NCBI GenBank assembly: GCA_027490815.1
Contig: JAIXXJ010000036.1
Location: 38,313-102,312 of the forward strand
Length of the DNA stretch: 64,000 nt
Source of the DNA: Streptomycetaceae bacterium
GTDB lineage: Bacteria; Actinomycetota; Actinomycetes; Nanopelagicales; Nanopelagicaceae
Direction: 5' to 3'
Position 1 is the stretch's first letter. The number at the start of each line of letters is the position of its first letter. The position numbers and the translations under genes were made by a program. Shown here in pieces: positions 1 to 64,000 of this stretch. Under the pieces are notes generated by a model that was given only the letters and a program-made list of their open reading frames with translations, was not told the DNA's origin and did no database searches.

Positions 1-1098
1 TATCGGCCTGGAAGATGAAACAAATAAAGCAGTGCCATCTGCAATCTCTGCGGCAATCGTTCTTGCAATGACTGCTTCATTCCAGCCTTCTAAGGACTCA
101 ATTAATTTATGAGCTCTTTCTGCAATTTTGTTCCACTTTGCCATCCACTCTTCGGAGTGAATTACTCCCTGAAGTTCTGGCAGTTGAGTAAACAATCTAT
201 CTGCGGCTCTTTCACTATCTACAGTTGCTATACGTTGATCCACGACATAAGTAATTGGGCTTAAATTAATGAAAGCATTTATTGAACGTGACAAAGTCGT
301 GCGCCCAATTACCAAAACAGATTGAGGGATTAATGTGCTTCTAATCTCTTGTGTGGCTAAAAAGATTGATGCATGTGGAACTGCATCTGGAAATGACAAT
401 GGATCTTCGGCTATAACAGGCCAACCAATTGCTTTAGTAAACTTTGAAATCTCTTCAACGTTTAAGCCACCTCGGTCGTGGCCAATTACAACAACTCCAC
501 GTGCTCCAACTAATCGAAGAGTTCCAGCTTTCTTGCCATTTTTTTCAGGACGTGGATTGAGTTTTATCTCTTTTAACCACTCTGAATCAGAATCAGGCAA
601 TAGAGGTTCATCGAATTGAAGATTTAAATGAACAGGTCCAGAACGCAAGCTATCAAGAGGTAACTCCATTGGGAAAACAGGTCCATCAACATCGGCAAAG
701 TAGCGAACAGATTTGCCAAAGATTCTGGCTTGCTCAGTAGTTTGGTTTGCACCAGTCTTGCGCAACATGGCAGGTCGATCGGCAGTTAAAACAAGAAGAG
801 GCAAGTTGGAGTGATGGGCTTCTAGAACTGCTGGGTGATAATTTGCCACCGCAGTTCCACTTGTACAAACAATCGGTACCGCCCGGCCCGAAGATTTAAT
901 TAAACCTAGAGCAAAGTAAGCTGCAGTTCGTTCGTCAATTCGAACATGGATTGTAATTAATTTTTCTTGCGCTGCTGCAAAAAATGCCAGAGATAAAGGT
1001 GCATTGCGAGAACCGGGTGAAATAACTACATCGGTTACTCCAGATTCAATGATTTGGCGAACAACTACTCGTGCCAACGAAGTGGAGTTGTTGATCAT
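1..1098 (-). CDS. menD: 2-succinyl-5-enolpyruvyl-6-hydroxy-3-cyclohexene-1-carboxylate synthase (MenD), C-terminus runs off the window
   Basis: Reverse-strand translation from ATG at 1098: MINNSTSLARVVVRQIIESGVTDVVISPGSRNAPLSLAFF..., the ThDP-enzyme MenD N-terminus; ATGA overlap with menC. Not in the ORF track because it is open at the window edge. Confidence 0.93.
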   Translation of the reverse strand, partial: MINNSTSLARVVVRQIIESGVTDVVISPGSRNAPLSLAFFAAAQEKLITIHVRIDERTAAYFALGLIKSSGRAVPIVCTSGTAVANYHPAVLEAHHSNLPLLVLTADRPAMLRKTGANQTTEQARIFGKSVRYFADVDGPVFPMELPLDSLRSGPVHLNLQFDEPLLPDSDSEWLKEIKLNPRPEKNGKKAGTLRLVGARGVVVIGHDRGGLNVEEISKFTKAIGWPVIAEDPLSFPDAVPHASIFLATQEIRSTLIPQSVLVIGRTTLSRSINAFINLSPITYVVDQRIATVDSERAADRLFTQLPELQGVIHSEEWMAKWNKIAERAHKLIESLEGWNEAVIARTIAAEIADGTALFVSSSRPI

Positions 1099-2021
1099 AA
1101 ATGCTCTGCCGTTCTCATAATGCGATTCTTCCACCATTCAAAGCGCTCTGCCGACACCTCTAAGCCAGCAAACTCTGGAGTGGGTGAAGATATTGCCATT
1201 TGACCATCTTTAATTGGCAAGTGTGCAACATCTTGAGAAAGTAGAGATCCGGTTGCAAGTCCACATCCATATTCAAGTTTTTCGATTGAACCAGCTAAAA
1301 CTAAGCCATAATCGATTCCAATGGCAGATTCCAAAGCGCTGGAAACAACCACCGGCAGTTTATGGTGATTGACTAAGGCATGGGTTCGTTTGATTCCGCC
1401 AAGTGGTTGCACTTTCAACATGAGAATATCTACTGCGCCATTCAAGTCCAGTGCAAAAGGATCAACAGCTTTTCTTAAGATTTCATCACCAACGACTTTT
1501 ATTTCTGTGCGTTTTTTTAACTCTCGTAACTCTTCAACAGTTGCGCAGGGTTGCTCAATGTATTCAATTTCTCCTACGGATTGAAGAAAAGATGTTGCTT
1601 CATCAACGCTCCATGCCCCATTTACATCGACTCTGATTGCACTATCTGGGCGAAGAGATCGAACTTGTTTAATACGGGCCAAATCCAACTCTAAATTTTC
1701 GCCCACTTTTATCTTAAAACTACTCACACCAGGAAATAGATCCACAATCTTTGTGATTTCTGCAGCGCCATTTATTGCTGGGATAGTTCCATTTACTCTC
1801 ACATTATTTCGAAATAAATGTGGTTTTGGTTGTGTTGCTGCTTCAATTGCGCAGGCAAGCCATGGGGCACACTCTGCATCTTGATACTCTAAAAATGGAG
1901 AAAACTCTGCCCAACCATATTCACCTTCAAATAATGCAACTTCACGTAGTTTGATTCCACGAAAATTTGTTTTTGTAGGAAGTGCTACAACACGCAAAGT
2001 ATCTAAAAGTGTTTGATCCAT
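1095..2021 (-). CDS. menC: o-succinylbenzoate synthase
   Basis: Enolase-superfamily motifs (FKIKVG, RVDVNGAW, EQP, GDEI, SALESAIG); located between menB and menD. Confidence 0.93.
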   Translation of the reverse strand: MDQTLLDTLRVVALPTKTNFRGIKLREVALFEGEYGWAEFSPFLEYQDAECAPWLACAIEAATQPKPHLFRNNVRVNGTIPAINGAAEITKIVDLFPGVSSFKIKVGENLELDLARIKQVRSLRPDSAIRVDVNGAWSVDEATSFLQSVGEIEYIEQPCATVEELRELKKRTEIKVVGDEILRKAVDPFALDLNGAVDILMLKVQPLGGIKRTHALVNHHKLPVVVSSALESAIGIDYGLVLAGSIEKLEYGCGLATGSLLSQDVAHLPIKDGQMAISSPTPEFAGLEVSAERFEWWKNRIMRTAEHL

Positions 2022-2024
2022 GGA

Positions 2025-2903
2025 TTAAGGACGCTTGGGGAATTTCCCGAAATCTGGTGCTCGCTTTTCTTTGTATGCATCTCGACCTTCTTGACCCTCT
2101 TCGCTCAAATAGAAAAGAAGAGTTGCATCACCTGCGAGTTGTTGAATCCCAGCAAGTCCATCATCTGCTGCATTCATACTTGCTTTAATCAATCGAAGTG
2201 CAAGCGGAGAATTCTTCAACATCTCGCGACACCAAGAAACTGTTTCATTCTCAAGCTCTGCAAGTGGAACAACAGTATTTACAAGGCCCATCGATAAAGC
2301 TTCTTGTGCATCATATTGTCGTGTCATGAACCAAATTTCACGGGCTTTCTTTTGGCCAATATTTGCTGCGAGCAATCCTGAACCATAACCGCCATCAAAT
2401 GAACCCACCATTGGGCCAGTCTGTCCAAACTTGGCATTGTCTGCTGCAATCGTTAGATCGCAGACAACATGTAATACGTGTCCTCCACCAATAGCCCAGC
2501 CAGCAACCATTGCAACTACTGGTTTAGGTGTGCGACGAATCTGAACTTGTAAATCCAAAACATTAAGTCGACCTAAACCCTGTTGACCAACACTGTCGGA
2601 ACCAACATAGCCGTCATCTCCACGAACACTAATGTCGCCGCCAGAACAAAAAGCTTCAGTACCTTCACCAGTAAAAATAATCACACCAACTGATGCGTTA
2701 TCTCTTGCTAAATCAAATGCACTCTTCAACTCAATTATTGTTTCAGGGCGAAAAGCATTTCTTACATGAGGGCGATTAATTGTTATCTTTGCAATGCCAT
2801 CACCGATTTGATATTTAATGTCAGTAAAGGCTTCTCCACCAGGAGCAGTTTTCCATGAAGGAATTGTGCGGTCACCAAAATCACGCTTGATCGGTCGGCT
2901 CAT
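2025..2903 (-). CDS. menB: 1,4-dihydroxy-2-naphthoyl-CoA synthase
   Basis: Crotonase family with [11 protein letters not shown] and [18 protein letters not shown], typical of MenB. Confidence 0.96.
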
Positions 2904-2930
2904 GATTCCCCTATCTTTGGCTACTGGCGA

Positions 2931-2937
2931 TAGCCTA
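2931..2937. promoter_or_regulatory. Candidate shared divergent -10 element TAGCCTA (TAGCCT on +, TAGGCT on -)
   Basis: Self-overlapping TAnnnT hexamers on both strands in the short menB/menE intergenic region. Confidence 0.45.
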
Positions 2938-2945
2938 CGGTGGCA

Positions 2946-4013
2946 ATGGATAACTCGTCACAACGAAAGATTCTCCGGGTCAGCCCTGAATGGGAAACTC
3001 CCAAATTAGCGGGAGAAATCACATCAGCTCTCGCCGGTAATGGACCCATTCTAGGTTTCGGTGAGATCACAAGTGGTTTTGCCCCAGTCGAGGTTGCAGT
3101 CGTAATAGGAACTTCTGGCACGACCGGAAATGCAAAAGAAGTTGCACTCACAGCTCATGCGATCACTTCTTCGGCAAAAGCTTCTAATGAATTTCTTGGG
3201 GCAAAACCTGGCGACACTTGGAGTTTGTTGCTACCACTGACCCATATTGCAGCTGTCAATGTCATTGCGCGTGCATTAGAACTTGGGTCCACGCCAATAG
3301 ATCTTCGAAATGTTAAAGGTGATTACCCAGATTCAAGCTTCACCGCAATTGTTCCAACTCAATTATTTCGTGCACTAAATGGTGATACAAAGTTGTTGAA
3401 GCATTTACAGAATGTAAAGGCGGTTTTAATTGGTGGGGCTGCTCTATCACCAGGATTACGCAAACAAGCAGAGACGGCAGGAATAAAAATAGTCACAACA
3501 TATGGGATGACTGAAACATGTGGTGGATGTGTCTACGATGGCCAAGCACTTACAGGTGTTGAATTTGATGTTAAGAATGGAAAAGTTCTTTTAAAGGGAA
3601 ATGTATTAGCAACTAATTACTTAAATGCACCATGGAATCTAGATAATGGATGGTTTGAAACATCAGATCTAGGTGAAGTGATCGACGGAAAACTTGTAGT
3701 CCTTGGTCGTTCAGATGATGTAATTGTCTCAGGCGGTGAAAATATTTCTTTAAGCGCAGTAGAAAACTCTCTTGCCATTGCATTTCCACAATTACAATCT
3801 GCTGCTTTTTCTTATAACGATCCTCAATGGGGTCAGAGTTTGCAATTAGCAGTTGTCGGTGAGATCACCGATGAAGCTATTTCACTTCATCTTGAAAAAG
3901 ATCTCGGGCCTGCCGCAAAACCAAAAGGTATCCATCGCATGTCTTCGCTACCATTGCGAGGTATTGGAAAAATTGATCGTGAAGCTTTAGCCAAGGAGAT
4001 TAATCGTGAATAA
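2946..4013 (+). CDS. menE: o-succinylbenzoate--CoA ligase (AMP-binding)
   Basis: [32 protein letters not shown] motifs; ATG at 2946 preferred over GTG 2940 from the -10 spacing. Confidence 0.9.
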
Positions 4014-4854
4014 ATGGATTCTTGGAGCACGCGTTCGTACATTACCTGCTGCAATTGCTCCGGTTATTGTTGCATCTGCGCTAGCAGGTAGTGAATTCAA
4101 TTGGTCTCGTGCAACTCTGGCATTGATGGTGGGAGTTTGGCTACAAATTGGCGTTAATTTTGCAAATGATTACAGCGATGGTGTCAAAGGAACAGATGAT
4201 GATCGAGTTGGACCAATTCGTTTAGTTGCATCAGGTCTGGCTTCTGCAAGTTCGGTCAAGAGAGCGGCTTTCATTTCTTTCTTTATTGCAAGCCTTGCAG
4301 GCCTCTGGCTTTCTTTGCTCACATCTCTTGTATTGATTCCAATTGGAGTAGTGGCAATTGCTGCAGCTTGGGGTTATACCGGTGGAAAAAATCCATATGG
4401 CTATAGAGGTCTTGGTGAAGTTTCAGTATTCATTTTTTTTGGATTAGTGGCAACAATAGGTAGTTTTTATGTTCAAACCGAGAGCATAACTTTAATGAGC
4501 TTTATTGTTGCAATCCCAATGGGTGCGATTTCATGTGCAATTTTGACAGTCAATAACATTAGGGATTTAACTAAAGATCAAGTTGCTGGAAAGCGCACAG
4601 TTGCAGTACGAATAGGAGATGAAAAAGCTCGAAGAACTTATGTCTCACTCTTAATTCTTGCCCATACTGCAGCCATAGCAACGTTTATTCCAGCAACTCT
4701 CCTCACCTTATTAGCAGCCCCTTTAACTTTTTCAGTTTCAAAAGCAGTTTTAAGCAAAGCCTCAGGGGCTTCTTTGGTCCCAGTACTGGGTAAAACTGGA
4801 AAACTCCAACTTTTGTTTGCAGCACTTTTTGCTACAGCTCTAGCGATACAATAA
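4006..4854 (+). CDS. menA: 1,4-dihydroxy-2-naphthoate polyprenyltransferase
   Basis: UbiA family NDYSDGVKGTD and NNIRDLTKD motifs; multiple TM segments; overlaps menE. Confidence 0.94.
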   Translation: MNKWILGARVRTLPAAIAPVIVASALAGSEFNWSRATLALMVGVWLQIGVNFANDYSDGVKGTDDDRVGPIRLVASGLASASSVKRAAFISFFIASLAGLWLSLLTSLVLIPIGVVAIAAAWGYTGGKNPYGYRGLGEVSVFIFFGLVATIGSFYVQTESITLMSFIVAIPMGAISCAILTVNNIRDLTKDQVAGKRTVAVRIGDEKARRTYVSLLILAHTAAIATFIPATLLTLLAAPLTFSVSKAVLSKASGASLVPVLGKTGKLQLLFAALFATALAIQ

Positions 4855-4858
4855 ATCC

Positions 4859-5122
4859 ATGCTTAGAGTTCTTTCCTTGGTTTTAGTCTTTGGTGTAACA
4901 ATCTATGCGCTGCTTGATTGTGCGCGAGCAGATGAGACTCAGATAAAGAATCTTCCTAAGTGGGGATGGCTTCTTTTGATTATTCTTCTTGGACCACAGG
5001 CTGTTGCAATTGGACCAATTGCATATTTAGTTGCTGGGAGAAATAAACCGAAAAGAAATAAAAATCCTAAGCGGCGTATTTTGCCACCCGATGATGATCC
5101 GGATTTTCTAGGAAAACTTTAG
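4859..5122 (+). CDS. PLDc N-terminal-domain-like small membrane protein
   Basis: 87 aa, two TM segments, YALLDCARAD...LPKWGWLLLIILLGPQAVAIGPIAYLVAGR pattern. Confidence 0.75.
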   Translation: MLRVLSLVLVFGVTIYALLDCARADETQIKNLPKWGWLLLIILLGPQAVAIGPIAYLVAGRNKPKRNKNPKRRILPPDDDPDFLGKL

Positions 5123-6009
5123 AGTCCTGAGTACGTGTGCTTTCCAGTACCCCAAATGTTTATATAGACATAGTTAAACAAGAATGTTGATCCAGCAAAC
5201 AAGCAAAGCCATGCAGCTCGGCGACCGCGCCAACCAATTGTTACACGGGCATGTAAGTACGCTGCATATGCAACCCAAGTAATAAAGGCCCACGTTTCTT
5301 TTGGATCCCAACCCCAATATCTTCCCCAAGCACTCTCTGCCCATATCGCGCCAGAAACAACTGAGAAAGTCCATAATGGAAAAACAAATGCAACTAAGCG
5401 ATAAGAAAGTTGATCGAGTACTTCTAACGACGGTAGACGTTTAGCCCACTCATTTCTTTCACCCTTTGACTCGATTCGATCTAGTACAAGATATGCCGTT
5501 GCAATTACATTTGAAAGTAAGAAAACTCCCCCTGAAATAATTGCTGTTGATACATGAATTATTAGCCACTCAGACTTTAATGCTGGAACCAATGGAGCAC
5601 TTGGAACGTAAAGCACTGTAATTGCAGTACCTAAGGTCAATAAGACCGATACCGAAACTAGAAGTCCAAGCCATCGAAGATCATATTTACGAAGTGCCGC
5701 AAGATAGGCACCCGAGAATGCAAGGGCACCAGTAATTGAGAACTCATACATATTTCCCCATGGAGCTCTGCTTGCAGATATTCCACGAGCAACTACTCCA
5801 ACAAGGAGTAACAAAAATCCAAGAATCATCAACGCAGTTGCAATTCGAGCTGCGCGACCATTTCGCGTGTAATCCAATGAAGACTTTCCAGCCGCTGGCA
5901 CTTTGACAGCCCAGGCTGTCTCTATTGCATGGACTATGAAGGAGAGAGCAAAAACCGCTGTTGCTGAATAGATTGAATAGTTCGAGATAACTGCCCAACT
6001 ACGTGACAT
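5119..6009 (-). CDS. ccsB: Cytochrome c biogenesis protein CcsB/ResC (heme handling)
   Basis: Tryptophan-rich WWD-type motif WAESAWGRYWGWDPKETWAFITW. Confidence 0.94.
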   Translation of the reverse strand: MSRSWAVISNYSIYSATAVFALSFIVHAIETAWAVKVPAAGKSSLDYTRNGRAARIATALMILGFLLLLVGVVARGISASRAPWGNMYEFSITGALAFSGAYLAALRKYDLRWLGLLVSVSVLLTLGTAITVLYVPSAPLVPALKSEWLIIHVSTAIISGGVFLLSNVIATAYLVLDRIESKGERNEWAKRLPSLEVLDQLSYRLVAFVFPLWTFSVVSGAIWAESAWGRYWGWDPKETWAFITWVAYAAYLHARVTIGWRGRRAAWLCLFAGSTFLFNYVYINIWGTGKHTYSGL

Positions 6010-7479
6010 CTACTTGTCTCCCTTTAGTCTTTGAATAAATTCTGTTATCTCTTCATCAAGTCCCGGTGCTGCATTTTTTGCTAATCCTGCGACTTCCACT
6101 TTCTCACCTACGCGAATCCAAATTCGTCGTCTGCGAGTAAACAGAGAAGCTAATAATCCTATGATGGCAACAATAGCGCCCAATAAAGCAAACTTCTTTC
6201 CGGGATCTGTGACAAAGCTAATGTTGACCCACTGAACATAACCTTCAAATGTAATTACACCGCCAGGATAAACAAAAGATTCACCTGGCTTAAGAGCTTT
6301 GAGTCCAACTTGTTGCATCTTTGAAGTATCGATTCTGTACACAGATTGAGGGGTACCTGAATCCAATCCAAGATCACCCACCCAAGCTGCCAAAAGTAAA
6401 CGGGGATTTAGTGCTTCTGGGTAAACGCTAATCCCACCATTTGCGCCATCTCTCTCATAGGTCGGAAGAAATGATCCAACGAAACCAACGGCAGGCTCTG
6501 CATCTGGAGCTTTAATTGCGCCAATAGAGCGCAGTTGTGAATCCTGGGGCAGAAATGGAACAGGACCTTGAAAAGCCACATTCAACTGTGAGTCCACAAC
6601 AGTTACAACAGGTGAGTATCCATTTGCCTGAAGGTAGATTCGTGTATCCCCGATTGTTAAAGGTGAATTAACTTTCATGGTTTTTTTCTCAAGAATTCCC
6701 TTTTCACCTTGAAGTAGTGAAACATCAAGCGTGTAATCCTCTGGCGCCCCAGTTAATACATTGTATTTTGCAACAAAGTTATCTGCAGTGAACATAAAAT
6801 CTTGAAGATTTGAGTCACGATAAAGTTTTCCGTATGTCAGTGAGTCATAACTTGTCACGTTGTTAACGAAGCGCTCACCGACATTCAAAATTGCTTCTCC
6901 GCGCATTCCAAACAGAGAACTAAAGCTGATTCCAACTAACACTAGAATAAGTGCAAGGTGGAAAAATAGATTTCCTGTTTCCCGAGCAAAACCTTTCTCT
7001 GCAGAAATAGAATCTTCGGTTTCTAAAACCCTGAATCTATTTTTCTTAAACCATGCGCGGGCTGTTTCCAATTCGCTGCCATTTGAGCTCCATTGTTGGA
7101 AATGCTCCATCCGTGAGAGATTTTTTGGTGTAGCTGGAGGAAGAGCTCGCGCATTCTTTAAATGCTCAATTGTCCTTGGTAAAACACAACCTATAAGTGA
7201 GATAAACAAGAGAATATAGACAGCGCTAAACCAAGGTGAACCATATACATCAAATAGCCAGAATCGATCCAACCACTCTGCTTGCTCAGGAGAGTTTTTA
7301 AAGTAATCTGAAACCTGCATTGGATTTTGAGTTCGTTGCGGAAATAAGGATCCAGGAATTGCAGCTACACCTAAAAGTAACAATAAAATTAGGGCAGTTC
7401 GCATGCTCGTTAATTGGCGCCATAGGTATCTTGCAAGGCTTGTGCCATCTAGTTCAGGTATTTGTATTTGATTACTCAT
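6010..7479 (-). CDS. resB: Cytochrome c biogenesis protein ResB
   Basis: ResB-like LWRQLTSMRTALILLLLLGVAAIPGSLFPQR N-terminus; next to ccsB. Confidence 0.93.
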   Translation of the reverse strand: MSNQIQIPELDGTSLARYLWRQLTSMRTALILLLLLGVAAIPGSLFPQRTQNPMQVSDYFKNSPEQAEWLDRFWLFDVYGSPWFSAVYILLFISLIGCVLPRTIEHLKNARALPPATPKNLSRMEHFQQWSSNGSELETARAWFKKNRFRVLETEDSISAEKGFARETGNLFFHLALILVLVGISFSSLFGMRGEAILNVGERFVNNVTSYDSLTYGKLYRDSNLQDFMFTADNFVAKYNVLTGAPEDYTLDVSLLQGEKGILEKKTMKVNSPLTIGDTRIYLQANGYSPVVTVVDSQLNVAFQGPVPFLPQDSQLRSIGAIKAPDAEPAVGFVGSFLPTYERDGANGGISVYPEALNPRLLLAAWVGDLGLDSGTPQSVYRIDTSKMQQVGLKALKPGESFVYPGGVITFEGYVQWVNISFVTDPGKKFALLGAIVAIIGLLASLFTRRRRIWIRVGEKVEVAGLAKNAAPGLDEEITEFIQRLKGDK

Positions 7480-8204
7480 TAGATCACCGGAATAAAGTCA
7501 GAGATAAGCCCACGCATTGAGTTCATTAAATCTCCCCAAAAACCAAGCACCTGCAACAAGCCAATCAAAATCAAAAATGCACCGCCAATTTTTGAGATTA
7601 CATCTCCTCGGCGATAGATAATTGAACGGAGTTTGGCAGATTTGTCTAGAAATAATCCTGAAGCGATAAATGGCAATCCCAAACCTAGGCAGTATGCAAA
7701 TGAAAGTACAGCGCCACGAAGTGCACTAGATTCTTGAAAGGCCAAAGTTTGTACGGCAGCTAGTCCAGGGCCAATGCATGGAGTCCAACCAATTCCAAAG
7801 AGAACTCCCAACAACGGTGCTCCTAATAGACCACCTGTTGTTCGCATCTTTGGGCGAATTGTTGGTGAAAATGGAAACTTTCCATAAAAGACAAAACCCA
7901 AGAATATTGTCATGATTCCCAAAATTCTAGAAATTATCTCTTCATTTGCAACTAACTGATTGCCTAGTTCGCCAAACAAAGCACCAAAAGATACAAAAAC
8001 AGCGCTAAATCCAAAAACAAATAGTAACGATCCTAAAAACACCTTTCCCCGGTTTACAGAAAATCCTGCAGCAAAGGACAAGTAGCCTGGAACAAGAGGC
8101 AAAACACACGGTGATAAAAACGAAACTACACCTACGACAAAAGCAAATGGAATGGCGGCAATAAGTGCTCCGCTAAAGAGTTGCTCAACTAAAAACTCTT
8201 TCAT
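7479..8204 (-). CDS. ccdA: Cytochrome c biogenesis transmembrane protein CcdA
   Basis: FLSPCVLPLVPGYLSF and GWTPCIGP motifs. Confidence 0.93.
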   Translation of the reverse strand: MKEFLVEQLFSGALIAAIPFAFVVGVVSFLSPCVLPLVPGYLSFAAGFSVNRGKVFLGSLLFVFGFSAVFVSFGALFGELGNQLVANEEIISRILGIMTIFLGFVFYGKFPFSPTIRPKMRTTGGLLGAPLLGVLFGIGWTPCIGPGLAAVQTLAFQESSALRGAVLSFAYCLGLGLPFIASGLFLDKSAKLRSIIYRRGDVISKIGGAFLILIGLLQVLGFWGDLMNSMRGLISDFIPVI

Positions 8205-8737
8205 TCTTGGCTAACTCTTTCAATCAGTTGAGACAAAGAAGCCACGGTCACAACACCTGAGATTCGTGCAGCCACGCGCCCTTGTTCATCAAGGATTACA
8301 GTTGTTGGGATTGCATTTGCAGATAACGAGCCTCTGAAGCCAGATAAAATTGAATCATCAATCACGGTTGGATAAGGAATCTTAAATCGACGTTCAAAAG
8401 CTTCGGCATTTGCTGGATTATCTCTTGTTAGTATCCCAATAAATTCAACCTCCGAGTATTTTTTTGCCAATGCAACAAGTGTTGGAGCTTCGGCCCGACA
8501 TGGCGAACACCACGAGGCCCAGACATTTACAACTGCAACTTTGTCTTTTGTATATGTGTAATTTTTCCCTGACAATGTCATTCCTGAAATTGTTGGAGAT
8601 ATCTTTCTGTCAGTTGATTTGATAAAAGTAATTGCACCGTCGCCAGAGACAAAACTTTCCTCAGAAACTGAAGTTCCGCCACCACCACATCCCGTCAATG
8701 TAATGACAAGAATTAGAGCAATGGTGAATCTTTTCAT
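8201..8737 (-). CDS. TlpA/ResA-like thioredoxin lipoprotein
   Basis: Lipobox LTGCGGG, WASWCSPCRAEAP active site. Confidence 0.9.
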   Translation of the reverse strand: MKRFTIALILVITLTGCGGGGTSVSEESFVSGDGAITFIKSTDRKISPTISGMTLSGKNYTYTKDKVAVVNVWASWCSPCRAEAPTLVALAKKYSEVEFIGILTRDNPANAEAFERRFKIPYPTVIDDSILSGFRGSLSANAIPTTVILDEQGRVAARISGVVTVASLSQLIERVSQE

Positions 8738-9360
8738 TAGTTTTTTTCTGGTAAAAGATGTCTGGCAGGTTCAGAGTAAGTGAGTCCTGAAATGAAGCCC
8801 TCGTCATCAAAGTGAATACTCGTCACAGAAGCCAATGTGCATTCGCGTTTGCGTGGATCATGCAAAAGTCTGCGGTTTTCAATAGCACTTCGTAAAATCC
8901 AAATTGGTAATTGATGAGAAACACAAATTGCATCTTTACCGTTTGCAGCATCACGCGCTGCAAAAACTGCTGCCAACATACGATTGATTTGTTGATCGTA
9001 TGGCTCACCCCAAGACGGTTTCCATGGATTCCAAAGATGTCTCCATGAGGCAGGGTGTCGTAGCACTCCGTCACCAACGCCAAATGGTTTACCTTCAAAT
9101 ATATTTGCAGCTTCGATTAATCTTTCATCCGTCGTAATTTTAATATTGTGCGCTTTTGCAATTGGTGCTGCTGTTTCTTGTGCTCGTTGCAAAGGTGAGA
9201 CATGCAATGCACCTAAATCAAGATTCTTAGACCACTGTCCAATTGTGGAAGCCATCTCTTGTCCACGCTCAGATAATCTCCAACCTGGTTGCCGCCCATA
9301 AAGAATTTTTTCAGGATTATGGACTTCACCATGTCTAAGAACGTGCACCGTTGAACTCAT
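8737..9360 (-). CDS. Histidine phosphatase family protein
   Basis: VLRHGEVHNP N-terminal RHG motif and CVSHQLPIW. Confidence 0.9.
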   Translation of the reverse strand: MSSTVHVLRHGEVHNPEKILYGRQPGWRLSERGQEMASTIGQWSKNLDLGALHVSPLQRAQETAAPIAKAHNIKITTDERLIEAANIFEGKPFGVGDGVLRHPASWRHLWNPWKPSWGEPYDQQINRMLAAVFAARDAANGKDAICVSHQLPIWILRSAIENRRLLHDPRKRECTLASVTSIHFDDEGFISGLTYSEPARHLLPEKN

Positions 9361-9410
9361 GGGTTAAGCATAAAGCGTCCATAAACTCCATGATTCGCTA
9401 GGGTAGTGAC

Positions 9411-10178
9411 ATGGCACTCACAGATAAACGGGCTGCCTTTTTTGATGTAGATAACACGCTTATCCGGGGCTCAACGATTTATTTCTTAGGCCGGGGAATG
9501 TATCAGCGCGGATATTTCACAAAGAAGGATATCTCTCGATTTGTTCTAGCCAACCTGAGATTTCGCTTAACTGGTAAAGAAAAAAAAGAAGAGATTCAAA
9601 GATTTCAAGATGCAGCCACAGATTTTATTGGTGGCCATAATGTGGCTGACATTCAAGCAATTGCAGAAGAGATTTATGATGAATTTGTTTCACCCGCTTT
9701 GTGGCAGGGAACAATTGACATCGCTCAATCTCACATCGCAAATGGGCATGAGGTTTATTTGGTAACTGCCGCCCCAGAGGATATGGCTACTTTGATTGCA
9801 AAAAGGCTTGGCTTAACAGGGGCACTTGGTAGTAAGGCTGAAATAAAAAATCAGATTTACACCGGAAATATGAACGGACCACTATTGCATGGCAAAGAGA
9901 AAGCAGTTGCCATTATTGAACTCGCAAAAAATAATGGCTTAAATCTGAAAGAATGTTTTGCATATTCTGATAGCAACAATGATTTACCACTTCTGCAAAG
10001 TGTTGGTCATCCATCTGTAATCAACCCGGACACATTGCTTGGATTGCGCGCCATGGCCGAAGGTTGGCCCATTCATGATTTTCGAAAAGCTAGGTTTATT
10101 GGCAAGGCGATCTCACCTGTTGTAGTTCGTCTTGTTGCCCTTGCAACATGGCTTACTCCTCGCAAGCGCAAAGGTTGA
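9411..10178 (+). CDS. HAD-IB family hydrolase
   Basis: FFDVDNTLIRGST; YSDSNNDLPLL; HAD-IB pattern. Confidence 0.9.
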   Translation: MALTDKRAAFFDVDNTLIRGSTIYFLGRGMYQRGYFTKKDISRFVLANLRFRLTGKEKKEEIQRFQDAATDFIGGHNVADIQAIAEEIYDEFVSPALWQGTIDIAQSHIANGHEVYLVTAAPEDMATLIAKRLGLTGALGSKAEIKNQIYTGNMNGPLLHGKEKAVAIIELAKNNGLNLKECFAYSDSNNDLPLLQSVGHPSVINPDTLLGLRAMAEGWPIHDFRKARFIGKAISPVVVRLVALATWLTPRKRKG

Positions 10179-10218
10179 TTAACGAGATAACCCATTAACC
10201 CTGTAATGTAAGCAAGTT

Positions 10219-12414
10219 ATGGAAATGCGCTCTTTCTCCGACTACTTGCGTAGTGTTGATGATGCTGCCCTCATTTCTCTTTTTTCTGCGCGACCAGACT
10301 TAGTTTCTCCAGTACCGCCAGATATTGCTTCCCTTGCTGTTCGCGCTTGTTCTGCCCCAAGTTTGGCACGTGCAATCGATTCATTAAATCAATGGCAGTT
10401 ACAAGTTCTTGAAGCAACAGCTAGTGTGAATGAACCCTTTACAGCAAAAATGATTGCTTCACTTACAGACAAAGAAGCATCATCTGCTTTAGATCATTTA
10501 ATTAAAATTGGATTGGTATATCCATCTGATGATGGACTAAGAGTTCCAACCCAACTTCGTGAAGTCATTGGCGGCGAACCCGCTGGTCTAGGGCCAGCAT
10601 CTATGGTCAAGTTGAAGTTACATGAATTGGCAGATGCGCCTGCGGATTCGAAAAAGATTTTAGAAAGGTTGAAATGGGGGCCTCCAAGAGGAAGCGTTGG
10701 AGATGTCAAAAATCCAGGTCCTGGAGTCTCCTGGCTCTTGGAAAAGAAATTTTTGGTTGCTCTCGATCAGCGCACAGTAATTCTTCCACGTGAAGTTGCG
10801 ATCGAGCTTCGGGGTAAAAAGATTCACAGGCAAGTAAGTGTGAGGCAGCCAGAACTGGCTGGAACAAAGCGAAACAAGAAGCAAATTGATTTGGCTGCAA
10901 TCGCAAATATCTCAACTGTTTTGCGTTGGGTAGAAGAGCTTCTTAATTTTTGGGCAGAAGAACCAGCAGATGCTTTGCGGGCCGGTGGGTTGGGAGTGCG
11001 AGATCTCAAAGTTCTTTCAAATCACCTTGGTGTTGATGAAGCGTGTACAGCATTCATCGCAGAGCTTGCATACTTAACTTCACTTATCAGTATCGATGCA
11101 AATGATCAGATTTTGCCAAGCAATAAATTTGATATTTGGCTAATGCAAACTCCTGCAGATCGCTGGCAAATGCTGGCTTCACAGTGGTTAATTACTTCTC
11201 GAGTAAGTGGTTTAGTCAGCCGTTTAGAATCTAAAAATGTTGCTGCACTTGGCCCCGAATTAGATCGCGTGAATGCATCCAAGATCAGAGGTTTAACTCT
11301 TAGTTTGCTTAATGAAAATCCTGACATTGCGCCTGACTGGAATAGTTTTAAAACTGTATTGGATTGGCGCGCCCCAGTTCGACGAAACTCATCACTACAA
11401 GATGAATTAGCAGAATGGACCCTGAGAGAGGCTGAATGGTTAGGGATAACTGGCCAGGGAGCGATTTCAAAGTACGGGGTTGGTTTTATAAATGGAGATG
11501 ATCTAGAAGTAATTAACCAAGATTTGCCAAAAACTGTTGATCACATATTGATTCAGAGTGATAACACTGCAATTGCACCAGGACCGCTCGAGCATGAAAT
11601 CTCACAATCACTTGCAATGATGGCTGAAATTGAAAGCCGGGGAGGAGCGACTGTTTATAGATTCACAGAGGCAACGATCCGTCGTGCACTTGATCATGGC
11701 AAAACTGGCGATGAAATTAAGACATTCCTGGCTAAAACATCTAAAACACCAATGCCACAACCACTCGAGTATCTAATTGCAGATGTTGCAAAAAAGCATG
11801 GGAAATTACGTGTTGGAAATACATCTTCATTCATCCGTTGTGAAGATACTGCATTAGTTTCTCAGATCATTAACGATAAGAAGTTAGAAATTCTAGGTCT
11901 TCGTCGCATTGCACCTGAAGTGATAATTTGTGAAATGGATGCAACAGATGCCATGCGTATTTTGCGTGAGTGTGGTTATTTACCAGCAGGTGAATCAACA
12001 AACGGAATGATTTTAACTGGCGTGAAATCAAATCGAGCCCTGACTAAACCAAGACCACCGCGCATTATTGGAGAAGTCGAAATTCCAACAGAAGAAGCAT
12101 TAACTGCTGCTATTAGAAGTTTGCGAACAGGTGAGAAATCAATGCATCGTCAAACAAGATTACGTCAAGTAGCTAATGAAGCATTGGGTGCACTTCCACG
12201 AAGCACTGCAAATGAAACGATGGATATTTTGAATCAGTTCATTTCTGAGGAAAAAACCCTCTCGATTGGTTATGCCGATAACAATGGCGGAGTGACCCAC
12301 AGAATCATCGATCCCATTCGAATTAGTGCAGGCGCATTAATAGCGCGCGATCATGCAACCGGGGAGGTTCAATCCTTCAGAATCCCCCGCATCACCGGCG
12401 TTGCACCGTTATAG
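10219..12414 (+). CDS. Helicase-associated (XPB/Ssl2 C-terminal-like) domain protein
   Basis: 731 aa; actinobacterial helicase-associated family found beside XPB; C-term LSIGYADNNGGVTHRIIDPIRISAGALIARDHATGEVQSFRIPRI. Confidence 0.7.
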   Translation: MEMRSFSDYLRSVDDAALISLFSARPDLVSPVPPDIASLAVRACSAPSLARAIDSLNQWQLQVLEATASVNEPFTAKMIASLTDKEASSALDHLIKIGLVYPSDDGLRVPTQLREVIGGEPAGLGPASMVKLKLHELADAPADSKKILERLKWGPPRGSVGDVKNPGPGVSWLLEKKFLVALDQRTVILPREVAIELRGKKIHRQVSVRQPELAGTKRNKKQIDLAAIANISTVLRWVEELLNFWAEEPADALRAGGLGVRDLKVLSNHLGVDEACTAFIAELAYLTSLISIDANDQILPSNKFDIWLMQTPADRWQMLASQWLITSRVSGLVSRLESKNVAALGPELDRVNASKIRGLTLSLLNENPDIAPDWNSFKTVLDWRAPVRRNSSLQDELAEWTLREAEWLGITGQGAISKYGVGFINGDDLEVINQDLPKTVDHILIQSDNTAIAPGPLEHEISQSLAMMAEIESRGGATVYRFTEATIRRALDHGKTGDEIKTFLAKTSKTPMPQPLEYLIADVAKKHGKLRVGNTSSFIRCEDTALVSQIINDKKLEILGLRRIAPEVIICEMDATDAMRILRECGYLPAGESTNGMILTGVKSNRALTKPRPPRIIGEVEIPTEEALTAAIRSLRTGEKSMHRQTRLRQVANEALGALPRSTANETMDILNQFISEEKTLSIGYADNNGGVTHRIIDPIRISAGALIARDHATGEVQSFRIPRITGVAPL

Positions 12415-12423
12415 ACTTAGATC

Positions 12424-13485
12424 ATGTTGGCAGACCTAGAAGCGCTCGTAAGGTTGGAATCACCAACGCAAGATTTAGACGCGTGCAAAAATGTTGTTCG
12501 TCTGGCCAGTGATATTGCATCTCGGGTTTTAGATTCTCCAGCAGAGATACGAGATGTTAATGGTCGCCCAGTTTTTTGGTGGGGCTCACCTAATCCAGAA
12601 GTAATTGTCCTGGCTCACCTAGATACTGTTTGGCCTAAAGGATCTTTCGAGCCTCTATGGCAGATCGAAGGAACAACTGCCACAGGCCCAGGTGTTTTTG
12701 ATATGAAGGCTGGATTTATTCAAGCTTTATATGCAATGAAATCCATTAAGGGACCGGTTGCACTTGTTGCAACAACAGACGAAGAAACAGGAAGTCTGAC
12801 AAGTAAAGAATTTATTAAAGAGATATCTGCGAAAGTAAAGTCGGTACTAGTCGTAGAAGCATCTTTAGATGGAAAAGTCAAAACCGGGCGAAAAGGTACT
12901 GCGATGTATCAAATTAAAGTATTGGGAAAGGCCTCTCATGCTGGCCTAGAACCAGAAAAGGGCATTAACGCAACCGTTGAAGTGGCACACGTTGTTATCG
13001 CAGTTTCAAATCTTGCAAATGTTGAGTTTGGAACAACAGTAGTTCCCACAACTCTAGTGGCTGGAAATTCAACAAATACTGTTCCAGATTTAGCGGTTCT
13101 AGATATTGATATCCGATCATTTTCCATGGCCGAACTAAATAGAGTCGATGCAGCCATCAAAGCAATTGTTCCTGTAAATCCAGAGACTCGATATGAAGTT
13201 TCCGGTGGTTTCAATAGACCTCCATTAGAGAGCTCATCGACAATGGCTTTGTATGAACGAGCTGAAAAAGTTGCAAAAGAAATTGGTATGCCTGCTCTAG
13301 GCCATGCATCCGTTGGGGGTGCTAGTGATGGAAACTTTGCAGCCGCTGCTGGTGCGCAGGTTCTAGATGGATTAGGAGCTGTCGGAAGTGGTGCTCACGC
13401 CAAGCACGAATGGGTTGATATCAGTACCCTTGAAGATCGAAGCAAACTTTTGAATGCATTAATAAAGGATCTATTAAATGAGTGA
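12424..13485 (+). CDS. M20 family metallopeptidase (carboxypeptidase G2-like)
   Basis: VLAHLDTVWPKGSF, GPGVFDMKAGF, TTDEETGS metal-ligand motifs. Confidence 0.9.
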   Translation: MLADLEALVRLESPTQDLDACKNVVRLASDIASRVLDSPAEIRDVNGRPVFWWGSPNPEVIVLAHLDTVWPKGSFEPLWQIEGTTATGPGVFDMKAGFIQALYAMKSIKGPVALVATTDEETGSLTSKEFIKEISAKVKSVLVVEASLDGKVKTGRKGTAMYQIKVLGKASHAGLEPEKGINATVEVAHVVIAVSNLANVEFGTTVVPTTLVAGNSTNTVPDLAVLDIDIRSFSMAELNRVDAAIKAIVPVNPETRYEVSGGFNRPPLESSSTMALYERAEKVAKEIGMPALGHASVGGASDGNFAAAAGAQVLDGLGAVGSGAHAKHEWVDISTLEDRSKLLNALIKDLLNE

Positions 13486-15127
13486 TGGTCCGTTAATTGT
13501 TCAGAGTGATAAAACACTTCTGTTAGATATCGATCATCCACTATCTGTTGAATGTCGGCGAGCAATTGCACCTTTTGCTGAGTTAGAAAGATCTCCAGAA
13601 CATATTCACACATATCGATTAACTCCGCTTGGATTATGGAATGCCCGCGCTGCAGGACATGATGCAGAACAAGTAATTGATACATTAATAAAGTATTCAC
13701 GTTATGCGGTCCCCCATTCAATTCTTATCGACGTCGCAGAAACTATGTCGCGCTACGGGCGCCTGCGACTTGAGATGGATCCTGTGCATGGCTTGATTTT
13801 GATTACTACCGACACAGCAGTACTTGAAGAAGTTATTCGCGCAAAAAAGATTGCTCCGTTACTTGGTGCCAGAATCGATTCTGAAACGATTGCAGTTCTG
13901 CCAAGTCAACGTGGTCAGATTAAACAATCCCTTTTGCGCTTAGGTTGGCCAGCTGAGGATTTTGCAGGCTATGTTGATGGTCAGGCACACGAAATATCTT
14001 TAGTAGAAAAAGACTGGAAGATTCGTCCGTACCAAGAGTTGGCTGCAGAAGGTTTTTGGCATGGTGGCTCGGGAGTAGTAGTACTTCCCTGTGGTGCCGG
14101 TAAAACAATTGTTGGTGCAGCAGCAATGGCACATGCAAAAGCCACAACACTGATTTTGGTTACGAATACAGTTGCTGCTCGTCAGTGGCGAGATGAACTT
14201 TTGAAGCGAACCACATTAAATGAAGACGAAATTGGCGAATACTCTGGTGCAAAAAAAGAGATTAGACCTGTCACTATTGCCACCTATCAAGTGATGACAA
14301 AGAAGAAAAACGGAGTTTATGCCCATTTGGATCTCTTTGATTCCTATGATTGGGGCTTGATTATTTACGATGAAGTTCATCTTCTTCCAGCACCAATCTT
14401 TAGATTCACCGCAGATATCCAGTCTCGACGCAGACTAGGACTTACCGCGACATTGGTGAGAGAAGATGGAATGGAGGGTGAGGTATTTTCACTCATCGGT
14501 CCAAAACGCTTTGACGTTCCATGGAAAGAGATTGAATCTCAGGGGTATATCGCGCCAGCCGAATGTATTGAAGTGAGAGTTAACTTAACTGAAGCCGAAC
14601 GCTTAACGTATGCAACTGCAGAGCCAGAGAACCGCTATCGAACCTGTGCTACTACGCGCACCAAACGAGATGTTGTTGAATTACTTGTTAAAAAACACAA
14701 AGGCGAACAAATTCTTGTAATTGGTCAATACTTGGATCAACTCGATGAACTCTCTGAAGTCCTTGGCGTGCCTGTTATTAAGGGAGATACTCCAGTAAAA
14801 GAGCGTGAAGTCCTTTTTAATAAATTTAGAAGCGGTGAAATAACTTGTTTAGTTGTCTCAAAAGTTGCTAATTTTTCTATTGATCTTCCAGATGCAACGA
14901 TTGCCATCCAAGTTTCCGGTGCATTTGGAAGTCGTCAAGAAGAAGCTCAGAGATTAGGGCGAATTTTGCGCCCCAAATCAGATGGAAGAAGTGCAACTTT
15001 TTATTCAGTAATTTCTCGCGACACAATCGATCAAGATTTTGCACAAAATCGCCAACGCTTTTTAGCTGAGCAGGGATACTCTTACAAAATCATCGATGCT
15101 GACGATGTGTTTCAAGGGAAGATCTAA
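13478..15127 (+). CDS. XPB-type DNA repair helicase
   Basis: LPCGAGKTIVG Walker A, IYDEVHLLP, RLGLTATLVREDG, AQRLGRILRPK. Confidence 0.93.
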   Translation: MSDGPLIVQSDKTLLLDIDHPLSVECRRAIAPFAELERSPEHIHTYRLTPLGLWNARAAGHDAEQVIDTLIKYSRYAVPHSILIDVAETMSRYGRLRLEMDPVHGLILITTDTAVLEEVIRAKKIAPLLGARIDSETIAVLPSQRGQIKQSLLRLGWPAEDFAGYVDGQAHEISLVEKDWKIRPYQELAAEGFWHGGSGVVVLPCGAGKTIVGAAAMAHAKATTLILVTNTVAARQWRDELLKRTTLNEDEIGEYSGAKKEIRPVTIATYQVMTKKKNGVYAHLDLFDSYDWGLIIYDEVHLLPAPIFRFTADIQSRRRLGLTATLVREDGMEGEVFSLIGPKRFDVPWKEIESQGYIAPAECIEVRVNLTEAERLTYATAEPENRYRTCATTRTKRDVVELLVKKHKGEQILVIGQYLDQLDELSEVLGVPVIKGDTPVKEREVLFNKFRSGEITCLVVSKVANFSIDLPDATIAIQVSGAFGSRQEEAQRLGRILRPKSDGRSATFYSVISRDTIDQDFAQNRQRFLAEQGYSYKIIDADDVFQGKI

Positions 15128-15341
15128 ATCTTATAGGATCAACTCTCCAATAATCGTGGTGCACTCCATCAATTAAAGTTACAGGTACTTGTTCTCCGTA
15201 CTGCTTTTCTAAATCTTCATTACCGTCTATAAATATTTGGACTACTTCAAATTTCAATTCATGCATCATTGCCTGCAAAACTTTAAGGGCGTCTTCGCAG
15301 AGGTGGCACTCTTTTCGACTATAAATCGTTACTAGTTCCAT
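15090..15341 (-). CDS. Glutaredoxin family protein
   Basis: MELVTIYSRKECHLCEDALKVL; AGGAG 5 nt before the ATG at 15341. Confidence 0.88.
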   Translation of the reverse strand: MELVTIYSRKECHLCEDALKVLQAMMHELKFEVVQIFIDGNEDLEKQYGEQVPVTLIDGVHHDYWRVDPIRFRSSLETHRQHR

Positions 15342-15436
15342 CACGACTCCTGTCTATCCTGATAAACCTCTTAGAGGATCGTTCTCCTATGCCACTGACC
15401 TTAAACCATGGCTGCCACACTGATAGCGTTGGCACC

Positions 15437-17845
15437 ATGCATTTCCCGCGGATCAAATCGCTCCATTTATCCCTTGCTACAAAATTGTTGGTCCTTTCCA
15501 CTCTTTTGCTATCGGGGTTAGGAATACCAACTGCTGAAGCAATTAGCTTTCGACAGGTGCCAGCCACAAACTGGGTTCATGTTCTGGCTAGCGATACTGA
15601 TAAATCTTCTGCGGTTCGCACAAACACCGCCCAACTTCCTTCTAAAAACCTCGAAGCAGTTTCCAAATTTGATGTGACGTACAATAACTTTCCTGATTGG
15701 GCAAAGAAAGAAGTTCAGGAATCTTTAGATATCTGGGCTGCTAATTTCAGATCTTCTGTGGCAATAACAGTGGAGGCGACATGGGAGCGTTCTAAATCAG
15801 AAAGTATCCTTGGTAGTGCGCGCGGAGGAAGTTATTTTTCTTCTTTTCCGGGTGCCCCAGATCCTGGTCTTTGGTATGTGTCAGCTCTTGCAAATGCACT
15901 GTCTGGAAAAGACTTAGATAAAAATAATCCTGAAATTATTATTCAGGTGAACTCTGAAGCTTCTTGGAATTCCCGCGGGGATGATAGACCCACTCGAACT
16001 GAGTACGATTTAAAATCAGTTTTTTTGCATGAAGTGGGTCATGGCCTTGGATTTTCTTCAAATGATTCTTATGAACTAGTTTCTGGAGTTGGCACATTGT
16101 CAATGCCAACCCCTTTTGATGCATATCTGCAAACTAATGATGGAAAACGATTAGCAGATTTACCTTCACCATCCAAAGAGTTAGGAACGGCATTAACTTC
16201 TTCACTTGTATGGTCAGGTGCCTTGGGCGTTCAGGCAAACGGGGGTGTCAAACCCAAAATGTTTACACCTCAAACATATGAAGCCGGTTCCTCAACTTCT
16301 CATTTAGATGAATCTTCTTTTTCCAACGCAGGTTTAGATTCGGTGATGACTCCAAGGCTTGATTCTGGCGAGGTTTTTGCTGGGCCAGGGCCGTTGATGC
16401 TGGCCATGATGGAAGATTTGCGAAATAAACCCCCTGCAGGGATCACAAATGACCTTCCTCTTTCGCCTCGCAACCCTGTTGCATTAGTTGGTGATGCATC
16501 GGCTCTTATAACTTTTGATCCCCCTGCCAACATACGAACTTCACAAATAAGTGAATACATCGTCAAAAATATTAGGACCGGCGTTGAAAAGAAATCAATT
16601 TCAAGCCCTGTTGTATTTTCAGGTTTAAAAAATGGGACCTCATACACATTCTCTGTAGCTGCAAAAAATGCCCTGGGGGTATCTGTTGAGACTAAAACTA
16701 GAGCAGTTGTTCCACAAGCAAGTTGGAAGAGTGTCGCCTTTGATGATGATTCTGATGGATTAAATCTGGCAACTGCTGTTTTTAACGGAAAACCAATCGT
16801 TGCCTATAACGATAGTAAAAATGCAGATTTAAAGCTTGCAATATTTGATGGCAAAGGTTGGAAGAAAACAATAGTTGATGGTGAAGGCGGAACAGCAGGA
16901 AGGACTACTAACGAGATCTCTAGCGCAATCAGTGTTTGTGTTAATGGTGTGTCTCCTTCTCAAACAATGCACATTTTCTACAGTGATGTGACTGAAAAAG
17001 ATCTTCGCTATGCAAAGTATGATGGAAAATCCTTTAGTTTTGAGATTATCGATGGCAATGCTTCTTCTGTAAACAAATATGAAGATCCCATTCGTGTGCG
17101 AACATCTAGTGATGTAAGTGTTTCAAACGCCTGCGTTGCCACGGCCTCAGAGATTCAAGTTTTCTATCGAGACCAAACGCAAGGAATCACTCTAGGAGCA
17201 GTTAAATCAGACGGCAGTTCTTGGAGATATGAGTTAGTCGATGGTGATCGCGCCACTGATGGACGAAGCACTGGGGATGTCAGTTTTCATATGAAGGCAA
17301 CTCTTGTCGGTCAAACAACCTACCTTGTCTATGACTCTGTAACTGTCTTTGATGAAAAGAAAAATGTTTCTGAAGGTTCAGTTCGAATGGCAAGTCGCAC
17401 GGGTATAAACCCATCTGATTGGCAATACATAGAGTTAGATAAAGCATCCGATAAATCATCGATTGCAGGTTACGATATTGCAATCGCAAATGTTGGTAAC
17501 ACTGCATTGGTTGCTTGGTTGGCAGGTCCCTCAACAACACCAGGGGTTGCAAATGAAATTCGATGGGCGAAGGTGGATTCGCCAAAAAAGATATCAAGAA
17601 TTGTGAGTGGAAATTTTGGGCAACCAGGTGAGCATCTCTCCACTAATGGAAAAACAATCATCTATAACTGCCAAGAGCGTTTGTGTGCGATTAATACGGA
17701 GCAAAAAATTCTTAATCAAAATTCTATTCGACTAGTAACTAGCTCTCAAGAATTACAACCAATCGATAGTGTGTGGCTTACAATAAATAAAAGTTTAAAT
17801 CTGCTTGCCAATAAAAAAGGAAAAATGGTTCTTCTTAAGCCGTAA
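15437..17845 (+). CDS. Secreted zincin-like putative metalloprotease with FN3-like and propeller-like C-terminal region
   Basis: Signal peptide after ATG 15437; LHEVGHGLGFSSND zincin motif; FN3-like segment YTFSVAAKNALGVSVETKTRAVVP. Start 15437 preferred: TAGCGT lies 7 nt upstream. Confidence 0.7.
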   Translation: MHFPRIKSLHLSLATKLLVLSTLLLSGLGIPTAEAISFRQVPATNWVHVLASDTDKSSAVRTNTAQLPSKNLEAVSKFDVTYNNFPDWAKKEVQESLDIWAANFRSSVAITVEATWERSKSESILGSARGGSYFSSFPGAPDPGLWYVSALANALSGKDLDKNNPEIIIQVNSEASWNSRGDDRPTRTEYDLKSVFLHEVGHGLGFSSNDSYELVSGVGTLSMPTPFDAYLQTNDGKRLADLPSPSKELGTALTSSLVWSGALGVQANGGVKPKMFTPQTYEAGSSTSHLDESSFSNAGLDSVMTPRLDSGEVFAGPGPLMLAMMEDLRNKPPAGITNDLPLSPRNPVALVGDASALITFDPPANIRTSQISEYIVKNIRTGVEKKSISSPVVFSGLKNGTSYTFSVAAKNALGVSVETKTRAVVPQASWKSVAFDDDSDGLNLATAVFNGKPIVAYNDSKNADLKLAIFDGKGWKKTIVDGEGGTAGRTTNEISSAISVCVNGVSPSQTMHIFYSDVTEKDLRYAKYDGKSFSFEIIDGNASSVNKYEDPIRVRTSSDVSVSNACVATASEIQVFYRDQTQGITLGAVKSDGSSWRYELVDGDRATDGRSTGDVSFHMKATLVGQTTYLVYDSVTVFDEKKNVSEGSVRMASRTGINPSDWQYIELDKASDKSSIAGYDIAIANVGNTALVAWLAGPSTTPGVANEIRWAKVDSPKKISRIVSGNFGQPGEHLSTNGKTIIYNCQERLCAINTEQKILNQNSIRLVTSSQELQPIDSVWLTINKSLNLLANKKGKMVLLKP

Positions 17846-17944
17846 TTACTTTGCGTTGCGTCGCTGAATACGAGTTTTCTTCAGAAGTTTTTTGTGCTTC
17901 TTTTTCGCCATACGCTTGCGTCGCTTTTTAATTACGGAACCCAT
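17846..17944 (-). CDS. Small ribosomal protein bS22 (AURKAIP1/COX24 domain), 32 aa
   Basis: [32 protein letters not shown]; matches the actinobacterial bS22/COX24-domain pattern. It is the C-terminal half of the longer 17846..18049 ORF in the track. Confidence 0.88.
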
Positions 17945-17993
17945 ATATAAATCTCTCTTTTCTGTGTGTGCTGTTGTTGAGCAGGTAGTTAGA

Positions 17994-19190
17994 TTACCGT
18001 GAATTACGAACAAAAATCGAAACGATATCCGTGCTTGAAGTGACAACAAGTGGACCTAAATCTTTAGACTCGAGGCTTCCTATGAGTAGGCGTTGGCCAA
18101 CTGGAGCGCTATCGGCAGCCGAAATTGCTCCTTTTGAGTTAAAAGTGATCAGCAAGGGAGTGGGAGCCTTTGGATTCCATGCAAGTTCTGAAACTGCGCC
18201 ACTTGAAAGAAATACGAGTTGTGTGGAGCCAATGGTAAATGCAGGACCAGAGCCAATAAATCTAAATGTCCAAGTGGGTAAATAGCGGGATGAAAATTTC
18301 GTGACTGCTACTTCACTTTTACTTCCCACAACAACTTCTCCACCCAAAAGCAATGAAGCTGTGGTGCTATTCCAAATGCGCTTGCCTTTACTGATGGAAC
18401 TTCGGACAGCCGAAACAATTTTAAGGTCTTTTGAAACTCTGACAATTACACCGTCAATTAAACCTGCAAGCTTTTTACCGGCAATAGTTTCACCACTAGA
18501 ACCAACAAGAGTGAAGGTTCCATCGGTATTTCGAGAAACAGATTCGATAGCAGTGGAGATTGAACCAATTTGAAGTAGTTTTGAGAAAGCACCAGAAGAA
18601 TTTAATGAAACGATGAATCCTGCATTGGTTTTTTCACTTGCTAAAGAACCAACAATTGTGAGGCCAGCCTTATCGATGAGTAGCGCGGTAGGTAAAATCA
18701 CGTGGCTAGAAGGCAAAACACTTGGCGAACCGACTACTCCTGTGGCTGAAACTTTCCAAATAGTTAGCGCCTTTAAATCTGCGACAAGGGTGGATGGAGA
18801 AATCACGGCGTTATCAGGATTAATTGTTGCTTGCGTAGTTCCAGAGGGAGTTACTGAAGAGGATGCCGCCAATGGTGTTGATCCAGCGATCCAAATATCT
18901 CCCGCGGCATCTACAGCGGCGGTGGTTGCCACTGATCCTTGAGATTGATCTAGCGGTACTTTCCATAACTCCGTGCCATTTACATCAAGTGCCTTTACAT
19001 AGGCTCTTGAATTTTGAGTTCCATAAACAATTAAATTTTTACCAGAAACAACTACTCCACTAACTTCAGATGGCACACCAATAGTCGTGAGAAGTTTTAG
19101 AGAGTTAACAGTGATTTTTTTGGGTACCGCTTGAGCGGTAGGTGTAATCGCTAGAAGCGCAACCACAGTTAAAGTGATGAAGCGTTTCAC
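17994..19190 (-). CDS. Secreted beta-propeller-like protein, unknown function
   Basis: Signal peptide [22 protein letters not shown] and repeated WKV-type blades. Confidence 0.6.
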
Positions 19191-19990
19191 GCTAATTCCT
19201 GTGCCCGATCACGAGCAGCTTTCATCGCCTTACTCACTAGTTGCTCCAAACCATCATTTGTAAATGATGCCAATGCTGCGGCTGTAGTGCCATTAGGGCT
19301 TGTCACATTTTCACGGAGAACCGCTGGAGTTTTTCCAGATTCCTCTAACATTTTTGCAGCACCTACAATTGTTTGCACAGTTAAAGTTGTCGCATCCTTT
19401 TGATTTAAACCAAGTTCTACTGCTCCCAAGATCATTGACTCCACAAAAGCAAAGAAATATGCAGGTCCAGAGCCACTTGTTGCAGTCACTGCATCTTGAA
19501 GTGACTCATCAACTTCTATGGTTCTACCAGCTGCACTTAAAAAGCCAGTTACAAAATCTCTTTGTTTAGCACTTACGTTCTGTGAACTTGAGATCGCCGA
19601 CATGCCCTCTCCCAATAAAATTGGTGAGTTTGGCATTACGCGGATAATCGGATTTGCCTTCCCAATCACATCTTCAATAAATGAAATGCGCTTTCCGGCA
19701 GCAAAGGTGACGATCAATGTCTCTGAACTAATGTGGTCTTTTGCCTCTGCTAAAACTTCCCCTAAATCCTGTGGTTTTACAACCAAAAGTAATACTTGGG
19801 CTGTTGAAACATTGTTTGCCAGATCATCTGAGTTGATTGAGTATTTTTTAGTTAACTCGTCAACGCGCTCTGTGCGCTTCTCGGAAATAGTAATTGATTT
19901 TGGATTCAAGCCATATGTTGTAAGGGCAGAGATAAGGGCCTCGCCCATTATTCCTGCACCAATGAGTCCAACCTTTGGCTTTGTCTCCAT
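19187..19990 (-). CDS. proC: Pyrroline-5-carboxylate reductase
   Basis: VGLIGAGIMGEAL; VRVMPNSP-like; SGSGPAYFFAFVESM; REnvtSPNGTTAAAL. Confidence 0.95.
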   Translation of the reverse strand: METKPKVGLIGAGIMGEALISALTTYGLNPKSITISEKRTERVDELTKKYSINSDDLANNVSTAQVLLLVVKPQDLGEVLAEAKDHISSETLIVTFAAGKRISFIEDVIGKANPIIRVMPNSPILLGEGMSAISSSQNVSAKQRDFVTGFLSAAGRTIEVDESLQDAVTATSGSGPAYFFAFVESMILGAVELGLNQKDATTLTVQTIVGAAKMLEESGKTPAVLRENVTSPNGTTAAALASFTNDGLEQLVSKAMKAARDRAQELA

Positions 19991-20029
19991 GTAACAAGAC
20001 TACCCGTTGAGCCTGTAGGCTCTGCGACT

Positions 20030-20842
20030 ATGCCAGAAGTAAAGCCAGGATTTGCGCGTGATTGGGTTGAATTTTTCGACCCTAATGATGCTGAGACAAT
20101 CTTTAAATGTGATCTAACGTGGCTTACTTCTTACTGGACATGTATTTATGGTGATGGATGCCAAGGTGTTTTTAAGAATCAACCAAATTCAGGGTGCTGT
20201 ACAGAAGGTGCCATGTATTCAGATGAGGAAGATGAAGAGCGCACACTAAAAGCTGCAACATATCTAACACCCGAGATGTGGCAGTTCTACAATGAAGCTC
20301 GGCCAAAAAAGCCCGGTGGTGCATTAAGAATTTCTGAGAAAGATGAAGATGGCGAGCGCAAAACTCGTCGCATTGAAGATGGATGTATTTTCCTTAATCG
20401 AAAAGGTTATGAAGCTGAAGGTTTCACTGGATCATTTGGCTGCGTACTTCACCATGTTGCACAGCGCGATGGAAAACACTTTGCAGATACAAAACCTGAT
20501 GTCTGTTGGCAGCTACCGCTACGCCGTAGTTTTGAAACCCGTGAATATGGTGAGCGTGAATATTCTGTAACTGTGATTGGTGAATATGAGCGTCTTGCAT
20601 GGGGCGATGGCGGCGAAGATTTTGATTGGTACTGCACAAGCAATAGTGATGCTCACGTAGGTACCGAGCCTGTGTATATCTCTAACAAATACGAACTCGA
20701 ACTTCTCATGGGTAAAGATGCTTACAACGAACTATCTCGCCTTTGCAATGCACGCATGGAACATATCCGTGAGGCATCGGCACGCTCACTGCCGCTTTTT
20801 GTGATTCAGCATCCAGCTACTTTGGCAGCCCAGAAGAAATAG
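20030..20842 (+). CDS. Conserved cysteine-rich hypothetical protein
   Basis: 270 aa with ordered Cys residues (CIYGDGCQG...SGCCTEG...CIFLNRKG...GCVLHH...DVCWQLP), suggesting metal binding. Confidence 0.6.
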   Translation: MPEVKPGFARDWVEFFDPNDAETIFKCDLTWLTSYWTCIYGDGCQGVFKNQPNSGCCTEGAMYSDEEDEERTLKAATYLTPEMWQFYNEARPKKPGGALRISEKDEDGERKTRRIEDGCIFLNRKGYEAEGFTGSFGCVLHHVAQRDGKHFADTKPDVCWQLPLRRSFETREYGEREYSVTVIGEYERLAWGDGGEDFDWYCTSNSDAHVGTEPVYISNKYELELLMGKDAYNELSRLCNARMEHIREASARSLPLFVIQHPATLAAQKK

Positions 20843-20869
20843 TCAGCCCCGTGTCATAGGCTTATCGCT

Positions 20870-22237
20870 ATGGCCAAGGTAGAAAAAGATCCGTTTCGCT
20901 GCACTGAGTGTGGTTGGACTTCCCAAAAATGGGTTGGTCGTTGTGGTGAATGCCAAGCATGGGGAGCTGTCGAAGAAATTGCAGCTCCAAAAAAACTTTC
21001 ATTGGTCCCAGGAAACGTTACTTCAAAAGCATTGCCAATTGGTGATGTTGATCTTTCTGCTGCACATGCCAGACCAACAGGTGTTTCCGAATTAGACCGA
21101 GTTCTTGGAGGTGGACTTGTTCCAGGTGCTGCAATTTTGTTGGCAGGTGAACCGGGCGTTGGTAAATCAACGCTTCTGCTCTCAGTTGCAGCGCAAAGTG
21201 CAGCAAAAGCAATTACATCGCTCTACATCAGCGGTGAAGAGTCTGCATCGCAGGTTCGCTTGCGAGCAGAGCGAATTAAAGCTGTTGATCCCAAATTGTT
21301 TATCGCCTCAGAGACAGATCTTGGGGCAGTAATTGCACACATCGATGCAGTTAAACCAGAGCTGGTCATAATCGACTCCATTCAGACAATTGGAAGTTCG
21401 ACTGCCGACGGTGCACCGGGTGGAGTGACTCAAGTTCGCGAAGTTGCAGGTGCATTGATTCGAATTTGTAAAGATCGCGACATTACATTGCTTTTAGTTG
21501 GGCATGTCACCAAAGATGGTTCTATTGCTGGACCAAGACTTTTAGAACATATCGTCGATGTAGTTCTTCAATTTGAAGGTGAACGACACTCTCGACTGCG
21601 TTTGATCCGCGCCATTAAAAACCGCTTCGGCGCATCTGATGAAGTTGGATGTTTTGATTTAAGTGATTCAGGTATTGAATCTGTACTTGATCCAACAGGT
21701 TTGTTTACTTCTCGGCACGTCGAACCAGTTCCAGGCACATGCGTCACGGTAACTCTGGAAGGCCGCAGACCTTTGTTAGCTGAGATTCAAGCACTTGTAT
21801 CTGCGGGGCGTGAAAATGACTTTGGAAATGCACGCCGAGTAGTTTCTGGATTGGATTCTGCCAGAACATCAATGACTCTTGCAGTTTTGGAACTTCGCGC
21901 GCATGTTCGAGTTGGTGGACGCGATGTGTATGCAGCAACTGTTGGTGGAATGAAAATGACAGAACCAGCTGCTGATTTGGCTCTAGCGTTAGCGGTTGCC
22001 TCTGCTGCTAAATCACTTGCCCTGCCAGCTGATCTTGTAGCAATCGGTGAAGTCGGATTGGCAGGTGAGATTAGAAAAGTAAGCGGGGTCAATCGCAGAT
22101 TACAAGAGGCCTACCGACTCGGCTTTAAGCGAGCATTAGTTCCAACTGGTTCAGATGTAAAAATTGCGGGTATGGAGATTTTTGAAGTCTCACGGTTAGA
22201 TGCTGCGCTACATCGGGTAAAAATTAACGGCGAATGA
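20870..22237 (+). CDS. radA: DNA repair protein RadA
   Basis: CTECGWTSQKWVGRCGECQAWG zinc finger; GEPGVGKSTLLL; KNRFGASDEVG. Confidence 0.97.
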   Translation: MAKVEKDPFRCTECGWTSQKWVGRCGECQAWGAVEEIAAPKKLSLVPGNVTSKALPIGDVDLSAAHARPTGVSELDRVLGGGLVPGAAILLAGEPGVGKSTLLLSVAAQSAAKAITSLYISGEESASQVRLRAERIKAVDPKLFIASETDLGAVIAHIDAVKPELVIIDSIQTIGSSTADGAPGGVTQVREVAGALIRICKDRDITLLLVGHVTKDGSIAGPRLLEHIVDVVLQFEGERHSRLRLIRAIKNRFGASDEVGCFDLSDSGIESVLDPTGLFTSRHVEPVPGTCVTVTLEGRRPLLAEIQALVSAGRENDFGNARRVVSGLDSARTSMTLAVLELRAHVRVGGRDVYAATVGGMKMTEPAADLALALAVASAAKSLALPADLVAIGEVGLAGEIRKVSGVNRRLQEAYRLGFKRALVPTGSDVKIAGMEIFEVSRLDAALHRVKINGE

Positions 22238-23085
22238 ATTCGCTAGAAAAGCCAATAGTTTCTTGGTTTAAAAAGCATAAGCGCGATCTGCCTTGGCGCA
22301 ACACCACACCATGGGGTGTTTTAGTTAGTGAATTTATGTTGCAACAAACTCCAGTCAACCGCGTACTTCCAAAGTGGAATGAATGGATGCAGCGTTGGCC
22401 TACGCCGGCTGATCTAGCTAAGGCAACACCTGCACAGGTTATTACAGCTTGGGGACGTCTTGGCTATCCACGCAGAGCTCTGCGCTTGCATGCAACCGCG
22501 CAAATAATCTCTGAAGACTTTAACAATCAAGTTCCTGAAGATCCTAATATTCTTCAACTTTTTCCTGGAATTGGCGAGTACACCGCCGCAGCCATTGCTG
22601 CCTTTGCATTCGAAAAACGCACCCTTGTTATGGATGTAAACATTCGTCGTGTCTTAGTAAGAGCAATAGATGGACAAGAACATCCAAAACCTGCTCCAAC
22701 TTCAAAGGAGAGAAATTCACGGATGAAGTTGCTACCGGAAAAGAATGCACACCTATGGGCTGCTGCAACCATGGAACTTGGCGCAGTGATCTGCACATCA
22801 AAAAATCCAATCTGCGAAAAATGTCCAATCATTGATCAATGCCAGTGGCTAAAAAATGGTTATCCCAAAACAGAGCTTGTTAGAAAATCTCAAGATTGGC
22901 ATGGCACCGATCGCAAATGCCGTGGAACTATCGTTCAGGCATTGCGTGAGAATGAATCTCTCACTGAAAGTGCACTAAAAAAACTATGGCCTGATGTGAC
23001 ACAAGTTGAAAAGGCTCTATCGACCTTAATGAAGGATCAACTTATTGAATCAATCCCGCGCAAGCGTTACCGACTACCGCTCTAA
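22234..23085 (+). CDS. mutY: A/G-specific adenine glycosylase (MutY-like)
   Basis: LPWRNTTPWGVLVSEFMLQQTPVNRV; LFPGIGEYTAAAI; CxxxxxxC-type Fe-S cluster ICEKCPIIDQCQ. Confidence 0.9.
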   Translation: MNSLEKPIVSWFKKHKRDLPWRNTTPWGVLVSEFMLQQTPVNRVLPKWNEWMQRWPTPADLAKATPAQVITAWGRLGYPRRALRLHATAQIISEDFNNQVPEDPNILQLFPGIGEYTAAAIAAFAFEKRTLVMDVNIRRVLVRAIDGQEHPKPAPTSKERNSRMKLLPEKNAHLWAAATMELGAVICTSKNPICEKCPIIDQCQWLKNGYPKTELVRKSQDWHGTDRKCRGTIVQALRENESLTESALKKLWPDVTQVEKALSTLMKDQLIESIPRKRYRLPL

Positions 23086-23099
23086 CATTTAGCAGTTAA

Positions 23100-25598
23100 T
23101 TAGGCAGTTGGTGCTTCTGCTAAATCTTCAGGTGTGTCAGGCATTGCAGATTTAGGTGCACCCTTAAAGGTGAACTCGGCTTCTGCGCCTTCACCGATGA
23201 CATCAACAACAATGATTTCACCAGCTTTTAACTCACCAAACAAGATGCGCTCTGACAATGCATCCTCAATCTCGCGTTGAATTACGCGACGAAGAGGACG
23301 TGCACCTAGAAGTGGGTCATAGCCACGATCTGCCAAAAGATCTTTAGCAGCCGGTGTTAACTCAATGCCCATATCTTTGTTCTGTAAGCGATCATCAAGA
23401 TTTTTAAGCATCAGATCAACGATTTCAATAATCTGAGGCTTAGTTAACTGGTGGAAGACGATTACATCATCGATGCGGTTAAGGAACTCAGGGCGAAAGT
23501 GTGACTTAAGTTCGTCAGTTACTTTGCCCTTCATGCGCTCATAGTTTGTTAAGTCGTCTCCAGAATTAGCAAAACCAAGACCTTGTGACTTAGAGATGTC
23601 TCGGGTTCCAAGGTTTGTAGTCATGATGATGACTGTGTTTTTAAAGTCCACTGTGCGACCTTGTGCATCTGTTAAACGTCCATCTTCAAGAACCTGTAAA
23701 AGTGAGTTGAAGATATCTGGGTGAGCCTTTTCAATCTCATCAAAGAGAACTACAGAGAAAGGACGGCGACGAACTTTTTCAGTTAACTGTCCACCCTCGT
23801 CATATCCAACATACCCTGGAGGTGCTCCAAACAAGCGTGATGCCGTATGACGCTCAGAGTATTCAGACATATCAAGCTGAATCAAGGCATCCTGATCACC
23901 AAATAAGAATGAGGCAAGAGTTTTTGAAAGCTCTGTCTTACCAACACCTGAAGGACCAGCGAAGATAAATGAGCCACCTGGGCGGCGTGGATCTTTAAGA
24001 CCGGCACGTGTGCGACGAATTGCTTTTGATAAAGCCTTAATCGCTTGCTCTTGTCCAATAACTCGGTTGTGAAGCTCTGCTTCCATATTGAGAAGACGAG
24101 CAGTCTCTTCCTCGGTTAATTTAAATACGGGAATTCCAGTTGAGAGTGAAAGCACTTGAGCAATCAACTCTTCATCAACTTCAGTGACTTTATCTAAGTC
24201 AGTTGCTTTCCAATTTTTCTCAGCCTCTTGTTTTTCGATGATAAGAGTTTTTTCCTTATCGCGAAGAGTTGCAGCTAATTCAAAGTCTTGGCCATCAATA
24301 GCCGACTCTTTCTCTTTGCGTGCATTGGCAATTTTATCGTCGTATTCACGTAGCTCAGGTGGGGCGGTCATACGCTTAATACGAAGGCGTGATCCAGCCT
24401 CATCAATAAGGTCAATGGCCTTATCTGGCAAGAAGCGATCAGAAACATAGCGATCAGCCATGTTTGCAGCAGCAGCTAATGCACCATCTGTGATTGATAC
24501 GCGGTGATGGGTTTCGTATCGATCACGTAAGCCTTTAAGGATTTCAATTGTGTGAGCAACTGTTGGCTCTTTAACTTGAATTGGTTGGAAACGGCGCTCT
24601 AGGGCAGCATCTTTTTCGACGTGCTTGCGATACTCATCAAGAGTTGTTGCACCGATTGTCTGTAGTTCACCTCGTGCAAGCATTGGCTTGAGAATACTTG
24701 CAGCATCGATTGCACCCTCTGCAGCTCCTGCTCCAACCAAGGTGTGAATCTCATCGATAAACAAAATAATGTCTCCGCGAGTTTTAATCTCTTTGAGCAC
24801 TTTCTTTAGACGCTCTTCAAAGTCTCCACGGTATCGACTACCGGCAACTAGTGCGCCAAGATCAAGTGAGTACACCTGCTTGTCTTTAAGAGTTTCAGGA
24901 ACATCATTCTTAAAGATTGCTTGTGCAAGGCCTTCTACAACGGCGGTCTTACCGACTCCTGGTTCACCAATGAGAACTGGATTGTTTTTTGTACGGCGCG
25001 ATAGAACTTGCATGACGCGCTCTATTTCATTTTCGCGACCAATGACAGGATCAAGTTTTCCTTCACGGGCAGCTTGAGTTAGATTTCGCCCGAATTGATC
25101 TAGAACTAATGATGTTGATGGAGTTCCTTCTGCAGGGCCTGCCTGAACAGATTCTTTTCCTTGGTAACCAGAAAGTAATTGAATAACTTGCTGACGCACG
25201 CGATTTAAGTCGGCGCTGAGTTTTACAAGAACTTGCGCGGCAACTCCTTCACCTTCACGGATTAAACCAAGAAGAATATGTTCAGTTCCAATGTAATTGT
25301 GTCCTAACTGCAACGCTTCGCGAAGTGAAAGTTCAAGAACTTTCTTTGCGCGCGGAGTAAATGGAATGTGGCCACTTGGTGCCTGTTGTCCTTGGCCAAT
25401 AATTTCTTCTACTTGTGCTCGAACACCTTCAAGTGAGATGCCAAGTGATTCAAGAGCTTTTGATGCAACGCCTTCACCTTCGTGAATGAGACCAAGCAAG
25501 ATGTGCTCAGTGCCGATGTAATTGTGATTGAGCATGCGTGCTTCTTCTTGGGCCAAAACAACGACGCGTCGGGCTCGGTCGGTAAAGCGCTCAAACAT
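23100..25598 (-). CDS. clpC: ATP-dependent Clp protease ATP-binding subunit ClpC
   Basis: [38 protein letters not shown]; two AAA domains. ATG 25598 preferred (AAAGGAG SD 9 nt upstream) over the track start 25628. Confidence 0.97.
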
Positions 25599-25773
25599 GG
25601 GCGGTGCTCCTTTGTATCGATCTGTCATTAAGCCTAATACCTGCAGCCACTGGCCCGCGAGGTGGATTGCTTACGACCTTTACAACCCCAAATGTGGCGG
25701 GGTTATGCCCGAAATAGGGCTAAATCTAGGGTCGATTTTTCTGTTCGAATAGCGGTTTTTTGGCTGATTTCGC

Positions 25774-26265
25774 TTACAGCTCTTTGAGCATTCGGGTGTT
25801 TCCCAGGGTATTTGGTTTCACCGATTCAAGATCTAAAAACTCTGCAACACCTGCATCATAGGAACGCAAAAGTTCGGCATAGATTTCAGGTGCAACGGGA
25901 GTTCCTTCTATCACTTGAAATCCGTGACGACCAAAAAACTCAGTTTCAAAAGTCAAACAAAAAAGACGCTTAATTCCAATTTCTTCAGCTCTGGAAATTA
26001 TCGATTCTAAAATTTGATGTCCGATTCCTTGACCTCGAAGTTTTTCATTAACAGCAACAGTGCGCACTTCGGCCAAATCTTCCCAAAGCACATGAAGTGC
26101 TCCGCAACCAACTACATCATTTCCTTCGATTGCTACTGTGAACTCTTGAACGCTCTCATAAAGAGTAACGGTCTCTTTTGTGAGCAAACGGCCTTGTGGT
26201 GAATAAGAATCAATGAGCTGCCGGATACCTTTGATGTCACTGGTATGTGCTGGGCGAATCTGCAT
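25774..26265 (-). CDS. argA: Amino-acid N-acetyltransferase (single-domain ArgA-like GNAT)
   Basis: MQIRPAHTSDIKGIRQLIDSY; GQGIGHQILE acetyl-CoA motif. Confidence 0.82.
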   Translation of the reverse strand: MQIRPAHTSDIKGIRQLIDSYSPQGRLLTKETVTLYESVQEFTVAIEGNDVVGCGALHVLWEDLAEVRTVAVNEKLRGQGIGHQILESIISRAEEIGIKRLFCLTFETEFFGRHGFQVIEGTPVAPEIYAELLRSYDAGVAEFLDLESVKPNTLGNTRMLKEL

Positions 26266-26268
26266 TAC

Positions 26269-27795
26269 TTAATCCATTTCCGGCTTTACAAGTGGGAACA
26301 AAATTGTTTCGCGAATTCCTAGTCCAGTAAGTGCCATGAGTAATCGATCAACACCCATGCCCATTCCACCGGTCGGTGGCATTGCAAACTCCAATGCACG
26401 TAAGAAATCTTCATCAACCTGCATTGCCTCTAAATCTCCCTTAGAACCAAGTGTTGCTTGCTCAACCAAACGATCACGCTGCACAACTGGGTCAATAAGC
26501 TCGGAGTAACCAGTTGCTAACTCAAAACCATCTATATACAGATCCCACTTCTCAGAAACACCTGGATGTTCACGGTGGGCACGAACTAGCGGTGAAGTAT
26601 CCAATGGAAAGCCCATGACAAAAGTAGGTTCAATGAGTTGATCTTTGGCAACATGTTCAAAAATTTCTTCAGCTAATTTCCCTGTGATCCACTTAGGATC
26701 GATCTTCATCCCAAGTTTTTCAGCAATTTTCTTAAGCTCGGCTATTGGCGTTAACGCTGTAACCGTTTCGCCAACTCCCTTTGAAATGGCATCGTATAAC
26801 GAAATTTGTTTCCACTGCCCACCCAAATTTGCCTGTCTTCCACCATGATGGGTTACAACGTGTGAACCTGCAATTGCCATCGCTGCATTTTGAACAAGGT
26901 TGCGAGTTAAATCCGCCATAGAGATCCAGTCTCCGTAAGCCATATAACTTTCGATCATCGCAAACTCAGGCGAGTGTGAAGAATCTGCTCCTTCATTGCG
27001 AAAGTTACGGTTAATTTCAAATACGCGTTCGATTCCACCTACAACACATCGCTTGAGAAAAAGCTCTGGAGCGATTCGAAGGTAGAGATCCATATCGTAA
27101 GCATTTGAATGAGACTTAAATGGACGCGCAGCAGCACCACCATGCATTACCTGAAGCATGGGAGTTTCAACTTCTACAAATTTTTCTTTTTCAAAAGTAT
27201 CACGCAAGGATTTCATGACCGTTGGACGTAATCGTGCGTTACTTCGTGCCTCTGGTCGAACAATTAAATCTACATAACGCATGCGAACGCGAGTCTCTTC
27301 TGACATCGGTTTGTGATCATTTGGTAAAGGTCGAAGCGACTTTGAGGCCAAAGTCCAAGAGTTAGCCAGTACGGAGAGTTCACCGCGCTTTGAAGTAATA
27401 ATTTCACCCGTTATTGAAACTATGTCACCCAAGTCAATATCAGACTTCCAAGATTCAAGTGCATCTTGGCCAACTTTATCTAGTGACAACATCGCCTGAA
27501 GTTCAGTGCCATCACCTTCACGTAATGTTGCAAAACAAAGTTTGCCTGTATCGCGCTTAAATATGATTCTTCCAGTTAAAGATTCGATATCCCCTGTTGC
27601 TACATCAATCTCAAGACCAACATATTTTTCGCGTATCTCTCCAAGGGATTTTGTACGAGGCACTGAAACTGGATATGGCTCAACATCTCGGGCAATTAGG
27701 GCAGCACGCTTTTCTCGGCGAATTCGAAGCTGCTCAGGTAAATCTTCTTCAGTGCCTGTATTTGAAGCAGAACCAGTTGAATTGTCAGTGCTCAT
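26269..27795 (-). CDS. lysS: Lysine--tRNA ligase
   Basis: Class II aaRS motifs; FRNEGADSSHSPEFAMIESY; GMGVDRLLMALTG. Confidence 0.97.
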   Translation of the reverse strand: MSTDNSTGSASNTGTEEDLPEQLRIRREKRAALIARDVEPYPVSVPRTKSLGEIREKYVGLEIDVATGDIESLTGRIIFKRDTGKLCFATLREGDGTELQAMLSLDKVGQDALESWKSDIDLGDIVSITGEIITSKRGELSVLANSWTLASKSLRPLPNDHKPMSEETRVRMRYVDLIVRPEARSNARLRPTVMKSLRDTFEKEKFVEVETPMLQVMHGGAAARPFKSHSNAYDMDLYLRIAPELFLKRCVVGGIERVFEINRNFRNEGADSSHSPEFAMIESYMAYGDWISMADLTRNLVQNAAMAIAGSHVVTHHGGRQANLGGQWKQISLYDAISKGVGETVTALTPIAELKKIAEKLGMKIDPKWITGKLAEEIFEHVAKDQLIEPTFVMGFPLDTSPLVRAHREHPGVSEKWDLYIDGFELATGYSELIDPVVQRDRLVEQATLGSKGDLEAMQVDEDFLRALEFAMPPTGGMGMGVDRLLMALTGLGIRETILFPLVKPEMD

Positions 27796-27815
27796 AGGTT
27801 GGCAAGTCTACCTAC

Positions 27816-28580
27816 TCAAGCATTTCGCTCATGAATTAGACGAAGTCCAATTAACGTTAAGTCGGGCTCGTAATGCTCAATTGTTTCTGAAACGCCCACA
27901 ATTAAGGGTGCCAGCCCACCTGTGGCAATAACTATTGGCTTTTTAGAATATGAATCAGCAAGTTCTGCGGTTATTCGATCCACCAATCCATCAACTTGGC
28001 CAGCAAATCCAAAAATTGTCCCGGACTGAAGGGCTTCAACAGTATTTTTCCCAATTACATTTTTTGGTTTTAACAATTCGATTTTTCGAAGTTGTGCCGC
28101 GCGTGCTGCAAGTGCATCGACAGAGATCTCAATTCCTGGAGCAAGGGCACCGCCTAAAAACTCACCTTTTGGTGAAACAACATCTAAGTTTGTTGAGGTG
28201 CCAAAATCGACAACGATTGCTGGTCCCCCAAAAATTGTATGAGCAGCTAAAGTATTTACGATTCGATCAGCACCAATTTCTTTTGGATTATCAACAAGAA
28301 GTGGAACACCAGTTTTGGTTCCCGGTTCCACAATAGTTACAGGAACTCCTTCAAAGTAATCAGCAATCATCGTTCGAAGTTCACGTAAGGTCGCCGGAAC
28401 TGTAGAACAAATTGATAGGCCAGTTAAACTGTAATCCTCAACTAGGGCGCGAAACTGCAGCCAAAGTTCATCTGCGGTGCTGCGAGGATCAGTCTTTACT
28501 CGCCATGAACGAATCAACTCTTTGTCATCAAAAATACCAAGAACGGTATTTGTGTTACCGACATCAACAGTCAACAGCAT
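27816..28580 (-). CDS. coaX: Type III pantothenate kinase
   Basis: MLLTVDVGNTNTVLGIF; IVVDFGTSTNLD; GGALAPGIEIS. Confidence 0.96.
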   Translation of the reverse strand: MLLTVDVGNTNTVLGIFDDKELIRSWRVKTDPRSTADELWLQFRALVEDYSLTGLSICSTVPATLRELRTMIADYFEGVPVTIVEPGTKTGVPLLVDNPKEIGADRIVNTLAAHTIFGGPAIVVDFGTSTNLDVVSPKGEFLGGALAPGIEISVDALAARAAQLRKIELLKPKNVIGKNTVEALQSGTIFGFAGQVDGLVDRITAELADSYSKKPIVIATGGLAPLIVGVSETIEHYEPDLTLIGLRLIHERNA

Positions 28581-28582
28581 CT

Positions 28583-29335
28583 TTATCTCCCTACCATCGG
28601 CATATTATCAATTAATCGAACACCTTCAACCCAACCAGCAATAATCACTCTCTTTGATTTAGTTGCATCAGTTGCTAAAGAAAAATTATCCTCGTCGATA
28701 ACGGTTGCATAATCTTTTTTAAATCCTGGTTCTGTCGAGATTGTTGAATTTAAAATCTCAATTGCTATCTCAACTGTTGGAGCCAACCTTGCTGCAGAAA
28801 GGGCTCGATTAACTACTAGTGCGCTATTTCGCCCTTGTGCGCTAAGGCGCACATTTCGCGAAGACATTGCAAGTCCATCAAATTCACGAATCGTTGGCAC
28901 GCTAATGATTTCAACTTTACTTTTCATTGCTCTAATGATTGAAAGCTGCTGAAAGTCTTTTTCACCAAAAACTGCTTTGCTTGGTTTGGTGATAGCAAAT
29001 AAACGATCTACGACGGTTACAACACCGTCAAAATGTCCTGGCCTAGATGATCCTTCAAAAATTGTCCCCAAAGGACCAGAATTAAGTGTTCGAAATCCTT
29101 GTGGGTATAGATCTTCATACTCTGGAAACCAAACCTGTGTAGCACCTGCAATCGTTGCAATTTCGATATCGCGCTCTGGAGAACGTGGATACTTTTCGAT
29201 CTCTTCTTTGTTTTCAAATTGAAGAGGATTAACAAAAATGCTCACAATAACTTCATCATCGATTGTTCGAGCACGCTTAATCAACGCTTGGTGACCTTTA
29301 TGTAAGGCACCCATTGTCGGAACTAATACGCTCAT
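28583..29335 (-). CDS. panC: Pantothenate--beta-alanine ligase (short N-terminus)
   Basis: VPTMGALHKGHQALI; FVNPLQF; VFGEKDFQQL; MSSRNVRLS. Confidence 0.95.
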   Translation of the reverse strand: MSVLVPTMGALHKGHQALIKRARTIDDEVIVSIFVNPLQFENKEEIEKYPRSPERDIEIATIAGATQVWFPEYEDLYPQGFRTLNSGPLGTIFEGSSRPGHFDGVVTVVDRLFAITKPSKAVFGEKDFQQLSIIRAMKSKVEIISVPTIREFDGLAMSSRNVRLSAQGRNSALVVNRALSAARLAPTVEIAIEILNSTISTEPGFKKDYATVIDEDNFSLATDATKSKRVIIAGWVEGVRLIDNMPMVGR

Positions 29336-29388
29336 TTAAAGTGGCTCCAGTCCTTTCAGGTACCGGGCGAGATGCTTAAAGTTTAGCG

Positions 29389-29838
29389 CTAAGCGGGCAG
29401 ATGTTCCAAAAGATCTTTTATCGCTCCGTGAGTTAAAAGGATTGCATCAGGCTCTATTTCAAACCATGGCTGTAAAACAAATCTACGCTCATGCGCGCGT
29501 GGATGTGGAAGTACTAACTCATCTGCTTTGCTGATTAGATCTCCATATTGGATGAGATCCAAGTCGATAGTTCTCGGCCCCCAATGTTGGATTCGTTCTC
29601 GCCCCATTGCTTTTTCTATTCCATGTAGCACTGACAGCAAATCCATTGCTGGAAGATCACTATCGATTACACACACTGCATTTAAATAATCCGGTTGAAT
29701 CGGACCTCCCACTGGCTTTGTTGAAATGTAAGAAGAAACTTTTCTTACATCAGTGGCCTCGCGCAATAAGGATAAAGCGGTATCCAAATTCTCCTTTGGA
29801 TTATCTAAATTAGCACCTAGTGAAATTACTGCCTTCAT
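29389..29838 (-). CDS. folK: HPPK (6-hydroxymethyl-7,8-dihydropterin pyrophosphokinase)
   Basis: SLGANLDNPKENL; RIQHWGPRTIDLDLIQYGD; LPHPRAHERRFVL. Confidence 0.96.
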   Translation of the reverse strand: MKAVISLGANLDNPKENLDTALSLLREATDVRKVSSYISTKPVGGPIQPDYLNAVCVIDSDLPAMDLLSVLHGIEKAMGRERIQHWGPRTIDLDLIQYGDLISKADELVLPHPRAHERRFVLQPWFEIEPDAILLTHGAIKDLLEHLPA

Positions 29839-30197
29839 CGCGATTTTTTCACGACGACTGAGATGTCTTGAATCTTTATTCCAACCGGAGCTTGGGGTTT
29901 GTGAACTGTAACTGTCACTGACTCTACTTTTGGGTGGCTTTGTAAAATTCTGTCAGCAATTCTGTATGCTAATTTTTCAATTAAATTCACCGGGTTAGTC
30001 GTTATTTCATGGTGTGTTAACTCAGTTATCTCTGCATAGTTAACCGTGTCATCAATGGCATCACTTTTGGCAGCTGATGTTAAATCTAATTGCAGAGCTA
30101 AATCCACATAAAAATCTTGGCCATTTAATCTTTCAGCTTCAAATAAACCGTGATAGCCAAAACCATGGATGCCAGTGAGAATGATTTGATCACTCAT
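29835..30197 (-). CDS. folB: Dihydroneopterin aldolase
   Basis: GYHGLFEAERLNGQDFYVDLAL; VTVHKPQAP. Confidence 0.95.
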   Translation of the reverse strand: MSDQIILTGIHGFGYHGLFEAERLNGQDFYVDLALQLDLTSAAKSDAIDDTVNYAEITELTHHEITTNPVNLIEKLAYRIADRILQSHPKVESVTVTVHKPQAPVGIKIQDISVVVKKSR

Positions 30198-30961
30198 TAA
30201 CCGATTGCCTCCTTGTGTGGCTTAACAGAGTGAACTCTAACTGCCCAAATGCCCGTATCTTTAAGTTTCTTCGTCAAATTTATTGTTGCCTCTTCCCGTT
30301 GATCAGGAGAATCTCCACCAAGGAATCTTTTGCGTGAACCACCAACTAATACTGGATAACCTAAATCCACAAAACGATCTATCGCATCAATAATTGCCCA
30401 ATTGTGTTCTGAATCCTTTGCAAAACCAAGACCGGGATCAATAATTAAATTCTCTTTTTTTACTCCTTGCGACAATGCCACCTTAATACGATCTTCTAAC
30501 TCCGAAATAGTTTCTGAGACAACATCTTTATATACCGCTTTTGAATTCATATCTTTGGAATGTCCCCGCCAGTGCATTGCGATGTATGGAACATTCAATT
30601 GTGCGGCCGTAGAGAGCATCTGATTATCAGACATGCCGGCACTGACATCATTAATAATGGTTGCGCCAGCCTTTACTGCAGCTTTTGCAACGCTAGCCCG
30701 CATCGTATCAATGCTTATCTTCACACCATTTTTATCCAGGTAAGGTGCCATTTTTTCAATTACAGGAATAGTTCGTCGTAGTTCTTCTTCTTCATCAACT
30801 CGGTCTGCCCCTGGCCTAGTTGATTCTCCCCCAATATCAATAATGTCTACGCCCTCTGTAATCATCTCTAATCCTCGTGATACAGCGGCATCTAGTTCAT
30901 TATGTTTTCCTCCATCAGCAAAGGAATCTGGGGTTACATTTAAAATACCCATTACCAACAT
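30197..30961 (-). CDS. folP: Dihydropteroate synthase
   Basis: MGILNVTPDSFADGG; DIGGESTRPGA; IIDPGLGFAKD. Confidence 0.96.
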   Translation of the reverse strand: MLVMGILNVTPDSFADGGKHNELDAAVSRGLEMITEGVDIIDIGGESTRPGADRVDEEEELRRTIPVIEKMAPYLDKNGVKISIDTMRASVAKAAVKAGATIINDVSAGMSDNQMLSTAAQLNVPYIAMHWRGHSKDMNSKAVYKDVVSETISELEDRIKVALSQGVKKENLIIDPGLGFAKDSEHNWAIIDAIDRFVDLGYPVLVGGSRKRFLGGDSPDQREEATINLTKKLKDTGIWAVRVHSVKPHKEAIG

Positions 30962-30965
30962 AAAG

Positions 30966-31568
30966 CTAGCCTCTAGTAATTAAGGCGATTGCTTCTGAAC
31001 GTGTGGCTGCATTAGTGAGCGCTCCGCGCACAGCAGATGTGGTTGTGCGTGCTTGTGATTTCTTTACACCTCGCATAGACATACAAAGATGTTCACAATC
31101 AATAATCACAATCACTCCTAGTGGATTCAAAATTTCCACCATTGCATCTGCAATTTGAGTTGTTAAGCGTTCTTGAACTTGAGGACGCTTGGCATATACA
31201 TCAACTAAACGGGCTAACTTTGAAAGTCCAGTAATCTTGCCGCGCGGGATGTATCCAATATGAGCAACACCGTGAAAGGGAGTTAAGTGGTGTTCGCAGT
31301 GGGAAAAGACTTCTATATCTCTAACAATTACTAACTCTTCATGGCCAATATCAAAAGTTGTAGTCAAGACATCTTCTGGTGACTGCCACAGTCCTTCAAA
31401 GTTTTCTGACATCGCACGTGCAACACGAGCAGGAGTTTCCTTTAGACCTTCCCGATCTGGATCTTCACCAAGTGCGAATAAAAGTTCCCGGACAGCCTTT
31501 TCTGCCCGATCTTTATCGTATGGTGCTTTTGCTCGGCCATCAGAGACCGTGAGTTTATTTATCGTCAC
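30966..31568 (-). CDS. folE: GTP cyclohydrolase I
   Basis: [34 protein letters not shown]. Confidence 0.97.
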
Positions 31569-33630
31569 TTACAGCCTTCTTGCGCCTTGTTGGCTTTTTT
31601 GCATCGGTAACAGGTTCAAAGGTAATTCGCTCTGGGACATCAACAGGAGGCTGAGACGATGGAACGCGCGTGGCAGATCCTGTCCAGGCAGCTCTTGATG
31701 TCACTTTCTTAACTTTCTTGAAAATCACTGCGATCTCATCTTTGTTGAGAGTTTCTTTTTCCAAAAGCTCAATAACCATTTCATCCAGGATTTTGCGATT
31801 AGCAGCCAAAATATCAAATGCCTCTTGGTGCGCATTTTCAATCAAAGTTCGAATTTCACGATCGACAATTCCTGCAATGTTTTCACTGTAATCACGTTGA
31901 TGGCCATAGTCGCGTCCCATAAACGGTTCAGTGCTCCCACCACCTAATTTGATCGCTCCAATTGCAGAAGTCATTCCATATTGCGTAACCATTGCTCGTG
32001 CTAGTGAAGTTGCTTTTTCAATATCATTTGATGCACCGGTTGATGGGTCATGGAAAATCAACTCTTCAGCAGCGCGACCACCGAGTGAATAAGCCAGTTG
32101 ATCCAATAGCTGATTGCGAGTTGTTGAGTATTTATCTTCATCAGGCAACACCATTGTGTAACCCAAAGCGCGACCACGAGGCATGATCGTTACTTTGTGA
32201 ACTGGATCAGTGTGTGGCAAAGCATGGGCAACGAGTGCGTGACCTGCTTCGTGATAGGCAGTTACTCGGCGTTCTTCATCACTCATCAAACGAGATTTTC
32301 TTTGTGGCCCAGCCATCACTCGATCAATAGCTTCATCAAGTTCTAAATTCCCAATCTCTGCTTTGTTTTCACGAGCTGATAAAAGTGCCGCTTCATTGAT
32401 AACACTTGCGAGATCAGCGCCAGTAAAGCCGGGGGTTCGGCGTGCATAGTCAACTAATTTCACGGATGAATTAACTGGTTTACCTTTTGAATGAATCTGC
32501 AAAATCGCTTCACGTCCCTTTAGATCTGGACGGTCTACTGCAATTTGCCGATCAAAACGACCTGGTCGAAGTAGCGCTGGATCTAAAACATCAGGACGAT
32601 TTGTTGCAGCGATCAAAATAACTTTTGAGTTCTCTTCGAATCCATCCATCTCGACAAGTAACTGATTAAGTGTCTGTTCACGTTCGTCGTGACCGCCACC
32701 CATACCTGCACCGCGTTGGCGTCCAACTGCGTCAATTTCATCGATGAAGACAATTGCGGGTGCGTTCTCTTTTGCCTGAGTAAAAAGATCGCGAACTCGC
32801 GCAGCTCCAACACCTACAAACATCTCAACAAAGTCAGAACCAGATATGGAATAGAAAGGTACGCCTGCCTCACCAGCAACAGCGCGCGCTAATAAAGTTT
32901 TACCGGTTCCCGGAGGACCAAATAGTAAAACGCCTTTGGGAATCTTTGCCCCTAATGGTGCATATTTCTCAGGCTTTGCAAGAAAATCCTTAATCTCATC
33001 TAACTCTGCTAATGCCTCATCTGCACCTGCTACATCCTTAAATTTAGTTTTCGGAACCTCATTGTTTTGAAGCTTTGCCCTAGATTTTCCAAATTGGAAA
33101 ACCTTATTTCCACCTTGGGCCTGGCTCATCATCCAGAAGAATAAGAAACCAATGAGTAAAAATGGCAGAACTGAGAACAAGAATGAAACAAATATGGATT
33201 GCGAAGGAACTTTAACGTTCCAACCTTTGGGAGGAGGATTTCCAGTTAATGCATCAATAATTGTTGGCTCTTGGCGAGCTACATAAAACGCTTCAACTTT
33301 CTCCGAACCATTAATTCTATTTCCTGGTGTCAAAATCAAACGGATCTTTTGTTGCCTATCAACTATTTCTGCCGAGAGAACTTGTGTTTTTGAGATCGCA
33401 TCAATTGCTTGCGATGTTTCAATCTGTGTGTACTTGTTTCCAGCAGATGAAATCTGACCCAAGCCTGTCACAGCAATAATTGCAATAATTATCCAAAAGA
33501 GTGGACCGCGGACGATTTTCCCAGTGCGAGTCGTTGGCTTCTTGCTTGGTTTCTTTGCAGAAGTTTTTTCCGATTGCTTACTGGTAAAACTTTTCTTGAT
33601 CTGCTTCTTTGGCTTTTGTACTTGTGACAT
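31555..33630 (-). CDS. ftsH: ATP-dependent zinc metalloprotease FtsH
   Basis: [33 protein letters not shown]-terminal TM segments. Confidence 0.97.
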
Positions 33631-33655
33631 GGGTTCTTATTCTCGTTTCTACGAA

Positions 33656-34207
33656 TTACTCGTACATGTGCTTGGCAAGCACACCAATAAAGGGAAGGTT
33701 GCGATACTTTTCATCAAAATCTAGGCCATAACCAATTACGAAATCTTTTGGAATATCAAAGCCAACATATTTAACATTGACTTCAATTTTGGCTGCCTCT
33801 GGTTTACGCAAGATTGAAAGTATCTCTACAGATCCAACTCCTCGCGATTCAAGATTTGATTTGAGCCAAGAAAGCGTTAAGCCGGAATCAACAATGTCTT
33901 CAATAATTAAAACATTGCGGCCAGTAATATCGCGATCTAAATCTTTCAGTATTCGTACAACTCCACTTGATTTTGTGCCAGATCCATAAGATGAAACTGC
34001 CATCCAATCCATATCAACGTGGCGTTGTAGTGCGCGCGAAAAATCTGCAACAGCCATAACCGCACCTTTTAAAACACCAACGAGCAAAAGGTCTTTACCT
34101 TCGTAATCTTTTCCAACCTGAACTGCAAGCTCCTTAATTCGAGTTTGCAACTGTTCTTCTGTAACGATTACGCGTTCGATATCGCCTTTAACTGCTTCTA
34201 AATCCAC
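33656..34207 (-). CDS. hpt: Hypoxanthine phosphoribosyltransferase
   Basis: VLIIEDIVDSGLTLSWL PRPP motif; VGVLKGAVM. Confidence 0.95.
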   Translation of the reverse strand: MDLEAVKGDIERVIVTEEQLQTRIKELAVQVGKDYEGKDLLLVGVLKGAVMAVADFSRALQRHVDMDWMAVSSYGSGTKSSGVVRILKDLDRDITGRNVLIIEDIVDSGLTLSWLKSNLESRGVGSVEILSILRKPEAAKIEVNVKYVGFDIPKDFVIGYGLDFDEKYRNLPFIGVLAKHMYE

Positions 34208-34215
34208 GGTTCTCC

Positions 34216-35178
34216 CTATGGTCGCTGCGTTGAGAGCGAAAGTCTGCCCGAAATTCTCTCAACCTTCACACCGCCGGGAAGATTTGAAGCTCCTTGGCCG
34301 CTCCAGGCCGAGATTAATGCCTCAACCACGCTCACATGCTCTGCAGTAACTGAACCTGAGGGCGCGCCTTGGGCATAAATTGCGATTCTAAGAACTCTGG
34401 TTCGAATCGCCTTTGGCATCGCCTCTAAGTGGGCGCATTCCAGAGCGGCTAAATCTAATTTCATAGCCTCTCGCTCTGCCCAGTGATCAAGAGCATCTGC
34501 ATCGTCGCGAAGTAAATGAGAACTACGGGCAAGGGCTTGAGAAATCCCAGGTCCAATAGTTTCCTCCAATACTGGAATTGCTTGTTTGCGAACTCGAACT
34601 CGAGCAAATTCTGAATCATCATTATGTGGGTCCTTCCAAAATGATAAATCTGATTCTTTGCAATAACTTTCAGTTGTTTTGCGAGTAAGTTCTAGAAGTG
34701 GGCGAATGTAGATTCCCGAATGAGCTGCCATTCCTGAAAGTGATCGAGTGCCCGATCCTCGAGCAAGTCCTAATAACACAGTTTCAGCTTGATCATCTTG
34801 TGTGTGCCCAAGAAAAACTGCAACAGCGTTTTCACTGATCGCAGTTTCATTAAGAGCTTTATATCGTGCAGAGCGAGCAGAAGCCTCTAATCCATTTTTT
34901 ATATCTACTTCAACTTTTCTTACAACGCACTTTAAATCCATTGCTGCTAATTGGTTCACAGTTTTTTGTGCTTGCACTGTGGATTCTTTTTGGAGTTGAT
35001 GATCAACCGTAACTCCGACAACAGTTATAGCCAGTAATTTAGCTTCTACTGAAAGCGCATGCGCTAGGGCAAGTGAGTCAGCGCCTCCTGAAACTGCAAC
35101 TAATACTTTATCGCCGGCCTCAAATTTTTCTAGCCATGATCGCACAGCATTGCGCACTGCGGGATTAGCCATTGTCAT
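34216..35178 (-). CDS. tilS: tRNA(Ile)-lysidine synthetase
   Basis: VAVSGGADSLALAHAL PP-loop; GHTQDDQAETVLLGLARGSG. Confidence 0.95.
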   Translation of the reverse strand: MTMANPAVRNAVRSWLEKFEAGDKVLVAVSGGADSLALAHALSVEAKLLAITVVGVTVDHQLQKESTVQAQKTVNQLAAMDLKCVVRKVEVDIKNGLEASARSARYKALNETAISENAVAVFLGHTQDDQAETVLLGLARGSGTRSLSGMAAHSGIYIRPLLELTRKTTESYCKESDLSFWKDPHNDDSEFARVRVRKQAIPVLEETIGPGISQALARSSHLLRDDADALDHWAEREAMKLDLAALECAHLEAMPKAIRTRVLRIAIYAQGAPSGSVTAEHVSVVEALISAWSGQGASNLPGGVKVERISGRLSLSTQRP

Positions 35179-35198
35179 GGCTTAACAATAGTGGTGCT

Positions 35199-36398
35199 TT
35201 AAACGCGCCCACCAAATGGCATCATGCCCTTAATGCTGTAGATATTGGAGTAAAGCAAGCCACGACCCTTGGAATTTGCTTCCCACATCATCCCATCGCC
35301 AGCATAAATTGTTATGTGGTGGATTGTGGAGACGGTACCTTTGTATGAGTAGAACAAAAGATCCCCAGGTACTAATTCTTTGAGCGAAACATGCATCGTA
35401 TATGTTGAATATAGGGCAGAGTTTAAGCGATCCCAGTTTGGCCATCCTAAGCCAGCTGATCGATATGCGGCATAAACAAGTCCAGAACAATCAAAGGTGT
35501 CAGGACCTTCGCTTCCCCAGACATATGGCTTTCGGGCTAGGACTTGTGCCTTTGCAAATGCAACAGCTTTATCTCGTTGTGCCTGTGTCGTTCTACTTGT
35601 TGCACGGCCCTTAAATCCTAAGTCACTCCAGACACTTTTTTGGCCGCCAGTTTGAGCCGCAGTATTTGCTTGGTTTTCTTCAAGTAATGCTAACTGTCTT
35701 TGTTGTTCTAACGTTGTTCTAACTTTTCGCGCACTATTGAGTTGACGCATTAATTCATCTTGAACTTTTTGCAGCTTTGCAACTTCTTTGGCTTGTTCTT
35801 CTTTTGCATCATCTGCAATTTTTTTGGCGTCAGCAACTTTTGCAGTTGCAACAACTTGTGCTGCTTTTGCATCATCTGCAACTTTTTTGGCTTTTATCGC
35901 GGCAGCCTCTGCAATCTTAAATCTTTCGAGTGCAACAGAGTTTTGTGCACCTAAAGTTCCCAGTGTTGAAATTTGGTCGATTAGATCTTGTGGGCCATTA
36001 GAACTGAGTAGCGGTGCAATATCACTCATATTTCCCCCAAGAATGTAGGCATTGGCAGCTAACCGCCCAATAGTTTTATGGGCATCGGCAACAGATGCAG
36101 CGGTTTCTTCGGCGTGCTTTGCTGCTGCATTTGCCATGGCAGTTGCAACAGCTAACTCTTCTTGAGCCTTGCGATAGAGAGCCGTTGCTGCATTTGCTTT
36201 TGCGGTGAGTGTACGAAGATTTTGATTTGCTTCTGCAAGTTTCTTAGCTTGAGCATCGGCAGCTTTCTTTTTCTCTGCTTCTACTTTTTTTGCCGCTTCA
36301 ATTTGTGCCAGAGTTGGTTTTGGGGCCGCAAGAGCTGGAACCGACGAAATCGATAGTCCTAAGATTGCAGCGAGTGAAATCGCCTTTAACTTTTTCAC
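35199..36398 (-). CDS. NlpC/P60 peptidoglycan endopeptidase with coiled-coil N-terminus
   Basis: Signal peptide; Ala-rich coiled coil; PYVWGSEGPDTFDCSGLVYAAYR catalytic Cys region; GTG start with AAAGG upstream. Confidence 0.93.
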   Translation of the reverse strand: MKKLKAISLAAILGLSISSVPALAAPKPTLAQIEAAKKVEAEKKKAADAQAKKLAEANQNLRTLTAKANAATALYRKAQEELAVATAMANAAAKHAEETAASVADAHKTIGRLAANAYILGGNMSDIAPLLSSNGPQDLIDQISTLGTLGAQNSVALERFKIAEAAAIKAKKVADDAKAAQVVATAKVADAKKIADDAKEEQAKEVAKLQKVQDELMRQLNSARKVRTTLEQQRQLALLEENQANTAAQTGGQKSVWSDLGFKGRATSRTTQAQRDKAVAFAKAQVLARKPYVWGSEGPDTFDCSGLVYAAYRSAGLGWPNWDRLNSALYSTYTMHVSLKELVPGDLLFYSYKGTVSTIHHITIYAGDGMMWEANSKGRGLLYSNIYSIKGMMPFGGRV

Positions 36399-36474
36399 AA
36401 AAAACCTTTCGCAGGGAAGGCCTCTAGAATAAATGGCGAACCTTAAAATTCCGTGGTTTTAAAGGCTGGTGTCT

Positions 36475-37266
36475 TTAATTAGCTACGTCACGGCGAACAA
36501 AAAGTATTGCAGCAACAATTGCCCCTATGCCCACGTAAATTCCACCCACTGTTAAGGCATTTTTATAAGCCAAATCTAAGGTTCCGCCCGAGGCGATTGC
36601 ATTAAGTTGTGCTCCAGGGAGCCAATTTTGAAGTGAACCTCTTACGGCAATCAGTAAATTCTCAATAATTAGAAGCCACAAAACACCAAATGAAATCGCA
36701 CTAATTGGTGATCGTAGTAGCAAGCCAAGGACCATCCCGATTATTCCAAAACCAACAACAGAGATTGTTACATTTACAAATGAGGTAAAGATCGCCTCAA
36801 TACCATCTGATGTGAACCACAAATCAGTATTGACGTTGGCACCTGGTGCCAATACAACTGAAGTGCCGATTCCAATTATTGCTGCCACAACGATCATTAC
36901 AAATGCAAAAATTTTCATGGCAATCAACTTGCCGATCAAAATTCTTAACCGACCTGGCTGGCGAATTAATAGATTGCGCAAAGTTCCATAGGTATATTCC
37001 TGTGCTGTTTGAGCTGCAAAAACACATAGGGCAATAATTCCCAAAAATCCACCTGTGCTTGAAAATCCCTGGACTCCGCCTGTTGCAAGTCCTAAAACTT
37101 CACGACCAACAACTTGCCCACGATCAGAGTTGCCTTGCGGTGAATCAATTAAGAGAAATAAAAGAGCAGAAAAAAGACCGCTAAAAAATACAACCGCAGC
37201 CATCGTTCCCAAAAACAAAGTAGGCCGACGGAGTTTTCGAAGCTCTGCTGAAACAACATTAAACAT
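36475..37266 (-). CDS. ABC transporter permease (ABC-2 type)
   Basis: Six hydrophobic segments; EYTYGTLRNLLIRQPGRLRILIGKL; overlaps the ATPase gene. Confidence 0.87.
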   Translation of the reverse strand: MFNVVSAELRKLRRPTLFLGTMAAVVFFSGLFSALLFLLIDSPQGNSDRGQVVGREVLGLATGGVQGFSSTGGFLGIIALCVFAAQTAQEYTYGTLRNLLIRQPGRLRILIGKLIAMKIFAFVMIVVAAIIGIGTSVVLAPGANVNTDLWFTSDGIEAIFTSFVNVTISVVGFGIIGMVLGLLLRSPISAISFGVLWLLIIENLLIAVRGSLQNWLPGAQLNAIASGGTLDLAYKNALTVGGIYVGIGAIVAAILFVRRDVAN

Positions 37267-38171
37267 TACTTATCTCCTGTCATTTCAAAAAATGTTTCTT
37301 CTAGATTTGGTAGCTGTGGTGCTAATTGAGCCAAAGTTATTCCGGCGTTGAATGCTGCTTTGTTTAATTCTGGTGCCCAGTCCATAGCAGCCAAAATATG
37401 AACTGAATCATTTCGAATAACAGCATGATGGCCAGAGGCCTGTGCAATCTCAACAATTTTCTTCAGGTCTAAATGATCTAATGACTTAGCAATAATTGTT
37501 GGTTGCTGTTTTGCCATTAAATCTCCAATTGGGCCAGCAAAAACAACTTCACCTTTTCTAAGCATCACAATGTGATCACTGATGATCTCAAGTTCTGAAA
37601 GTAGATGGGAGGAGACAAAAACAGTTGTTCCTTCATTTGCTAAGTCACGCAGCAATGCACGAATCTCTAGAATACCTTCTGGATCCAAACCATTCGTTGG
37701 TTCATCAAGCATTAGAAGTTTAGGTTCAGGAAGTAAAGCTGCAGCAATACCGAGGCGTTGTTTCATACCTAACGAATATGTTTTGTATTTAGATTTACCA
37801 CGATCGCCCAAGCCAACTTTTTCTAATAAAATTTGAACTCGCTCTATTGGAAACCCACCAAGTTTTGCAAGAACCATTAAGTTTTCATGACCAGATAAAG
37901 CCGGATAAAAAGCTGGTCCTTCGATCATTGCACCCACGCGACTTAAATATTTTTCTGGATGCTCAATAGGTTCACCAAGTATGTGACCTTCACCTGTTGT
38001 AGGCGTGATGAGACCAAGAAGCATTCTCATTGTTGTTGTCTTGCCAGATCCATTGGGTCCAACAAATCCACATACTGTCCCTAGAGGGACCTCAAAATTG
38101 ATATGAGAGACGGCTAAGCGATTGTCATACTTTTTCGATAAGTCACGAACGGAGATTGCTGTGCTGGTCAT
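37266..38171 (-). CDS. ABC transporter ATP-binding protein
   Basis: GPNGSGKTTTMRMLLGL; YSLGMKQRLGIA; LLMLDEPTNGLDP. Confidence 0.95.
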   Translation of the reverse strand: MTSTAISVRDLSKKYDNRLAVSHINFEVPLGTVCGFVGPNGSGKTTTMRMLLGLITPTTGEGHILGEPIEHPEKYLSRVGAMIEGPAFYPALSGHENLMVLAKLGGFPIERVQILLEKVGLGDRGKSKYKTYSLGMKQRLGIAAALLPEPKLLMLDEPTNGLDPEGILEIRALLRDLANEGTTVFVSSHLLSELEIISDHIVMLRKGEVVFAGPIGDLMAKQQPTIIAKSLDHLDLKKIVEIAQASGHHAVIRNDSVHILAAMDWAPELNKAAFNAGITLAQLAPQLPNLEETFFEMTGDK

Positions 38172-38294
38172 GGCTCCTACTCTGCCACAATTGCTCGATT
38201 AATAAACAACCTTGTGGATCACAAGCCACCTGTACTGCTACTTTCTGGCGGCTTAGAACACTCAAGTGCCCAAATAAAAGTTATTGAATTGGCG

Positions 38295-39164
38295 CTAGCT
38301 AAGTAGTTGGGCAATAACGAGAGCTACTGAAAAAAGACTCAAATACGTGATTGACCACTGAAATATTTTTCCCGCCACTTTTGCATAATCTGGTGATCCA
38401 TCTTTTAACTGCAGTAGCTGAATTGCAAAAACTACTCCCAAAAGAATCGTTACCGCCACTGACCAAATCGGAAGCGAGGCAAGGCTAATTAGTGCAACTG
38501 ATGAAGAAATCATCAAAATTGTGTGTAACCACATCTGCCGACGAACATTACTTTTCGTCGCAACTACCGGCAGCATGGGTGTTCCTGCCAATGCATAGTC
38601 ATCTTTGTATTTAATTGCTAAAGCCCAAAAATGAGGTGGGGTCCAAAAAAAGATTACAAAGAAGAAGGCCCAGGCAGTTAGTGAAAGTGAGTTGGTAACG
38701 GCCGCCCATCCAATTAGCACAGGCATGCAGCCGGCTGCTCCGCCCCAAACAATATTTTGAGAAGTTCGCTGTTTAAGGGCCATTGTGTAAACAAGAACAT
38801 AGAAAACAATTGCAATAAGGGCAAGTAAAGTTGCAAGTTCAGTGGTGAAGACCCAAAATAAAGTGAGAGATACCAATCCAATTATTGTCGCAAAAACTGT
38901 TGCGTGAGATTTTGTAATCAATCCAGTTACAAGCGGGCGCTTAGAAGTTCTCTCCATCAGCTTATCGAGATCACTTTCTATAACCATATTGAAAGCATTC
39001 GCACTTCCAGCTGCAAGTGTTCCTGCAACAATTGTTGCTAAAGTTAATCCGAAGCTAGGTAAACCTTTTTCTGCCAAAACCATCGCAGGTAAAGTGGAAA
39101 CTAGCAAGAGTTCAACGACCCTGAGTTTCATCAGGTCTATATATGCTTTAAAGGTTGAACTCAC
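38295..39164 (-). CDS. ctaB: Protoheme IX farnesyltransferase
   Basis: NAFNMVIESDLDKLMERTSKRPL; FFWTPPHFWALAIKYKDDYA. Confidence 0.95.
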   Translation of the reverse strand: MSSTFKAYIDLMKLRVVELLLVSTLPAMVLAEKGLPSFGLTLATIVAGTLAAGSANAFNMVIESDLDKLMERTSKRPLVTGLITKSHATVFATIIGLVSLTLFWVFTTELATLLALIAIVFYVLVYTMALKQRTSQNIVWGGAAGCMPVLIGWAAVTNSLSLTAWAFFFVIFFWTPPHFWALAIKYKDDYALAGTPMLPVVATKSNVRRQMWLHTILMISSSVALISLASLPIWSVAVTILLGVVFAIQLLQLKDGSPDYAKVAGKIFQWSITYLSLFSVALVIAQLLS

Positions 39165-39363
39165 CTTCCGAGTTTACTCAACCTTCTTCGTTGGTTCTCC
39201 TCACTTATTCTCAATTCACCTAATTTACTGAGTTATGTTGCTCTCAATCGAGGTGTCGATTTCCTCTTTGACCCCAATAGCCAAGGGCTAAAACGAAAAA
39301 TGGTGGTGATTTAATTGAGATTATTTCTCAGGGGCCCTATCTGAAGGCTAGTAGAGTTAATGC

Positions 39364-40443
39364 ATGCGCAAAGTTTTTCTACTCCTGAGTGTATTTCTTT
39401 CATTTTCTTTGGTTACTCTGCCCGCCCAAGGTGAGGAAGTTGCTAAAAAGAGTTCATTGAAGTTGATAAAAACCATTGAAGGATCAATTGCACCGAAATC
39501 TGTGCGAACCTCAAATGACGGCATCATTAGTGCTCACAACATGATGTATAAACACTCAATTACGATTTATGATGCAAAAACTTTTGAACTACTAAAAACT
39601 ATTTCTGATTCGGTTTCACTTAAGGACTATGGTTTTTCAAAGAGCTCATCACTTTTTAGGGGCGCACCCGTAGAGGGCTCTTTCTCACCTGACGGCAAAT
39701 ACTTATACGTCAGTAATTACGCAATGTATGGGCCTGGATACAAAAAGGAGGGAACTGACACTTGTTCGCCTTCATCTGGATTTGATAAAAGTTTCATCTA
39801 CCGAATAAATCGCAGTAACTACCAAATTGATGCGATCTACCCTGTTGGTTCAGTTCCTAAGGTTGTTGAAGTAACTCCAGACAATAAATATATTTTGGCT
39901 GCAAATTGGTGCTCCTACACAGTGTCAGTAATTTCTATTGCCGAACAAAAAGTTGTTAATACGGTGAAGATAGGAAAGTATCCGCGAGGTATTGCAATAA
40001 CCAAGGATTCGACTAAGGCATACGTTGCAGAGATGGGTGGCAATAGAATTCACGTAATTAATCTGGCAGATTTTTCCACAACTTACATACCGATTGGAAG
40101 TAATCCTCGAGCTATTGTTTTATCCCCGGATGAAACAAAAATGTATGTGACTATGAATCTATCTGGGCGCGTTGCATCGTGGGATTTAACTGAAAATAAA
40201 CCAGGTAAGTCAGTACGAACAGGTAATAAAGCTAGAAGCCTTGCTATTTCTTCTGATGGTTCTGAACTATTTGTTGTAAATTACCTCAGCAATACAATGT
40301 CAAAAATACAAACATCAGATATGAAAATTTTGGAGACAATAAAGGTCTGCCCAGAACCAATCGGGGTAACCTACGATAACCCCACTAAGAACACATGGGT
40401 TGCGTGCTACAGAGGCCAGATAAAGATTTACTCAAACAGTTAG
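39364..40443 (+). CDS. Secreted YVTN-type beta-propeller protein
   Basis: Signal peptide and repeated YVTN-like blades (YVSNYAMYG, YILAANW, YVAEMGGNR, MYVTMNLSG, LFVVNYLSNT). Confidence 0.8.
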   Translation: MRKVFLLLSVFLSFSLVTLPAQGEEVAKKSSLKLIKTIEGSIAPKSVRTSNDGIISAHNMMYKHSITIYDAKTFELLKTISDSVSLKDYGFSKSSSLFRGAPVEGSFSPDGKYLYVSNYAMYGPGYKKEGTDTCSPSSGFDKSFIYRINRSNYQIDAIYPVGSVPKVVEVTPDNKYILAANWCSYTVSVISIAEQKVVNTVKIGKYPRGIAITKDSTKAYVAEMGGNRIHVINLADFSTTYIPIGSNPRAIVLSPDETKMYVTMNLSGRVASWDLTENKPGKSVRTGNKARSLAISSDGSELFVVNYLSNTMSKIQTSDMKILETIKVCPEPIGVTYDNPTKNTWVACYRGQIKIYSNS

Positions 40444-41619
40444 TTAAATCCCTGATGGTAAAGGTGAAATCTCTGCTGGAATATTTGGAGCAGCGATTCG
40501 TCCAAGAATTTTGTCTATCGCAGCGCGCGCTTTCTTAAGTGATGTGTACCCTCTTGGAATCTGGTCGGCAAGTGTGACAAAAACATATTCGCGATCTGAA
40601 GACTCTACATACCCAGCTAATGTGGCAGTGCCGTTAAGTGAGCCAGTTTTTGCTCGAACTAGACCAACAGCTGATGGTGCTGTATCGATAAAACGCTCAT
40701 TTAATGTGCCAGAAATACCACTGACTGGTAACACAGGATAAAGGCCTGCAAATCGTGGGTCTATTCGAAGTTTATATAGAAGTTCACCAATCATCTTTGC
40801 TGTAACTTTATTTGACTTTGATAAACCACTTGCATCCTTTACTACCAGTTTTGATGAGTCTATTTGAAGATCTGCCAAAAGCTTTTTGAAGATTTTCTCA
40901 ACACCCAGAATTCCAAATGGTTCACCTGCAGCTTTTGAAGATAAACGAGCTAATCTTTCTGCAAGTTGATTATCACTCCACAACATCATCCAATCTAGAA
41001 TTTTTGCAACTGGAGGTGAGGTCTCTGTGACAACTGGAATTGCGGTTTCGTTGAACAATAGATCTGCTTTTTCAGCCTTGAAAATCGGTTTAAAGCCATG
41101 GTCGGCCCAATACTTTTTGAAGTTCTTTACATCTTGCTCAAATAAATCACTATATACAACGGTGTAATCAACTAACTCACCTGCGTTATAGCTGCGCACT
41201 GCGTTGGTTGCATTGCTTGCCATGTGAGTTAATGAGGCTCTATTCATTTTTCTTGCAACCGAATGAGTTGTGCCAATCCATGGGTCTAGTGAACCCTTTA
41301 TATAGAGTGTATTTGTTTCAGGTGTAATTCTGACTTCGGTTGTATACACCTTTAATGGATCTAGATACTGCAAAACCATTGCTGCTGTTAAGACTTTCAT
41401 CACTGAAGCGGGTTTACGTTGCGCATTGATGTTCTTCTCATAAATTGTTTCACCTGTTGAGCCATCGATAACAATCATTGCTGGGTTGGACAAAGTTGGA
41501 GAATTCAATAGTTTTTCAAAAACGAGTGGTATCTCTGTTGGTTTAAGAGTTGCGCTAGCTGATGAACCGATCAAAACAAATGCGATAGCTAACGCAAAAA
41601 CACTTCTGACTTTATTCAT
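40444..41619 (-). CDS. dacB: D-alanyl-D-alanine carboxypeptidase (PBP4/DacB family)
   Basis: RKPASVMKVLTAA SxxK; SDNQLAE SxN; RAKTGSLNG KTG. Confidence 0.92.
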   Translation of the reverse strand: MNKVRSVFALAIAFVLIGSSASATLKPTEIPLVFEKLLNSPTLSNPAMIVIDGSTGETIYEKNINAQRKPASVMKVLTAAMVLQYLDPLKVYTTEVRITPETNTLYIKGSLDPWIGTTHSVARKMNRASLTHMASNATNAVRSYNAGELVDYTVVYSDLFEQDVKNFKKYWADHGFKPIFKAEKADLLFNETAIPVVTETSPPVAKILDWMMLWSDNQLAERLARLSSKAAGEPFGILGVEKIFKKLLADLQIDSSKLVVKDASGLSKSNKVTAKMIGELLYKLRIDPRFAGLYPVLPVSGISGTLNERFIDTAPSAVGLVRAKTGSLNGTATLAGYVESSDREYVFVTLADQIPRGYTSLKKARAAIDKILGRIAAPNIPAEISPLPSGI

Positions 41620-41627
41620 TAAGAACT

Positions 41628-41975
41628 TTATCGCGCAGAGGCAATTACAATATTAAATATCGTAAGCCCCAACATTGTTAGCCATACTTTTTTCGAAAGT
41701 TCTGGTTTTTTTACGTTTAATAATCCCAATACTAAAATCACCAACAAGACAAGAAACTTAATGCCGACAATCCCATGGTTAAGAGATTCATCAGGCTTTA
41801 CGGAATTATGTAACCCAACAAGGATCACACCGGCAATCAACGCTGTAAGGCTTGCATGCAACACTCCCGGATTGAGTCGACGTGGGCTCCTTCTTGCTTC
41901 GCGAAGTAAGAGGAAAAGAATTCCAACTACCGAAAGAAGATGAATGATGTATACAACTGTGTTGATTGCGCTCAT
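41628..41975 (-). CDS. Small hypothetical membrane protein
   Basis: 115 aa, four hydrophobic segments. Confidence 0.6.
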   Translation of the reverse strand: MSAINTVVYIIHLLSVVGILFLLLREARRSPRRLNPGVLHASLTALIAGVILVGLHNSVKPDESLNHGIVGIKFLVLLVILVLGLLNVKKPELSKKVWLTMLGLTIFNIVIASAR

Positions 41976-41997
41976 GAGTTCAGTTTAGAGTGCTCAC

Positions 41998-42645
41998 ATG
42001 TCATCTCCAACCACCCCAGCCAGTATTGGTCCTGGTGAGTTTTTTCCAGTAGTCGGGGTTGGGCCGCACGAAAAACCTTGGCCTCAAGATGCCCACTTTG
42101 ATCCTGAGTTATTGCTTAATGGTGATCGCCGCAACGTATTAGACAAGTACAGATATTGGAGTGTTGAGGCAATAGTTGCAGATCTAAATACAAAGCGACA
42201 CAAGTTAGAAATTGCGATCGAAAATTGGCAACATGATTTAAATATTGGATCAGTAGTACGCACTGCTAATGCCTTTAATGTCAACGCTGTTCATATTGTT
42301 GGAAAACGAGATTGGAATAAGCGCGGTGCAATGGTTACCGATCGCTACTTAACTGTGATTCATCATCCATCTGTGGCTGATTTCTCAGAACACTGCACGC
42401 AACGTGGAATTCCAATTATCGGAATAGATAATGTGCCTAGTTCTAAACAACTTGAATCAGTGCAATTACCAGAAAGTTGCGTTTTACTTTTTGGCCAAGA
42501 GGGCGCAGGGATGTCTGATGAAGCAATTGAAGTATGTAGAGATTTATACGAAATTAATCAATATGGATCTACTCGATCAATGAATGCCTCTGCCGCTGGC
42601 GCTATTGCTATGTATCACTGGGCATTGCAACACCTACCACGCTAG
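41998..42645 (+). CDS. SpoU/TrmH-family RNA 2'-O-methyltransferase
   Basis: NIGSVVRTANAFNV; LLFGQEGAGMSDEAI; RSMNASAAGAIAMY. Confidence 0.9.
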   Translation: MSSPTTPASIGPGEFFPVVGVGPHEKPWPQDAHFDPELLLNGDRRNVLDKYRYWSVEAIVADLNTKRHKLEIAIENWQHDLNIGSVVRTANAFNVNAVHIVGKRDWNKRGAMVTDRYLTVIHHPSVADFSEHCTQRGIPIIGIDNVPSSKQLESVQLPESCVLLFGQEGAGMSDEAIEVCRDLYEINQYGSTRSMNASAAGAIAMYHWALQHLPR

Positions 42646-42655
42646 TTTTTGCGGG

Positions 42656-43618
42656 CTAGCTTTCTAGGTCCCCTTCCAAGAAACTTCTTGGTTCTTCTTC
42701 CAGGGCTTCTTGTACAGATTTCAAGCGCCGTTCAATCTCATTAGCCTCATCATTTCGACCCTGCATCCTCATAATTTTGCAAATCCGCCTTTCAATATCC
42801 ACAATAAATTCAAAATCTTTAGGCTCATCTTCACTGACAACTGCTAAAACATTTTCTAGAGTTGCTAAACCATCATCATATTTTTCCAACAGAATTTGTG
42901 CTTTCCCATATTCAAACATGGCAAAAACCTCACGGCGGTGATCGTGTCCTGTCTCAAAAACATCTACCGCTTTTTGTGCAGTCTCGAGTGCAAGTTCACC
43001 TTCACCAAGTTCAATGAGGCAGGAAGCAATTTTTTGATCGCACCTGGCAACATGGATAACTTCTTTGTTGCGCTTAAACAGTGCACGGGCTTCTTTAAAA
43101 GCTTCAATGGCTTTTGTGTAATTTTTTAACTCACGTTCTGCGCAACCGATTAAATGAAGATCATTTGCTGCGCCAATTTCATTACTGTCAACAAGGTGCT
43201 CCTGGGCGCACTCGTTCATTGTTAAAACTACTTTCTCATACTGCTTTGATGTGTACCACCATTCACCTAATGTGCAGGCAAGTTCCAATGCAATAGGTGA
43301 TTTGTTCTCTCTTAAAATCTCAACTGCTTTACTCATTGCAGTTGCAGCCTCATCAATTCGCTTGAGTTGATTTAAGTTGTAACCAATCGCCGAATAGGCT
43401 TGAGCTAAACCTTCAGATGCAGATGTGACACCAAGTTGTGAATAGATATCGCGCGCTGTTTCAGCAAGTGCGAGCGCTTCGTCATATTGTCCGCGAGCAA
43501 ATATTCGAGCGCTTAATTCGTAAAAAGTACTGGCTCGCTCTTCGCCCTCAACCTCGGGGATTCGATCCCACAGCATCTCTTCGGAGACGAGTTCTTCCAT
43601 ACCTTCGTCATCGCTCAT
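42656..43618 (-). CDS. Tetratricopeptide-repeat protein
   Basis: Multiple TPR-like helical repeats. Confidence 0.75.
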   Translation of the reverse strand: MSDDEGMEELVSEEMLWDRIPEVEGEERASTFYELSARIFARGQYDEALALAETARDIYSQLGVTSASEGLAQAYSAIGYNLNQLKRIDEAATAMSKAVEILRENKSPIALELACTLGEWWYTSKQYEKVVLTMNECAQEHLVDSNEIGAANDLHLIGCAERELKNYTKAIEAFKEARALFKRNKEVIHVARCDQKIASCLIELGEGELALETAQKAVDVFETGHDHRREVFAMFEYGKAQILLEKYDDGLATLENVLAVVSEDEPKDFEFIVDIERRICKIMRMQGRNDEANEIERRLKSVQEALEEEPRSFLEGDLES

Positions 43619-43761
43619 GCCCGTGACCTTATACGCACAACGTTAAGGAGGAGTGAGAATATCCCTACGTGCCAAGCCAATTTTGGCGGGCCTAAGTCAG
43701 ATTGGCAGTGGGCTCCTGCCTCAAAACCAGCAGCCTAGGACTTGATGCGGTAAAGATGCAG

Positions 43762-43778
43762 ATGCGAATGATTTGCAT
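43762..43778. promoter_or_regulatory. Near-perfect inverted repeat ATGCGAATGATTTGCAT, candidate Fur-family (Nur-like) operator
   Basis: 8+1+8 palindrome with one mismatch, directly upstream of a TAACAT -10 (43779-43784). Confidence 0.55.
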
Positions 43779-43790
43779 TAACATTTACCC

Positions 43791-44465
43791 ATGCATATTC
43801 CAGATGGCTTTATTGACGTACCCACATCGGCAGCATTTGTTGGCCTTTCGGCAGTTGGCATAGGGGCGGCCCTTAAGGGTGCTCGAACCCAGTTGGACGA
43901 TAAGACCGCTCCACTTGCTGGATTAACTGCCGTATTTATCTTTGCTGTTCAGATGCTCAACTTTCCAGTTGTAGCAGGAACAAGTGGCCACTTAATTGGT
44001 GCCGCGCTCGCAGCTGTTTTGGTTGGCCCCTGGGCTGCAACATTGGCATTAACAGTGGTCTTGCTGATGCAAGCGTTTTTGTTTGCCGATGGTGGCCTTA
44101 CTGCACTTGGTCTCAGCGTCTTTAACATGTCCATTATTGCAGTGTGGGTTGGCTATGGAACATTTTTATTGATCAGAAAAATTTTGCCGAAGAATAAATC
44201 TTCGGTTGCAATTGCCGCATCCATCGCCGCAGCTGTCTCCGTGCCTGCTGCTGCATTTGGTTTTTGGATTCAGTATGTAATAGGTGCGACTGGTACTTTT
44301 TCAAATTCTGCCGTCTTTACATCGATGATTGGTGTTCACGTTCTGATCGGAATTGGTGAGGCAATCATTACAGGACTTACGGTAACTGCAGTATTGGCAA
44401 GTCGAAGTGATTTAGTTTTTGGTTGGAAAAACAATAAAAACAAATTGGAGATTAAGAATGTCTAA
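43791..44465 (+). CDS. cbiM: Cobalt/nickel ECF transporter S component CbiM
   Basis: MHIPDGFIDVPTSAAFVG N-terminus; His2 metal-binding start typical of CbiM/NikM. Confidence 0.94.
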   Translation: MHIPDGFIDVPTSAAFVGLSAVGIGAALKGARTQLDDKTAPLAGLTAVFIFAVQMLNFPVVAGTSGHLIGAALAAVLVGPWAATLALTVVLLMQAFLFADGGLTALGLSVFNMSIIAVWVGYGTFLLIRKILPKNKSSVAIAASIAAAVSVPAAAFGFWIQYVIGATGTFSNSAVFTSMIGVHVLIGIGEAIITGLTVTAVLASRSDLVFGWKNNKNKLEIKNV

Positions 44466-44766
44466 AAACCGCAAGTTTTATATCGGGGGATTTATCGTCT
44501 CACTATTTCTTGCCGGTGTAGTTTCTTTTTATGCCTCCTCATCACCTGATGGACTAGAAAAAGTTGCTGGTGATATCGGTTTTATTGAAACGGCAAAAGA
44601 CCACACATTGGCCGAGGGTGCGTTAGCCGATTACGGTGTTAAAGGAATTGAAAATGAGCGAGCTTCGGTCGGCATTGCTGGAGTCATTGGTGTGATCGGA
44701 ACGGCCGTGGTTGCTGGAGTCTTCTTTAAGATAATTGCTCGAAAGCCTGAAAAGAGTAAGGGTTAA
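44458..44766 (+). CDS. CbiN-like PDGLE-domain protein
   Basis: SSPDGLEKVAGDIGF; the ATG at 44458 is preferred to the track start 44419. Confidence 0.85.
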   Translation: MSKNRKFYIGGFIVSLFLAGVVSFYASSSPDGLEKVAGDIGFIETAKDHTLAEGALADYGVKGIENERASVGIAGVIGVIGTAVVAGVFFKIIARKPEKSKG

Positions 44767-45556
44767 CACGCAGGTTCAAACACATCATCATGGACATGAT
44801 GTCGGTGAGAGACTTTATCTCCATCGCCACTCAATAGTTCATGAGACCGCCTCCTACCTCAAAGTTATTGCAGCTATTGCCTTTATCCTTGTAGCAGTTT
44901 CAACTCCAATTACAAATTGGCAAGCTTTCATTGGTTATTTCATTTGGGTTTTAACAGTTGCCGCAATTGCAAAAATTCCTTTCACACTTTTGTTCAAGCG
45001 AGCATTGATTGAAATTCCATTCATTTTCTTTGCAATTTTGATGCCCTTTTTTGGTTCGGGCGAAAGGTTTGTTGCTGGTCCATTCAATTTGTATCGTGAA
45101 GGTTTACTCGCCGGTGCTGGAATAGTCGTCAAAGGCACGCTCGGCGTGCTGACAGCGATCATTCTTTCTACGAGCACAACTGCCCGCGAGATTCTGCGCG
45201 GTTTAGAGAGATTACGTCTTCCAGCACTGATGGTTCAGATCGCCTCCTTTATGTTGCGCTATGTCAATGTTGTAAATGATGAAATGGAGCGAATGAAAGT
45301 TGCTCGGGATTCGCGTGGCTTTGAAGCAACCGGAATTAAACATTGGAAGGTAATTGCAACCGCCGCTGGTGCACTTTTTATTCGCTCCTACGAACGTGGT
45401 GAGCGCGTGCATCTATCAATGCTTTCCAGAGGATATGAGGGAGTTTTGCCCCATGATGAAGTTGAAAAATCTAAACCATCCGCCTGGTTAATGGTTTTGA
45501 TTTATCCGTTAGTTGCCCTTGTAATACTTCTTATAACTACTCTGATTGGAAACTAA
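44735..45556 (+). CDS. cbiQ: Energy-coupling factor transmembrane protein CbiQ
   Basis: ILRGLERLRLPALMVQIASFMLRY and ARDSRGFEATGIKHWK; exact start uncertain (TTG 44735 in the track). Confidence 0.88.
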   Translation: MLESLKRVRVNTQVQTHHHGHDVGERLYLHRHSIVHETASYLKVIAAIAFILVAVSTPITNWQAFIGYFIWVLTVAAIAKIPFTLLFKRALIEIPFIFFAILMPFFGSGERFVAGPFNLYREGLLAGAGIVVKGTLGVLTAIILSTSTTAREILRGLERLRLPALMVQIASFMLRYVNVVNDEMERMKVARDSRGFEATGIKHWKVIATAAGALFIRSYERGERVHLSMLSRGYEGVLPHDEVEKSKPSAWLMVLIYPLVALVILLITTLIGN

Positions 45557-45558
45557 TC

Positions 45559-46302
45559 ATGACTACCCCGAGTTTGGAAATTAAAGAGTTAGCTTTTGCC
45601 TATCCAGATGGCAATCAAGCTTTATTTGGAGTTAATCTTTCAATCAATAAAGGTGAGCGAGTTGCACTCCTTGGTCCTAATGGAGCCGGCAAAACAACTT
45701 TGGTAATGCATATGAATGGAATTCATCCAACAGCGCAGGGTTCGGTGCGGATCGCTGGCGAGTTAGTGGATGCAAAAAACAAAGATTCACTCAAGCAAAT
45801 TCGAGCAAAAGTTGGAATTGTTTTTCAGGATCCTGATGATCAACTGTTTATGCCAACCGTTGGCGAGGACGTTGCATTTGGTCCCTACAACATGGGTAAG
45901 CGTGGAGACGAGTTAGATTCGATCGTAAATGAAGCTCTTGAGTTAGTTGGAATGGCAGAGTTTAAAGACCGCCCACCTCATCACTTATCTTTTGGCCAAC
46001 GCAGACGTGTAGCAGTTGCAACAGTGCTTGCGATGAAGCCTGAGATTCTTGTTCTAGATGAGCCTTCATCAAATTTAGATCCAGCTAGCCGGCGTGAATT
46101 AGCAGATATTTTGCGCTCTCTGGATATCACTATGGTTATGGTCACGCATGATCTTCCTTATGCAAATGAACTGTGCGAAAGAGCCGTTATTTTAAATGGT
46201 GGAGTGATTGTTTCTGATGGGTCCACACGCAGTATTCTTACAAATAAGGCGTTACTTGAGGCAAATCGCTTAGAGCTACCAGTTGGTTTTTCCATTCAGT
46301 AA
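45559..46302 (+). CDS. cbiO: Energy-coupling factor ATPase CbiO
   Basis: GPNGAGKTTLVMHMNGI; FQDPDDQLFMPTVGEDVAFGP; VLDEPSSNLDP. Confidence 0.95.
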   Translation: MTTPSLEIKELAFAYPDGNQALFGVNLSINKGERVALLGPNGAGKTTLVMHMNGIHPTAQGSVRIAGELVDAKNKDSLKQIRAKVGIVFQDPDDQLFMPTVGEDVAFGPYNMGKRGDELDSIVNEALELVGMAEFKDRPPHHLSFGQRRRVAVATVLAMKPEILVLDEPSSNLDPASRRELADILRSLDITMVMVTHDLPYANELCERAVILNGGVIVSDGSTRSILTNKALLEANRLELPVGFSIQ

Positions 46303-46318
46303 TCTGCGGTAGAATTAA

Positions 46319-46460
46319 GGTATTGGTGCAAAAGCATCAATGCACTTCCCCCAAGTGCTGCAATATGCAGCACTACATGCGAGTCTTATTTTCGCTCTGG
46401 ACGCCATTAGCGCGATCCATACCCGAGACGCGCTTGTCGTCTTGATTGGTGTTTATTTTT
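46319..46460 (+). promoter_or_regulatory. Candidate long structured 5' leader of the DEAD-box helicase gene
   Basis: TAGAAT -10 near 46312; perfect hairpins TTGGTGC-AAAA-GCATCAA (46323-46340), GCACTT-CCCCC-AAGTGC (46342-46358), AGTGCTGC-AATAT-GCAGCACT (46354-46374), plus AGACG...CGTCT and GCGCG...CGCGC pairings downstream. Confidence 0.6.
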
Positions 46461-48611
46461 ATGTCTCTACAACCACGTATTGCCGCGCCCGGAAAAGCCC
46501 GTCGCGCCGCTTCAGTCGGAAAACCTAAGCGCGCCAAGAAGGCTGCTGCCTTTAAATCTGCTGCGCCAAAAGCACGTCACACTTCGGCGCAAAAAGCTGC
46601 CCGTAAAGGTGCAGTAGCAAAATCTGCCAAGTCTGCATCCGGAAAGCCTGCGACTCGTCGCTATTCAGATGTTGATGCATCCACAGTTTCAAAGAAAGAA
46701 ACTCGACTTTCAGATCGCTCAAAACTTCGTGCTGAGCGTTATCAAAAACAAACTGCATCAAAGCCAAGACCAATAGAGGCACCTGAAGAGCGCAAAGCAC
46801 GCATAGAGCGATCACAGCGTCCCGACTCTCGTGCAAAGAAATTTGTAAAGGAACGTGATGCTCGCGAATCTGCACCACGTGCAAACCGCACAGAGCGTTC
46901 GGAAAAACCATCTGCTCGTACAACTGGTAAACCAGATTTCAAAAAGAGTTACAAAAAGGCAGAACGTCCAGCCTTTAAGCGCGATGATGCACGTGGAACT
47001 TCAGCACGTGGAACTTCAGATACACGTCCTACCAATCGACGTGATGCAGTAAAGGCAAAAATTGCACGAACCGATGATGGTCGTCCAAATTTTGAGCCAC
47101 GTAAGTATGAAAAGTTTGATCCAACTCGACCAAAGAAGCCAAGCGCGGCACCAGATACTCGTGCTGCAAACTTTCGTGCAGAACGTCCAGTCCGCGATCG
47201 CCGTAATGACTCACCGGCATATGCCCGTGATGATTTCAAAATACACAGCAAGACGCACTCAAATGCAGCTGTAGATTTTGGCGCAGACGACAATTACATT
47301 TCAGCAAACTTAGCTGATGCAAATCTTGTAGATGCAACTCCGCTTACAGAGGTTACAACTACATTCGCAGAGCTTGGAATCGCAGCTCCACTTGTAAATG
47401 CACTCAGTAAGCAGGGAATCATGCATCCCTTCCCTATTCAGATTGCAACACTTCCTGATGCACTTGCCGGTCACGATATTTTGGGTCGAGGACAAACTGG
47501 TTCAGGAAAAACTCTTGCATTCGGTTTAGCCCTTCTTAACAACTTAAATGGCAAGGTTGCAAAGCCTCATAAGCCATTGGCGCTTGTTTTAACTCCAACT
47601 CGTGAACTTGCACAGCAAATTGATGAAGTGTTAATGCCATTGGCCCGTTCTATTGGTCATGAATCAGTTGTAGTTGCTGGTGGAATGTCTTATGCAAAGC
47701 AGATCACTGCAATGCGCCGTGGAACTGCAATCTTGGTTGCAACCCCTGGCCGCTTGATTGATTTACTTAACAAGGGTGAAGTTCAGTTAGACCAACTGCA
47801 GATCACCGTTCTTGATGAAGCCGATCAGATGGCAGACATGGGATTCTTACCCGTTGTAAAAGAGATTCTTGATCAAGCAAAACTTGATGGTCAGCGACTT
47901 CTCTTTTCTGCAACGCTTGATCGCGGCGTAGATTCACTTGTTCGCCAGTATCTAAAAAATCCAAAGACTCACTCGCTTCAAAATGATCGTGCCTCTGTTT
48001 CGACTATGGAGCACTTTGTATTAGTCATGAACCCATCAGAAAAAGATGACATTACGAATCAAGTTGCAGCACGAAATGGAAAAACAATCTTGTTCGTAAA
48101 GACTCAGCGCGGAGCTGATCGTTTGGCCGATAAATTAGCTCACGCAGGTGTGCCTGTTGGAGCTTTGCACGGTGGTAAATCACAGGCCGTGCGTACTCGC
48201 ACTTTGGCCCTGTTTAAGGACACTGCAAATGCAGCCTTGGTAGCAACCGACGTTGCAGCACGTGGTATCCACGTAGATGGAATTTCATTAGTTGTACACG
48301 TTGATGCACCAACTGATCACAAAGATTATCTACACCGTGCAGGTCGTACTGCGCGCGCAGGTGAGGCAGGAACTGTTGTAACTCTTGCAACAACTCGTCA
48401 GCAAAAATCAATCGGCTCACTTATTCAACGCGCAGGAGTTCTTGCAAAGTATGTAGGTGTTACACCGTTAAGTACTGATTTAATGAAAATTACTGGTGCA
48501 CGAGAACCTTCTGGAATTCCCTACGTTGTACCAATTGTTGAAAAATCTATACGAAGTGGTGGTAAGCGTCCGCGCCCTAACTCAAGTCAGCGTCGACGTC
48601 GTCCTCGTTAA
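46461..48611 (+). CDS. DEAD-box ATP-dependent RNA helicase with long basic N-terminal extension
   Basis: GRGQTGSGKTLAFGL; TPTRELAQQ; VLDEADQM; SATL; HRAGRTARAG; start at MSLQPRIAAPGK. Confidence 0.95.
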   Translation: MSLQPRIAAPGKARRAASVGKPKRAKKAAAFKSAAPKARHTSAQKAARKGAVAKSAKSASGKPATRRYSDVDASTVSKKETRLSDRSKLRAERYQKQTASKPRPIEAPEERKARIERSQRPDSRAKKFVKERDARESAPRANRTERSEKPSARTTGKPDFKKSYKKAERPAFKRDDARGTSARGTSDTRPTNRRDAVKAKIARTDDGRPNFEPRKYEKFDPTRPKKPSAAPDTRAANFRAERPVRDRRNDSPAYARDDFKIHSKTHSNAAVDFGADDNYISANLADANLVDATPLTEVTTTFAELGIAAPLVNALSKQGIMHPFPIQIATLPDALAGHDILGRGQTGSGKTLAFGLALLNNLNGKVAKPHKPLALVLTPTRELAQQIDEVLMPLARSIGHESVVVAGGMSYAKQITAMRRGTAILVATPGRLIDLLNKGEVQLDQLQITVLDEADQMADMGFLPVVKEILDQAKLDGQRLLFSATLDRGVDSLVRQYLKNPKTHSLQNDRASVSTMEHFVLVMNPSEKDDITNQVAARNGKTILFVKTQRGADRLADKLAHAGVPVGALHGGKSQAVRTRTLALFKDTANAALVATDVAARGIHVDGISLVVHVDAPTDHKDYLHRAGRTARAGEAGTVVTLATTRQQKSIGSLIQRAGVLAKYVGVTPLSTDLMKITGAREPSGIPYVVPIVEKSIRSGGKRPRPNSSQRRRRPR
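46989..47018 (+). repeat. Two tandem copies of the 15-bp unit GCACGTGGAACTTCA inside the helicase N-terminal extension
   Basis: Direct reading; encodes ARGTS ARGTS. Confidence 0.9.
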
Positions 48612-48651
48612 AAACTTTGTAGTTATTTAAACAACTGAAGTTGAAGCTGGA

Positions 48652-48843
48652 TTAACCAGCTGAACCAGAACCAGATGGTCCGGCTTTGCGCTGAACTTGT
48701 GGAGCGCCTCCACTTCGTTGGCCTCCGCGAATCTTTGATCCAGAGTCGGCGTGTGCCTGAGTTCCTGGTGCACCTTTTTTATTCTTCTTAGCTTCAAGGG
48801 CAGCAAGCATTCTTGCTTTTACATCATCATTTTTATCAGGCAT
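48652..48843 (-). CDS. DUF5302-like small protein
   Basis: 63 aa MPDKNDDVKARMLAALEAKKNKKGAPGTQAHADSGSKI... Confidence 0.7.
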   Translation of the reverse strand: MPDKNDDVKARMLAALEAKKNKKGAPGTQAHADSGSKIRGGQRSGGAPQVQRKAGPSGSGSAG

Positions 48844-48875
48844 GGGTTAAGTCTACTGCACGATCAAAGGAGCAA

Positions 48876-49073
48876 TTAAGCGTTAGATTCCTTGTATTCA
48901 CGCAAGCGCTCTAAAACTTCAGACTCACGATATCGTCGATGGCCACCCAGTGTTCGAATAGGAGTTAACTTTCCCGCTTTTGCCCAACGGGTTACAGTTT
49001 TTGGATTGACGTGAAAACGTGCGGCAACTTCTTTGGGTGTCAAAAGAACTTCTGCATCTGGAATGCGATTCAT
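48876..49073 (-). CDS. bldC: BldC-family MerR-like DNA-binding regulator
   Basis: LTPKEVAARFHVNPKTVTRWAKAGKLTPIRTLGGHRRYRESEV. Confidence 0.93.
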   Translation of the reverse strand: MNRIPDAEVLLTPKEVAARFHVNPKTVTRWAKAGKLTPIRTLGGHRRYRESEVLERLREYKESNA

Positions 49074-49176
49074 GAAGTTTGCTCCCACTCAACTGGTTTA
49101 GTGCTGGCCGGTATTGTCCATATTGACCCGTATTAGGGTGAAGTATTGCTGGAATTTCAAGGGTAAGCAAGAGCGG

Positions 49177-49992
49177 TTATGAAGCTTGTTCAAACCCTTG
49201 AACTAATCGCCATCTAGACATTAAACGCTGATAACCAGTTCCGGCCATCATCGCATCTGCAGCAGCAAGTCCTGCAACTGAATGCAAAACATCTTCAATG
49301 GATGAATCAGATTCCAAACCATTTTCTCCAGAATCGCGCAGGGCTTTATCCATATAGTTAGCTAAACCGCCATAATCAAGTTCGACTAAAGACTTTGGAT
49401 GAAACATTTCTAACCAATCTAACAAATTTTCTAACTCTTCTTCAACAGGGCCTTCCCCAAAAGCACCTAACACACTCTCATGCGCTGAAGCACACCGCTG
49501 CTTTGCATTTGCTATCGATGTTAAGGCCTTCGAATATAGACCGTTTTCATCCTCGCCCCGAGTTCGCTCTTCTGGAGAAAATAAGACAAACCAGCGTGGT
49601 GGGATTAACCAAGTCTCATTTAAAATATGTGGAGTCTTATCACCGAGTAGATCTACACCAGCAGTAATCACTTCTTCCAACGCTGGTGAGATAAAAAAAG
49701 GAACAACTGAACTTGGAAGTGATTCTTTAAAATTATCAAGGGCTGCCCAACACCGTGTAGCTGTTGACCATGGAGATAGATATCGAGTTTTGTCTTTATC
49801 AATAATGTGAACACCATCTGGTCGTCCCGCAGGAGGTTCGGGATGGGCAACGCGATTCAGTGCTAATTTTTGTTCGCGATCAAAACTCGATGCATCATTT
49901 TCAATTCCCTGCCAACGTAAACGATCAGCGGCATCGAATGCAGAAATAGGTTCGTAGACACGAAGTGAAGCTACGTATGGAGTTGCTCTCAC
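49177..49992 (-). CDS. Conserved hypothetical protein
   Basis: 271 aa, GTG start overlapping the DUF3073 stop; adjacent to bldC. Confidence 0.65.
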   Translation of the reverse strand: MRATPYVASLRVYEPISAFDAADRLRWQGIENDASSFDREQKLALNRVAHPEPPAGRPDGVHIIDKDKTRYLSPWSTATRCWAALDNFKESLPSSVVPFFISPALEEVITAGVDLLGDKTPHILNETWLIPPRWFVLFSPEERTRGEDENGLYSKALTSIANAKQRCASAHESVLGAFGEGPVEEELENLLDWLEMFHPKSLVELDYGGLANYMDKALRDSGENGLESDSSIEDVLHSVAGLAAADAMMAGTGYQRLMSRWRLVQGFEQAS

Positions 49993-50165
49993 GAGCGTGG
50001 GATGTAATTGCCCTCGGCAAATGGATCGTCATCATCCTTGCGCGTAGATGTTTCGAGTTCACCATGCAACTCTTTTGTTAAACGATCTAAATCCATGTCT
50101 TGCCCGTTATATTTCAAATCACGTGCAACCTTGGTTTGTTTAGCTTTTGCGCGGCCGCGACCCAT
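49989..50165 (-). CDS. DUF3073 family protein, 58 aa (absent from the ORF track)
   Basis: Translated by hand: MGRGRAKAKQTKVARDLKYNGQDMDLDRLTKELHGELETSTRKDDDDPFAEGNYIPRS; GTGA overlap with the downstream gene. Confidence 0.9.
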   Translation of the reverse strand: MGRGRAKAKQTKVARDLKYNGQDMDLDRLTKELHGELETSTRKDDDDPFAEGNYIPRS

Positions 50166-50257
50166 GGGCGACCTCCTTCACTCATTGCTCTTTTTGCTCT
50201 TTGTCAGAGGGGAACTTTATCGCGCTTGGCAATCACCTTCCACCAGGTTTTTAAGCG

Positions 50258-50542
50258 CTAAAGGGGTAAATATTCTGTGAGATCTGCCCTTAATCCAGAT
50301 GCTAAAACCGCGCCACTGGCCACAGCCTGATCCCAGGTGAGCTCACCTGAGGCTAAAGCCAACCAGGTCTTGGCATCCATTTCAATTGTATTGGCAGGAG
50401 TTCCTCGAGTGTGGGTTGGACCTTGGCCGCACTGAACCGCGGCATATGGTGGTACTCGAACTTCAATAGCTCTGCCCGGAGCTTTAACTGTTAACTCTTG
50501 AAGAGTGAGCTTTACTTGCTGTAAAACTTCAGGATCGCGCAT
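50258..50542 (-). CDS. Sterol carrier family (SCP2-like) protein
   Basis: RVPPYAAVQCGQGPTHTRGTPANTIEMDAKTWLALASGELTW. Confidence 0.82.
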   Translation of the reverse strand: MRDPEVLQQVKLTLQELTVKAPGRAIEVRVPPYAAVQCGQGPTHTRGTPANTIEMDAKTWLALASGELTWDQAVASGAVLASGLRADLTEYLPL

Positions 50543-50558
50543 AAATCTTTGTTGTGAT

Positions 50559-51961
50559 TTATCTAATTGAATGCGGTGTGTATTTTGCTGCAGCAGGATG
50601 CGCAGCAGTTACCGCACTAATTCGGGTCACTACTCGTGAAATTTGTTCACGAGCTTCGCCAGTAAACTCAATTGGTTTACTAATTAATTTATCTAATTCC
50701 GAACGATCAAAAGGCAACCTAGCATCCTGTGCTAAATCATCAAGAAGTGTGTTCTTCAAACCTTCACGCATTCCTAATGCAGCCTTTACAGAGTGTTCCT
50801 TGATTACTTCATGAGCAAGTTCACGGCCAACGCCGGCTTTAACTGCAGCCATCAAAATCTTTGTTGTAGCCAAAAATGGCAGGTAGCGCTCCAACTCCGC
50901 TGCTATTACTTTTGGAAATGCCCCGAATTCATTAAGAACGGTGAGCATTGTTTCTAGTAAACCATCGATTGCATAAAAGGCATCAGGTAATGCAACACGG
51001 CGAACAACGCTGCATGCAACATCGCCTTCATTCCATTGATCTCCTGAGAGCTCGCCCACCATAGATGCATGGCCGCGGATTACAACGGCAAGTCCGTTAA
51101 CTCTTTCGCATGAACGGGTATTCATCTTATGAGGCATTGCACTGCTGCCAACTTGTCCGGCCTTAAATCCTTCAGTTACTAGCTCAGCACCTGCCATCAA
51201 TCTTATTGAAGTTGCTAATGAAGAAGGCGATGAGGCAATTTGTACCAATGTTGTTACAACATCATAATCAAATGAACGCGGATAGATCTGACCAGTTGAA
51301 TCCAAAACTTTCTTAAAGCCCAGCTCTTTGGCAATGGCATTTTCTAAAGTTAAGTGAGCTTTCGAGGAACCAAGTAGATCAATGGAATCTTGAGCAGTAC
51401 CCACTGGGCCCTTAATCCCACGCATTGGATATCGATCTTGTAATGCAACTAAACGTTCATATGCAAAAAGTAACTCTTCTGCTGCAGATGCAAAACGCTT
51501 TCCTAACGTTGTTATTTGTGCCGGAACATTGTGTGATCGACCTGCCATTGGCTGATCGGCAAACTGCACTGCCCGTTCACCTAATCGAGCAAGGAGTGCA
51601 ACAACTTTGTTGTGGACAATTTCAAGGCCGTTTCGAATCTGAAATGCTTCAATATTTTCAGTTAAGTCCCTACTAGTCATTCCTGCATGAATCACTTCAT
51701 GTCCAGCCAATGCATTGAACTCTTCAATTCGAGCTTTAACATCATGGCGCAAATGCTTCTCACGCTCATCAATCGATAATAAATCCACTCGTGTAATTAC
51801 CTTTTCGTAATCTGTAATTACATCTTTGGAGATTGCATGCCCCAACTCTGATTGAGCGCGCATGACTGCAATCCATAGTTTGCGCTCAGCGATGATTTTG
51901 GATTCTGGCGAAAAGATTTCACGCATTGCAGAAGATGCGTAACGATCGGCCAGAATGCTCA

Positions 51962-51962
<1 letters not shown>
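50559..51962 (-). CDS. purB: Adenylosuccinate lyase
   Basis: GQVGSSAMPHKMNTRSCERV signature. Confidence 0.96.
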
Positions 51963-53269
<1,307 letters not shown>

Positions 53270-53273
53270 TTAA

Positions 53274-54308
53274 CTATTTTAGTGATGACGTACCGGTCGA
53301 ACGAAGATCTTCGCATGCACGAGTAACACGAGCAGCCATACCAGCCTCTGCTAATTTGCCCCAAGCACGTGGGTCGTATGCTTTCTTGTTTCCTACTTCA
53401 CCATCAATCTTTAATACACCGTCATAATTTTTTAAGACGTGGTCAACGATTGGGCGAGTAAATGCATATTGAGTATCGGTATCAACATTCATCTTGATAA
53501 CACCGTAATCGAGTGATTCACGAATCTCAGTGAGTAGAGAACCTGAACCACCATGAAACACAAGATCCATTGGCTTGCTACCTTGAGGAAGTCCAAGTTT
53601 GGCAGAGACTGCCTCTTGCAAAGTTGCAAGAATTTTTGGCTGCAAAACTACGTTTCCAGGTTTATACACTCCGTGAACATTTCCAAATGTTGCAGCAACT
53701 AAATAGCGCGCCTTTGCGTCAGTGCCCAAGGTTTCAACTGTCATAAGAGCATCTTCAGGTGTTGAGTACAACTTGGCATCATGTTTTGCTTCAATGCCAT
53801 CTTCTTCCCCACCGACTACACCAATCTCAATTTCAAGGACTGTTTGTGCAGCTACTGACATTGTTAACATTTCTTTTGCAATCTTCATATTCTCAACCAT
53901 ATCGACGGCCGAACCATCCCACATGTGTGAGTTAAACAAAGGTGCTTTACCCGACTTGAGTCGATCTGCACCAAAAGCTAACAGTGGTCGCATGAAGCCA
54001 TCGAGTTTTTCAACTGGGCAGTGATCGGTATGAATTCCAATATTTACTTTGTAGTTCTTTGCAACAACGTGGGCATACTCTGCAAGTGCTACTGCGCCGT
54101 CAACCATATTCTTTACAGTTGATCCAGATGCATATTCAGCACCACCCCATGAGAATTGAATAATTCCATCAGACTCAGCTTCGGCAAAACCACGAATTGC
54201 TGCAGTTACTGTCTGTGATGATGAAACATTTATAGCCGGATATGCGAATGCGCCTTTTTTTGCACGATCTAGCATGTCATTGAAAACTTCAGGGGTTGCA
54301 ATCGGCAT
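53274..54308 (-). CDS. fba: Class II fructose-bisphosphate aldolase
   Basis: HTDHCPVEKLDGFM; LVFHGGSGSLLTEI; MNVDTDTQYAF. Confidence 0.96.
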   Translation of the reverse strand: MPIATPEVFNDMLDRAKKGAFAYPAINVSSSQTVTAAIRGFAEAESDGIIQFSWGGAEYASGSTVKNMVDGAVALAEYAHVVAKNYKVNIGIHTDHCPVEKLDGFMRPLLAFGADRLKSGKAPLFNSHMWDGSAVDMVENMKIAKEMLTMSVAAQTVLEIEIGVVGGEEDGIEAKHDAKLYSTPEDALMTVETLGTDAKARYLVAATFGNVHGVYKPGNVVLQPKILATLQEAVSAKLGLPQGSKPMDLVFHGGSGSLLTEIRESLDYGVIKMNVDTDTQYAFTRPIVDHVLKNYDGVLKIDGEVGNKKAYDPRAWGKLAEAGMAARVTRACEDLRSTGTSSLK

Positions 54309-54420
54309 TGTGGTGACTCCTCTTTGCTCGTTTTAAAACAATGTAATTCTTTAGACTGAGCGCTTCGTTGAGTCGTCTAGAGGCTTACGGCCAATCCTCT
54401 CACTTTCGATGTGTAGGCAC

Positions 54421-54452
54421 AAAAAAGACCACCCGAGACACCCCGAGTGGCC
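54421..54452 (-). terminator. Intrinsic terminator GGCCACTCG-GGGTGTCT-CGGGTGGTC-TTTTTT
   Basis: 9-bp stem (with G-U pairs), 8-nt loop, T6 on the minus strand. Confidence 0.85.
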
Positions 54453-54465
54453 CCTTTCAATCGAT

Positions 54466-54570
54466 CTACGCCATGGTTTTTAGGGCGTTTGCCAGAAACT
54501 TGGCCAGAGCCGCTACGAGGACGGGACTACTTAATAGCTTGAGGAAGAGTGCGATAAAAGATGTAAGCAT
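54466..54570 (-). CDS. Unlisted 34-aa cationic hydrophobic peptide MLTSFIALFLKLLSSPVLVAALAKFLANALKTMA
   Basis: ATG 54570, TAG 54466; SD GAAAGGAG at good spacing (gaaaggagaccacATG); followed by an intrinsic terminator. Confidence 0.7.
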   Translation of the reverse strand: MLTSFIALFLKLLSSPVLVAALAKFLANALKTMA

Positions 54571-54674
54571 GTGGTCTCCTTTCTGTTGCGACATTTTCGA
54601 TCAATGTCAATCAAATAAAATATCGGTCGCCAAGTACTGTTGATAACGATGTCAAAGATGTAATGTTGTGAGGC

Positions 54675-56636
54675 ATGAGCCAAGATCATGAATCGATCGA
54701 GAATCTTTCGACGGAAGATAGAAAGTTTCCACCGACATCAGATTTTGCCGCGCGCGCTAACGCAAAAGCAGATTTATACGAGTTAGCAGAAAAAGATCGC
54801 CTTGCTTTTTGGGACATGCAGGCCAAGAATTTAAAGTGGGATAAACCATGGAGTAAAACCCTTCAATGGGAGGCTCCCTATGCACAATGGTTTGTTGGTG
54901 GCACATTAAATGCATCAGTTAATGCTTTAGATCGCCATGTTGAACAAGGTCTTGGAGATCGAGTTGCTTTCTACTTTGAAGGTGAACCTGGCGATAGTCG
55001 AACAATTACCTACGCTCAACTTCTTACTGAAGTTAAGAAAGCCGCAAACGCTCTTACTGAATTAGGAATCAATTCGGGAGATCGTGTTGCGATTTACATG
55101 CCGATGATCCCTGAAGCTGCCATTGCTATGTTGGCTTGTGCCAGAATCGGTGCTCCCCATTCTGTTGTCTTTGGTGGTTTCTCTGCCGATGCACTTTTGT
55201 CTCGGATTCAAGATGCCGATGCAAAGTTGGTGATTACTGCTGATGGTGGATTTCGGAAGGGCTCTCCATTTGCACTAAAGCCGGCAGTTGATGAGGCGCT
55301 AAAGGGAAAACACAATGTCGCCCATGTCTTAGTAGTTCAACGAACCAAGCAAGAAACAGCTTGGAATGACAAAACTGATGTTTGGTGGCATGAGATTATG
55401 AGTAGACAATCAGAAGAGCATGTTGCGCAATCTTTTGATTCTGAACATCCACTCTTTATCTTGTATACATCTGGCACAACTGCAAAACCAAAAGGAATTT
55501 TTCACACAACAGGTGGGTATTTAACCCAAGCAGCATTTACACACAAGGCTGTATTTGATCTAAAGCCAGAAACCGATGTCTACTGGTGCACGGCCGATGT
55601 TGGTTGGGTTACAGGACATAGTTACATTGTTTATGGTCCATTAATCAATGGTGCAACACAGATTATGTATGAAGGAACTCCCGATACTCCACATAAAGGG
55701 CGTATCTTTGAATTAATCGAAAAGTACGGTGTAACTATTTTGTATACAGCTCCAACATTAATTCGCACATGGATGAAATGGGGAGATGAATTTCCACGGG
55801 CACATAATTTAAATTCATTGCGTTTGTTGGGCTCTGTAGGAGAACCAATTAATCCGGAAGCTTGGATGTGGTATCGAGATGTAATAGGTGGCAACAGATG
55901 TCCGATCGTAGATACTTGGTGGCAAACCGAAACAGGAGGAATCATGATTTCTCCATTGCCGGGTGTGACTGCTACCAAACCCGGTTCTGCAATGTCGGCG
56001 ATCCCAGGTATCAGCGCGGTTGTTGTTGATGATAAAGGTGTACCTGTTGCAAAAGGTCATGGCGGATTTTTAATTCTAGATAAACCATGGCCAGGAATGT
56101 TGCGCGGAATCTGGGGCGAAGATGAGCGTTATAAAGAAACGTATTGGTCTCGTTTTCCAGGAATTTATTTTGCAGGTGATGGAGCCAAATTAGATAAAGA
56201 TGGAGCAATTTGGCTTTTGGGAAGAGTTGATGATGTGATGAATGTTTCTGGGCATCGTATTTCAACAACAGAAGTTGAATCAGCGTTGGTTTCACATGAA
56301 TCTGTTGCAGAAGCTGCAGTTGTAGGTGCCCATGATGCAATGACAGGGCAAGGAATAGTTGCCTTTGTTATCTTACGCGGAGGCATGGCGCATGCAAATG
56401 GGAATGAGCTCGTTGCAGAACTTCGAAATCATGTTGCTAAAGAGATAGGTGCCATTGCTAAGCCGCGACAAATATTGGTTGTTGCAGAGCTTCCAAAGAC
56501 TCGAAGTGGAAAGATTATGCGCCGTTTACTAAAAGATGTCGCTGAAAATCGCCAAGTTGGTGATGCAACTACTTTGGCTGATCCAAACGTAATGAAACTG
56601 ATTTCAGAGGGATTAAATACAAGTAGCGAAGATTAG
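54675..56636 (+). CDS. acs: Acetyl-CoA synthetase
   Basis: [40 protein letters not shown]. Confidence 0.97.
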
Positions 56637-56688
56637 GCATCCGGGGTAGAAGTTAGTTGGGCCAAATTATGGCGCTTAAAGGGTGAAA

Positions 56689-57243
56689 CTAAATCTTTAT
56701 TCCAAGATGCTTCTGCGTTAATTTGATTAACTCCAACTCTGAGTTAATGACTCCGATGTGCTTATAAACAACATCACCATTGGCTGCAATAAACCAGGTG
56801 ACAGGTACGCCTAAACCGAAGTACTGACGTGATCGACCGTCAGAGTCATAGAGATTTGGCCATGTAATTCCATTTTCTACCACAAATTCTTGTGCATCTT
56901 GCAAGTTTGCCTCTTCAACATTTACACCAACAAGTTGAATAGCTCCTTTTGCTTTTTCATAAAAGCGAACAAAGTGTGGAATCTCTTCAACACAAGGTGC
57001 ACACCATGAACCCCAAACATTGACAATCATTGGTCCCCGCAATGCACCGAGTTGGGCTCCTGCGCTTTGATCTAAGCAATCTAAAGAAGTTCCACCCGTC
57101 CACAATTCTTGGGTAGAAATCTCTTTGCAATCGACTACCTTCCCAACCGATTTATAAGATTGATTGTCTTTTCCCGAATTAACGCTTGCTTGCGTGCATG
57201 AAGTTAGTAAAAGTATGGAAAGGCAAACAACGAGTTTTTTCAT
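56689..57243 (-). CDS. TlpA-like thioredoxin lipoprotein
   Basis: Lipobox LLTSCTQ; VWGSWCAPCVEEIPHF. Confidence 0.88.
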   Translation of the reverse strand: MKKLVVCLSILLLTSCTQASVNSGKDNQSYKSVGKVVDCKEISTQELWTGGTSLDCLDQSAGAQLGALRGPMIVNVWGSWCAPCVEEIPHFVRFYEKAKGAIQLVGVNVEEANLQDAQEFVVENGITWPNLYDSDGRSRQYFGLGVPVTWFIAANGDVVYKHIGVINSELELIKLTQKHLGIKI

Positions 57244-57938
57244 CGGAAATCCTTGTCAGTCTTAACAAGATCCATTGCCTTCTTTTTATCCATTTCACCA
57301 ATTCCAACGCTTGGACAGATTTTAGCAATTGGACACGCACCACATGCAGGTTTGCGCGAATGACAGATTCTTCGACCATGCCAAATAACTCGCTGCGAAA
57401 GATTTGTCCACTCTGCCTGTGGAATAAGTTGTTGCACAACCATTTCAACCTTTACTGGATCTTTTTCATCAGTCCAACCAAATCGTCTAGATAATCTTCC
57501 AAAGTGAGTGTCTACAGTAATTCCTGGAATATCAAATGCATGACCTAATACAACATTTGCAGTCTTTCGACCCACTCCTGGCAATGTAATCAACTCTTCA
57601 AGTGTGCTTGGCACTTCCCCACCAAAATCTTCTAGAATCTTTATGTTGAGAGCTTTTATGTGTCGGGCTTTTGCGCGGTAAAAACCACTTGAATGAATGA
57701 GATCTTCAATTTCGTGCAGATCTGCTTTTGCATAAGCTTTAGGGTTTTTATACTTTCTAAAGAGAGCTGGAGTAATAGTGTTAACTCTCTTATCTGTACA
57801 TTGTGCGCTTAATACGGTTGCAATTATTAACTCAAGTGGATTGGTAAAATCTAATTCACAGCGAATATTGGGATAAGTCTTGGTCAATATGCGGTAAACG
57901 GCCTTAGCCCCTTTTCGAGTTTCACTATCAACCAACAT
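57240..57938 (-). CDS. nth: Endonuclease III
   Basis: LSAQCTDKRVN; LPGVGRKTANVVLGHAF; CHSRKPACGACPIAKIC Fe-S cluster. Confidence 0.96.
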   Translation of the reverse strand: MLVDSETRKGAKAVYRILTKTYPNIRCELDFTNPLELIIATVLSAQCTDKRVNTITPALFRKYKNPKAYAKADLHEIEDLIHSSGFYRAKARHIKALNIKILEDFGGEVPSTLEELITLPGVGRKTANVVLGHAFDIPGITVDTHFGRLSRRFGWTDEKDPVKVEMVVQQLIPQAEWTNLSQRVIWHGRRICHSRKPACGACPIAKICPSVGIGEMDKKKAMDLVKTDKDFR

Positions 57939-57956
57939 GGATGTAAACTACCGTGC

Positions 57957-58640
57957 GTGACCCCAGAAGAATCTATTGTTCGCAAAGCGCCTTTATTTAC
58001 TGCCCTTGAGGAATCGGCTGCACTCTCACTACATGCGTCAATGGATTCAGTAAAAATCTCAAAAGGCTCAATCTTGTTTGCAGAAGGCGACGAGGGTGAT
58101 CATCTTTATGTGATTGTTGAAGGAAAGATAAAGCTGGGTACATCCAGCGGGGATGGGCGAGAGAACCTGCTTTCCATTCTTGGCCCTGGTGAAATGTTTG
58201 GTGAACTCAGTCTTTTTGATCCAAATCCTCGGACATCAACTGCAACGGCCGTAACAGATGCCAAACTTTTAAGCCTTGGTCAAGCAAAACTTATTCCCTG
58301 GCTAACAGAAAATCCTCGCGTATCACTTAATCTTTTAGCCAGTCTTGCACAACGTCTACGCCGTACTAATGAAGCAGTTGGCGATCTAGTTTTCTCAGAT
58401 GTACCAGGAAGAGTTGCAAAAGCACTTATTGATTTGGGTGAACGATTTGGTAAACAAACTGATGAAGGATTATTGGTCAACCATGATTTAACTCAGGAAG
58501 AGTTAGCACAACTAGTTGGTGCTTCTCGAGAAACGGTCAATAAAGCACTTGCAGATTTTGCAGGGCGTAATTGGTTGAAACTAGATGGACGCGCAGTTCT
58601 TATAACAGATTTAGAAAGACTTTCAAAGCGAAGTAAATAA
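57957..58640 (+). CDS. crp: Crp/Fnr family transcriptional regulator
   Basis: Cyclic-nucleotide fold GEMFGELSLFDPNPRTSTATAV; HTH TQEELAQLVGASRETVNKALADF; GTG start. Confidence 0.93.
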   Translation: MTPEESIVRKAPLFTALEESAALSLHASMDSVKISKGSILFAEGDEGDHLYVIVEGKIKLGTSSGDGRENLLSILGPGEMFGELSLFDPNPRTSTATAVTDAKLLSLGQAKLIPWLTENPRVSLNLLASLAQRLRRTNEAVGDLVFSDVPGRVAKALIDLGERFGKQTDEGLLVNHDLTQEELAQLVGASRETVNKALADFAGRNWLKLDGRAVLITDLERLSKRSK

Positions 58641-58721
58641 ATGAAGCGTATTTCGGTAATAGCGCTGTGATAAATCTAGAACTAGCTGTTTAACTGAAAT
58701 TTTATCTCTGAATGATTACTT

Positions 58722-59189
58722 CTAGTCAGTAATTTCAACAGTCAATTCAATTTCAACCGGTGAGTTCAGTGGCAATTCAGCAATTCCTACCGCACTACGT
58801 GCATGCTTTGCGCCATCTCCCCAGATAGAGATAAACAGCTCTGAGGCTCCATTAACAACTGCTGGGTGATTTACAAAACCGGCAACTCCATTGACATACC
58901 CGACAACACGCACAATTTTTGTAATTTTATTTACATCTGCAACTGTTTGGACTGCTGCTAAAGCGTTGAGAGCACAAATTTGTGCAAGTTCTTTAGCGTG
59001 CTCGGGAGTAACTTCCCCATCAACTTTTCCTGCTGCAACCATTTCTCCATTTCGCAATGGGAGTTGACCAGCAGTAAAAACGAGATTGCCTGTTCGAATT
59101 GCAGGCACATAGGCTGCAACTGGCTTTGCAGCAACTGGAAGCTCTAATCCAAGTTCTTTCAATTTTGCTTGGACATCAACTTTATTCAC
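58722..59189 (-). CDS. RidA family protein
   Basis: RTGNLVFTAGQLPLRNGEMVAAGKVDGEVTPEHA; RSAVGIAELPLNSPVEIELTV. Confidence 0.92.
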   Translation of the reverse strand: MNKVDVQAKLKELGLELPVAAKPVAAYVPAIRTGNLVFTAGQLPLRNGEMVAAGKVDGEVTPEHAKELAQICALNALAAVQTVADVNKITKIVRVVGYVNGVAGFVNHPAVVNGASELFISIWGDGAKHARSAVGIAELPLNSPVEIELTVEITD

Positions 59190-59344
59190 GCAATTACCCT
59201 TTTCATGTATGCAACTAATTGCTCACCTGTACCTGGTGCTGGAATTACTTGCACAAGCTCCCAGCCATCAGAACCCCATGTATCCAAAATCTGTTTTGTG
59301 GCATGTGAAAGAAGTGGAACCGTTGCATACTCATACTTGGTCAT
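59186..59344 (-). CDS. DUF4177-like small protein, 52 aa (absent from the ORF track)
   Basis: Translated by hand: [56 protein letters not shown] overlap with ridA. Confidence 0.8.
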   Translation of the reverse strand: MTKYEYATVPLLSHATKQILDTWGSDGWELVQVIPAPGTGEQLVAYMKRVIA

Positions 59345-59793
59345 TTATTTAAACTCTCTTTAACTAAGGATGAAACAAGTGCTCCATCTGCTTTACCTGC
59401 AATTTTTTGCTTTATCGCGCCCATAACTTTGCCCATATCTGCAGGACCTGCAGCCCCAGTTGAAGCAATTGCATCGGCAATAATCTTTTTAATTTCTTCG
59501 GCGCTCAACTGTGCAGGTAAGTATTTTGCAATAACTTCACCTTCTGCTTTTTCAAGTGCAGCTTTTTCTGGATGTCCAGCGCTTTCAAAGGCCTCGGCAG
59601 CTTCGCGGCGCTTCTTGGCCTCCCGAGAGAGAACAACAATTAACTCTTCATCACTTAATGTTCTCGCCTCTTTGCCGGCTACCTCTTCATTGGTGATAGC
59701 TGTTAGGACCATGCGAATGGTGCTGGAGACTATTTCGTTTCGCCCTCGAATTGCATCGGTTAAATCTGCCCGTAAAGTTTCTTTTATACTCAT
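59341..59793 (-). CDS. GatB/YqeY domain-containing protein
   Basis: [53 protein letters not shown]. Confidence 0.93.
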
Positions 59794-60851
59794 TTTGTTA
59801 ACTCTATAGCTAATAGTTCACCGATTTGAGCAGTATTAAGTGCAGCACCTTTTCGTAAATTATCCCCGCAGAGGAACAAATCGATAGATTTTTTATCATC
59901 TAATGATTGGCGAACTCGTCCGACCCAGGTTGGATCTGTTCCTACGACGTCATTTGGAGTTGGAAACTTCTTGTTCTCAGGGTCATCGAGCAAGATGACT
60001 CCTGCAGCTTTTTCTAGAATCTTTTGTGCTGCTTTTCGTGTGACTTCGTTTTTAAATGTTGCATGCACAGCAAGTGAGTGCGTTGTTAACACAGGAACAC
60101 GAACGCATGTGGCAGAAACTTTTAACTTTGGCATTCCAAGAATCTTGCGAGACTCATTGCGAACCTTGAGCTCTTCTGATGTATATCCAGCTTCAGAGAG
60201 TGAACCTGCCCAAGGAATAATGTTGAGTGCAAGTGGGGCCGGAAACGGTGAAGAGTCTTTAATAATTTTTCGAACATCAGATGTTGCCTCTCCTGCATTT
60301 GTGCCGGCAACCTTAGATATCTGATCGCGCAGGCCATCAATACCTGGCTGACCTGCACCAGATGCAGCTTGATATGAGGCAACTACTAACTCCTTTAATT
60401 CAAACTTTTTATGGAGTGCACCCATGGCAACAATCATCGACATTGTTGTGCAGTTTGGATTTGAAATAATTCCCTTTGGTCTTTTCTTCGCTGTCTTTGG
60501 ATTGACCTCTGGAACAACCAAAGGAACTTTTGGATCCATTCGAAATGCACCTGAGTTATCCACGACAATTGCACCGCGTGATACTGCAATTGGAGCCCAT
60601 TTTGCAGAGATCTCATCTGGAACATCAAACATTGCAACATCTATTCCATCAAATGCTTCTGGGGAGAGTGCGACAACTGTTAACTCTTGACCGCGGCAAA
60701 CAAGTTTTTTACCTGCACTTCTTGCAGATGCAATCAAACGAATCTCGCCCCAAACATCTTTGCGCTCAGACAAAATGCTAAGCATCACTGTTCCGACTGC
60801 TCCTGTAGCACCTACTACTGCTAAAGATGGTTTCTTTTTTGCTTTACTCAT
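59790..60851 (-). CDS. asd: Aspartate-semialdehyde dehydrogenase
   Basis: [34 protein letters not shown]. Confidence 0.95.
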
Positions 60852-62119
60852 CGCCCAGTTCCTCCATATACGACTGCTTCATTTTGGTCTGCATCGAGTT
60901 CAAAAGCAGTGTGTGCTGCTTTTGCACCTCTTTCTAAATCTGCTGCGCGGCAAATAATTGAAATGCGAATCTCTGAGGTTGAAATCATTTCGATATTGAT
61001 TCCTGCATCAGATAGCGCGCCAAAAAATGTTGCTGTAACTCCAGGATGTGAGCGCATTCCTGCACCCACTAAAGACAATTTACCAATCTGATCATCGTAT
61101 TGAATGGATGCAAAGCCAACTTCACCTTGAAGTTTTTTCAAGATAGAAGTTGCTTCGGCGCCTTCTGCTTTAGGTAATGTGAATGAGATATCTGTAAGAC
61201 CCGTTGCTGCTGCAGAAACATTTTGCACAATCATGTCGATATTGATGTCTGCATCTGCGATTGCCTGAAAGATACGCGCAGCGACACCAGTGCGGTCAGG
61301 CACTCCGACTATTGTTATTTTGGCTTCACTCTTATCGTGAGCGATTCCTGAGATGATTGCTTGTTCCATTGCGCCTCCTTCTGGATGATCTTTGACCACC
61401 CATGTTCCTTCGTTATTTGAAAAAGATGAACGTACGTGAATTGGTAAGTTGAAACGGCGGGCATACTCAACACATCGCAGATGCAATACTTTTGCTCCAC
61501 TTGCTGCAAGTTCTAACATTTCATCATATGTGACCGTCTTTAATTTTTGTGCACTTGGGACAACGCGAGGGTCAGCGCTGAAAACACCATCAACATCAGT
61601 ATAAATTTCACAGACATCTGCATCTAATGCAGCAGCAAGGGCAACAGCAGTTGTGTCACTACCACCGCGACCAAGTGTTGTTACATCTTTTGTATCTTGT
61701 GAAATTCCTTGAAATCCAGCAACGATTGCAATAGCGCCACTATCTAAAGCCTCTTTGATTCGACCTGGTGTGACATCAATGATGCGAGCGCGACCATGTG
61801 CCGAAGTTGTTATCACTCCTGCTTGGCTTCCAGTAAATGATGAAGCTTCATGGCCTAAATTGTTAATAGCCATAGCAAGTAAGGCCATGGAAATTCTCTC
61901 TCCAGCCGTTAGCAACATGTCTAACTCACGGCCCTGCGGAATTGGTGTTATCTGTTCGGCTAAATCAATCAATTCATCAGTTGTATCACCCATCGCAGAG
62001 ACCACGACAACGACCTGATTGCCATCGCGCTTAGCGGCCACAATTCGGTTGGCAACGCGCTTCATGCCCTCGGCATCGGCAACAGAAGAGCCACCATATT
62101 TTTGAACGATCAATCCCAT
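60848..62119 (-). CDS. lysC: Aspartate kinase
   Basis: [41 protein letters not shown] domains. Confidence 0.96.
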
Positions 62120-62170
62120 GCATCAATCATGAACCAAGAAAACGGTTGGGGCTACCCAATTTTCCATTAT

Positions 62171-62209
62171 TCTCATATAATGAGACGGTAACGCTCTCAA
62201 ATAATGAGA
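62171..62209. promoter_or_regulatory. Twin palindromes TCTCATATAATGAGA (62171-62185) and TCTCAAATAATGAGA (62195-62209)
   Basis: One perfect and one single-mismatch copy, 24 bp centre to centre, in the recR/lysC intergenic region. Confidence 0.7.
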
Positions 62210-62812
62210 TCAGACGTCTCGGCGGCCCTCAAAGGCACGGCCAAGCGTGACTTCATCTGCATACTCAAGATCCCCACCTACTGGCAGACCACTAGCAAGG
62301 CGAGAGACCTTAATGCCCATCGGTTTGATGAGGCGAGAGAGATATGTTGCTGTTGCTTCACCTTCCAAGTTTGGATCCGTTGCCAAAATAACTTCAGTTA
62401 TTTCAGAATCTGCCAATCTGGTCATTAGCTCACGAATTCGTAACTGCTCTGGACCAATGCCATCAATTGGTGAGATTGCACCGCCTAGCACATGGTACTT
62501 ACCACGAAACTCTCGTGTTCGCTCAATAGAAATAACATCTTTACTCTCTTCAACAACACAGATAGACGTGTTCTCGCGGCGTGGATCGCGGCAAATACGG
62601 CATTCATTTTCTTCTGAAACGTTTCCGCAGTGAACGCAAAACTTTACTCGCTCTTTAACTGTTCGGATTGAATCCACGAGTGCAGATGCAACTTCAGGAT
62701 CAGATTGCAAAATGTGAAAAGCAATACGTTGGGCGCTTTTTGGACCAATACTAGGCAGGCGTCCTAGGGCATCAATTAGATCTTGAATAGCACCTTCATA
62801 CATTCCAGACAT
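62210..62812 (-). CDS. recR: Recombination protein RecR
   Basis: [21 protein letters not shown]; CxxC zinc finger [16 protein letters not shown]; Toprim. Confidence 0.96.
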
Positions 62813-62815
62813 TGA

Positions 62816-64000
62816 CTACTTACCTTCAATTACTTGGGCGCCAAGTTCTTGCATCAACAAAGCAGCACCAGATAATTGATTGGGATCTGATGGTGCCTCT
62901 GATGTTCTAGTCTCTCGTGCAATTGGTGTGTTTGTATCAATTGATGGATCTACTACAACAGCAATCTTTCTATCTATTCCAACAACATCAATAAAGGCAT
63001 TGCGCAAAATTACATCTGATTCAGATCGCTCAAAACTTTCCTTAGCTCCGGGATTAACTATTCCAATCGTGATTGCCTCTTCATCAACTGATAACACTTG
63101 CGCCGAAGCACTGAGAAGTGACCACGTTAATCTGCGTCGTTTTTTAACGTTCTCAATTACATCTGGCCATGCTCTGCGCAAAGCGGCAATATCGAAGTTA
63201 CCAGGAACGTGCGCCTTTGGTGCCGGGTTAGGGGCGGATTCCTCTGCTTTAACAGTTGGTGCTACTGCCTCGACTTTAGAGCTGCTGGGCGTCTCGGTTG
63301 GAATAGTGGATACTGTTTTTTCTTTTGTCGCCGCTTTTTGAACTGGAGCAGCAGTTGATGTAAGGGGAGCCATGTTTTCTGCGCGCTCAAGTCTTTCGAT
63401 TCTAGAAAGCATGCCTGACTCTCCGTTGTCGCCGATCGGCAACAAAATACGCCCGCAGATAAGCTCAAGAATTAAACGTGGGGCAGTAGCCCCGCGCATC
63501 TGCGTTAAGCCCTCAGCTGCAATGTCTGCCGCACGAGAAAGATTTGCAGTACCGATTCGATTGGATTGATTGCGCATTCTCTCCATTTGATCTTCGGGTA
63601 GATCACGCAAAATAGAGTTTGCGGTTGAATCCTTTAAAGCATCGACGATCATCAAATCTCGCAAACGCTCCAACATATCGCTTGTAAAGCGGCGAGGATC
63701 ATGGCCAGACTCAATTACGCGATCTATGGTTTTAAATAACGTTGCACCATCGCGCGCTGCAATTGCATCAAGGGCATCATCTAATAATGCGCCATCTGTA
63801 AATCCAAGTAGTTGAACTGCAATCTCATAACTAACGCCATCTTTTCCAGCACCTGCAAGTAATTGACCAAGTACTGAGAGTGCATCTCTTACAGAGCCAC
63901 CGGATGCTCTAACGACAAGTGGAATTACACCCTTGGCAACTTTTACGCCTTCGGCATCGCAAATCTTTTCAAGATGCTGGGCAAGAACTCCTGGTGGAAC
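62816..64000 (-). CDS. dnaX: DNA polymerase III subunits gamma/tau, partial (N-terminus beyond the window)
   Basis: Reverse-strand reading continues from the window edge: VPPGVLAQHLEKICDAEGVKVAKGVIPLVVRASGGSVRDALSVLGQLLAGAGKDGVSYE... into the listed 62816..63676 ORF. Confidence 0.93.
   Translation of the reverse strand, partial: VPPGVLAQHLEKICDAEGVKVAKGVIPLVVRASGGSVRDALSVLGQLLAGAGKDGVSYEIAVQLLGFTDGALLDDALDAIAARDGATLFKTIDRVIESGHDPRRFTSDMLERLRDLMIVDALKDSTANSILRDLPEDQMERMRNQSNRIGTANLSRAADIAAEGLTQMRGATAPRLILELICGRILLPIGDNGESGMLSRIERLERAENMAPLTSTAAPVQKAATKEKTVSTIPTETPSSSKVEAVAPTVKAEESAPNPAPKAHVPGNFDIAALRRAWPDVIENVKKRRRLTWSLLSASAQVLSVDEEAITIGIVNPGAKESFERSESDVILRNAFIDVVGIDRKIAVVVDPSIDTNTPIARETRTSEAPSDPNQLSGAALLMQELGAQVIEGK

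Follow-up and report, generated by a model that had tools for sequence, protein, structure and literature searches.

A conserved small gene divergent from acs in Candidatus Planktophila encodes a probable membrane-surface peptide

Conserved, taxon-restricted small membrane proteins are a well-known kind. SpoVM of Bacillus, an amphipathic peptide of 26 aa, lies at the membrane surface and serves sporulation, and MgtS, AcrZ, CydX and KdpF are small regulators or subunits that span the membrane as one transmembrane helix. Phenol-soluble modulins and leaderless bacteriocins are cationic, amphipathic helical peptides made without a leader, and type I toxins of the TisB, Ldr, Fst and TxpA kinds are small hydrophobic peptides with their own terminator. 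Here, we analyse a small gene of the acI actinobacteria, a group that ranks with the most abundant bacteria of fresh water and whose genomes are strongly reduced. It lies between acs and fba in a 64,000-nt stretch of DNA (the window) whose host is a Candidatus Planktophila (acI lineage, Nanopelagicaceae).

The product of this gene resembles SpoVM in being tiny, cationic, proline-containing, predicted to be amphipathic and helical, and encoded by a single gene without a leader. It differs by having two helices and by its lack of sequence similarity (searches of Pfam and of PDB sequences gave no match), and sporulation is not known from acI bacteria. With MgtS, AcrZ, CydX and KdpF it shares hydrophobicity, a length within roughly 30-50 aa and a position below annotation cut-offs, but its hydrophobic stretch is interrupted by a hinge and by a residue that is basic throughout, and the adjacent genes encode no known partner. 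The cationic, amphipathic helical character (predicted here) and the lack of a leader recall modulins and leaderless bacteriocins, whereas the gene is near-universal, vertically inherited and under purifying selection, without a transporter or immunity gene nearby and without a family match. Type I toxins are likewise small, hydrophobic and equipped with a terminator, but the gene studied here is single-copy, fixed and unmatched in Pfam and NCBIfam. Finally, large smORF catalogues exist, for example the global microbial smORF catalogue (PMC11364881), whose families are also conserved, taxon-restricted and devoid of known domains; the Planktophila family differs from them by its defined locus, Shine-Dalgarno (SD) sequence, terminator and structural pattern. 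Our literature search found no mention of the peptide family, which appears to be undescribed; the catalogues may hold its sequence (PMC11364881).

Table 1. Features of the acs-fba region, in window coordinates.
Feature	Position	Strand	Description and basis
Small protein CDS	54466..54570	-	ATG at 54570, TAG at 54468-54466; 34 aa + TAG, product MLTSFIALFLKLLSSPVLVAALAKFLANALKTMA (3 Lys, no Asp/Glu); read from sequence; homologues, dN/dS, frame control
Shine-Dalgarno GAAAGGAG	54576..54583	-	followed by ACCAC (5 nt), then ATG
Intrinsic terminator	54421..54452	-	GC-rich stem 54452-54427, T6 54426-54421; folding
Palindrome GACATT-N7-AATGTC	54590..54608	.	exact in window; conservation checked in aligned relatives
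acs, acetyl-CoA synthetase	54675..56636	+	divergent neighbour; Pfam ACAS_N, AMP-binding, AMP-binding_C
fba, class II fructose-bisphosphate aldolase	53274..54308	-	downstream, behind terminator; Pfam F_bP_aldolase 2.2e-73
Likely acs promoter	54637..54666	+	CTGTTGATAAC around -35, TAATGT at -10, 8 nt before acs ATG; putative function
Conserved non-coding block GAGGATTGGCCGTAAGCCTC..CAACGAAGCGC	54360..54403	-	alignment of 87 upstream regions; putative function

A sequence-only reading of the window had proposed an overlooked micro-gene equipped with an SD and a terminator of its own, and the frame, both signals and a nearby palindrome proved exact to the base (Table 1). The motif GAAAGGAG followed after 3-9 nt by ATG occurs once in the 64 kb, where a first-order Markov model of the window predicts 0.32 occurrences, or 0.1 when combined with an ORF of 25-60 aa. 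It is the strongest SD of the window. An SD-like site of any sort precedes just 2 of the 17 first-of-directon genes, and the remark that this SD is conspicuous amid mostly leaderless starts therefore holds. The terminator stem, GGCCACTCG...CGGGTGGTC, begins 13 nt past the stop codon with the T6 run behind it; it has a folding energy of -19.5 kcal/mol and had been missed by an automated terminator scan.

The small ORF is a true protein-coding gene, judging by how its sequence evolves. Public relatives retrieved through fba were Candidatus Planktophila and other Nanopelagicaceae, acI freshwater actinobacteria; a single-sequence search found the ORF in 46 of 100 relatives, all of the same genus. 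(Four records, L031, L038, L056 and L110, are titled Bifidobacterium breve or Streptomyces griseus and are evidently misnamed.) Start, SD and stop are conserved among the homologues, which have no internal stops. Within the frame, pooled pN/pS comes to 0.17-0.37, whereas the sense frames +1 and +2 give 0.83-4.2; a median dN/dS of 0.08-0.20 is seen in no frame but the right one, and third codon positions are 1.4-2.7 times as variable as first and 4-9 times as variable as second ones. All but about one of 340 measurable pairs show purifying selection; the amino-acid sequence diverges between species and genera much faster than those of fba or acs. Among 70 distinct relatives, 41 have the exact GAAAGGAG and 68 an SD of the AAGG/GGAG type, while a hairpin with a T-run follows the ORF in 63 of the 70, with stems of several unrelated sequences. 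The ORF, its SD and the presence of a terminator are thus kept across Planktophila. The pattern is the opposite of the one that the sequence-only reading had named as its refutation, a locus where the hairpin alone is conserved: frame and SD persist and the hairpin sequence does not. The palindrome fared differently. It is absent or broken in all aligned relatives, even the close L003 and L031. We therefore rejected it as an operator, and no role for it is supported; it is probably incidental.

A profile built from 24 sequences (E <= 1.5e-5) matched 77 of the 88 sampled Planktophila genomes, almost always with one strong match per genome; the host genome (1.23 Mb) has a single copy, and orthologues are present in the complete genomes of strains such as IMCC25003, IMCC26103 and P. 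lacus MMS-21-148. Class II fba occurs in 80 of the 88 genomes, 77 of which carry the peptide gene at the acs/fba position. The three exceptions (G014, G220 and G254) have kept acs and fba, but the gap between them has shrunk to ~140-160 nt from ~350-410 nt, and the T-run of the old terminator remains as a scar in G014 and G254, as it does in L070 and L078. The scar indicates a derived deletion, and the absence from a few species shows that the gene is not essential. The small gene is deleted at five loci of our set (L150, L154, L195, L070 and L078), with the former T-run, GAGCGCCGATTTTTC, left at L150, L195, L070 and L078. In the six fba-less Planktophila genomes that were examined acs was not found either; the whole acs-fba block is missing there, and these genomes are therefore uninformative on the loss of the peptide.

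Outside Planktophila, homologues that are more diverged (32-46 aa) occupy the corresponding site in other genera of the Nanopelagicaceae, and in most of the family's genera the gene is placed next to acs. The hydrophobic, SD-led small ORF at this acs-divergent site measures 36 aa in g37 and g51, 39-40 aa in g38, 35-54 aa in g42, g45 and g46, and 48-56 aa in g39, g41, g44 and g49. All 30 best genome-wide matches of the long form are in front of fba, and acs was identified on the other side in 29. Short and long forms share their place and a similar character; homology between them is unproven, since profile comparison of the 34-aa and 52-aa forms gave an hhalign P of 0.07 and 0.11. No such ORF was found in g40, g43, g48 and g50, where acs has another neighbour. 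A class-wide HMM search with both forms gave credible matches in Nanopelagicaceae only. One match beyond the family (G382, E 0.003) was rejected because it lies inside a 392-aa frame.

These genomes also show to which neighbour the gene belongs. The ORF still adjoins acs in g38 genomes that have lost fba; persistence without fba was seen in G104, G107 and G114 and in Nanopelagicus-like genomes. Since it stays beside acs after the loss of fba, it belongs with the former. Hence, the description of the gene as lying upstream of fba is true of the window but misses the lasting association.

AlphaFold2 with the family alignment predicted a helix at residues 2-13, a break at 14-15 and a second helix at 16-33, with a mean pLDDT of 90.3; confidence in the model of the long form was low (68.6). 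In the window peptide the two helices are predicted to be amphipathic, a check that the sequence-only reading had named, with hydrophobic moments of 0.44 and 0.37 that peak at 95-100 degrees (z 2.6 and 2.2 against shuffles). The K11 column holds Lys or Arg in each of the 19 short-form sequences that were aligned, and a hinge of the Ser/Asn-Pro or Gly type usually comes after it. In the predicted structure a Ser/Asn-Pro hinge joins the helices, and further basic residues lie on the polar face of the second. Most relatives have a net charge of +2 to +4. In distant genera amphipathicity is weaker and the charge is not kept (the g42 peptide has net charge 0), such that conservation is stronger for position and for the basic residue 11 than for the general character of the peptide. 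The peptide does not look like a single-TM protein: the predicted helices of 12 and 18 residues are broken at 14-15, basic residue 11 is always there, and no uninterrupted hydrophobic helix of ~18-20 aa is predicted. A membrane-surface peptide fits better than a single transmembrane helix, because the basic residue and the hinge interrupt the hydrophobic stretch. The earlier call of a small, cationic, hydrophobic peptide thus stands, and it is probably membrane-active; the more specific labels of bacteriocin, modulin or type I toxin that came with it found no specific support.

Database searches gave no further lead. The peptide has no match in Pfam or NCBIfam up to E 10, in PADLOC, among phages, or in PDB by sequence or by fold. 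PHROGs gave nothing for the window peptide, and a match at E 0.2 for one relative was disregarded, as was a Nif11 match for another (E 0.036), which fell below the cut-off. Rfam returned sub-threshold noise on the locus, and folding of the whole locus gave a z of -0.88, that is, no structured RNA.

Our preferred account is that of a monocistronic Nanopelagicaceae gene for a membrane-surface peptide that acts inside the cell, and we hold it to be about evenly balanced between right and wrong. The gene, which diverges from acs and is shielded from fba by the terminator that follows it, would be strongly translated, and the peptide would lie in the inner surface of the cytoplasmic membrane, with its hydrophobic faces in the lipid and Lys/Arg at the phosphates. 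Its role there may be accessory or regulatory, like that of small membrane proteins of the SpoVM or the MgtS/CydX type, and not that of an exported weapon; an inside role is favoured because transporter and immunity genes are lacking and inheritance is vertical. Purifying selection across nearly the whole of Planktophila suggests that the gene matters to these bacteria. It sits below annotation cut-offs, the searched libraries hold no model of its family, and this family makes a compact, testable set of small membrane proteins.

A more specific form of this account assigns the peptide to acetate uptake or activation (Acs, SatP), as a small subunit or a regulator dedicated to it, which we regard as unlikely. 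The gene is the divergent neighbour of acs in most sampled genera and remains with it once fba is lost, and in several g39 genomes a gene of the GPR1/FUN34/YaaH (SatP) type separates acs from the small gene. Yet satP is missing from the locus in most members, Planktophila included, the three Planktophila genomes with a deletion keep acs without the peptide, the acs of g40, g43, g48 and g50 lacks such a neighbour, and synteny alone is weak evidence. For a function, synteny offers a single hint, and a weak one: the association with acetate activation or uptake through acs and, in some outgroups, satP. The intervening gene for a SatP-type acetate transporter was seen at L081, L086, L087, L091, L099, L111, L114-L116 and L118.

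The peptide might instead be secreted, as a leaderless bacteriocin or modulin whose cationic, amphipathic helix-hinge-helix would be exported without a leader and act on competitor membranes, or as a surfactant or signal. Its size, its charge in most relatives, its two predicted amphipathic helices, the strong SD and the absence of a leader agree with such a role, and so does its divergence, much faster than that of its neighbours. But the ten surrounding genes (purB, purA, fba, acs, and those for a redoxin, an HhH-GPD glycosylase, a Crp-like regulator, a YjgF-like and a YqeY-like protein and a semialdehyde dehydrogenase) include no ABC transporter or immunity gene, one vertically inherited copy is found in nearly all species where a patchy distribution might be looked for, nearly all pairs are under purifying selection, and neither phages nor PADLOC gave a match. 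We find this improbable. The same low standing goes to a broader proposal, that the fast-diverging, acs-adjacent helix-hinge-helix peptides, short and long (32-56 aa), form a previously undescribed secreted or membrane-acting system, for instance in neighbour interaction or the control of acetate flux.

A type I toxin, whose hydrophobic peptide would be held in check by antisense RNA, is less probable still. Size, hydrophobicity, and an SD and terminator of its own fit this model, and the SD is partly paired in predicted leaders, with a mean unpaired probability of ~0.4, a value uncalibrated by shuffled sequences. In contrast, the gene is single-copy, vertically inherited and fixed in streamlined genomes, with no paralogues; it is conserved at the protein level and matches no Pfam or NCBIfam family; and no sigma-70-like promoter was found on either strand of the gene and its upstream region, by a consensus scan from which the promoters of this organism may differ. 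Finally, the order ORF, terminator, fba on one strand might suggest an upstream ORF whose terminator attenuates fba, which is effectively excluded and refuted for the family: the ORF is kept in Nanopelagicus-like genomes without fba, a separate conserved block lies ahead of fba, past the terminator, and persists where the ORF is deleted, selection acts on the amino-acid sequence and not just on a stalling motif, and the stem sequences are not conserved, in agreement with the earlier remark that the codon content does not suggest an amino-acid attenuator.

The block upstream of fba, GGATTNGCCGTAAGCCTC then CAANGNNGCGC, is kept family-wide, also where the small gene is deleted (window, L111-L140, L162-L165 and L191-L195), and is probably a separate promoter and 5' leader of fba. 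Two loci that have lost fba, L163 and L164, carry it in front of purA. On the other side, conservation between the small gene and acs peaks at GTTATCAACAG, which reads CTGTTGATAAC on the acs strand; some 14-20 nt past it comes a TAnnnT box that ends ~8 nt before the acs ATG, and this segment is likely a leaderless acs promoter. A Crp-family regulator (cNMP_binding and HTH_Crp_2; window 57957-58640) is encoded ~1.3 kb beyond acs and could regulate acs or fba. The neighbourhood of the aldolase varies in some genera, as read from the sequences and not from family scans: fba adjoins a gene reading like a DedA-type membrane protein in g48 and g50, and in g45 (L189 and L190) the small ORF is followed downstream by one whose sequence reads as a class I fructose-bisphosphate aldolase. 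Class II fba was not found in these g45 genomes, and the class I-like ORF looks like its replacement at the same locus.
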